A stretch of 32,130 nt of DNA from Chloroflexota bacterium (GTDB lineage Bacteria; Chloroflexota; Anaerolineae; JAAEKA01). The position numbers and the translations under genes are program-made. Shown here in pieces: positions 1 through 32,130 of the stretch. How positions within the stretch are numbered: position 1 is the stretch's first letter; each line of letters opens with the position of its first letter. The notes below the pieces were generated by a model, which was not told the origin of the DNA, made no database searches, and saw nothing but the letters and a program-made list of their open reading frames with translations. The stretch is taken from positions 1 to 32,130 of the forward strand of contig JAYELL010000081.1 of assembly GCA_034717495.1 (NCBI GenBank), given 5' to 3'.

Positions 1-359
1 TCCAGAATCTCGGCGACTTCATATTGGCGCGGCAGGCTGCCGGCGACAGGTCGGGTGCGGATTACCGGCGGGAAATAGCCCATGCGCCCGTGTAGTTCGG
101 CCAACAGCATGGCCGCGATGAAGTTCAACGATGGCAACATTACAAGGATCGGTTCGGTTTGCCACTGGCTAGAGGTTAACGGCGCCTCAAACAACATGGT
201 GTTGAGTTGCGGCTCGAAGGGCTTTTGCTCGTCAAACTGGGGCGTGATGGCAATGACTTGAGTGATGGATTCACCAGTCATGCCCTCGATCTGTTCTCGT
301 TGCGCCTGCGTTATCGGGTGAGAGAAGTTGAGTAGAATCATCGTCCATTCCGCTTTCAT
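1..359 (-). CDS. csx15: Csx15 family CRISPR-associated protein (3' end cut by window edge)
   Basis: An open frame of 119 codons runs from an ATG at 359 off the left edge without a stop. It reads MILLNFSHP near the start, then [20 protein letters not shown] and an ending close to RQYEVAEIL, the pattern I recall for Csx15. Csx15 proteins are small (about 120-130 residues) and occur only beside type III CRISPR loci; they have been proposed to be ring nucleases or binders that remove cyclic oligoadenylate. The ATG at 359 overlaps the csx1 stop as ATGA, so the two genes are translationally coupled. The family usually begins at MILLNFS, which would place the start at the second ATG (341). Placement directly behind the CARF-HEPN effector fits an off-switch role. 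Family assignment is from memory of motifs; the enzymatic role is inference. Confidence 0.82.
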
Positions 360-1573
360 CGCGACGGGAGGGGCAACGTGGCCAGGTCAGCCGGCAGCGC
401 TTCGGCCGCCTTGAGAATGCTGGCTACGGATCGAGGATCACGGCGCATGCCCACATGGGCGATGTCATTGCGCAGATCGGGCAGTTTGTTCCAGAGCGCC
501 ACGGCCTTTCCCAGCGCTTCGTCGTTGTCTGAGTCCATGCGCAATATCTTTTCCTCACGACGCAGGTGGGCCATTACGTTAAGCAGTTTCTCGGCTGCTT
601 TCCTGTCATGCAGAAGATCCCAGTCGAGCAGAAAGGTCGCGTATGAAACGATCCATTCTCGGGCCAGGACAATGGCCTGCACATATTGTCGTCTTTTGAC
701 ATACCATTCCACCAGCACCCGCTGTTTTGCCAAGCTCTCCCGAAGATTGGCGGGGTCTCTTGGATCGCCATCGAATGCCAGGGAAGTATAATCATTGGCC
801 GTCCTATCCATAAGCAGGCTAAAAGGTTTTGCCCACGTACCTGCCTCATCCTCGACCGCGGCGAGACTGGGACCCAGCGCAGCGGCTGTTTCCATTACAT
901 CTTCTGGCCGCACTAGGCGGAGGACATTGCCCATCTTATCCAGGATCCCTGCCGTAGACTTAAGATTCGTCGGGAGATCATAGGCAGTGGCACGGTTCTT
1001 ACTTTTCCAGGGAAGCTGGTGGGACTGCTGTAGCCGATGTGCCAGGGCATCGGAGTCGCCGGTGGCCAGGAATTGGTCGGTGGCAACGGTCCAGTCGAGT
1101 AGCGTCACAAAGAGCGTCAGGTCGAAGATCGGTGTTTCGTTGTCCTCTGTCCTAGCATCCCAGGCACCGTAGTAAACGGCCTTGACCGTGGCATCCTTGG
1201 CAACCTGCAGGAAGGCCAGGGCCAGGAAGCTAAGGAAGGGCAGGGAGCGAAAACCGTACGTGATATCGACGATCAACTCCTCTCCCTGACCGATATGATC
1301 GGTCAACTGGTCGAAGATTTGCCATAGGTCGGCCTCGCTGTGCCCGTCGGGGATCTCCACCGCTACCGGCTTGGTGTCCGGGGCAATTTCGTCGGCCAGG
1401 TCCTCGTAATGCCGCGCCTTCGCGGCCTGTGTTACGACGACCAGCGTATGTTCGGGTTCACAGATATGGGCAACCGCCGCTGGACAGAAGCAGGTTTCAT
1501 AGCGCTTATCAGCCAACACATAGGTGGTCTCTTTGTACGGAGTGGTTCCGAGAAACGTAAGCAAAGTGGTCAT
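356..1573 (-). CDS. csx1: CARF-HEPN ribonuclease, TM1812/Csx2 branch of Csx1
   Basis: A 405-residue protein that opens with [17 protein letters not shown], the signature of the TIGR02221/TM1812 family. The N-terminal half is a CARF (Rossmann-like) sensor domain, with the [11 protein letters not shown] motif near residue 105 that lines the ligand pocket in this family. The C-terminal helical half carries a HEPN ribonuclease motif, RNDIAH (R368, H373), preceded by helices rich in charged residues. Known members bind cyclic oligoadenylate made by Cas10 and then cut RNA nonspecifically, causing dormancy or abortive infection. The start ATG lies 1 base after the csm5 stop, with AGGTG-like complementarity upstream, and the stop overlaps csx15. 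Length is normal and both motifs are intact, so it should be active. Which ring size it senses cannot be read from sequence. Confidence 0.93.
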
Positions 1574-1574
1574 T

Positions 1575-2729
1575 TTACACCTGCTCCAGGCTTACCTTGA
1601 CCCAACCCAGGGGCCAGCCAGGTTGGTCGCCGACCCGCAAGAGGTGACGACTTTTCGGAAATGGATCCCCTGGCTTATGTTTGCCGGTTGGATTGAGATT
1701 ATAACGCGACACCAGCCGGTCGAACGCGACGGGATCTTGCTTCAGCAACTTATTGAAGGTCTTTGTGTGCCAGCCACCTCCCCAGCCAATCACTAGGAGG
1801 AATTCATTGGGTTTGAGTTCTGTAAAGAGATTAACTGTATCACCATAGAAGCGATGGACGCCAGGCACGTCACGCCGCTCCTGGAAAAAGACGATCTCCT
1901 CCTCCAGGATGGTTTTGGCATTCTGTTGACCCCAGCGGGCAAGCTGCCCTAGCCAATCAGCTCCTCGTACCCAGTGTCCAATTTCCATGCGACGTCGCCG
2001 ATCAAAGGGGGTGTTGCGATCCTCCATCAGTTCGGTGGGTATGTGGATAGGAAGCTCAAAGACTGTGCCTTTGACTACAGTCTCTACATCCACGTCAAGT
2101 CCCCGGCTGCGGCCTCGGTAGGACTGGCTTGCCGTTGGATAGATATGAGCGCGTCGCAACGCAAGTTGTTTCGGAGATAATGCAGCACTATCGCCAACCT
2201 GAAGGGCGCGGAGCAAATCCTCGTTAGGGTTCTTTCCAAAGAGCTGCTTTTCAACTGGTTGGCCGGCCCACTCGCGTTGTCGACCCAATCGGGACATGTC
2301 AGGTTCCAACTCGGCAGCAGCGCCAACGGCCAGTACCGTGCGGAGTGCGCCTTTGAGTGATGAGCCGGGTAAGTATGGACGACCGTAAATATCCTTGATC
2401 TGTTCACGGATATTCACCGTGGCCGGAGCGCCCTTTAACCGGTAGCGAAACAGAGGATGATCAGACCCGAAATCGTCGTTGGTCAGCCATTGCATCTCTT
2501 GAAGATCTGCCAGAGTGCGACCTGCCAGGGTGTGTGCCACCCGCGACATGTCCATGCCGTCATCCTCGGCGCGCTGAAAGACGGCTTCGAGCACCAGACC
2601 GCTGTCTGCAAAGTATACCCATCCGTCATCCATGGCTATCCAATCGATGTCGCGCACCAGGTTGGTCCCGGTCCCAATGTGAACGTCACTGAGCAGTTCG
2701 ACCCTTGCGGTGAGGTTTCTTGCGATCAT
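1575..2729 (-). CDS. csm5: Csm5, type III-A effector RAMP subunit
   Basis: A 384-residue RAMP-fold protein. It begins with a first RAMP strand and the LLSDVHIGTG motif, and around residues 112-125 carries YGRPYLPGSSLKGALRT, the glycine-rich PGSS-KG loop typical of Csm5. In the Csm complex, Csm5 caps the distal (crRNA 3') end of the Csm3 backbone and helps crRNA maturation by recruiting host nucleases. The start ATG overlaps the csm4 stop as ATGA at 2726-2729, indicating translational coupling, and csx1 follows after 1 base. Length and motif order match the family. No sign of damage. Identification also rests on its fixed place after csm4 in the csm2-3-4-5 order. Confidence 0.93.
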   Translation of the reverse strand: MIARNLTARVELLSDVHIGTGTNLVRDIDWIAMDDGWVYFADSGLVLEAVFQRAEDDGMDMSRVAHTLAGRTLADLQEMQWLTNDDFGSDHPLFRYRLKGAPATVNIREQIKDIYGRPYLPGSSLKGALRTVLAVGAAAELEPDMSRLGRQREWAGQPVEKQLFGKNPNEDLLRALQVGDSAALSPKQLALRRAHIYPTASQSYRGRSRGLDVDVETVVKGTVFELPIHIPTELMEDRNTPFDRRRRMEIGHWVRGADWLGQLARWGQQNAKTILEEEIVFFQERRDVPGVHRFYGDTVNLFTELKPNEFLLVIGWGGGWHTKTFNKLLKQDPVAFDRLVSRYNLNPTGKHKPGDPFPKSRHLLRVGDQPGWPLGWVKVSLEQV

Positions 2730-3883
2730 GACCGACCTCCGTCGAGTTGACGTCTCGTTTCAATTTGGTCTGAAGGCTTCATTGCAGCGTTGGCGATGCG
2801 GACTGGAAAGACAAGGCCATAACGGTAAACCGTGGGACCCTCGTTCTCGAAAAGTGTCTTCGGCGTCACGTCAACAAGGTCACCAAATGGCGTCACTGTT
2901 GACGGCCAGCGGAGTACGCTTCCGTCGGCAATCATGCGTATCGATGCCCGACGCAGATTCATGTATCCACTCAGACTCAGCCAGCCACGGCGCAGCTCAA
3001 TTTCGTAACGAGCTTCCGGACCGATCACCTCGCGTTCGTTTGGTCGAGGATGGTAAGGCGAAAAGGTGGTGAAGAAATCACCATCCGACGCACCAATCGA
3101 CCAATTCACGAAATCCTCGAAATTCGGAACAAACTGCCCGAAACCGCTGCTACGTTTTCCACCGATGCCAACCTCGCCCAACTGCTCGAATGCGCCCTTT
3201 ATTAGCGCCTGGACGGACTCGTCAGCTGCTAACCACTCGACTACCGTGTAAAGCCCGGCGGAACTGTCCTTGGTACGGTTGAAGGCTGTACCGCCCAATG
3301 CGTAAACAGCGCTCTTCAATGTCTTGCGATCGACAGTAACTCTTGGCCTCAGGTGAGTGCGCCAGAGAACGGGCGATTGTGGCTTGCCTGTCTCAGGATG
3401 GCGAGCCATAAAACTCTCCAAGCCATCCTTTTCTTTGAGGGTGAGCCAGATTTTTCCGCCATGAATTGTAGTTGGCAAATCATTCTCGAGCGCCGCGGTG
3501 GGGCTTTCATGGCGCGCTAGCGCCCGAAACACGTTTGATGAAACCCACTGAACTGCCTTGAATTGTTTGCGCCGGCGCAAATCCGTGGCATTTGGAATTC
3601 GAGGCGGGCCAACCATTGGGTAGGGTAGAAAGCTCACGTCAGCGGCGTAAGGCATCAGGGATGTCAACCTGAACGGAGCGTCGCTAGGTGTTCTGGCCCC
3701 TCTGAACTCAGCCAGCAGCTCCTCCACAATATCTGCCCCGTGTTGATCGGCCAAGACGGTGCACAAGGCCGAAAACAGACTATCTGCTGGCAACCAGACG
3801 TCGCTTCGCTCCATACCAACACCGCGCCCGCCGAAGTGAAACTGTCCACGTGGGCGAAAACGCACGCGTGTGTAGCGAGTCAT
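2726..3883 (-). CDS. csm4: Csm4, type III-A effector RAMP subunit
   Basis: A 385-residue RAMP protein. It starts with a short beta strand followed by FHFGGRG and the WLPADSLFSALC motif (residues ~30-41), the Csm4 hallmark. The C-terminal half holds a glycine-rich loop, IGGKRSSGFGQF (around residues 238-250), characteristic of Csm4/Cmr3 proteins. Csm4 binds the 5' repeat-derived tag of the crRNA and anchors Cas10 to the backbone. The ATG at 3883 follows a clear Shine-Dalgarno (TAGGAG, 6 bases upstream) and sits 9 bases after csm3. The last codons overlap csm5. Nothing unusual is visible. Confidence 0.93.
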   Translation of the reverse strand: MTRYTRVRFRPRGQFHFGGRGVGMERSDVWLPADSLFSALCTVLADQHGADIVEELLAEFRGARTPSDAPFRLTSLMPYAADVSFLPYPMVGPPRIPNATDLRRRKQFKAVQWVSSNVFRALARHESPTAALENDLPTTIHGGKIWLTLKEKDGLESFMARHPETGKPQSPVLWRTHLRPRVTVDRKTLKSAVYALGGTAFNRTKDSSAGLYTVVEWLAADESVQALIKGAFEQLGEVGIGGKRSSGFGQFVPNFEDFVNWSIGASDGDFFTTFSPYHPRPNEREVIGPEARYEIELRRGWLSLSGYMNLRRASIRMIADGSVLRWPSTVTPFGDLVDVTPKTLFENEGPTVYRYGLVFPVRIANAAMKPSDQIETRRQLDGGRS

Positions 3884-3892
3884 ATCTATCTC

Positions 3893-4720
3893 CTAATCGC
3901 CGACATCTTCAAACGTCTGCTTCACCCAATCATTGATAGTTGTTACTAGGTGATCAGTGACGGGTTGGGCCCCGTCCACCTCGAACTTTTCGGTCTTGTA
4001 TTCCGTTCCCTTTCGAGCGTAGACGTTTGTGATCTGGAACTCAACCTTTCCGCCACCTCGCGATCCCAGTCCGCCGAGATAGTCCTCTTCCACCAACTGA
4101 AGGGCTTTTAACACTGTCGCAAAGTGATCGCGTCCCGAGGCGTCGTATATCCCATAGGCCAACTCGAAACCCTCGAATAGAGTGCCGGCCGGAACTCTTT
4201 CGATCTGGCGTGGCACAGCGGCACTGGTTACCCGGTCGATGGTGGCTTCCCACTTGATCTCTGAATAAGGAAAATCGGTTTGGGCTCGGTCCAACTGGGC
4301 GGCGCTGTCGTCACCCAGGTAGACGTCGCGAACCACGAGACTGGTTGGGTGCGGAACGCCTTCGTCGCCGGTAACGCCGAAAACGGAGCAAACCGGGCAG
4401 TTGCGATACATCTCGCGGTATTCGGCATCAGACATCTTCTTTTGGCGACATATGTGTACGAAAACGCCTTTTCCGATACGCATATTCTGTTCACTTCCGT
4501 GAAGCCGTTCGGTGAGGGAACGCATTTTCCCCCGTAGACTGGAACCCGGGATGAAAGGACGATTTGTCAAAGGGTCCCGAATGATCGGCGAGTCCACTCC
4601 GCCGATTTCAAGCGCGCCTGCCGCTCCACCGATGTGAAGGCCTGTGATGGTCTTGATGTTACCCTGGAGGAATACGCGCCCGTGCAGCGTGACGCTCCTA
4701 CGGTTCTTGTTGTTTGCCAT
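3893..4720 (-). CDS. csm3: Csm3, backbone RNase subunit of the type III-A effector
   Basis: A 275-residue RAMP protein. Residues 28-33 read GLHIGG; the segment GVDSPIIRD holds the catalytic Asp (D43) that cleaves target RNA at 6-nt steps in characterised Csm3 proteins, followed by PFIPGSSLRGKMRSL. A zinc-binding set is visible (H89, C91, C108, C111). The C-terminal GGLGSRGGGKVEF loop contacts crRNA. Several copies of this protein form the helical backbone along the crRNA. The catalytic residue is kept, so RNA cleavage should be functional. The ATG has a strong Shine-Dalgarno (GGGAGG, 6 bases upstream) and lies 12 bases after csm2, consistent with one operon. Confidence 0.95.
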   Translation of the reverse strand: MANNKNRRSVTLHGRVFLQGNIKTITGLHIGGAAGALEIGGVDSPIIRDPLTNRPFIPGSSLRGKMRSLTERLHGSEQNMRIGKGVFVHICRQKKMSDAEYREMYRNCPVCSVFGVTGDEGVPHPTSLVVRDVYLGDDSAAQLDRAQTDFPYSEIKWEATIDRVTSAAVPRQIERVPAGTLFEGFELAYGIYDASGRDHFATVLKALQLVEEDYLGGLGSRGGGKVEFQITNVYARKGTEYKTEKFEVDGAQPVTDHLVTTINDWVKQTFEDVGD

Positions 4721-4732
4721 GGTTGTCCTCCC

Positions 4733-5134
4733 TTATTTGCCGCCAGCGGCAGTATGATAGGCCAAAATCGCTTCGAAAAGGTCGACGAATCTTTCGAAGC
4801 GCTGCGTTTGTTCATCAATAGCCGAAGCCTTCGATACCTCGTCGATTGCAGTCGACAACACATTGGCCAGCGGCTTAACTTTTCTGTCCCTTGCTCCCTG
4901 GTAAGCCAAGCGCGGTTTCAACAGCAGCACTTTGCGCATTCGGGTTTGCGGTTCGTCTTTTTCCCAGTTGGCTTGGATCTGGCGCACGGTGCCGAAGGCC
5001 CCTCGAATCTGGCTTTTCGACAGCCTGTCATTCGCAAGTTCACTTCCAAAGCGATCCGCTTCGCGTACAAGAATGACAGCATCGCCTTGGGCAATAATCT
5101 TGCTGATGTCTTGATCGCTTATTCTCTTTGCCAC
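4733..5134 (-). CDS. csm2: Csm2, small subunit of the type III-A effector
   Basis: A small, mostly alpha-helical, charged protein of 133 residues from the GTG chosen here. The central segment with GAFGTVRQIQANW and the LLLKPRLAYQGARD segment match Csm2, which forms the inner filament of the Csm complex and stabilises bound target RNA. A longer reading frame starts at ATG 5161, but I prefer GTG at 5134. It is preceded by an excellent Shine-Dalgarno (AAAGGAG, about 8 bases upstream) and begins 2 bases after the cas10 stop, whereas the ATG would overlap cas10 by 25 bases. Family identity comes from the motifs and from the position between cas10 and csm3. Confidence 0.9.
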   Translation of the reverse strand: MAKRISDQDISKIIAQGDAVILVREADRFGSELANDRLSKSQIRGAFGTVRQIQANWEKDEPQTRMRKVLLLKPRLAYQGARDRKVKPLANVLSTAIDEVSKASAIDEQTQRFERFVDLFEAILAYHTAAGGK

Positions 5135-5136
5135 AA

Positions 5137-7410
5137 TTACGACTCCTTTCGTGTTAACCATTGGGCCCAGCGAGCAGCCAGTCCCAATTCTTCGATATTT
5201 CCATCCAGCAAAGCGTCTTCGAGATCTTTTAGTTCCTGTTCCACTCCCTTATGAGTGCTGCGTAGTCGCGCCAGAGCGTAGGCCTGTTGCCACATCCAGG
5301 GTCCCCAAAAGACCTTGAGGATAGCCTGACCATCGGTTGATGGCCGATTTCCAAAGGCGCCCCGATTTTCTTCCTGATCGCGCCGATATCGCTGTTCAAT
5401 CGATTGCAACGTGCTGAGCAAACTGGACGGCAGGTTCTCGACTTGAAGAAGGCGAACCAGATGTTCCTGCATTTCGTCGATCTCATCGAAGTCTTGCCAG
5501 TGGTACGAACTTCCCAGGAAAGTGATAGCGTTCTTAGTAGCCAGGTGCCCCGATTGTTCGTAGTGTTTCGCTTGGTCGAGCGCCTCTTCAGCAAATTCAC
5601 TGGCGGCATAAAGCGGGAACGTACCACCTACAACCGCGATTCCAGCCGATAGATGAATGGCCCGGTGGCCGCCGACGTAATCAACGAAGTTCTCGTAAAT
5701 CGCTTGAGCAAGGGGCACGGTATGCGACCACGGACCGATCACAAAGAGGTCGTCGCCACCGGCGAAAAGCACATAGAACAGATCTTTGCCTCCATCCACC
5801 TGGCGGCAAATGTGATTCAACCATCCGGCAAAGAACCGTTCAAGAGACTGGCTCAGTTCAGCGGTTGCCATGGGTGTACGATTTGGCAATCCATTGACGA
5901 TCAGGTCACCCAAATTGTCGACATCCATTCTGAGGATGCCCAGGCGTTTCAAGCCGCCAGTGCTGGCGCCAGCCACGACATCATTTGGTTTGATCGTGCC
6001 CTCATCGGTCATTGGCGTCGTTCGGGCCACCAGAAAAAAGCCCGTTACACCCTCTTCCGGAAAACCGTCCAGATCGAGGGCATAAGTGGATTCCCCAATG
6101 TTTTTCGATTCGGTAATACGATACCACTCGCCTGAAACCGTGTGTAGTGCACGCTGCCATGCGGAAAGATTGTTTGGTCGATGCTCGTCAATTATTAGAA
6201 AGGTACTCCGACGTCCCAGTCGTGCGGCCAGGTCCTGGAAACCAGCGCATTCAGAGCACTGCACGGAAGCGGCGATAGATGGATCCTCGGGCGCATCCGG
6301 ATCCAGTGGCACAAACTGCTGGTCCGCTGGTCGTTGACGACGGCACACGGCACAGAATTCGTCCGTCTCCGAAGGTTCAGGCTCGAAAAGAGCTTTCCAG
6401 CCATCATCATCGGCCAGGGCAAGATTGCCAAAGGGTCGAACCTTGTTGGCTGCCACGGCATCCTTTACGCGTCCCTCATAGACCTGCCAGAGCGATTTCG
6501 GAGGTCGGTCATCCTGGGCGGTCGGTGTTTGGTGGAATCGAATTGCTTCCACCGGGAGTTCAGTACTCCCGAGAGCCACCGAAAGATCTCCGTGGAAACC
6601 GTCAAAGAGATCTTCGCCTTGGTCGATGCCTTGCAACAAAACGAGGTTGATCACGGAAGCGATCTCTTCGACTTTCTCCGGCAAATCATCCTGCCATCCA
6701 GTCAGTAGTACAAAATTACCCCCGGCATCATACACAACGTTTGCAGGCCCCAATTCAAGGTCGGCCACCAGTCGTCGAACCAGGGCGTTTCCGAGGAGCT
6801 GAATAAACGCAGATCTACCGCGCATTGCCTTGGCCGCTCCCTTGGATGTAACCAGGTTGATCGTCTTTTGGATGCCGGGAATGTCGCCGCTGATCAATCC
6901 CAGCCTTTCAGGCGTTGTAGCTGTAGTTCCACTGATTTGTGCCAGGGCAGTTACCATCTTCCACTGCTCAAAAAGAGAGACACCGCGTTCACCATATGAA
7001 TTGGGCAGAGTACTCGCGTACTTGCGCATCAGGTGGAAAAATCGTTCGAAATCCTGTTCGGTTGCGCCTCCGGCCTCGAGGAACAGATCATACAAGCCCG
7101 TTTGGTCAGTTTGGATCGCCGCTGCTCGATCAACCGGCATGAGACACCAGGTTTCTGGGTCACCACCCTCCATTGCAAGACTTAGGGGTACGGGTCTAAG
7201 GTATTTTGGTAGCGCAGTTTCGCCATCAACCTCGATCCTGGTGAAGATCGATTGTAACGGTTCCTCCAAAGCCCCATTAGACCGATCAGGGTTGAGTAGG
7301 TCCAGAAACCCTTCTGTCCAGCCTGGCACTGCTGGATTGCCGCCGCCTGTTGCCCGTGCCACTAGAATACGGCCGTATTCGATAAGTCGGTTCACGTCAT
7401 TTTCGTTCAC
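5137..7410 (-). CDS. cas10: Cas10/Csm1 with active cyclase motif and degenerate HD region
   Basis: A 757-residue large subunit of the type III-A complex. Palm 1 includes GDIPGIQKTINLVTSKGAAKAMRGRS (from about residue 175). A zinc ribbon has Cys 353/356 and 385/388. Palm 2 starts with RMDVDNLG (about 494) and carries the GGDD cyclase motif at 551-554, so synthesis of cyclic oligoadenylates from ATP on target RNA binding is expected. The N-terminus is unusual. The stretch before EEPLQSIF is only about 48 residues, and neither the usual HD pair nor the SLYDH motif is intact (SLFEQW at 145-150), so the ssDNase is probably lost. Start is GTG with GAGG about 8 bases upstream. The csm2 start lies 2 bases beyond the stop. 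Confidence 0.95.
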   Translation of the reverse strand: MNENDVNRLIEYGRILVARATGGGNPAVPGWTEGFLDLLNPDRSNGALEEPLQSIFTRIEVDGETALPKYLRPVPLSLAMEGGDPETWCLMPVDRAAAIQTDQTGLYDLFLEAGGATEQDFERFFHLMRKYASTLPNSYGERGVSLFEQWKMVTALAQISGTTATTPERLGLISGDIPGIQKTINLVTSKGAAKAMRGRSAFIQLLGNALVRRLVADLELGPANVVYDAGGNFVLLTGWQDDLPEKVEEIASVINLVLLQGIDQGEDLFDGFHGDLSVALGSTELPVEAIRFHQTPTAQDDRPPKSLWQVYEGRVKDAVAANKVRPFGNLALADDDGWKALFEPEPSETDEFCAVCRRQRPADQQFVPLDPDAPEDPSIAASVQCSECAGFQDLAARLGRRSTFLIIDEHRPNNLSAWQRALHTVSGEWYRITESKNIGESTYALDLDGFPEEGVTGFFLVARTTPMTDEGTIKPNDVVAGASTGGLKRLGILRMDVDNLGDLIVNGLPNRTPMATAELSQSLERFFAGWLNHICRQVDGGKDLFYVLFAGGDDLFVIGPWSHTVPLAQAIYENFVDYVGGHRAIHLSAGIAVVGGTFPLYAASEFAEEALDQAKHYEQSGHLATKNAITFLGSSYHWQDFDEIDEMQEHLVRLLQVENLPSSLLSTLQSIEQRYRRDQEENRGAFGNRPSTDGQAILKVFWGPWMWQQAYALARLRSTHKGVEQELKDLEDALLDGNIEELGLAARWAQWLTRKES

Positions 7411-7547
7411 ATTGCATACCTCGCTTTCTGCAGATCAATGGTGCACTATTATCGACACCCCGAAGCCTGGCTCGGCATGGTCTCCAAAGAGTGACCCGCG
7501 CTCGCTCTGCGCGTCCTCCCAGCCAGCCGGGCCTCAGGGCTATACAC

Positions 7548-7576
7548 AGTCTATCAGAGATTTCAGATCCTGTCAT
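7548..7576 (-). promoter_or_regulatory. Candidate promoter for cas10-csm operon
   Basis: On the minus strand, ATGACA (7576-7571) and TAGACT (7553-7548) are separated by 17 bp, a fair match to a housekeeping promoter. It lies in the 178-bp gap between the CARF-HTH gene and cas10. A perfect 12-bp palindrome, GGAACCGGTTCC at 7578-7589, abuts the upstream side of the -35 box, where an activator would sit. Moderate to low confidence: the -10 box matches only four of six positions. Confidence 0.35.
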
Positions 7577-7577
7577 G

Positions 7578-7589
7578 GGAACCGGTTCC
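7578..7589. promoter_or_regulatory. 12-bp perfect palindrome upstream of cas10
   Basis: GGAACCGGTTCC reads the same on both strands. It begins at the last base of the CARF-HTH stop codon and ends one base from the candidate -35 box of the cas10 operon. It differs from the 24-bp palindrome at 8507-8530, so the same protein need not bind both. It may be an operator, or chance in GC-rich DNA. Confidence 0.3.
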
Positions 7590-8467
7590 TAATTGCAATC
7601 GTCTTCCAAGGCGAAACAGGTCCCCAGCTCGGCGGCCAGCACGGCCCGATCGGTGGGCACGTCATCCCGGTAGCCCAGAAACTCGTGCAACTTGGCGTAG
7701 ACCGACGTCAACTGGTTGGCGATGGTCTTGGGACTCTTGTGCATCTCGGCAGCCAGAAGATCGTTGTCCTTGCCCGATGTGGCCGCTAAGCGCGCCACAG
7801 CACGTTCGGCCGGCGTCAGCACCTGGTTTACGAAGACACGCCTGGCCGCCAGATCGCCGCGCAGGTGATGCTCCTGCTGGAAAGCGATGGCGTCCCAGGG
7901 ATCGTCGAAGGCGCCCAGAGAAGTGGCGGCCGGCGAAACACTGCTCCAGCGCAAGACCGGTATCTCCAACAAGGTAGCATCGTCTCCCGGCTGCAGCGTC
8001 ATGCGACCTGAAGCGCGCATGGCGTCACTCGATAGCAGGTACCAGACTTTATCCCCTTCTTCGAAGAGCAGTTGTGCAACCACCAGGGCGTAGATGCTCA
8101 TCGATTTTCGCCCGCCCGATAGATTCAGGTCCACCTGCACACCCGCCTGCTTGAGCTGCAACACCGTGCGGTAGAGCGCCCGCAGAAAGGCCGCAGCCTC
8201 ACTGGCCGTGCTGAGGTCGTCGATTGCCAGGCCCGAATCGTCCTTTACCGTGACAAAACCCGCTGCCGGTCGGGCCCGGCGCGACAGCTCCAACTTCAGG
8301 CTTTCCAGGGATGAAAAAATCGGTTCATGATCGGGATTGGTGTGAATCACAATCAGCTCGTCGACCCATCGGCCCTGGCCGCGAAGCAAATCCAAGCTTA
8401 GCGTCACGACCTGTGGCTGGGCGCCCAGCGTACAGATCAAGGCGGATTTGGCACTGCTCTGCTTCAC
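7589..8467 (-). CDS. CARF-LuxR-type HTH protein, candidate cyclic-oligoadenylate-responsive regulator of the csm locus
   Basis: A 292-residue protein from the GTG at 8467. Residues 8-25 (SALICTLGAQPQVVTLSL) and the SGGRKSM motif at 117-123 match CARF/ring-nuclease-type domains of the NE0113 (TIGR02584) kind; SGGRK lies where the cyclic oligoadenylate pocket forms. Residues 217-265, from LTPAERAVARLAA to VYAKLHEFLG, form a LuxR/GerE-type helix-turn-helix. The likely job is to sense the Cas10 second messenger and adjust transcription, and perhaps to degrade the messenger. It lies just upstream of cas10 on the same strand. The frame stays open to an ATG at 8602, but I prefer the GTG: the CARF domain starts there, and the extra 45 residues would be coded across the 24-bp palindrome. 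Domain calls are from motifs; function is inference. Confidence 0.82.
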   Translation of the reverse strand: MKQSSAKSALICTLGAQPQVVTLSLDLLRGQGRWVDELIVIHTNPDHEPIFSSLESLKLELSRRARPAAGFVTVKDDSGLAIDDLSTASEAAAFLRALYRTVLQLKQAGVQVDLNLSGGRKSMSIYALVVAQLLFEEGDKVWYLLSSDAMRASGRMTLQPGDDATLLEIPVLRWSSVSPAATSLGAFDDPWDAIAFQQEHHLRGDLAARRVFVNQVLTPAERAVARLAATSGKDNDLLAAEMHKSPKTIANQLTSVYAKLHEFLGYRDDVPTDRAVLAAELGTCFALEDDCN

Positions 8468-8506
8468 GCCCGTCTCGCTTTCCAATCGCGGTGAACTTCG
8501 GATACC

Positions 8507-8530
8507 GTATGGCTCGAATTCGAGCCATAC
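8507..8530. promoter_or_regulatory. Perfect 24-bp palindrome, candidate operator of the CARF-HTH regulator
   Basis: The half-site GTATGGCTCGAA (8507-8518) is followed directly by its exact reverse complement (8519-8530). It has no central loop, so it suits a DNA site for a symmetric dimer better than an RNA hairpin or terminator. It lies 40 bp upstream of the preferred GTG start of the CARF-LuxR HTH gene; LuxR-family boxes are also palindromes of about 20 bp. A perfect 24-bp palindrome is very unlikely by chance at a given place. Autoregulation is inference. Confidence 0.6.
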
Positions 8531-8844
8531 CAATGATCGACATCCTTGTGCGCGCTTGTGATGCAATGCATGACCACCCATGGGGAACTGTGGCCCCCGC
8601 AACGAATGGCGAAGAAGGTCATTTTATCCCGCGCCTTGAGTATAGCATTTTTCTGTTGAGGATTATATGATCTATATCAGGTTTGGGGACAAAAAGCGAT
8701 TACAGTTTGTTCATGACTGATGTTGCGCAGGTAACCTATGCTCGGAAGACGGCGGGCAGAAGACGACGGACGGCCGACGGCGGTCTGCGGTCCCCGGTCG
8801 GCGGTCGACAGTCAGCGGTCGGCGGTCAGCGAATCCTGTTTCGT
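8531..8844. other. Intergenic stretch between CARF-HTH gene and aldo/keto reductase
   Basis: No convincing gene is seen. On the minus strand two -10-like hexamers occur, TATACT (8644-8639) and TATAAT (8667-8662), within an AT-rich patch at 8641-8680. Either could start the CARF-HTH transcript, but no good -35 box pairs with them. The part nearest the reductase (about 8743-8831) is a GC-rich degenerate repeat, listed separately. Confidence 0.5.
8743..8831. repeat. Degenerate GC-rich intergenic repeat (AGACGG/CGGTC type)
   Basis: This stretch is built from short near-copies of words such as GACGGCGGTC, CGGTCGGCGG and AGAAGACG. The same words (AGAAGACCGC, GACGGCGGTCAG) make up the regular 42-bp tandem repeat at the right edge of the window, so both belong to one repeat family of this genome. 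It lies just beyond the 3' end of the reductase gene. No coding or RNA function is evident. Confidence 0.6.
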
Positions 8845-9831
8845 CTACCAGCGCTGGTGCACGTAGGGCCGGATCAGCTCGTTATACACCGCATCGACCG
8901 CTGCCATGGCCTGCGGATCAAGCGCATCCAATTGGCTGGCGGCCACATTGTCCACGACCTGGGAAGGCCGTTTCGCGCCCGGAATTACGCAGCTCACAGC
9001 ATCGAACATCAGGATCCAGCGCAGTGCCAACTGGGCCAAACTGGCGTCGCCAGGAAGCAGCGGCCGCAACCCCTCCACCCCCTCCAGGCCAACTTCATAG
9101 GGCACACCTGAAAAGGTCTCACCCACGTCAAAATGCTGGCCGTAGCGGTTGAAGTTACGGTGGTCATCGCCGGCAAACTCGGTAGCGGCAGTCATCTTGC
9201 CCGTCAACAGGCCGCTGGCCAGGGGCACCCGTGCCAGGATGCCTACCTGGCGCTGCTTTGCGATGGGGAAGAAGAGCTCGGCAGGCCGGAGGCGGAACAT
9301 GTTGAAAATGATCTGCACCGTCTCGACGTTGGGAAACTCGATGGCCTTCAGGGCTTCCTCCACCTTTTCCACGCTGACGCCGTAGTGCAACACCTTGCCG
9401 GCGCTCACCAGATCGTCGAGGATGCCGAATGCTTCAGGCATGTAGTAGAGCCCGGTGGGCGGGCAATGGAGCTGCAGCAAATCGAGAGCCTCCACCTCCA
9501 GGTTGCGCAGACTGCGCTCGACCCAGGCGGTCAGATTTTCCCGGGTATAGCCCTCCACGACCTGAGCGGGCAGTCGCCGGCCAGCCTTGGTAGCGACGTA
9601 GATTCTCTCTCCAGGTCGCTCCTTCAACACCTGGCTGATGAGTTGTTCGCTGCGCCCATCTCCATAGACGTCAGCCGTGTCGATGAAATTGACCCCCAGA
9701 TCCAGGGCGGTGCGAAGCGCCTCCAACGACTCGTCGTCTTCCACATCGCCCCAGCCACCGCCAATGGCCCAGGCGCCAAAGCTTACCTCGGACACCTGCC
9801 AACCGGTTCTCCCAAGTGCTCGATATTTCAC
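8845..9831 (-). CDS. Aldo/keto reductase family oxidoreductase
   Basis: A 328-residue TIM-barrel oxidoreductase. It starts with YRALGRTGWQVSEVSFGAWAIGG. The catalytic tetrad is visible: Asp and Tyr in NFIDTADVYGDG, Lys in YVATKAGRR, and His in LLQLHCPP. The C-terminal part (SCVIPGAKRPSQVVDN) is the NADPH-binding segment. The family reduces aldehydes and ketones; the substrate cannot be predicted. I chose the GTG at 9831 rather than an ATG 11 codons upstream, because AAAGGAG lies about 6 bases before the GTG and family members start at this point. Stands alone between intergenic repeats; no link to the CRISPR locus is apparent. Confidence 0.9.
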   Translation of the reverse strand: MKYRALGRTGWQVSEVSFGAWAIGGGWGDVEDDESLEALRTALDLGVNFIDTADVYGDGRSEQLISQVLKERPGERIYVATKAGRRLPAQVVEGYTRENLTAWVERSLRNLEVEALDLLQLHCPPTGLYYMPEAFGILDDLVSAGKVLHYGVSVEKVEEALKAIEFPNVETVQIIFNMFRLRPAELFFPIAKQRQVGILARVPLASGLLTGKMTAATEFAGDDHRNFNRYGQHFDVGETFSGVPYEVGLEGVEGLRPLLPGDASLAQLALRWILMFDAVSCVIPGAKRPSQVVDNVAASQLDALDPQAMAAVDAVYNELIRPYVHQRW

Positions 9832-9865
9832 CTTTATCTCCTTTGCAGTGAAAAGAAAAAACATG

Positions 9866-9961
9866 ACCGCAGATAACCGCTGATAAACGCAGATCAGACA
9901 AAAAAAGATCAGAAAAGATCGGCGAAAATCTGCGCCGTAGGTCTGCGTGAATCAGCGGTGA
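9866..9961. repeat. Dispersed intergenic repeat, GATCGGCG-ATCTGCGCCG-AGGTCTGCG family
   Basis: A 96-bp stretch between two genes with the words GATCAGAAAAGATCGGCG, AATCTGCGCCG and AGGTCTGCGTGAATC. Close relatives occur at 12152-12200, 21235-21372 and, inverted, at 30285-30380, always between genes. Such short dispersed elements are typical of some environmental genomes; the origin is unknown. Confidence 0.7.
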
Positions 9962-9989
9962 AAGGAAAAAAACACAACCCCTGTCCAGT

Positions 9990-10505
9990 TCAGTTGAGTC
10001 TGGCCTGCAGAGCCATCCAGGCGGTCCGGGCCAGATCGTAGGTCGGATTCTCGCGCAGGGCGAGGCAATAGTACTCCAGCGCCCTGGGCCAATCACCCAT
10101 CTTTTCGAAGATACGGCCCAGGTTGTAGAGAGGATAACAACGGGCATCGTAGCGCTCTGCCACCAGCGCCTTGCGGAACCAGGAGACAGCTTCGTCGTCG
10201 CGGCCCAATTCCATCAGAAACGCGCCGATGTCGTTGTACGGATTGCCGAAACTGGGATCCACTTCGATGGCCCGTTTACACTCTGCAATGGCCTCTCCGT
10301 ACAAGCCAAGGAAGCTGTATACCCAGCCAAGAAAGGTGTGGGCTTCTGCAGTTGGGCAAAGCTGAATCGACTCCCGATAGCGTGCCATGGCATCTGCCCA
10401 CAGCCCCTGGGATTGAAGTTCATATCCCTCCTGGAAAAGGGCCAACGCCCTGCTCCAGGCCTGGGTTTCGTCCTTCTGCGCCCGCAATCCGTCCTGATCA
10501 GACAT
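9990..10505 (-). CDS. TPR repeat protein
   Basis: A 171-residue protein from ATG 10505 (MSDQDGL). It is made of about four tandem tetratricopeptide repeats, seen in segments such as ALFQEGYELQSQGLWADAMARYRES, HTFLGWVYSFLGLYGEAIAECKRAIEVDP, NDIGAFLMELGRDDEAVSWFRKAL and YNLGRIFEKMGDWPRALEYYCLALRENP. Each shows the usual W/L-G-Y-A-P spacing. TPRs are scaffolds for protein contacts; the partner is unknown. No signal peptide or membrane segment, so cytoplasmic. An upstream ATG at 10571 would add 22 residues of non-family sequence; AGG lies just before the chosen ATG. It diverges from the nitrilase gene across about 200 bp. Confidence 0.8.
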   Translation of the reverse strand: MSDQDGLRAQKDETQAWSRALALFQEGYELQSQGLWADAMARYRESIQLCPTAEAHTFLGWVYSFLGLYGEAIAECKRAIEVDPSFGNPYNDIGAFLMELGRDDEAVSWFRKALVAERYDARCYPLYNLGRIFEKMGDWPRALEYYCLALRENPTYDLARTAWMALQARLN

Positions 10506-10667
10506 AGTACCTAAACGCTCGTTTTCCTGCCCGGTGAAAAAAGAGATATGCCACCAACACTTGCGTCGCACCTACCAACGTTTTTCGCGCGTACAATGGC
10601 TTGTCCCGGTCAGATATTATGCCACAGGCAACATGGGAGGTCAACCGAAATCCGGGCTGCGATGATG

Positions 10668-10696
10668 TTGACTGGCTTGCGAACCGAGGCTATAAT
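10668..10696 (+). promoter_or_regulatory. Near-consensus promoter giving a leaderless transcript
   Basis: TTGACT (10668-10673), a 17-bp spacer and TATAAT (10691-10696). Only 8 bases separate the -10 box from the ATG at 10705, so transcription should start at or within about two bases of the start codon. No Shine-Dalgarno exists in that gap. Confidence 0.8.
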
Positions 10697-10704
10697 CGTG
10701 GTCA

Positions 10705-11541
10705 ATGTCACATTCGATGCCGGCCACGTTCACCGTTTGCACGATACAACCTGCCATACAATGGGGAGATTCCGCTGCGACTTTCACCCGGATCGCCGCG
10801 CTGCTGGATGCAGCCTGTCAACAGTCGGACCTGGATCTGGTCCTGCTGCCAGAACACTTCAACGCCACGTCGGACGAGCCGGGCGAGAGCGCCAATTGGC
10901 AGGAAGCCCAGGACTTTGCATCAGGTCTGGCGCGCAGCTGCCAGTTGAACCTGGTTGCCGGATCGGTAGAACGCTGGGATTTTGCAGAATCGACGCGGCG
11001 AAACACAGCCGTGGTCTATGACCGCCAGGGTGTGGAAGCCGGACGCTACGACAAACGAAAACTGTTCAGGTTCGAGCACCAAAGAGGGGTATCCCCGGGT
11101 CAGGAATCATTGAGGGTTCACCTGGAAGGAATCGGGGTTGGCGTTCTCATATGCGCCGATCTGTGGCACCCGGAGTTGATCAGGGAATGGGCTGGCTCGA
11201 TCGACGTTTTATGTGTGCCATCCCAGACAGCCATTCGTCCGGAATCATCGAGCGAATATGCCAGGCTTTTGTGGCGAAATCTTGCCATGACGCGAGCCCA
11301 GGAAAACGTCATCGCGCTGGCAGTCAGTGATCATGCAGCGACTTCCCAATCACCCTATCGTGTCGGTGGCGTGGCATCGATCACAGACCCAAGCGCCGAG
11401 CCCGATTTGAGTGCTATTCAGTTGATTCTTGACAAAGGGGTGGATGGTTATCTGATCCGTACCGTTGAGTTGGATCGTTTGGCACAGTTCCGCCAGTATC
11501 GCCGGCAGAACGGCCTTCTGCCAGAGGCGGCGTCCGCCTGA
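10705..11541 (+). CDS. Carbon-nitrogen hydrolase (nitrilase superfamily amidohydrolase)
   Basis: A 278-residue cytoplasmic hydrolase. The nitrilase Glu-Lys-Cys triad is complete: E50 in LVLLPEH, K117 in GRYDKRKLF, and C150 in GVLICADLWHPEL. Family members hydrolyse amides or nitriles, for example omega-amidase or N-carbamoyl amidase; the fold is clear but the substrate is not. The ATG is placed 8 bases after a strong -10 box, implying a leaderless mRNA, and there is no Shine-Dalgarno. Length is normal for single-domain members. Neighbours (a TPR protein and a receiver-like protein on the other strand) do not suggest a pathway. Confidence 0.88.
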   Translation: MSHSMPATFTVCTIQPAIQWGDSAATFTRIAALLDAACQQSDLDLVLLPEHFNATSDEPGESANWQEAQDFASGLARSCQLNLVAGSVERWDFAESTRRNTAVVYDRQGVEAGRYDKRKLFRFEHQRGVSPGQESLRVHLEGIGVGVLICADLWHPELIREWAGSIDVLCVPSQTAIRPESSSEYARLLWRNLAMTRAQENVIALAVSDHAATSQSPYRVGGVASITDPSAEPDLSAIQLILDKGVDGYLIRTVELDRLAQFRQYRRQNGLLPEAASA

Positions 11542-11544
11542 TGG

Positions 11545-11988
11545 TTAACGGCTTGCCTGCGCATCGCCGGCGGGCTGCGTAAAGCCCAGGTAACGCCTGA
11601 TCAAGGCCTCTGCTCTGGCAACCAACTCACGCCGGTCGTAGGGCGTCAGCATGAAACTATCGGCTCCCAACTCGAGGGCCTGGATTCCCATGTTACGAGC
11701 TGTCCATTCTACCAGAATCAGTACCGGCACCTTCGATATCTGACGCAACTCAACGCAGTATGTCAGTCCATCAGGCTGATTGGCATTGAGTGCTATAGCC
11801 ACCAGGTCGTAATCCCCCAGGTTGTCCTTTGTATGACTGGAGAGTGGCAGTTTATCGACCCAATGGCCGCGGCGCCGAAGGATAGCCGCGGACAGTTCCT
11901 CGACGATATCCTGGCCTGTCACAGCAATCAGAATCTTGGATTTGGTGGCAGCAGTGCCGTCCATTATCGACTGGCTTGCATCGTTCAT
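11545..11988 (-). CDS. Receiver-like (CheY-fold) protein lacking phosphoacceptor Asp
   Basis: A 147-residue protein from ATG 11988. It has the response-regulator layout: ILIAVTGQD (strand 1), YDLVAIALNANQPDG (strand 3), KVPVLILV (strand 4), GADSFMLTPYDRRELVARAEALIRR (strand 5/helix 5). The expected phosphorylated Asp (DLVxxD) is Ala, the acidic pair after strand 1 is missing, and the conserved Lys before Pro in strand 5 is Thr. It therefore cannot be a normal phosphorylated receiver and is probably a pseudo-receiver that signals by binding. No output domain is attached. A longer frame opens at 12072, but a TATAAT box lies inside that extension, so the shorter start is likelier. Convergent with the nitrilase gene, 3 bases apart. 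Confidence 0.7.
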   Translation of the reverse strand: MNDASQSIMDGTAATKSKILIAVTGQDIVEELSAAILRRRGHWVDKLPLSSHTKDNLGDYDLVAIALNANQPDGLTYCVELRQISKVPVLILVEWTARNMGIQALELGADSFMLTPYDRRELVARAEALIRRYLGFTQPAGDAQASR

Positions 11989-11997
11989 GAGAGGGCT

Positions 11998-12003
11998 ATT
12001 ATA
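11998..12003 (-). promoter_or_regulatory. -10 box for the receiver-like gene, leaderless spacing
   Basis: On the minus strand TATAAT (12003-11998) is followed by 9 bases and then the ATG at 11988. No Shine-Dalgarno is present in the gap, so the mRNA may be leaderless or nearly so. The -35 region is weak. Confidence 0.45.
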
Positions 12004-12151
12004 AATCAGCTTATCGAAATGTGCGACTTGAAGGGTACCGGAATCACCCCGGCTGTTGACATGAAGCGCCACTTATGATACAAGTATACCACGAACTACG
12101 AACGTTGTCGTCTCGCTCGCGCCATCTTGTCGTTGTTAGAATTCACCCATC

Positions 12152-12200
12152 AAAAAAGATCGGCGTGAATCTGCGCCGGAGGTCTGCGTTAATCTGCGTT
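12152..12200. repeat. Dispersed intergenic repeat, GATCGGCG-ATCTGCGCCGGAGGTCTGCG copy
   Basis: Contains AAAAAAGATCGGCGTGAATC followed by TGCGCCGGAGGTCTGCG and two AATCTGCGTT-like words. It is a shorter copy of the element at 9866-9961, ending about 50 bases before the LCAT-like gene. Confidence 0.65.
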
Positions 12201-12249
12201 CCTCTGGCTTGTCCAGGTTAGGAATTGCCCTGGTTCGGGAGGAATCAAC

Positions 12250-13563
12250 ATGAGTACAACAGATCTACTGGCCCGTTGGTCCAACCTCTCCTGGGAGGAA
12301 ATCGAAGCCGAGCTGGAAACCGGACCTGAAGAGTCGGTCACCGAGTTCTTTGGACCAGAATCGGCCGCCGAATTGAGCGCTTTGGCTGAACCGGTGGCTT
12401 TCCATGGCCAGAAGGAAGCTGTGATTCTGCTGCCCGGCATGATGGGTTCCTTGCTGAGCAGCATTCGGGGAGTGACCGGCCTGGTATGGATCAATCCCAA
12501 GGTCATCCTGCAGGGCAACAGTGATTTCCTTACGCTCAACAGGGAGGGGACTGGCGACGGCCACCCCATGGTTGAGATGGTAGCTACCGGGGCTGAAAAG
12601 ATCACCTACCTGAGAATGGCCCTTTCTCTGCGGCGCGAATGTCAGCTCTATGAGTTCCCCTACGATTGGCGCCGGCCCATCGGCTTCAATGGCAAGCTCC
12701 TGGGGCGATTTATCGAGCGGTGGGCGGACGAGGATGACAGCATGCAGTTCACCCTGGTGGGCCACAGCATGGGTGGATTGGTTTCCCGGTCCTACGTTGC
12801 CCAGATGCCCGACCATGCCAGAAAACGCGTGAAGCGGGTCGTCATGCTTGGCACACCACACTTTGGTGCGGCAGGTGCAGTTGCCGATATCATGAAAGGC
12901 AACCGGATCATGGCATTGGCGAAGGCGCTGAACCGCGGCAACGATGTGCGCAAAGTCGTCATGAACATGCCCAGCGCCTATGAGTTGCTTCCAGCTCCAC
13001 GTGACCTGTTTCCTGCCAGCCGGCCCTATCCGGTCAACTGGGACCTGTACGATGCCCGGGAATGGCGTTTGCAGGGGGTGCGCCAGGACTATCTGGACGC
13101 CGGCAAACGTTTTCATGAGTTGCTGGCAGACCATGATCACCCGGTAGAAATGGTTGAAATCGCCGGTTGCCATCAGGATACCATTGTCGACGTGCACCGC
13201 AGTTTCGGCGCGGACGAAAAACCCCGGCTGGATGTGATCCGGCAGGATGAAGGCCCCGACTCCGGGGATGCCACTGTGCCGCTCTATTCGGCGATCCTGC
13301 CCGGCGCCCGCATCTACTACATGGAAGAGGTGCATCGCTACCTGGCCCGCAACAAAAAAATCATCCAGGCCACGCTTGACCTGATCTATGATCGAGAGCC
13401 AGACCTTCCGACGCAACTGCCTGAACCGGAAAAAGGCTTGCTCAGCTTTGCTCCGGCAGGTCCTGTCAGCGTCGAAGAGGAAGCGGCGGATCTGCGGGAA
13501 CGCATCGAATCTGGCACCTTGAGCGAACAGGACCTGGACAAGTTCTATTTTATCGGCGCGTAG
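12250..13563 (+). CDS. Lecithin:cholesterol acyltransferase-like alpha/beta hydrolase
   Basis: A 437-residue alpha/beta hydrolase of the LCAT/PDAT type (PF02450). The oxyanion segment VILLPGMMGSLL is at 58-69, the family-specific PYDWR at 137-141, and the nucleophile elbow GHSMGG (S173) follows. The remaining triad is probably D340 in SGDATVPLYSA and H362 in EEVHRYL. LCAT-type enzymes move or hydrolyse acyl chains from phospholipids or triacylglycerol. No signal peptide is visible, so it probably acts in the cytoplasm or at the inner membrane face. The ATG is well placed, with GGGAGG about 7 bases upstream. The last ~60 residues are acidic and not part of the catalytic fold. A long open frame on the opposite strand is a codon-bias shadow. 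Confidence 0.87.
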   Translation: MSTTDLLARWSNLSWEEIEAELETGPEESVTEFFGPESAAELSALAEPVAFHGQKEAVILLPGMMGSLLSSIRGVTGLVWINPKVILQGNSDFLTLNREGTGDGHPMVEMVATGAEKITYLRMALSLRRECQLYEFPYDWRRPIGFNGKLLGRFIERWADEDDSMQFTLVGHSMGGLVSRSYVAQMPDHARKRVKRVVMLGTPHFGAAGAVADIMKGNRIMALAKALNRGNDVRKVVMNMPSAYELLPAPRDLFPASRPYPVNWDLYDAREWRLQGVRQDYLDAGKRFHELLADHDHPVEMVEIAGCHQDTIVDVHRSFGADEKPRLDVIRQDEGPDSGDATVPLYSAILPGARIYYMEEVHRYLARNKKIIQATLDLIYDREPDLPTQLPEPEKGLLSFAPAGPVSVEEEAADLRERIESGTLSEQDLDKFYFIGA

Positions 13564-13624
13564 ACAGCTTACAGGTGGGAATCGAGGTTATTACGCATAG
13601 CGTCTTTACCCAGTTTTGCGAAAC

Positions 13625-13653
13625 TTGCCAAGCAACACCGATGTTGTTATAAT
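13625..13653 (+). promoter_or_regulatory. Strong sigma-70-type promoter before structured leader and scpB
   Basis: TTGCCA (13625-13630), 17-bp spacer, TATAAT (13648-13653): five of six and six of six matches. Predicted start is near 13660, leaving about 275 nt before the scpB start codon. Confidence 0.8.
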
Positions 13654-13659
13654 GCCGTG

Positions 13660-13938
13660 AACATTTGACTCAACCTCGCGGGTTTAGACCGCGTGGGGAT
13701 GGGCCGTGGATTTTGAAAGAGAGCGAATCTCTTTGATTTGCAGGGCCCGGAAGCTGCCGAATCTGGCAGGGCCAGAGTATGGCCTGCTCTATGGTTTTCT
13801 GGGGAGCAGTCGCTCGCTGTTTGAAACCAGTGTAGAGTAGAGGACATAGGTTGGCAAACTGTCGCCGTTTTCTCAGCAATCGGCTGTGCAGTCCTGTTAT
13901 GTTGACGCGCGGGGAGCGCGCCAGTTGGTGATTTATCC
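13660..13938 (+). ncRNA. Candidate structured RNA or long 5' leader upstream of scpB
   Basis: This ~275-nt region follows a strong promoter and contains a series of hairpins. CGCGG/CCGCG lies at 13677-13681 and 13689-13693. A perfect 7-bp stem AAAGAGA/TCTCTTT (13716-13722, 13728-13734) has a GCGAA loop and sits inside a GGGCC/GGCCC closing stem. CTGCC/GGCAG is at 13754-13758 and 13765-13769, and GGCCA/TGGCC follows. A CGCGC/GCGCG hairpin (13906-13920) ends 18 bases before the GTG. No long ORF fits on the plus strand. I looked for 6S, SRP, tmRNA, RNase P and T-box signatures and found none. It could be a free ncRNA or a regulatory leader; identity unknown. Confidence 0.5.
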
Positions 13939-14568
13939 GTGACTGAAAACGCACATGGTGGCACTGAAACTACGTCTCCAGCGCTTGAAGAGCGTGCAGC
14001 TCTGATCGAAGCATTACTCTATGTTGCCCCAGGTCCAGTGACCGTTGAAAATCTGGCTGCGGCGCTGGAAGTGAACGGGAATCAGGTAGAGGAGGCGCTT
14101 CAGCTTCTGTCAGGTGCCCAGGAAAATCGGGGATTACAGATTCAACGCATAGGCTCCAGGGTGCAGTTGGTCACGTCACCTGACGCGGCCGTCTACATCG
14201 AACGCTTTCTGGGTCTCGACCTGCGAACGCGCCTTTCCCCGGCAGCCATGGAAACTTTGGCAATTATCGCCTACCGACAGCCGGTGACCCGTGCACATAT
14301 CGAAGAGCTGCGAGGTGTAAGCAGTGACGGTGTGCTGAGAACGTTGCTGCACCTTGGCCTGGTCGAACAAGGCGAGAGGCTGGAGCAAGCCGGGCGGCCC
14401 TTCCAGTACAGAACAACTTTCGATTTCCTGCAATATTTTGGCCTCAATTCGCTGGAATCGCTGCCCCCGTTGGGGATAACCGAAGCTGAAGATCGATTCG
14501 GTGAGGCCGAAGAACCGGAGCAGGGGGAAACAGCAGAAGGCGATACCCACTCACACGACCATTCATGA
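13939..14568 (+). CDS. scpB: ScpB, segregation and condensation protein
   Basis: A 209-residue kleisin-associated protein. Two winged-helix domains are visible. The first includes ALIEALLYVAPGPVTVENLAAAL (around residues 22-44). The second includes the family signature LSPAAMETLAIIAYRQPVTRAHIEELRGV and GRPFQYRTTFDFLQYFGL. ScpB dimerises on ScpA within the SMC-ScpAB complex, which loads near the origin and compacts and segregates chromosomes. Start is GTG with weak ribosome complementarity (GGTG, about 10 bases upstream), right after a hairpin-rich leader. The C-terminal ~30 residues are acidic and His-rich and vary in the family. scpA is not adjacent here, which is less common than a scpA-scpB pair. 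Confidence 0.94.
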   Translation: MTENAHGGTETTSPALEERAALIEALLYVAPGPVTVENLAAALEVNGNQVEEALQLLSGAQENRGLQIQRIGSRVQLVTSPDAAVYIERFLGLDLRTRLSPAAMETLAIIAYRQPVTRAHIEELRGVSSDGVLRTLLHLGLVEQGERLEQAGRPFQYRTTFDFLQYFGLNSLESLPPLGITEAEDRFGEAEEPEQGETAEGDTHSHDHS

Positions 14569-14615
14569 AACCACTATACGCCTAACCTCGATAGTAGAAT
14601 AGGGAGATACTTCAC

Positions 14616-15638
14616 ATGGCAACCGACCTGTGGCAAATTCGGCGCAAGAAGCGTTATTCGCTCGATGAACTTTCCAAACGCTGCGGCATCCACCCGGGCC
14701 TTATCAAAGCCTACGAATTGGGCGAACGAACCATTCCGTTGGCAGACCTGGAAAAACTCGCCCTGGCGCTGGAGGTCGAATCGTGGGACATCAAGGAGTT
14801 GTCCGATCCCCCACCGCGAAACTCCAGCCGGTCCCAGCCCCAAGAGCCCCAAGAGCAGCAAGAGCAGCAAGAGCAGCAACAGCCTCCTGACGACGTACGC
14901 GGGCAGTCCCGCTACGACTCGTCGCCGAGCTACTCACGATACGCGAACGATATCAGCCAACCCTACGGCAGCAGCCGTCCGGGTTCCGGCAGTAGCGAGC
15001 GCCGATCCCACGGAAGCGACCGCGAGCGCCAGGGTGGCTCGCGCTATGATTCGGGCTCTGGCAGCTACGACCGGAGACCTACCTACAACAACCGGGGTCG
15101 CTCCCCTTCCAGGTCATCCCGCTCTGGATATCGTGACCGTCGCAGCCAGCCGCGCAAGAAGAGCCCGCGTCGCCAGAAGGCCGCACCAGCCCGGGCGACG
15201 CAGATCGAACACTTGAAGAAGTTGCTGGTCCGTCTTGATATGTCCGGAGACGATTTCATGCGCTTGGCAGGCAAGCCGCTTAGCTTGTTGACCCGCAAGG
15301 AAGCGGCTCATCTTCTGACGACCTGCCAGGATCTGCTGGCGACACGAAAGCCGCCCAAACCCAAGGGAAAGCGTCAGCGCCCATATCTGCCAGAGTCGGT
15401 GGACGAGCACGAACTGGTCTACTTGACGCAGGTGCAGATGGACAAACGAAATCTCAAGTTGACGCTCTTCAACGGCGAGCCGATGGAGGGAACTCTGCTC
15501 GGCTTCAGTCCCTACGCCTTGACATTAGCCACGCCAGAGGGACCGGAAGTCACAGTGCAAAAACTGGCAGTCGCGTATTACGCGGTTGATCCTGCACCGG
15601 CCGTGGAAGAGGATGAAGAGGACGGGGAATCAGCATGA
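14616..15638 (+). CDS. XRE-like HTH, disordered RS/RG-rich linker and Hfq/Sm-like domain fusion
   Basis: A 340-residue protein with four visible parts. Residues 5-60 are a Cro/C1-type HTH (RRKKRYSLDELSKRCGIHPGLIKAYELGER). Residues 62-190 are low complexity: a Q-E run, then Ser/Arg/Gly/Tyr-rich sequence likely to be disordered and RNA-binding. Residues 194-243 form a helical module (IEHLKKLLVRLDMSGDDF). Residues 265-325 resemble an Hfq Sm fold: KLTLFNGEPMEGTLLGF matches the Sm1 pattern (LvNGxxlxGxIxxF), and TVQKLAVAYYAV sits where Hfq has YKHAIS. I infer a nucleic-acid-binding regulator, perhaps a riboregulator. ATG has GGGAG about 10 bases upstream. It lies 47 bases after scpB and overlaps the next gene by 4 bases. 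Not a family I can name. Confidence 0.75.
   Translation: MATDLWQIRRKKRYSLDELSKRCGIHPGLIKAYELGERTIPLADLEKLALALEVESWDIKELSDPPPRNSSRSQPQEPQEQQEQQEQQQPPDDVRGQSRYDSSPSYSRYANDISQPYGSSRPGSGSSERRSHGSDRERQGGSRYDSGSGSYDRRPTYNNRGRSPSRSSRSGYRDRRSQPRKKSPRRQKAAPARATQIEHLKKLLVRLDMSGDDFMRLAGKPLSLLTRKEAAHLLTTCQDLLATRKPPKPKGKRQRPYLPESVDEHELVYLTQVQMDKRNLKLTLFNGEPMEGTLLGFSPYALTLATPEGPEVTVQKLAVAYYAVDPAPAVEEDEEDGESA
14840..14880 (+). repeat. In-frame 9-bp coding repeat (Gln-Glu-Gln/Pro run)
   Basis: Four to five near-copies of CAAGAGCAG or CAAGAGCCC lie in tandem and in frame, encoding the QEP-QEQ-QEQ run at about residues 76-89 of the HTH-Sm protein. Such units can gain or lose copies without shifting the frame. 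Confidence 0.7.
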
Positions 15639-16105
15639 GTACAGGCGACTATGTTCGTTATTTACGGGCATTGAAGGGTGGACCGACTCCCTATGAGATG
15701 GAAAAAACCAGCGGGCTCTCTTCCAGCGTCTACCGGCAGATTGAGCAGCGCTACCGCTCCACTGGCAGTGAGGCAGACTTCACCATACTCGCCGAGTTCT
15801 TTGAGGTGCCTCTTGAAGAATTCACTGAACGGGACGCATGGAGCCGAAAGCGGCTGAGTTCATTCCTGGTTGACGCCATGGAGCAGCAAGTCCCGGTGCG
15901 TTTTGAACTCCGCTTCGGAGAGAGTATCTCCGGGACCGTAGTGTGGTCTGACCTTGGTGCCGTCATGGTTGCAGGGGAGGACAACCGCGACCTGGTCGTG
16001 CAGCGTCACATGATCGATCGGTGGGAAGCGCTGGGCGAGTTTCACCCGTCCGAAGAATTGAGCGAGGACGACAATCCGGAGGGTGAATGGCTGCCGGAAG
16101 CCTAA
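15635..16105 (+). CDS. Short HTH plus Hfq/Sm-like domain protein, paralogue of the upstream gene
   Basis: A 156-residue protein with the same plan as its upstream neighbour but without the long linker. Residues 5-62 form an XRE-like HTH (PTPYEMEKTSGLSSSVYRQIEQRY, then ILAEFFEVPLEEF). Residues 74-131 resemble an Hfq Sm core: VPVRFELRFGESISGTVV parallels the Hfq VpVsiyLvNGxxlxGxI pattern, and LVVQRHMIDRWE parallels the MVYKHAISTV segment that carries the Hfq His. The tail is acidic. The ATG overlaps the previous stop as ATGA, so the two proteins are made together and may form a hetero-oligomer. Function unknown; the Sm assignment is by pattern and needs structural confirmation. Confidence 0.72.
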   Translation: MSTGDYVRYLRALKGGPTPYEMEKTSGLSSSVYRQIEQRYRSTGSEADFTILAEFFEVPLEEFTERDAWSRKRLSSFLVDAMEQQVPVRFELRFGESISGTVVWSDLGAVMVAGEDNRDLVVQRHMIDRWEALGEFHPSEELSEDDNPEGEWLPEA

Positions 16106-16150
16106 ATGCGGTTCTGGTGACTTCCCCTCAGTAATCCTTGGATCGAAATG

Positions 16151-16207
16151 CCTTGACCCGGCGACGATTTGGTAGTTAAACCGTCGTTGGGTCAGGGTGT
16201 TTTTTTT
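16151..16207 (+). terminator. Rho-independent terminator of the scpB operon
   Basis: A long stem pairs CCTTGACCC-GCGACG (16151-16166) with CGTCG-TTGGGTCAGGG (16182-16197) with small mismatches, followed by TGT and a run of T residues to 16207. It lies 46 bases after the second HTH-Sm gene. Confidence 0.9.
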
Positions 16208-16222
16208 CAGGGGGTGCAGGTT

Positions 16223-16257
16223 AGCGATTCGTAAATCGATCAGCGATTCGCTATAAT
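16223..16257. promoter_or_regulatory. Direct repeat AGCGATTCG next to a -10-like box
   Basis: AGCGATTCG occurs at 16223-16231 and 16242-16250, 19 bp apart, flanking ATCGAT. The plus-strand hexamer TATAAT follows at 16252-16257. No good -35 box fits, and the only gene downstream on that strand starts 500 bp away, across the thioesterase gene in antisense. Possibly a protein-binding site or an antisense start; low confidence. Confidence 0.25.
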
Positions 16258-16293
16258 GACGACACTGGGCAGTTATCGACAGAGCGGTTGGCA

Positions 16294-16731
16294 TCACTCT
16301 TGAACCATAGGAGCGAAGATCTCTCTGAACTGCTGCGGCAACCGTCGTATCTGTCCATCGAAATCGGTACATATCAGGCGGGTAAATCCTGTCACCAGCA
16401 CCTGGCCCTCTTCGACATCGCCGGAAACAGCTGGGCGCACAACGGCATAGCTGAAGGTCAGTCCACGACTGTCGAGCTTTTTCAGCCAGGTGCGAATCAG
16501 AAGCAACTCGTCGTAGACCGCTGGCGATCCATAACGAGCACCGATCTCGGCAATTCGAAAAAAGAAACCGGCTTTTTCCAAATCGGCATAGGAGAAACCT
16601 GAATTCCTCATGTAACTGCTGCGGCCTACCTCGAACCAGACGATGTACTGGCTGTGGTGGACGATGCCCATTGCGTCGGTTTCAGCATAGCGAACCCGCA
16701 CCTTCGTCTTGTCGATGATCTTGTGAGACAT
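16294..16731 (-). CDS. Acyl-CoA thioesterase of the YbgC/4-hydroxybenzoyl-CoA type
   Basis: A 145-residue hot-dog-fold protein. Residues 11-35, VRVRYAETDAMGIVHHSQYIVWFEV, hold the signature of the YbgC/4-HBT group, with the catalytic Asp at D19. The family hydrolyses acyl-CoA thioesters; YbgC members act near the Tol-Pal system in proteobacteria, but no tol genes are nearby here, so the substrate is open. Length is normal for the family and it is probably a homotetramer in the cytoplasm. It is transcribed away from the HExxH gene, and the two start codons are only about 25 bases apart. Confidence 0.9.
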   Translation of the reverse strand: MSHKIIDKTKVRVRYAETDAMGIVHHSQYIVWFEVGRSSYMRNSGFSYADLEKAGFFFRIAEIGARYGSPAVYDELLLIRTWLKKLDSRGLTFSYAVVRPAVSGDVEEGQVLVTGFTRLICTDFDGQIRRLPQQFREIFAPMVQE

Positions 16732-16756
16732 AAGTCATACCCTTTGGATACGATCC

Positions 16757-18145
16757 TTGCAAAACATTAGAGATTCTCTGCAAGCCATTGTAGCTCGGGA
16801 TGCGATCTCAGGCAAAGAGCCTGGCACCGCCGCCCGGGCAAAAACAGGTGCTTCACAAAAACGGATCAGCTGGCGGGCCATATTCGGTCTCGGCCTCATC
16901 TTCCTCATCATGGTTGTCCTCTTACAGGCCGATTGGCGCCCCCGGCGTTCGCCCCTCGACCGCGGCATCGATGCCCTGACCGACGGGCAACGATTCGACC
17001 TCGTCCGGTGGGAAGCCGAGGCAATCTCAGGCAAATTGACCAGCGTGTTTCGTAATTCAAACGAAGCACTAACTGAAGAAGAAGAACGCGCCCTGGTACG
17101 AGGCTATCTGGTCGACGCGCGGCGAATCGGCCAACTGGAAGATGCGATCGACGAGATTCTCAGTGATCCCCAGGGTGTCGATCCAATAGCAGCAACCGAG
17201 CAAGCCCGCGCTGAAGTTGCCGAACTTCGGGAACGCCTCGAGGAAAGAGCGACTGAGGTTGAGACGATTCTTGAGACGCAACTGGCCCGCGAGATAAGAG
17301 CCCTGGGCTTGACCACCGTCGGCACCGGTTGGCCACCTCCCAAGCTGAGCTTCACCGAGCCACCCAAGCTATTGGTTCTATCCCCCCGGGATCGCATTGA
17401 GCGAATCCGCTCAGTGGATCTGGTTTCCGACCTCGATAACACCGATCGGGAGACGCTGGAACAGGCGGTTGCTGAACAGTTTGACATGGTTGCCTATGTC
17501 ACCGGCATCGGCGGCTATGGCGCATGGCCTGCCATGATCGTAAACCGATTCGGTCTTCCCTGGACCACGGAGACTATCGCCCACGAGTGGGTGCACAATT
17601 ACCTTGCCTTTCATCCCCTGGGATGGTCCTTCCTGCAGGGTGGCGATGCGGTCACCATGAATGAGACAGTCGCCAGCATCGTGGGCGAGGAGTTGGGACT
17701 CGCGGTCATCGAAACCAATTATCCTGAACTCCTGCCTCCTCCACCTGTACCATCCGGTGAAGTGCCCGACCCGCAGGACGGGACAGAACCGGACGAGTTC
17801 GACTTTCGGCAGGAAATGAGGGCAACACGCCTGGTAGTCGATGAATTTTTGGCCCAGGGTCTCGTGGAGGAAGCGGAAGCCTTTATGGAGGCCAGGCGCC
17901 TGACTTTCGTCGAACATGGATACCCCTTGCGGGTACTGAACCAGGCATACTTTGCTTTCCACGGCAGCTACGGCACGAGTCCCGCGGCCACTGATCCCAT
18001 CGGCCCGAAGATGGAACGTCTTCGGCAGTTGAGTCCGTCGTTGCAGGCCTTTCTGCGCCTGGTGGACGGCCTGGTGGATCTGGAAGACCTGGACGCGGCC
18101 CTGGAGCGATTGGAGGGAACGGCCGGTGAGGATTCGGGAGCATGA
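16757..18145 (+). CDS. Membrane-anchored HExxH protein, putative metallopeptidase
   Basis: A 462-residue protein of no family I can name. Residues 41-58 form a single hydrophobic segment after a basic N-terminus, so it is an inner-membrane anchor with the bulk outside. Residues 100-180 are charged and probably coiled-coil. Residues 272-283 read ETIAHEWVHNYLAF, a zincin HExxH motif (H276, E277, H280); MNETVASIVGEELG (E303) could supply the third zinc ligand. The fold suggests a zinc peptidase, but activity is inferred. The start is uncertain: a TTG at 16757 is the first usable codon, only 25 bases from the divergent thioesterase start, with GGA about 9 bases upstream. The stop overlaps sfsA by 4 bases. 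Confidence 0.7.
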   Translation: MQNIRDSLQAIVARDAISGKEPGTAARAKTGASQKRISWRAIFGLGLIFLIMVVLLQADWRPRRSPLDRGIDALTDGQRFDLVRWEAEAISGKLTSVFRNSNEALTEEEERALVRGYLVDARRIGQLEDAIDEILSDPQGVDPIAATEQARAEVAELRERLEERATEVETILETQLAREIRALGLTTVGTGWPPPKLSFTEPPKLLVLSPRDRIERIRSVDLVSDLDNTDRETLEQAVAEQFDMVAYVTGIGGYGAWPAMIVNRFGLPWTTETIAHEWVHNYLAFHPLGWSFLQGGDAVTMNETVASIVGEELGLAVIETNYPELLPPPPVPSGEVPDPQDGTEPDEFDFRQEMRATRLVVDEFLAQGLVEEAEAFMEARRLTFVEHGYPLRVLNQAYFAFHGSYGTSPAATDPIGPKMERLRQLSPSLQAFLRLVDGLVDLEDLDAALERLEGTAGEDSGA

Positions 18146-18840
18146 GATGGCACTCGCCGCTGGTGCCGGGCAGATTCATCGCAAGAGACAACCGCTTCCG
18201 CGCTTCAGCATGCCTGGAGGATGGCCGAACCGTGTCAGTACACGTTGCCAATTCCGGCCGACTCAGTGAGCTTTTCAGGCCCGATACACCTGTCTGGATC
18301 CGGCCTGCTTCAGCCGCTCACCAGAGAAAGACCTGGGGCGATCTTACGTTGGTCGAATATGAGAACACGCTGGTTGCGGTGGACGCGCGGCTGCCCAACC
18401 ACCTGGTAGCGGAAGCGCTGCGAGCGGGGAAACTGCGGGGATTTTCCGTACCGACAGCGATTCAATCTGAGGTCACGGCCGGTCGAAGCCGATTGGATTT
18501 CCTGCTGACCTTTGACGAAAACAAGGCCTGCTGGATGGAGACCAAATCGGTAACCCTGGTGCAGCAGGGAACGGCGCTTTTCCCCGACGCGCCTACCGAA
18601 CGCGGCGTGCGACATCTGAGAAAATTGTTGTCGCTTCACCGGCAAGGCAATCGAACTGCGGTGGTGTTTGTCGTTCAGCGCGAAGATGCACAGACGTTTT
18701 CCTGCCATCCCACTGCTCACCCAACCTTCACGTCGACGCTGAGGGAGGTCGCAAGTCAGGGCGTGGGGGTCTACGCCTGCCGGTGCAAGGTCACGCTGCG
18801 GGGAAGCGAGATCAGCGGGTCGTTGCCCGTAGTGCTCTAA
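18142..18840 (+). CDS. sfsA: SfsA, DNA/RNA nuclease family protein
   Basis: A 232-residue protein with the SfsA layout: PGRFIARDNRF near the N-terminus, VHVANSGRLSELFRP (about 34-48), LVAVDARLPNHLVAEAL, then the nuclease-like core RSRLDFLLTFDE, CWMETKSVTLV and ALFPDAPTERGVRHLRKL. The Asp-Glu-Lys set (DFLL and E-x-K) resembles a PD-(D/E)XK-type active site. SfsA was named for an effect on maltose gene expression in E. coli and has later been described as a nuclease; its cellular role is not settled. ATG overlaps the upstream stop as ATGA (18142-18145), so it is co-translated with the HExxH protein. Confidence 0.92.
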   Translation: MRWHSPLVPGRFIARDNRFRASACLEDGRTVSVHVANSGRLSELFRPDTPVWIRPASAAHQRKTWGDLTLVEYENTLVAVDARLPNHLVAEALRAGKLRGFSVPTAIQSEVTAGRSRLDFLLTFDENKACWMETKSVTLVQQGTALFPDAPTERGVRHLRKLLSLHRQGNRTAVVFVVQREDAQTFSCHPTAHPTFTSTLREVASQGVGVYACRCKVTLRGSEISGSLPVVL

Positions 18841-18852
18841 TTTCAACCGGAC

Positions 18853-18881
18853 TTGACAGAAGTTCTCTTTCGTGGGATAAT
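18853..18881 (+). promoter_or_regulatory. Near-consensus promoter of a compact small-ORF unit
   Basis: TTGACA (18853-18858), 17-bp spacer, GATAAT (18876-18881): a perfect -35 and five of six in the -10. It lies 12 bases after the sfsA stop. Predicted start is near 18888, about 55 nt before the small ORF. Confidence 0.8.
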
Positions 18882-18929
18882 AGTGCTGTGCTGGTACAAA
18901 CCAGCCCCCAAAATCGCTATCCTTATCAT

Positions 18930-19009
18930 AGGAGGTGATGCTAATGATTGAAAGTCGTAAGCAAAGCGCCGTAGCATCACCTCTGTTTTCACAGTAGATG
19001 CTACGGCGC
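18930..19009 (+). promoter_or_regulatory. Competing hairpins that can hide a perfect Shine-Dalgarno
   Basis: Three segments can pair in mutually exclusive ways. Segment 1, GAGGTGATGCTA (18932-18943), includes the ribosome site; segment 2, TAGCATCACCTC (18972-18983), is its exact complement over 12 bases. Segment 2 also overlaps GCGCCGTAGCATC (18966-18978), which pairs perfectly over 13 bases with GATGCTACGGCGC (18997-19009), with a further CTGT/ACAG pair inside. Pairing 1-2 would block translation; pairing 2-3 would free it. Segment 2 also copies the 16S anti-Shine-Dalgarno word ATCACCTC. The pairings are read directly; the switch is inference. Confidence 0.6.
18944..18997 (+). CDS. 17-residue small ORF with perfect Shine-Dalgarno
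   Basis: ATG at 18944 opens a 17-codon frame (MIESRKQSAVASPLFSQ) ending in TAG at 18997. The ribosome site AGGAGGTGAT (18930-18939) matches 10 contiguous bases of the 16S 3' end with a 4-base gap to the ATG; an in-frame ATG at 18938 overlaps the site. A strong promoter lies upstream and a strong terminator downstream, so it is an independent gene of about 170 nt. The peptide has no membrane segment and I do not recognise it. It may be a leader peptide whose translation sets the RNA fold, a small protein, or incidental to a non-coding RNA. Confidence 0.45.
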   Translation: MIESRKQSAVASPLFSQ

Positions 19010-19016
19010 GAAAAGC

Positions 19017-19051
19017 AAAGAGGCTGCCTTCGGGCAGCCTCTTTGTGTTTT
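19017..19051. terminator. Bidirectional rho-independent terminator
   Basis: A perfect 12-bp stem AAAGAGGCTGCC/GGCAGCCTCTTT (19017-19028, 19033-19044) closes on a stable TTCG loop. On the plus strand it is followed by GTGTTTT; on the minus strand by GCTTTTC. It ends the small-ORF unit and probably also the HNH gene that stops at 19070. Confidence 0.92.
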
Positions 19052-19069
19052 CTCTCTTGCTTTTCCCCG

Positions 19070-19582
19070 CTATTTTCCGGCAACGTAGAGATACTTGTTC
19101 CAAACCTCCCGCTGACCTATCTCTCCCAGCATGGCCATGGCCACATAGCGGGGGCGATACGGCTTTCTGCGGAGCGCCATGCGCGCCTCCCTGGGCGTGC
19201 GATTCCCCTTGCGCTGGTTGCACGGGCGGCAAGCCACAGCCACATTCTCCCACTCGGTCCGGCCTCCCCTGCTACGCGGCATAACATGATCGATGGTTAG
19301 ATCGCCCCGGCCCGGCGTTGCGCCACAATATTGGCAGGTGTATTGATCACGTGCCAGGATAGTGCGCCGGGACAGTGGCAAGGTCAACCGGCGCGGGATG
19401 CGCACGTAGTATACCATTCGGATGACCAACGGCACGGGCAGTGACAGTTTTTCGGCGCGCAACCGGGCTTCCGCTGCCTCCAGCAGTTCCGCTTTCTCCT
19501 TGAGCAGTAACACAATAGCCCGTCTGATTGACACGACACTCAAGGGCTCATAGGTCGCATTCAGCACCAATACCGATTTCAT
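19070..19582 (-). CDS. HNH endonuclease family protein
   Basis: A 170-residue protein starting MKSVLVLNATYEPLSVVSIRRAI. The C-terminal half has a zinc-stabilised HNH motif: CQYCG, then LTIDHVMPRSRGG (catalytic His in DH), WENVAVACRPCNQRKGNRTP. This standalone family is widespread in free-living bacteria, including Chloroflexi, cyanobacteria and actinobacteria, usually outside mobile elements; its role is not established. I chose the ATG at 19582, because the frame upstream reads as noise and the family starts with this motif; GGGAGG lies about 11 bases before it. It is followed by a bidirectional terminator and sits downstream of the tRNA cluster on the same strand. Confidence 0.85.
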   Translation of the reverse strand: MKSVLVLNATYEPLSVVSIRRAIVLLLKEKAELLEAAEARLRAEKLSLPVPLVIRMVYYVRIPRRLTLPLSRRTILARDQYTCQYCGATPGRGDLTIDHVMPRSRGGRTEWENVAVACRPCNQRKGNRTPREARMALRRKPYRPRYVAMAMLGEIGQREVWNKYLYVAGK

Positions 19583-19681
19583 GCAGTCAATGGCCTCCCG
19601 TTCCCTGTGCCCACCACAGGGTTGCCGGAACGAAAAAGGCGCCCAGAATCGGATCGAAGCTGGGCGCGTCGCGAATGGCTG

Positions 19682-19758
19682 TGGGGTGACCAACGGGGCT
19701 TGAACCCGCAACCTCCTGGGCCACAACCAGGTGCTCTGCCGTTTGAGCTATGGTCACC
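19682..19758 (-). tRNA. tRNA-His (GTG)
   Basis: On the minus strand, GGTGACCA pairs with TGGTCACC in an 8-bp acceptor including the extra G(-1):C73 pair specific to tRNA-His. The anticodon loop TTGTGGC has GTG at 34-36. The T-arm has GGTTCAAGCC. CCA is encoded (19684-19682), unlike in the neighbouring tRNA genes. Confidence 0.95.
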
Positions 19759-19807
19759 ATAATACTGTATACAAGACCATCAACCGGTGCGATACCGCCG
19801 ATGAGAG

Positions 19808-19878
19808 CTCGGGGACGTGGATTCGAACCACGATTAGAGGATTCAAAGTCCCCGGTCCTGCCATTGGACGATCCCCGA
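19808..19878 (-). tRNA. tRNA-Gln (TTG)
   Basis: Acceptor TCGGGGA/TCCCCGA, T-arm GTGGTTCGAATCCAC, and anticodon loop CTTTGAA with TTG at 34-36. The discriminator is G and CCA is not encoded. Confidence 0.94.
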
Positions 19879-20004
19879 AGGATCCGTTCAGAGAAGCCGG
19901 CAGTACGAATCCCGTAAACTGGCCAACTCCCTAAGCTGTGTTCGGGCCTATTATACGCGAAAGAGCTATTTCGTCAAGAAGAAAGCAACAAACATCGGTA
20001 ATTC

Positions 20005-20047
20005 TAACTCCCCTCCCCGATTCGGGAAGGGGCCGAGGGTGGAGTTA
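20005..20047. repeat. 43-bp imperfect inverted repeat between tRNA genes
   Basis: TAACTCC (20005-20011) and GGAGTTA (20041-20047) are exact inverted ends. Between them CCCTCCCCGATTCGGGAAGGGG folds back. Similar CCCCTCCC-ATTCGGG-AGGGG elements are common intergenic hairpins in some bacterial genomes; this one separates tRNA-Phe from tRNA-Gln. Confidence 0.55.
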
Positions 20048-20133
20048 TGAGAGTCACCAGGGTGGGGGGATTATTCCGGGAAGGGATACTCTGGTCGCCG
20101 ATTGAGAAACGTTACCCTTTGTCAAAAAAAAGG

Positions 20134-20206
20134 TGCCGAGACCCAGACTTGAACTGGGGACAACTTGATTTTCAGTCAAGTGCTCTACCAACTGAGCTAT
20201 CTCGGC
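20134..20206 (-). tRNA. tRNA-Phe (GAA)
   Basis: Acceptor GCCGAGA/TCTCGGC with discriminator A, D-arm TAGCTCAGTTGGTAGAGCA, anticodon loop CTGAAAA with GAA. The genomic sequence continues CCT, so the terminal A of CCA must be added after transcription. Confidence 0.96.
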
Positions 20207-20273
20207 ACAAGAACGAAAAATGGCTAACGGCAAATGGCGAGTTGTCGCAATCTGCCATCAACCATCATGTTCC

Positions 20274-20347
<74 letters not shown>

Positions 20348-20406
20348 ATGGGTTATGGTTATCGATCCGCTGTGAAACCAGATGCTCTGAACACCTGATC
20401 CTGCAG

Positions 20407-20479
<73 letters not shown>

Positions 20480-20501
20480 ATGCACACTGCTCGGGCGGAG
20501 G

Positions 20502-20584
20502 TGCCGACGAGAGGACTCGAACCTCCACGCCCAAAGGGCAACAGATCCTAAGTCTGTAGCGTCTGCCAATTCCGCCACGTCGGC
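20502..20584 (-). tRNA. tRNA-Leu (TAG)
   Basis: An 83-nt type II tRNA. Acceptor GCCGACG/CGTCGGC, D-arm TGGCGGAATTGGCAGACGC typical of Leu, anticodon loop CTTAGGA with TAG, and a long variable arm (TGCCCTTTGGGCGT). Discriminator A; CCA not encoded. It is the first tRNA after rnpB in the direction of transcription. Confidence 0.95.
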
Positions 20585-20699
20585 ACGGGTGGGCGGCGGA
20601 TCAAATTCAAGCTGGTGGTACTCCCGATTCTGTTCTATCCGTCATCTGTCTCCGGGCTGAATCAGCCCAGGCAGCTCCTGATTTGCCGGGTGTGACCCG

Positions 20700-21085
20700 A
20701 CCTCACCGTCGCCGCTGCGACGAGACCGAACTACGCCCTTGAAAGGGAGGCCCATACCGTCGTTCGACGGATGGCCACTTTCGTTGCCCGGCCCACTCGC
20801 CTTGCTCCCAGTTGCACGCTCGCCTAGCCGGTGCCATTACTGTCACCGCTGGTGGGCTCTTACCGGGCCATCTGACCCCCTCGCCTCTGCGAGGCCACCG
20901 TTTCAGCCCTGACGCCGCCAGGCGCCGGGATTGCTTTCTGTTGCGGTTGTAGTCACCAAGGTGTTTCCACCCGGTGCCCTCACTTACTGTTTCATGAGGC
21001 AACCTTCCACTGCCGGAGCAATGGTGGGAGTCGGGAAGTTCCTCTAGCCACCCAATGAATGGATGACCAGCGACGGATCTCCAGC
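20700..21085 (-). ncRNA. rnpB: RNase P RNA (bacterial type A-like)
   Basis: Read on the minus strand, the conserved core is present in order: GAGGAACTTCCCGACTCC (P4 5' strand region), ACAGAAAGCAATCCCGGC, GGGCTGAAACGGTGG, and GGTAAGAGCCCACCAGC. The ends pair through CCGTCGC (21076-21070) and GCGACGG (20712-20706), which I take as the closing stem region. RNase P RNA is the catalytic part of the enzyme that trims tRNA 5' ends. It lies upstream of six tRNA genes on the same strand and has a consensus promoter. The usual GAGGAAAGTCC is slightly altered here. End positions are estimates within about 20 bases. Confidence 0.92.
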
Positions 21086-21133
21086 TTGTTTGTCCTTTTT
21101 CATTGTTAAGGTCTGCCGCCATCAGCGTCAAAG

Positions 21134-21162
21134 ATTATACCACGCGGGCCTGTGATTGTCAA
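21134..21162 (-). promoter_or_regulatory. Fully consensus promoter of rnpB
   Basis: On the minus strand TTGACA (21162-21157), a 17-bp spacer and TATAAT (21139-21134): all twelve consensus bases match. Transcription would start near 21127, about 40 nt before the estimated 5' end of RNase P RNA. Confidence 0.92.
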
Positions 21163-21209
21163 TTTCCGCGTCAAAAAACCAGCAATTCACCAGGAATGAA
21201 CCACAGCGC

Positions 21210-21372
21210 TGTCCTGAGCGTAGCCGAAGGAAAAACGCAGATTGGCGATGATCAATCCAAAAAAAGGATCGGCGATGATCTGCGCCGGAGGTCTGCGGTG
21301 AAATCAAAAAACAACATGACCGCAAGATGAACGCAGACGTGTCCTGAGCGTAGCCGAAGGGTGAACGCTGAT
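21210..21372. repeat. Cluster of dispersed intergenic repeats
   Basis: The word TGTCCTGAGCGTAGCCGAAGG occurs at 21210-21230 and again at 21340-21360, exactly 130 bp apart. Its inverse is at 30359-30379. Between them is a copy of the GATCGGCG-ATCTGCGCCGGAGGTCTGCG element also found at 9866-9961 and 12152-12200. No gene is seen. The cluster fills the gap between the rnpB promoter and the moaD-moaE gene. Confidence 0.75.
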
Positions 21373-22097
21373 CAGACATCAGAAGAGATCACAGGAGCCA
21401 CTTCATTTGACTGGGTCGGTCCCTCGACCCACCACTGGCCATCGCTGCCAACTTCCTTTTTCCAGATGGGCACTACCGACTTCAGCCGCTCGATGGCGTA
21501 ACTGCACGCGTCAAAAGTGCCTGCCCGATGGGCCGCTGCGACGGCAATAACCACGCTGGTTTCACCGATCTCCAGCCGCCCCACCCGGTGAACGATACTC
21601 ACCGCCGCCACCTGAGGCCACTGTGCCATGACCTGGGCACCAATCCCGGCCAACATTTCTTCGGCCATCTCGGCGTATGCCTCATACTCCAGATGATCTG
21701 TGATCAATTCCCCGGTCTTTCCGCGGACAACGCCAGAGAACAGGGTAATCGCGCCGCGGGAGGCCTCGGAAACCCGGCTGGCCACTTCATCGAGAGAAAG
21801 GGGTTCCGTGGTGATTTCGAATAGTTTGACCGTTTCGCCGACACCGCCGCTGACCGGCGGGAAAAGAGCTACCTCGTCACCATCGGCCAGTTCGGTGTTT
21901 TCCCCCACATAGGCCCGGTTCACCGCCGCATAGACCGCGCCGGAAGCCCCCGGGAGCGAGGGGTAGATATCACCCAGACGCTCTGTCAACTCTTTGACCG
22001 TGGTTCCAGCCGGGATATCCAGCTTACGTTCGGACTCGCCCGTTGCCGTTTTCAAGGCGGCAAAAAACCGCACTCGCACATTGATCCTGTCGCTCAT
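21372..22097 (-). CDS. moaD-moaE: MoaD-MoaE fusion, molybdopterin synthase
   Basis: A 241-residue fusion. Residues 1 to about 87 are MoaD, a ubiquitin-like sulfur carrier, ending LFPPVSGG; the rest is MoaE, with [20 protein letters not shown] and the catalytic lysines in [14 protein letters not shown]. Together they convert cyclic pyranopterin monophosphate to molybdopterin. In separate MoaD the Gly-Gly must be free at the C-terminus to carry the thiocarboxylate; here it is internal (GGVGETV), so cleavage after GG is expected, as reported for the MoaX fusion in mycobacteria. I chose ATG 22097, which overlaps the moaC stop as ATGA; an in-frame ATG at 22115 is possible. Last gene of moeA-moaC-moaDE. 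Confidence 0.92.
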
Positions 22098-22609
22098 GAT
22101 TGTTTCGCTCGCCATGTGCCGCTCTTTCCACCCCGTTTCTCCAGCAGCCGGATTCTATCGATCACCATGCCCCTGTCCAGGGCCTTGGCCATGTCGTAGA
22201 TTGTCAAAGCAGCTACCGAAACTGCGGTCAGCGCTTCCATTTCTACCCCGGTTGTGCCGCGGCAACGCACGGTCCCCGTAATGATCAACCTGCTGCCAGG
22301 CGCATCCGCTGTTATGTCCACCTCAATCTGGCTCAACAACAGCGGATGACAGAGAGGAATTAACTCCGACGTGCGTTTGGCGGCCATGATGCCAGCCAGC
22401 CGGGCGGTGCCCAGCACATCACCCTTGGCAGAATCGCCGCGCCGGATGGCGGCCAGGGTCTCAGGAGCCAGGTGCACCTCACCACGAGCCACGGCCACCC
22501 GCTGGGTGTCGTTCTTGTGGCCGACATCTACCATGCGAGCCGTCCCCTCGTCATCGAGATGAGTCAAGCCATCCCTGGTGTGATCGGATTCGTTTGGCAC
22601 ATCAGTCAT
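22094..22609 (-). CDS. moaC: MoaC, cyclic pyranopterin monophosphate synthase
   Basis: A 171-residue enzyme from ATG 22609. Family blocks are intact: [49 protein letters not shown], and [28 protein letters not shown] with the catalytic Asp and Lys in YDMAKA. MoaC converts the MoaA product to cyclic pyranopterin monophosphate, the first stable Moco intermediate. Its start overlaps the moeA stop by 8 bases; a GTG 4 codons earlier is possible. GGGA lies 8 bases before the ATG. moaA is not in this window. Confidence 0.95.
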
Positions 22610-23888
22610 GATTATTCCCACTTACTTCAGTTCGAAGCCAGATGTCGTCGAAGACCAGCACAGGCCTTTCGGTTCCGGCCGGAAGCGTCCCATCTGCCTG
22701 TTCCAGTAACAGCAGGCCGTGGGCACCGGTGATGGAAAGCAACCGGCTGGAGGCCTGGCTACCGGTGGATCGGGCAACAAATCGGTTTCCGTGCCGCTGC
22801 AAGATAACCCGGTGATACTCGGGGCGCTCTGGATCCAGTGTGAAGGGATGGCCCAACACCGCTGATACAAGGGGCAGTCCTGCTCCTGCACTGGCATGGC
22901 CCATCATACGCCGAATGGCAGGGCCCACAAAGAGTTGGAAGGTAACCGATGCCGAAACCGGATTGCCCGGCAGAGCAAAAACGGGGCGCTCGATGGCACC
23001 AGGGCTTTTGCCCGGCGGCGCCACCGTCGCGAAGGTCAAGGGCTTGCCAGGTTTCATGAGCACCCGTCCAAAATGCACCTCTCCCCACTGCTGCAACAAC
23101 GGTTTCAACAGGTCCAGTTCACCCATGCTGACCCCGCCCGAGGTCACCAGCAGATCGGCCAGCTCCAGTCCGTTGGCCAATGCATTCTCCAGATCGCCAG
23201 GTCGATCCCGGATGATTCCCAGATCAAGCGGATCGCCGCCGGCCTGCCTCACCATAGCCAACAAGGTCGTACGATTGCTGTCCCATACCTGGCCCGGACC
23301 CAGAGGCTGCCCTGGATTCTCCAGTTCGTCACCGGTGGAGAAGACGCCCACCACCGGGCGCCGGCATACTGAAACGATGCATTGCCCCACCGATGCCACC
23401 ACCCCGAGGCGGGTTGGGTCCAGGACCGTGCCGGCAGGCAAGAGCAGGGCGTCCGCCTGAACGTCGCTACCCATCCTGCGAATACCAAGGCCAGGCGCCA
23501 GTTGTTCACGCTTGAAGGGAGTAACGAGTCCCTGCAACTCGTCGGCCTCCTCCACCTTGACAACGGCATCTGCCCCGGCTGGCAACGGCGCGCCCGTGGT
23601 GATACGCACTGCAGTATCCGGCTCAACCACCAGATCAGTTACCCTGCCGGCCATCTGCTCGCCGATCAGCCGGCGCGATCGGTAGCCATCCTGCACACGC
23701 AAGGCAAAACCGTCCACGACGGCGGCATCAAACGGAGGCAACGCCCGGGATGAACGGACATCCTCTGCCAGTACCATGCCCAGCGCTTTTTCGAGCGAAA
23801 GATCGATCACCGGCAAGGGCTGGGCATGATGCAGAATTATGGAAAGCGCCTCCTGGACCGGCACCATGGGGTAGAGTGATTCGCGCAT
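22602..23888 (-). CDS. moeA: MoeA, molybdopterin molybdenumtransferase
   Basis: A 428-residue protein. Motifs in order: [15 protein letters not shown] (the family's PPFxxSxxDGYA), [53 protein letters not shown], and [27 protein letters not shown]. MoeA inserts molybdate into adenylylated molybdopterin made by MogA/MoaB. The C-terminal beta-barrel domain IV ends at WLRTEV. Start ATG at 23888; no strong Shine-Dalgarno is visible. It is the first gene of the minus-strand moeA-moaC-moaDE operon. Confidence 0.94.
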
Positions 23889-23913
23889 TGTGCTGTGATA
23901 CTATGCAGGAAGA

Positions 23914-25542
23914 TTACCAGCTCAGGCCGTTGCGCAAACGGTCGCGGCAATTACAGGCCTCTCGGGCAGGTTCGCCCGCTTTCAGCAAGCCGCCGTCGTA
24001 CTCGAAATCGCCCCAGGCCTGCCAGCCATCCATCACGAACGGAACGGGGCCGTCAGCAGCTACCCACAGGCCATTGTAACGCCGGCTGATGTGGAGATGA
24101 GTGCTTTCAGCGGCGCCCCCTTCGCAGGAGGGACGGCCGACCCGATCACCCGTCTCCAGAAGGTCTCCCTCGGCGACTCGATCGGTGATGTGCAGATATT
24201 GAAGCACCCAGCCAGTCCGCGCATCGCCATCGCCGTCCAGATCGAGCAAAATCTCACCGCTGTCGTTGCGCGCAACCACACCGGGCGCTACCGCCACAGC
24301 CCAGGAGTCCGCCGGAAAACAGTTGCCTATACCGGCATCGTGGGGCACGAAGTCGAGCGCGGACCATCCGCTGCCACTGCCCCAGCCACCATGGGGGCCA
24401 CCGGTCAGATACCACCACTCGGCGGCGCTAAAGGGCAATTGCATTTGGGGTTGGGAATCCAGGGCAGGTTGCACAGGCCCGGTGTCCAGAGCCATGGGAT
24501 CGCCAAAAAGGCGCTGGTACGTGTCCGAGAATCGAGCGAGTTCGCTCTCCAGATCGTTCCAGTCCGAATCGGCGGCCAGAACCCGCTGCACTGCCACAGT
24601 AGCTGGGTTCAGGCCTGGCGCACCCCGGGCAATGTTGCCATCCTTGGAACGCATGGCTGTCTCCCCGCGATCCTGCCAACCATAGTACCCACGATTCAAC
24701 TCGTTGGCGGTCCACTCGAGCTGAGAAAGCAATCCAGGGGCTCCGCCGTAGTGGCCAAGGGGATAGTCAAGAGCCAGTCCTTCGGGAGCGGGATCGGTCA
24801 CCCAGCCACTGCGCGACTCCATCACGGAAAGAAGCACCCTGGGGCCGACACTATAGCGCAGTGCGACCCGTTCAATCACATCGGCTGCCCCCCATTCCTC
24901 GCCGTTGAGCCCGGACATGGAAAATTGGGAGAGGTAGCCTCCCTGCTGTTCGATGAACTTCTCCAGGTCGAAATCGACGTAGGCAGGACCGAAAACCAGT
25001 TCACTGTCGGGCAAGAGAACTTCATCGGGCGTCATCCGATCAGTTTTGTGGGGAACAATCAGCCCTTGACCCAGCGATAGAAAATCGGGGTCTTCGATGT
25101 TGCTGTATTCGACTATCTTGTTCATGGCGACCCCGTAGCGAGCGGCAATGCTGCCAAGAACCTGGCCTGGCCGAACGCTGGTGAACTCAGTTGCCACATC
25201 CGGTGCCACCGTGGGGCCGGGAGTCGCTGTGTTGGCAACCACAGGGAGCTGCGCCGCTTCAGCCGGTCCGGTCTCCTCGAGGGCAGTCGGTTTAGCCGTC
25301 AGGCTGGCGGTCGGTGTGGCGGCAACATTGGCAGCCCTGGTTGGGATCTGTTCCCGGGGCGCGCCCATGGCTAACGGCGTGCCGACCGTTTCGGCGACCG
25401 ACCCGGCCACTTCGACAACCGGGGAGGCGCCGCTTTCCGGGGCTGAAGCGCGCAGCAGGCCAAAGCCGCCAGTCGCAAAGAAAGCTGCGCCAACAAGGAG
25501 AATAGCCGCTGGTATCAACCAGAATACAGGTCGTATTTTCAC
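23914..25542 (-). CDS. LysM domain and M23-type peptidase, exported envelope protein
   Basis: A 542-residue protein. Residues 8-30 are a hydrophobic signal or anchor segment after MKIRP. Residues ~35-118 are Thr/Pro/Ala-rich, a likely wall-spanning linker. Residues ~121-165 are a LysM domain (VRPGQVLGSIAARYGVAMNKIVEYSN). The C-terminal third is an M23/LytM-type domain with probable zinc ligands: His in GGPHGGW, Asp in SALDFV, and HLH in STHLHISRR. The family cuts peptide cross-links in peptidoglycan or acts as a regulatory cell-wall binder. Start is GTG without a clear Shine-Dalgarno. It lies 25 bases before moeA but is not functionally linked. Confidence 0.83.
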   Translation of the reverse strand: MKIRPVFWLIPAAILLVGAAFFATGGFGLLRASAPESGASPVVEVAGSVAETVGTPLAMGAPREQIPTRAANVAATPTASLTAKPTALEETGPAEAAQLPVVANTATPGPTVAPDVATEFTSVRPGQVLGSIAARYGVAMNKIVEYSNIEDPDFLSLGQGLIVPHKTDRMTPDEVLLPDSELVFGPAYVDFDLEKFIEQQGGYLSQFSMSGLNGEEWGAADVIERVALRYSVGPRVLLSVMESRSGWVTDPAPEGLALDYPLGHYGGAPGLLSQLEWTANELNRGYYGWQDRGETAMRSKDGNIARGAPGLNPATVAVQRVLAADSDWNDLESELARFSDTYQRLFGDPMALDTGPVQPALDSQPQMQLPFSAAEWWYLTGGPHGGWGSGSGWSALDFVPHDAGIGNCFPADSWAVAVAPGVVARNDSGEILLDLDGDGDARTGWVLQYLHITDRVAEGDLLETGDRVGRPSCEGGAAESTHLHISRRYNGLWVAADGPVPFVMDGWQAWGDFEYDGGLLKAGEPAREACNCRDRLRNGLSW

Positions 25543-25596
25543 GATGGGAGGTGAAGACCGGGTAGAGTCAGGACCTTTGTCGCCTCAATCATGGTC

Positions 25597-26586
25597 CTAA
25601 TAGAATTCAGTATAAACATTGGTTTCCCAGAAAGCCCGGTAGCCATCATCTCTGCTGCCTTTGCATACGCCGTCCAGGGAACACCTGCCCGGGCAATCAT
25701 AGTCGATCGCCTGAATGTAGGTGCATCGATCCATTTTTTGGCAGGTTTGTTGGCCACAGATAGGCTCATGATCGTAGAAACAGCAACTGCGGCCCAGGTG
25801 CCAGATCCATTTATCGAATTCAAAGACAGTTACCCCGCTGTGAACAATGACCCGATCACAGGCATCGGAGACCGCTGCACGCACGGCATGGTTGATTGCA
25901 CCCGGCACCAATGCCTGCTGCAACAAGGCAATCCGCAAACCGGGGTCGATAACCTCAACGATTCCCGACCGCAGCGCCACGCGCATGGCATGATAGTCCA
26001 TGCACACTTTCAGATTCTCCGGATCTGCGAGAGACCAGACACCGGCGGCATCCAGCTGGCCCACCAATAGCTGGGCCTTTTTATCCAGGGGATCGCTGAA
26101 GGCAGGGATTTGCCTTAGCCTGTCGAAGATACCGCCGTCACCCTCGATACGGCCACCGGCCTGCTGAAAGAGCGCCATCGCCTGGCCATCGTAGGTCTCG
26201 TTGAGAACTTCAGCCACCTCGTGAAGCTGTCGCAGCCGTTCGTCCACGCGATCCACGGTAGCATTGCCGGGGTCAAAATCATCGGAGAGTATGGCTCGCA
26301 GGCGGTCCCTGTCGATACGCGCCATCGCCTCGGCCGATGACATCTCATCGACAACCCGTCGCGTGGCACGAACCAGGTAGTCCCAGCCGCGGCACCACCG
26401 TCCATCGATTGTGCCATCCAGGCTCTTGGTATGCTGGCAGATGGCAATCACGAAGGTCCAGTAGTTGGCCTCGCGCCGGGACTCAGCCAGATCGGCCGGG
26501 ACAAACAGATATTCGTCAGGCCGAACAGATTGTTCACGCAGTTCCCTGCCGATGGCCTGACATTGAGACTCGTTGACGATGATCAT
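25597..26586 (-). CDS. Uncharacterised protein with cysteine-rich C-terminus
   Basis: A 329-residue protein I do not recognise. The N-terminal part is helical, with ANYWTFVIAICQHTKSLDGTIDGRWCRGWDYL as its most conserved-looking segment. The last ~75 residues hold about nine Cys, spaced as CCFYDHEPIC, QQTCQKMDRC, DYDCPGRC and DGVC, and end FWETNVYTEFY. This suggests a bound iron-sulfur cluster or zinc. No signal or membrane segment, so cytoplasmic, where an Fe-S cluster is more likely than disulfides. ATG 26586 lacks a good Shine-Dalgarno. It lies 45 bases after clpX on the same strand and may be cotranscribed. Confidence 0.65.
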   Translation of the reverse strand: MIIVNESQCQAIGRELREQSVRPDEYLFVPADLAESRREANYWTFVIAICQHTKSLDGTIDGRWCRGWDYLVRATRRVVDEMSSAEAMARIDRDRLRAILSDDFDPGNATVDRVDERLRQLHEVAEVLNETYDGQAMALFQQAGGRIEGDGGIFDRLRQIPAFSDPLDKKAQLLVGQLDAAGVWSLADPENLKVCMDYHAMRVALRSGIVEVIDPGLRIALLQQALVPGAINHAVRAAVSDACDRVIVHSGVTVFEFDKWIWHLGRSCCFYDHEPICGQQTCQKMDRCTYIQAIDYDCPGRCSLDGVCKGSRDDGYRAFWETNVYTEFY

Positions 26587-26631
26587 ATATCGAGGATTGC
26601 CGGGAGAAGAGAGGAAAGAATTCGACCGAAC

Positions 26632-27903
26632 TCACCCTGTATCTTGCAATGCCTGGCCCCAAACTATCGCCCGATCACCTTCCGCCAGAAGCACCGGCTG
26701 GCTGCGCTGCATGATGGTATCGGCGTTGATGACACACTTTATTACCTCAGGGCAAGAGGGAATCTCGTACATCACTTCAAGTAGCACGGACTCCAGGATG
26801 GTACGTAAGCCCCGGGCACCGGTCTTCAGTTTGATGGCCTCTTCAGCCACCGCCTCCAGGGCATCAGGAGTGAAGATCAATTCCACCTCGTCGAGGCTGA
26901 AAAGCCGTTGATACTGTTTTACCAGCGCGTGTCTCGGTTCCGTAAGGATCAAGACAAGGGCATCCTTGTCCAATGGGTCGACGCTGACGTTCACCGGCAA
27001 TCGTCCAACGAATTCAGGGATCAAGCCATATTTCATCAGGTCGTCAGCGATAACTTTGCGTAACAGATCGGCTTTTTGTTGTTCGGGGTCAAGCCGCTTC
27101 TTGCCGCTGGCTCCAAAGCCCATGCGGCTTGGACCTTCCACGCGGCGAGCGACCACTTCTTCCAGATCAGAAAAAGCGCCGCCGCAAACGAACAAAATGT
27201 TCTTGGTATCGAGCTTGATATACTCCTGGGAGGGGTGTTTCCGCCCACCCTGAGGTGGAACGTTTATCACGGCGCCTTCGACCATCCTGAGCAGCGCCTG
27301 CTGCACCCCCTCACCTGACACATCGCGGGTGATAGAGGGATTGTCGCCCTGCTTGCGCGCGATCTTATCGATCTCGTCAATATAGACGATCCCCATCCTG
27401 GCGCGGTCGATATTCCATTCAGAGGCATGCAGCAGACCAACCAAAACGTTCTCCACGTCCTCCCCGACGTAACCCGCCTCGGTAAGGTTGGTAGCGTCTG
27501 CAATCGTAAAGGGAACGTCCAGGATACGAGCCAGGGTCTGGGCCAGCAAGGTCTTGCCACATCCGGTTGGCCCAATCAACAGGATATTGCTTTTCTGAAG
27601 TTCGACATCGGTGAAAAGCGTGCCGGAGGCAATGCGCTTATAGTGATTGTAAACAGCGACGGCCAGAACCTTTTTTGCCTGGTCCTGGCCAACGACATAC
27701 TGATCCAGGCGCTCGACTATCTCCTTGGGCAAGGGAACCCGTTCCAAGGGCAGTTGCCCTTCTGAATCACCGACAGGCTGCTCTTCCTGCAGGATCTCAG
27801 CACATAGATCCACGCACTGGTCGCAGATGTAGACATCGTCAGGTCCCTGGATTAGCCGGGTGACCTCTTCTTCGGTGCGCTGGCAGAAAGAGCATGTAGT
27901 CAT
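26632..27903 (-). CDS. clpX: ClpX, ATPase subunit of ClpXP protease
   Basis: A 423-residue AAA+ unfoldase. N-terminal zinc-binding domain with CSFC and CDQC pairs; Walker [16 protein letters not shown]; pore loop GYVGED; Walker [10 protein letters not shown]; sensor region [18 protein letters not shown]; and the ClpP-binding IGF-like loop in MGFGASG, where the usual LGF/IGF reads MGF. ClpX unfolds tagged proteins and feeds them to ClpP. It starts 6 bases after clpP and belongs to the tig-clpP-clpX operon. Confidence 0.97.
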
Positions 27904-27909
27904 AGGCCT

Positions 27910-28614
27910 TTATTCTTCGCCTTCGTCTTTGGCTTCGTCTTTGGCTTCAGCTTCAGCTTCAGCTTTGGCTTTACCTTCGGCTTCGCCTTCGTCCTGAAGG
28001 ACTTTGACGATGCCACTGGTATCGCCGACCACCTCGTCGACAAGGCCGTAGTCCTTGGCTTCGAGAGCCGTCATCCAGCGATCGCGATCAAAGTCCGCTT
28101 CGATCTGTTCAACAGCCTGGCCCGAATGCCTGGAAAGGATATTGAACAGCTGGGTCTGGACGCGCTCCAGCTCTTTGTACTGGATGCGCACATCGGGCGT
28201 GTAGCCCTGCGCACCGCCGCCAGCCGGATGCATGTGAATCGTGGCATGGGGCAAAGCGAAGCGTTTGCCGGGATCGCCCGCAGCCAGAAGCACGGTACCC
28301 ATGCTGGCTGTGACGCCCACCGCCCAGGTACTCACGGGCGCAGGCACCATCTGCATCGCATCGTAGATAGCAAGACCGGCATACACCGAACCACCCGGCG
28401 TATTGATGTAAACCTGGATGTCGCGCTCCGGATCCTCCCGGCTAAGATAAAGCAACTGGGCGACAATCAAGTTGGCGATCTGATCGGAAATGGGGGTGCC
28501 CAAAAAGATAATGCGTTCCCGAAGCAACAGTGAATATATATCGTAAGCTCGTTCGCCGCGCGCCGTAGTCTCAATCACCATCGGCACCAGCGATTCTGGC
28601 AGTCTATCGCTCAT
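27910..28614 (-). CDS. clpP: ClpP, proteolytic subunit of Clp protease, with acidic/Lys-rich tail
   Basis: A 234-residue serine protease. The catalytic Ser is in [10 protein letters not shown], the His in [12 protein letters not shown], and the Asp in the [13 protein letters not shown] region. Fourteen subunits form the chamber capped by ClpX. I chose ATG 28614: GAGGAGA lies 5 bases upstream, and [15 protein letters not shown] is a normal ClpP start; an ATG 8 codons upstream is less likely. After the usual end near VLQDEG, a repetitive tail of about 25 residues ([20 protein letters not shown]) is added, coded by 6-bp repeats. It lies 59 bases after tig. Confidence 0.96.
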
Positions 28615-28673
28615 AACTCTCCTCACGCAAGAATTCAAAAAAGGTGTCGACCCGCCAGGAACGGACAGGCCGG

Positions 28674-30116
28674 CTAGTTGGTTTCGGCTTCTTCCTCTTC
28701 CTCATCCTGTGTGTCCTGTGCTGCATCTGCCGAATCTTCCTCTTCGATTTCGGCGGTCGCAACCGGCGTTTCTTCCTCTTCTACCAGCGCATCTTCCTCA
28801 GATGACTGATCGCCGCTAATGGGAGCTGGCTCGTCCAATGCCGTACCATCAGCAATGGCCAACAGCCGGTCTATCGACTTGCGACGCAGGATCTGCCGGC
28901 GCATTGCGGAGCGCCCCCCTTCGGAGTCCAGCATCTCGATGATACCTTGCGCGTCGTTGGAGGATTCGATCAACTCAGTCCTGTACTCCTCCAACTCCTC
29001 ATCGCTGACCTCCAGGCCCTCGGCTTCCACCAGCTTGTCGAGCACCAGATCACTCTGCAATCGCATTTCAGCGACTCCGCTAAGCTGTTCACGGAACTGT
29101 TCCTGAGTCTGACTTGTCAGCCGCAGGTATTCGTTGAGGGGTAACCCGGAACGCTGAAGTTCATCGGCCTGTTCCCGAGCCAGTTGGTCTTTCATTTCCT
29201 CGGCCAGCACGGGAGGGAAGTCCAGCTTCTCTGCCGCCTCGACGAAGGCCTCCATTACAGCGTTAGCATGTGTGCTGTCAGCAACCTGCTGTCGCTGTTC
29301 AAGCAAACCCTCGCGAATGGCTTCCGTCAGCTCTTCAAGGGTATCGTAGTCTCCAACCAGCGGTGCCAGGCCATCATCGATCTCAGGGACATCGTGCCGC
29401 TTCACGCTATGGACCTCCGCGACGAAATGCGCTGAGACACCCGCTCTGTCACCAGACCAGTCCTCGGGATAATCGATATCGAACTCGACATTTTCGCCAG
29501 CCTTCAGGTCCACGAACTTCTGATCAAAGCCGGGCGGAAAGTCCTCTCTCTCCTCCTGCAAAATCAGTTCAAACGCATCATCCTCGACGAAGGTCCCGCC
29601 GCCGTCAGATCCCACCAGCGCCATTGTGATCATGTGGCCAATGGTGGCTGGTTCATCCTCGACCGGGACCCACTCGGAGAAACTCTCCTGAATCCCATCC
29701 AATTGACCCTGGACATCCTCTTCGGAAACCTCGACTTTCGGTCGCTCGACGCGGATTGTCCGATAGTCTCCCAGGTCAACCTCGGGAGGCATGGGCAGGA
29801 TAACCTTGTAAACCAGAGGATTAAGGGTTATGTCGTCCATCGAACCCGGGGCGATAGGCTTCAGCCCCGATTCCTCCAGTGCCTGTTCATACACCTTGTC
29901 GCCCAAATCCTCGGCGACCTGCTCGATGAGGACCTCTTTGCCGTAGGTGCGCACGACGGCCGAATAAGGCGCCTTTCCCTTGCGGAACCCAGGTATCTGG
30001 TACTCCCTGGAAATCTTGCGTGCAGCCTGACGAAGTGCCTGATTGACCTGTTCTTCGTCGGGCTCGATGCTCATCAGAATCTGGCAATGCTCCAAAGGTT
30101 CGGTTGTGATCTTCAA
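28674..30116 (-). CDS. tig: Trigger factor, ribosome-associated chaperone
   Basis: A 480-residue chaperone. The ribosome-binding signature GFRKGKAP is at about residues 43-50. The PPIase-like domain follows ([11 protein letters not shown]... [27 protein letters not shown]), then the long helical C-domain. The final ~60 residues are strongly acidic ([10 protein letters not shown]... [13 protein letters not shown]), longer than in E. coli. Trigger factor meets nascent chains at the ribosome exit. Start is TTG at 30116: AAAGGAG lies 12 bases upstream and no ATG fits. An extended -10 promoter is about 80 bases upstream. First gene of tig-clpP-clpX. Confidence 0.96.
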
Positions 30117-30195
30117 AACTTTGATTTTCTCCTTTCAATTAACAAAGAGCCGGACGCGGCAAACTGCGCCCGGCACTCCGTTCTTTCTGGCACGA

Positions 30196-30204
30196 ATTAT
30201 AGCA
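30196..30204 (-). promoter_or_regulatory. Extended -10 promoter of tig-clpP-clpX
   Basis: On the minus strand TGCTATAAT (30204-30196) combines a perfect -10 box with the TG extension. A -35 box is poor, as is usual for extended -10 promoters. It leaves a 5' leader of about 75 nt before the tig TTG. Confidence 0.65.
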
Positions 30205-30284
30205 TACATCCGAAAAATGCCCCAAGCTGCGGAACAGAAAACAGCAATTCCAAATATGCGATGGAGTCCAGGCTTCAGCTTCGG

Positions 30285-30380
30285 TTGTGATTGTTCTGAT
30301 TTCACCGCTGATTTTCGCTGATCTTTTTTGGATTGATCAGCGTTTATCGGCATTTATCCCTTCGGCTACGCTCAGGACAG
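30285..30380. repeat. Dispersed intergenic repeats, inverted copies
   Basis: Contains TGATTTCACCGCTGATTTTCG-like words and CCTTCGGCTACGCTCAGGACA (30359-30379), the exact inverse of the word at 21210-21230 and 21340-21360. It lies between the tig promoter and the end of the glycosyltransferase gene. Confidence 0.7.
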
Positions 30381-30389
30381 TGCTGCGGT

Positions 30390-31979
30390 TCATTTCCGCC
30401 CGCCCTGGTCCTGTCTGCGAAAAAGGGTTGCATCCCGGACTACCCTGTCTACGACGTAGTCCCGGTCCAGATAACCATGAAGCTCGCTGTGGAACCGGGA
30501 TGCATCGCGATCCTTCTCCAACAGCACCACGTAGGCCGGTTTTCCGCGCATTATGCGAGCCAGCTCACTGGATGGATCGATTCCCGCGACAGCCGCGAGG
30601 GCTTCATCGGTCAGCAAACGAGGCAAAACATAGCGAGTCGGGGCCTCCACACCTGCCAGAAAGTAGATAACAGGTTCGTAGTCGGCCACATACACGGTCT
30701 GCCCCGGTTCGAGCCTGTCCCGAAGGTAGCTGCCGATGTAAGCAGGTTCGTCGACTCGTTCCCCTCTGCCGAGCGCAAAGAGTACAGAATCTACAGAGCT
30801 CGTCACAGGCCGCCAAAGGGGCAGAATGACGCCCATGGCGAGCAGAGCCAGCAGCCCGAATCCGACCAGTCTGGACTTATGGGTTGAGCCGGTTGTCCAT
30901 GCCAGAATTTCCGTGAACAGGATGCTCACGATCAGACAGAGCGGGGGCAACAACTGAAGAAAATAGTGCCAGAAGTAGCGTCTCGCGAGAAGAATCCCCA
31001 TAAGATCGATGGCCAACCAAACGCAGAGAAGCAGAAGATTCAGCCTGCATTCCTGTCGGGCTTTGGCCGTCACAAAAAGCACCATAGGCAGCAACAGCAG
31101 GGACCCCCAAAGAACAAAGTTGTGTCTCAACTGGGCGCTGAGCGTGCTGCCCAACTCCGTGAGCGAGAAAATTGCCAGCGCATTGTAGCGTAAATTTGCC
31201 AGGATTGTAGCATCCACGTACTCAGGCAGGTGTCCCGATAGCAGGAAAGTCAGAACCACGACAGCCATGGGGATCAACACCCCTGCCAACAGCGTCACAG
31301 CACCATACAGCACGTCACGAACTGGATACCGCTTGCGCGCCCCTGTTATCGCCAACAGCATCAGGGCTGCGATGAGATCATAGATCACCGCATATTTGAT
31401 TTGCAGAGCCACCCCCAAGGCAAGGCCCGCCAACAAAATGGTGCGGCCGCCGTTCGATCCAGTGGGCTGGTCGAAGGCAACGGTTTGCCAAAGCAAATAG
31501 AATCCCAGAATCACAAATGGTGCAAAGAGGACTTCACTGTTAGCCGCCAATCCACCGTTCTGCAGGCTGAAAGCGGCATATAGCAGGCCAGCCAGGATTC
31601 CTGACCACCCATTGTGAAATCGATCTTTTCCGAACTTGTACAGGAGAAAGCAGGAAGCAGTGACTGCCAACCATGTCAGGACGCGAATCGCAACGATGGA
31701 GCGGCCAAAAAGAAGCTGCGCCAGCGCAAACAGCAGGTAAATGCCTGGTGGCTTGTGATCCCAAACCGCGGTGTAGGGCAGATGGCCCTCCAGCATACCG
31801 CGGGACATCAGCAGGTAAATACTCTCATCCCAGTCTACCACAGACTGCTCAAAGGCAGGCACACGAAGAAAACCAACTGTCAGGAAAAACAAGAGCAGAA
31901 CCAGAAGATCAAACCAACGACCGGTTTGGCTCAATGAGGGTTTTCGATCGATTCCGCTTTCCGGGAAGAGTACTGCCAT
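30390..31979 (-). CDS. GT39/PMT-like membrane glycosyltransferase
   Basis: A 529-residue integral membrane protein with roughly ten to twelve hydrophobic segments. After the first segment comes VVDWDESIYL, with the acidic pair seen in the first extracytoplasmic loop of GT39/ArnT-type (GT-C fold) enzymes, and then WDHKPPGIYLLFALAQLLFG, a motif shared by bacterial members. These enzymes use polyprenyl-phosphate sugars to glycosylate lipids or proteins on the outer face of the membrane. The C-terminal ~130 residues are a soluble outer domain (YVADYEPVIYFLAGVEAPTRYVLP). Acceptor unknown. ATG at 31979; weak Shine-Dalgarno. Confidence 0.85.
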   Translation of the reverse strand: MAVLFPESGIDRKPSLSQTGRWFDLLVLLLFFLTVGFLRVPAFEQSVVDWDESIYLLMSRGMLEGHLPYTAVWDHKPPGIYLLFALAQLLFGRSIVAIRVLTWLAVTASCFLLYKFGKDRFHNGWSGILAGLLYAAFSLQNGGLAANSEVLFAPFVILGFYLLWQTVAFDQPTGSNGGRTILLAGLALGVALQIKYAVIYDLIAALMLLAITGARKRYPVRDVLYGAVTLLAGVLIPMAVVVLTFLLSGHLPEYVDATILANLRYNALAIFSLTELGSTLSAQLRHNFVLWGSLLLLPMVLFVTAKARQECRLNLLLLCVWLAIDLMGILLARRYFWHYFLQLLPPLCLIVSILFTEILAWTTGSTHKSRLVGFGLLALLAMGVILPLWRPVTSSVDSVLFALGRGERVDEPAYIGSYLRDRLEPGQTVYVADYEPVIYFLAGVEAPTRYVLPRLLTDEALAAVAGIDPSSELARIMRGKPAYVVLLEKDRDASRFHSELHGYLDRDYVVDRVVRDATLFRRQDQGGRK

Positions 31980-31990
31980 TGTCGAAACCG

Positions 31991-32130
31991 CTTCCAGAAG
32001 ACCGCGGACGGCAGACCGCAGACGGCGGTCAGCTTCCAGAAGACCGCAGACGACAGACCGCAGACGGCGGTCAGCTTCCAGAAGACCGCAGACGACAGAC
32101 CGCAGACGGCGGTCAGCTTCCAGAAGACCA
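31991..32130. repeat. 42-bp tandem repeat, at least 3.3 copies, running off the right edge
   Basis: Units start at 31991, 32033, 32075 and 32117 with CTTCCAGAAGACC. Copies two and three are identical; copy one differs at two G/A positions; the fourth is cut by the window edge with a CA ending. There are no variable spacers, so this is not a CRISPR array. It shares words with the degenerate repeat at 8743-8831. It lies just upstream of the glycosyltransferase start, so it may be part of its 5' region. Confidence 0.92.

Follow-up and report, generated by a model that had tools for sequence, protein, structure and literature searches.

Among bacterial proteins of the Sm fold, the best known is Hfq, a homo-hexameric RNA chaperone, for which the roles of individual residues (i.e., the RNA contacts on the distal face and rim) are established and in which the basic β4/β5 loops line the proximal pore. 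Hfq can also bind, bridge and compact DNA (PMC4417175), and the Hfq protein of cyanobacteria has the Sm fold, yet it does not serve as an RNA chaperone, its role being in pilus biogenesis together with the pilus motor (PMC10989914). The combination of the Sm fold with a helix-turn-helix (HTH) is already known from the PafBC/WYL regulators: PafB and PafC are two homologous HTH + Sm-fold proteins, encoded in one operon, which form a heterodimer, and the arginines of their β4/β5 loop are conserved and were singled out as functionally essential, likely marking a ligand site (PMC6789036).

In this study, a stretch of 32,130 nt from a Chloroflexota bacterium of the class Anaerolineae (contig with GenBank accession No. 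JAYELL010000081.1, positions 1 to 32,130; hereafter, the window) was analyzed. Genes 1 and 2 are genuine plus-strand ORFs and lie exactly where a sequence-only reading of this DNA had placed them (Table 1). The overlap claimed in that reading amounts to 4 nt (ATGA at 15635-15638), and the short Sm1- and Sm2-like words that it quoted are present in both proteins. Upstream of the two genes lies scpB, 47 nt before gene 1. Judging by its sequence, a candidate promoter upstream of scpB could possibly drive the scpB operon, with two promoter-like sites found versus 1.3 expected by chance, which is weak evidence. RNA folding revealed a hairpin behind gene 2, overlooked by the pattern scan for terminators, which is likely an intrinsic terminator ending the operon; both signals are consistent with an scpB-gene 1-gene 2 operon. 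Downstream of the pair there is a 462-aa ORF (16757-18145), conserved within the same family (e.g., in locus L065) and without a convincing Pfam match.

Table 1. Positions of the predicted features around the gene pair in the window.
Feature	Position	Strand	Remarks
Sigma-70-like promoter candidate, upstream of scpB	13625..13653	+	TTGCCA-17-TATAAT, 11/12, TG before -10
scpB, condensin subunit	13939..14568	+	PF04079, 3.7e-51
Gene 1	14616..15638	+	HTH-linker-helical-Sm protein, 340 aa
Gene 1 XRE-type HTH, residues ~5-61	14616..14798	+	HTH_3
Gene 1 basic low-complexity linker	14823..15182	+	Rich in S/R/Q/G/Y; its net charge is +11
Gene 1 conserved three-helix segment, residues ~194-245	15195..15350	+	PARxSQIxHL...GKPLxxLxRxEASxLL
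Gene 1 Sm/Hfq-like domain, residues ~260-326	15393..15593	+	Helix + five strands; invariant K316 at Hfq K56 position
Gene 2	15635..16105	+	HTH-Sm protein, 156 aa
Gene 2 XRE-like HTH with five helices, residues 3-69	15641..15841	+	XRE structures, best E 0.0036; family; model
Gene 2 Sm/Hfq-like domain, residues ~71-135	15845..16039	+	D106, R124, H125 at Hfq D40, K56, H57
Strong hairpin, then U run (likely terminator)	16145..16206	+	Folding: -36.3 kcal/mol, z -6.6

The HTH of the gene 1 window copy exceeds the curated Pfam cut-off for XRE/Cro-C1 membership (HTH_3, E 3.8e-8, 33.7 bits versus a cut-off of 23), and an HTH was detected in all 40 members of this family. The linker that follows varies in length across the family and carries a net positive charge in 39 of the 40 members, while the helical segment behind it, with its strongly conserved motif, gave no significant Pfam match. 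In the gene 2 protein, the C-terminal domain comes directly after the HTH. For the latter, Pfam gave no hit with the window copy, and support comes from the relatives (HTH_31 was found in 22/42 members), the matches to XRE structures and the AlphaFold model, which contains five helices. It is also worth mentioning that a gene 2 relative from a genome outside the class (L134:1114-1890, minus strand) bears a long Gly/Arg/Pro-rich repeat tail (YRPRPPGGG-like), whose Gly/Arg-rich composition resembles RGG-type RNA-binding tails.

Taken alone, neither window protein reaches the curated Hfq cut-offs (PF17209/TIGR02383). For gene 1, only sub-threshold scores were obtained (Hfq_1, E 0.012; Hfq, 13 versus 27 bits; TIGR02383, 11.3 versus 61.7), and gene 2 gave an equally sub-threshold Hfq_1 match (5.7e-5, 23.6 bits versus a cut-off of 27) and no listed match to Hfq. 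In the family-wide Pfam search, Hfq_1 matched 40/42 gene 2 proteins (best 1.7e-7), with some of these relatives exceeding its cut-off, and Hfq matched 14/40 gene 1 proteins (best 2.8e-6); when applied to whole genomes, the Pfam Hfq model fell on ORFs of the pair in about a dozen of them. Profiles built from about 40 relatives per gene and compared with PDB sequences retrieved as top matches the Hfq of B. subtilis (gene 1, 2.9e-5) and of Caulobacter (gene 2, 1.2e-6), and an hhalign comparison of the gene 1 and gene 2 families with each other gave a probability of 95.9. Template-free AlphaFold models, computed for monomers, had a mean pLDDT of 90.7 for gene 2 and 86.5 for the C-terminus of gene 1; both present the Sm-type order of a helix and five strands, i.e., the N-terminal helix and five-stranded barrel of the Hfq fold. 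Hfq chains were the best structural matches of both Sm models (Z about 12). A second structural comparison, which covered the Sm parts, listed no WYL structure; this does not count as evidence that such a match is absent. A tandem of HTH-Sm (Hfq-like) fusions, as originally proposed, is thus borne out by family profiles, models and fold search alike; the C-terminal domains, for which a non-Sm fold would have spoken against the proposal, both model as Sm, and we hold the HTH + Sm architecture of both proteins to be nearly certain.

With Hfq (PF17209) and Hfq_1 (PF21979, Asl2047/Ssr3341), the pair shares the Sm fold, the N-terminal helix, the conserved glycines of Sm1 and the basic residue at K56, to which gene 2 adds D40 and H57. 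The two proteins differ from both families in carrying an N-terminal HTH and in coming as an obligate pair, and from Hfq also in that the window copies score under the cut-offs and that both proteins have lost the residues by which its distal face and rim contact RNA. With the XRE/Cro-C1 regulators they have the N-terminal five-helix HTH in common, whereas their C-terminal domain is Sm/Hfq-like, which to our knowledge is not the usual partner of an XRE HTH. Like PafB/PafC and the WYL regulators, they combine an HTH with an Sm fold, are homologous to each other and are encoded side by side, but they have an XRE-type HTH, an Hfq-like Sm sequence and no WCX domain, and no WYL family was found among the Pfam matches of 82 pair proteins at E 0.01. 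PafB/PafC is the nearest working analogue, and the pair may likewise form a heteromer. The sequence-only reading knew of no described system of this kind. This stands for an Hfq-like domain on an XRE HTH as an obligate diverged pair, which was not found in the family databases and literature searched (subscription papers being mostly outside the coverage); it does not stand for Sm + HTH proteins in general, for which PafBC/WYL is a precedent.

Gene 2 was found along its length in 42 of the 298 class genomes (a 43rd gave a partial match), and the C-terminal domain of gene 1, as confirmed by profile search, in the same 42, which span 16 families according to the genome labels. Those relatives that have a name belong to the Caldilineales and Anaerolineae, and pairs of the same architecture occur outside the class, in families f95 and f127. 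In all 40 relatives examined, gene 1 precedes gene 2 on one strand, with an overlap of exactly 4 nt in 33. Computation shows the two genes to be an obligate unit, in most cases with translational coupling. The sole widely separated pair seen is that of L071 (reverse strand), where the genes lie 1.2 kb apart and are separated by what is presumably an alcohol dehydrogenase gene. A viral origin has no support, as a pattern scan of viral contigs yielded no relative, and a defence system was rejected on the outcome of PADLOC, in which gene 1 had only generic matches (HTH/control-protein) and gene 2 remained without a match.

Residues of 42 gene 2 and 40 gene 1 sequences were mapped on E. coli Hfq, the alignment being ungapped inside each motif. 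Gene 2 keeps G34, D40 (42/42), an arginine at K56 (42/42) and H57 (40/42); outside the class, two f95 genomes have Ser in place of this His. Gene 1 keeps G34 (39/40), K56 (40/40) and A58, and position I59 stays aliphatic; it has Gly or Ser at D40, so that the Sm1 Asp is absent (0/40), and Leu at H57 in 38/40. The two Sm domains have diverged in complementary ways, and the K-L (gene 1)/R-H (gene 2) pattern was seen again in the f127 pair. The Sm2 signature YKHA is present in neither protein, gene 1 reading Q/N-K-L-A and gene 2 Q-R-H-x. Neither the distal (Y25, I30, K31, Q33) nor the rim (R16, R17, R19) RNA-contact residues of Hfq are conserved in these sequences; what is kept is confined to the basic β4/β5 loop, with K in gene 1 and R-H in gene 2.

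The best explanation overall, on which we place about even confidence, is that the two proteins are subunits of one nucleic-acid-binding regulator. That the pair acts as a putative hetero-oligomeric DNA-binding regulator is probable. Its Sm domains would join one another through β4-β5 edge pairing of the kind found in Sm proteins. The resulting hetero-oligomer, possibly a ring of alternating subunits, would carry several HTHs that bind DNA multivalently; the basic β4/β5 loops of both subunits would bind RNA or a nucleotide ligand, tuning DNA binding, and the basic linker of subunit 1 may contribute extra nucleic-acid affinity. The regulator model is favored by the obligate pairing, the complementary conservation, the positive linker, the Gly/Arg-rich tail of the L134 relative and the loop arginines of PafBC, and it is weakened by the Sm domain of gene 1 lacking the Sm1 Asp, by the loss of the distal and rim residues and by the fact that Hfq_1, the closest standalone family, is no RNA binder. 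That the basic loop binds a putative ligand, either RNA or a nucleotide, is somewhat less likely than not. The earlier suggestion that such a regulator bridges promoters and RNAs goes further still: a two-subunit, hetero-oligomeric Sm ring with DNA-binding heads, coupling promoter and RNA binding so that transcription is regulated under RNA guidance or by RNA sensing where Hfq is missing from the genome, seems unlikely.

The strongest competitor is a heteromeric DNA-binding transcription factor in which the Sm domains are only modules for assembly and protein contacts and no RNA is bound. It is favored by the loss of the distal and rim residues, and the Pfam family that gene 2 matches best is the cyanobacterial, non-RNA-binding Hfq_1; as the cyanobacterial Hfq is no RNA chaperone and contacts the pilus motor (PMC10989914), RNA binding is not to be assumed. 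However, the invariant basic β4/β5 residues of both proteins, together with the positive linker, suggest a polyanion ligand, and we regard this alternative as a serious one, of lower probability than the model above.

The sequence-only reading had also set the pair in an scpB operon, and the synteny is real for roughly every second locus. Of 37 loci whose upstream sequence was usable, 19 have scpB upstream of the pair (16 of them within 300 nt); in the fetched flanks of the remaining 18 no scpB was found, and the pair stands beside varied genes. TldD/PmbA-like protease genes, as we read these sequences, adjoin the pair at L072, L073, L090, L092, and L099, which represent several families, and are a second recurrent neighbor. 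A strictly scpB-linked system is therefore rejected, and the pair itself is the conserved unit. The linkage, and the ability of Hfq to compact and bridge DNA (PMC4417175), by which a nucleoid role becomes possible, would suit a chromosome organizer acting with the ScpB condensin, in which an Sm scaffold would bridge DNA by means of its multivalent HTHs; the loci without scpB and the patchy spread (42/298), odd for a core chromosome factor, make this improbable.

That each protein forms its own homo-oligomer, and that gene 2 opposes or regulates gene 1 through competition for the same sites, could be imagined since both HTHs are XRE-like and either Sm domain could in principle self-assemble, but the invariant pairing and order and the common 4-nt overlap favor stoichiometric co-assembly, which leaves this option very little weight. 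The weakest proposal, a chance match of short words in domains of another fold, draws on the sub-threshold scores of the lone window proteins and is rejected, as family profiles, template-free models and fold searches all returned Hfq and the pair is conserved across the class genomes mentioned above.

The remark that canonical hfq is often missing in Chloroflexota was supported for the source genome, in which PF17209 gave no match at E 0.001, and 3/298 class genomes pass its cut-off. ProQ and CsrA were likewise without a match in the source genome, and since this genome is about 96% complete, the absence of these chaperones from it is likely genuine. Small standalone Hfq-like genes (74-87 aa) were observed in four genomes (L105:1489-1713, L117:1492-1722, L106:1489-1752, and L107:1489-1722, all on the minus strand), three of which pass the Hfq cut-off. 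The idea that the pair generally replaces Hfq throughout the class is not supported, since the majority of these genomes have neither.

Sm domains joined to an HTH (WYL) and Hfq itself were known already; what had no counterpart in the sources searched is an Hfq-like domain on an XRE HTH, in an obligate diverged pair. If the regulator model is true, a diverged pair of Sm subunits with DNA-binding heads would be a bacterial heteromeric Sm assembly, through which signals from RNA or nucleotides could be coupled to transcription in bacteria that are mostly without Hfq.

Follow-up and report, generated by a model that had tools for sequence, protein, structure and literature searches.

Between sfsA (18142-18840, plus strand) and a convergent HNH endonuclease gene assigned by Pfam (19070-19726, minus strand), a Chloroflexota genome of the class Anaerolineae carries a complete small transcription unit. 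The question raised by this locus is what is achieved by an RNA of about 160 bases whose encoded peptide measures 15-20 amino acids across homologs and whose ribosome-binding site can pair with two other parts of the same molecule. The unit lies within the 32,130-nucleotide stretch of contig JAYELL010000081.1 analysed here, referred to as the window. A preliminary description, made from the sequence alone, had proposed a promoter, a 10-base ribosome site, a 17-codon ORF, stems of 12 and 13 bp that share one arm, and a UUCG-capped terminator, and each of these elements matches the sequence base for base at the position given for it.

All parts of the unit are read from the plus strand. The promoter, TTGACA-N17-GATAAT (18853-18881), consists of TTGACA at 18853-18858, a 17-nucleotide spacer and GATAAT at 18876-18881; the window holds a single instance of this exact pattern, and 100 shuffles yielded none. 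Next come two parts that the preliminary description did not contain: a 5' hairpin, GCUGGU-ACAA-ACCAGC (18890-18905), whose sequence is variable among species and which is missing in some, and a second SD-pairing arm upstream of the Shine-Dalgarno sequence (SD). This arm, the 5' strand of stem P1, AUCGCUAUCCU (18913-18923), is a bulged anti-SD with a nearly invariant core, GCYAUC, in which the Y (C or U) faces a G. The extended SD itself, AGGAGGTGAT = AGGAGGUGAU, spans 10 nucleotides (18930-18939), is near-invariant in 92 homologs and is perfectly complementary to the 3' end of the 16S rRNA of the same genome, ...GGATCACCTCCTTTCT. The SD-side strand of stem P2, termed arm a, occupies 18932-18943, and the 17-codon ORF, MIESRKQSAVASPLFSQ, runs from an ATG at 18944 to a TAG at 18995-18997 (18944-18997 overall). 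Inside the ORF lie the 5' strand of stem P3 (18966-18978) and the 3' strand of P2, an anti-SD (18972-18983), with a 7-nucleotide overlap that constitutes arm b. P2 joins 18932-18943 to 18972-18983 over 12 bp, and P3 joins 18966-18978 over 13 bp to its 3' strand, arm c, directly after the stop codon (18997-19009). In the predicted fold P3 is capped by a small hairpin, P4 (CUGU-UUUC-ACAG, 18983-18994), and P4-like hairpins were found in many homologs when the alignment was inspected by eye. The unit ends in an intrinsic terminator (19017-19044) with a 12-bp stem, a UUCG loop and then a U-rich tract. The folding energy of the window RNA is -82.5 kcal/mol (z = -9.6), and 0 of 200 shuffles folded as well; the minimum-energy fold contains P2 if the post-stop arm is removed and P3 if it is present. 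Elsewhere in the window, a type III CRISPR-Cas-like cluster occupies 356-8602 on the minus strand, with Cas10/Csm1 palm and Csm1_B domains at 5137-7410, Cas_NE0113 at 7589-8602, and ORFs between and beside these genes that resemble additional subunits; directly past the HNH gene, six consecutive tRNA genes (19685-20584) lie on the minus strand.

The element is present once in its own genome by BLASTN, and the search of relatives that the preliminary description had suggested gave matches in 31 of 100 genomes at E <= 0.001, the own genome counted; one of these matches, L024, is only a similar terminator and was set aside. A covariance model (R1) detected the element in 241 of 396 Anaerolineae species, with one match each among the genomes listed. 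A second model (R2) gave weak single matches in other classes, which on reading had the same anatomy in a different sequence, and a third (R3), built from these matches, recovered it from 132 of the 150 genomes searched in the class that contains genome G542, taken to be Chloroflexia, and from 89 of 93 high-quality genomes of that presumed class. Exceptions to the one-copy rule are a few Chloroflexia genomes (G666, G786 and G828), each with two full copies. Applied to 400 genomes of the phylum, R3 added further families such as f65 and f80 through weak matches, and it gave 0 matches in two other phyla, with 119 and 118 genomes searched (237 in total). A scan of 84,980 genomes for an exact 18-mer taken from the Anaerolineae form gave 27 stretches, of which 21 are true homologs, all in records named Anaerolineae, Anaerolineales, Anaerolinea, Caldilineae or Chloroflexi/Chloroflexota; the remaining six failed to match the model. 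One weak match outside the phylum, in a Desulfarculaceae genome (L201), proved unlike the element on inspection. Diverged loci include a very short form with a weak P3 in a Herpetosiphon-like family (L168-L170 and L175; f81), which in L170 has a 23S rRNA gene a few hundred bases away, and two weak model matches in another family (L179 and L194; f126) that have an SD, an ATG and an MDHSS- or MDYRS-like start with no clear P2 or P3, and are possibly a third, diverged form.

Promoter-like sites lie upstream of 78 of 92 homologs (11 of 92 when shuffled) and terminator-like sites follow all 92 (36 of 92 when shuffled), so that promoter and terminator are conserved together with the gene. Genomic context is the same within families and different between families, the pattern of a vertically inherited gene. 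With one copy per genome in nearly all matches and a family-specific context, a mobile repeat, which the preliminary description had considered in decayed form, is ruled out. In Rfam 15, no family scored above its gathering threshold for the window or for 18 related loci, with sub-threshold matches only, and a known RNA family is excluded on this ground. The Chloroflexi-1 motif (Rfam; Weinberg et al. 2010, PMC2864571), reported from Chloroflexus aggregans, is likewise a structured RNA candidate from a Chloroflexota bacterium, but the element has no Rfam match to it. No paper on such an RNA in Chloroflexota was found in the part of the literature covered. The element is a gene for which we found neither an Rfam family nor a description, and it is single-copy in most species of two classes.

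The two stems that share arm b are conserved in different ways. Among 92 Anaerolineae copies, P3 consists of 99.8% standard pairs, with double-sided changes in 9 of 10 pairs; double-changed cells number 117 against 23.6 in shuffles (0 of 500 as many) in an alignment that was fitted to the P3 model, and an independent MAFFT alignment of 29 copies gave the same P3 result. The compensatory changes that the preliminary description had named as a check are therefore present in P3. In 18 Chloroflexia copies, aligned independently, P3 has 93.9% standard pairs, double-sided changes in 5 of 10 pairs, and 16 double-changed cells against 5.2 in shuffles (0 of 500). By the standard of comparative sequence analysis, P3 is proven by covariation. 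P2 is paired at 97.6% in the 92 Anaerolineae, where, with the SD side fixed, most of the variation consists of G-U pairs; in the 18 Chloroflexia it is 96.8% paired with one-sided changes only. Arm b varies in Chloroflexia mostly in ways that keep its pairing with the fixed SD arm (G-U), and arm c follows arm b, the pattern expected when one arm has to pair with two others. P1 has invariant core columns in Anaerolineae and a wobble position that is C in 49 copies and U in 42; its covariation is slight, so the argument for P1 is one of conservation. Between the two classes, nearly all of the stem sequence has thus been replaced while the architecture was kept. One divergent copy (L113, 1794-1904, in G052) has a P3 replaced by unrelated yet paired sequence and a different peptide, MDYSSMCNPMTQHHFRCVC.

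The preliminary description had also proposed that the shared arm mimics the 16S anti-SD. This holds for the window copy and is not kept in Chloroflexia, in which the partner of the arm is the 3' part of the SD together with the start codon rather than the GGAGG core; the resemblance to 16S arises because the arm pairs with the SD. An origin from the 16S 3' end, suggested by a likeness in the window copy between arm b plus AAGUCGUAAGCAA and the 16S 3' minor domain, is ruled out: homologs do not share the likeness, and Chloroflexia have lost the anti-SD core.

The frame of the ORF is conserved as well. An ORF of 15-20 codons stands behind the SD in 91 of 92 Anaerolineae copies, beginning with ATG in 88 and GTG in 3, and the frame is broken in a single copy (L081). 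The distance from the start codon to P3 is 19, 22, 25 or 28 nucleotides in all 91 intact ORFs, always 1 modulo 3, and all insertions and deletions are therefore multiples of three; in 11 Chloroflexia this distance is 17, 20 or 23, again in one frame. The end of the stop codon lies -5 to +11 nucleotides from arm c in Anaerolineae homologs. Homologs without conserved stems or ORF, which would have told against the preliminary description, are thus not what the comparison returned. Substitutions in codons before P3 are synonymous in 33% of cases against 22% expected, counted over non-independent pairs, an indication of weak purifying selection on codons and of weak constraint on the peptide. Serine is the commonest residue and is encoded by AGU in 79% of cases, compared with 13% in the genes of the window, which suggests an RNA-level preference either for an A/U-rich loop or for the AGU codon itself. 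In the ORF loop (18944-18965) and its homologous loops, a UAGUAGUA-like stretch places stop codons in another frame. The encoded peptides are polar, most of them with a positive charge, and a serine-rich MDSS/SKR start recurs in both classes; for 91 of them the median GRAVY is -0.15 and the longest hydrophobic run is 3-4 residues in most.

In secondary-structure predictions, which ignore pseudoknots, the median probability that the SD is open in Anaerolineae rises from 1.9e-8 without arm c to 3.0e-5 with it, or, when the 5' arm is omitted, from 5e-8 to 1.8e-2. In Chloroflexia the corresponding values are 2.5e-6 and 0.17, for 11 of 18 sequences, the search pattern having missed arm c in the others. 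Arm c is thus predicted to make the SD 10^3 to 10^5 times more open, and the real arm outdoes a shuffled one in 90 of 91 cases. The full-length Anaerolineae RNA, 5' arm included, is still mostly closed in prediction (3e-5), and some Chloroflexia RNAs close again when the terminator is included. As arm c opens the SD in these predictions and shuffled versions do not, arm c would act as a de-repressor that is present only after the whole ORF has been transcribed.

The reading that we favor, with about even confidence, is that the element is an autonomous gene whose RNA is translated and bistable, a locked mini-mRNA that unlocks upon completion. During transcription, the weak upstream arm (P1) would cover the SD first, followed by the strong ORF arm (P2), so that the nascent RNA would be untranslatable. 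When the polymerase reaches the post-stop arm, this arm would pair with the ORF arm to form P3, P2 would open, and the finished, terminated RNA would become open to translation, although P1 would continue to dampen it in Anaerolineae. A ribosome on the ORF would have to open P3, and on arriving at the stop codon it would cover arm c, with arm b by then already released. P2 could then re-form behind the terminating ribosome and stop further initiation; we infer this relocking, and with it self-limiting translation, from the constant placement of the stop codon beside arm c. The product would be the serine-rich, mostly positive peptide of 15-20 residues or, just as possibly, translation as such.

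This logic resembles that proposed for the metastable SD-sequestering hairpins of the Helicobacter AapA3/IsoA3 type I toxin mRNA (eLife 2019, PMC6733600). AapA3-type mRNAs are likewise small and stand-alone, hide the SD by hairpins of which one lies inside the ORF, and block premature translation co-transcriptionally, as predicted here; the element shares SD sequestration by alternative structure, with P2 conserved and the SD predicted closed before arm c. Unlike these toxins, it encodes a polar, serine-rich peptide with no hydrophobic run longer than 5, and most species of two classes have it, in one copy per genome. Judged by GRAVY and hydrophobic runs, the 91 peptides do not appear to be of the small hydrophobic or membrane-active kind expected of a type I toxin, and no antitoxin RNA family in Rfam 15 reached its cut-off.

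Among the alternatives, the one that survives best, rather unlikely as we judge it, is that the RNA is directed at the ribosome, binding or reporting free ribosomes, with a peptide that hardly matters; it could, for example, serve 30S subunit loading or return to its locked state every time it has been translated. The elements kept across species are nearly all ribosome-facing, namely the extended SD, the start codon, the frame and the stop, and the ribosome may for that reason be the ligand. The near-invariance of the SD and its perfect match to the cell's own 16S, the free turnover of stem sequences with pairing kept, the weak amino-acid constraint and the position of the stop codon beside arm c all accord with this reading. 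The recurrence of the serine-rich start across two classes speaks against it, and the peptide may instead have a role of its own.

A second alternative is a lock in the form of an H-type pseudoknot, in which P2 and P3 form together and hide the SD in the finished RNA until a protein, the ribosome or temperature opens both helices. The order of the arms (a, P3 5' strand, P2 3' strand, c) makes the two helices cross, and a trimmed P2 could stand alongside P3. The preliminary description had called the stems mutually exclusive, which agrees with the 7-nucleotide overlap in the window copy but is not universal: the overlap has a median of 5 nucleotides in 91 Anaerolineae and is absent in 16 of them, many from one family. 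Species without overlap could form both helices at once, and we therefore rank the pseudoknot as a serious rival. There is also a precedent in the timP mRNA (RyfA) of the timPR system, in which exclusive conformations of a small mRNA set SD access, a pseudoknot is possible and pseudoknots can control such mRNAs (PMC11228461). That pseudoknot, however, is the active form, and TimP is an enterobacterial membrane toxin with an antitoxin sRNA (PMC11228461), to which no Rfam match relates the element. Against a lock by both full helices stands their overlap, with the Anaerolineae median given above and 6-11 nucleotides in most Chloroflexia examined (in many 10-11 of 10-13), which excludes their coexistence at full length; we consider the pseudoknot lock unlikely.

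Less probable still is a dual-function base-pairing sRNA of the SgrS or SR1 type, which would pair with mRNAs in trans and also encode a peptide. SgrS, SR1 and VcdRP (PMC4021124, PMC8501984, PMC8672173) are, like the element, structured RNAs with their own promoter and terminator and a short ORF, and the size and autonomy of the element (promoter 78/92, terminator 92/92, frame 91/92) conform to such a design, as does an arm b that is anti-SD-like in Anaerolineae. Unlike those sRNAs, however, the element has a conserved SD switch, and no conserved trans-pairing seed was identified in it. Among candidate pairing regions, GCYAUC and the AGU-rich loop are conserved, and the stem arms vary by compensation; that arms b and c change so freely means that they are unconstrained by outside targets, and the 16S-like core is lost in Chloroflexia.

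In translational attenuators of the ermC type, a short ORF encodes a leader peptide and alternative stems have arms in and after it. The element shares the short ORF and stems with arms within and past it; unlike these attenuators, it hides the SD of the short ORF itself and controls no downstream gene. That it is nevertheless a cis-acting leader or attenuator, as the succession of a leader-peptide-like ORF, alternative stems and a terminator might suggest, is very improbable and is contradicted by genomic context. The preliminary description had argued this from the opposite strand of the next gene, in the window the convergent HNH gene; the 122 nearest downstream genes sort into 69 clusters, with 59 in the same orientation as the element and 63 in the opposite one, with no conserved co-directional gene among them, and a unit whose neighbors vary so freely is an autonomous gene.

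A single-copy RNA gene kept across two classes of a deep bacterial phylum, with a covariation-backed switch architecture and a conserved frame, points to a basic function that has been missed. As a tentative proposal in which we place little confidence, it may represent an RNA gene class new to description and ancestral to much of Chloroflexota, which would unlock when complete, be translated once or a few times and relock behind the terminating ribosome, so that the count of translation events, and not the peptide, would be the signal. The Chloroflexia include cultured genera, and expression, translation and deletion are therefore directly testable. The element is also a case in which evolution has preserved a translation switch although almost none of its stem sequence was retained.
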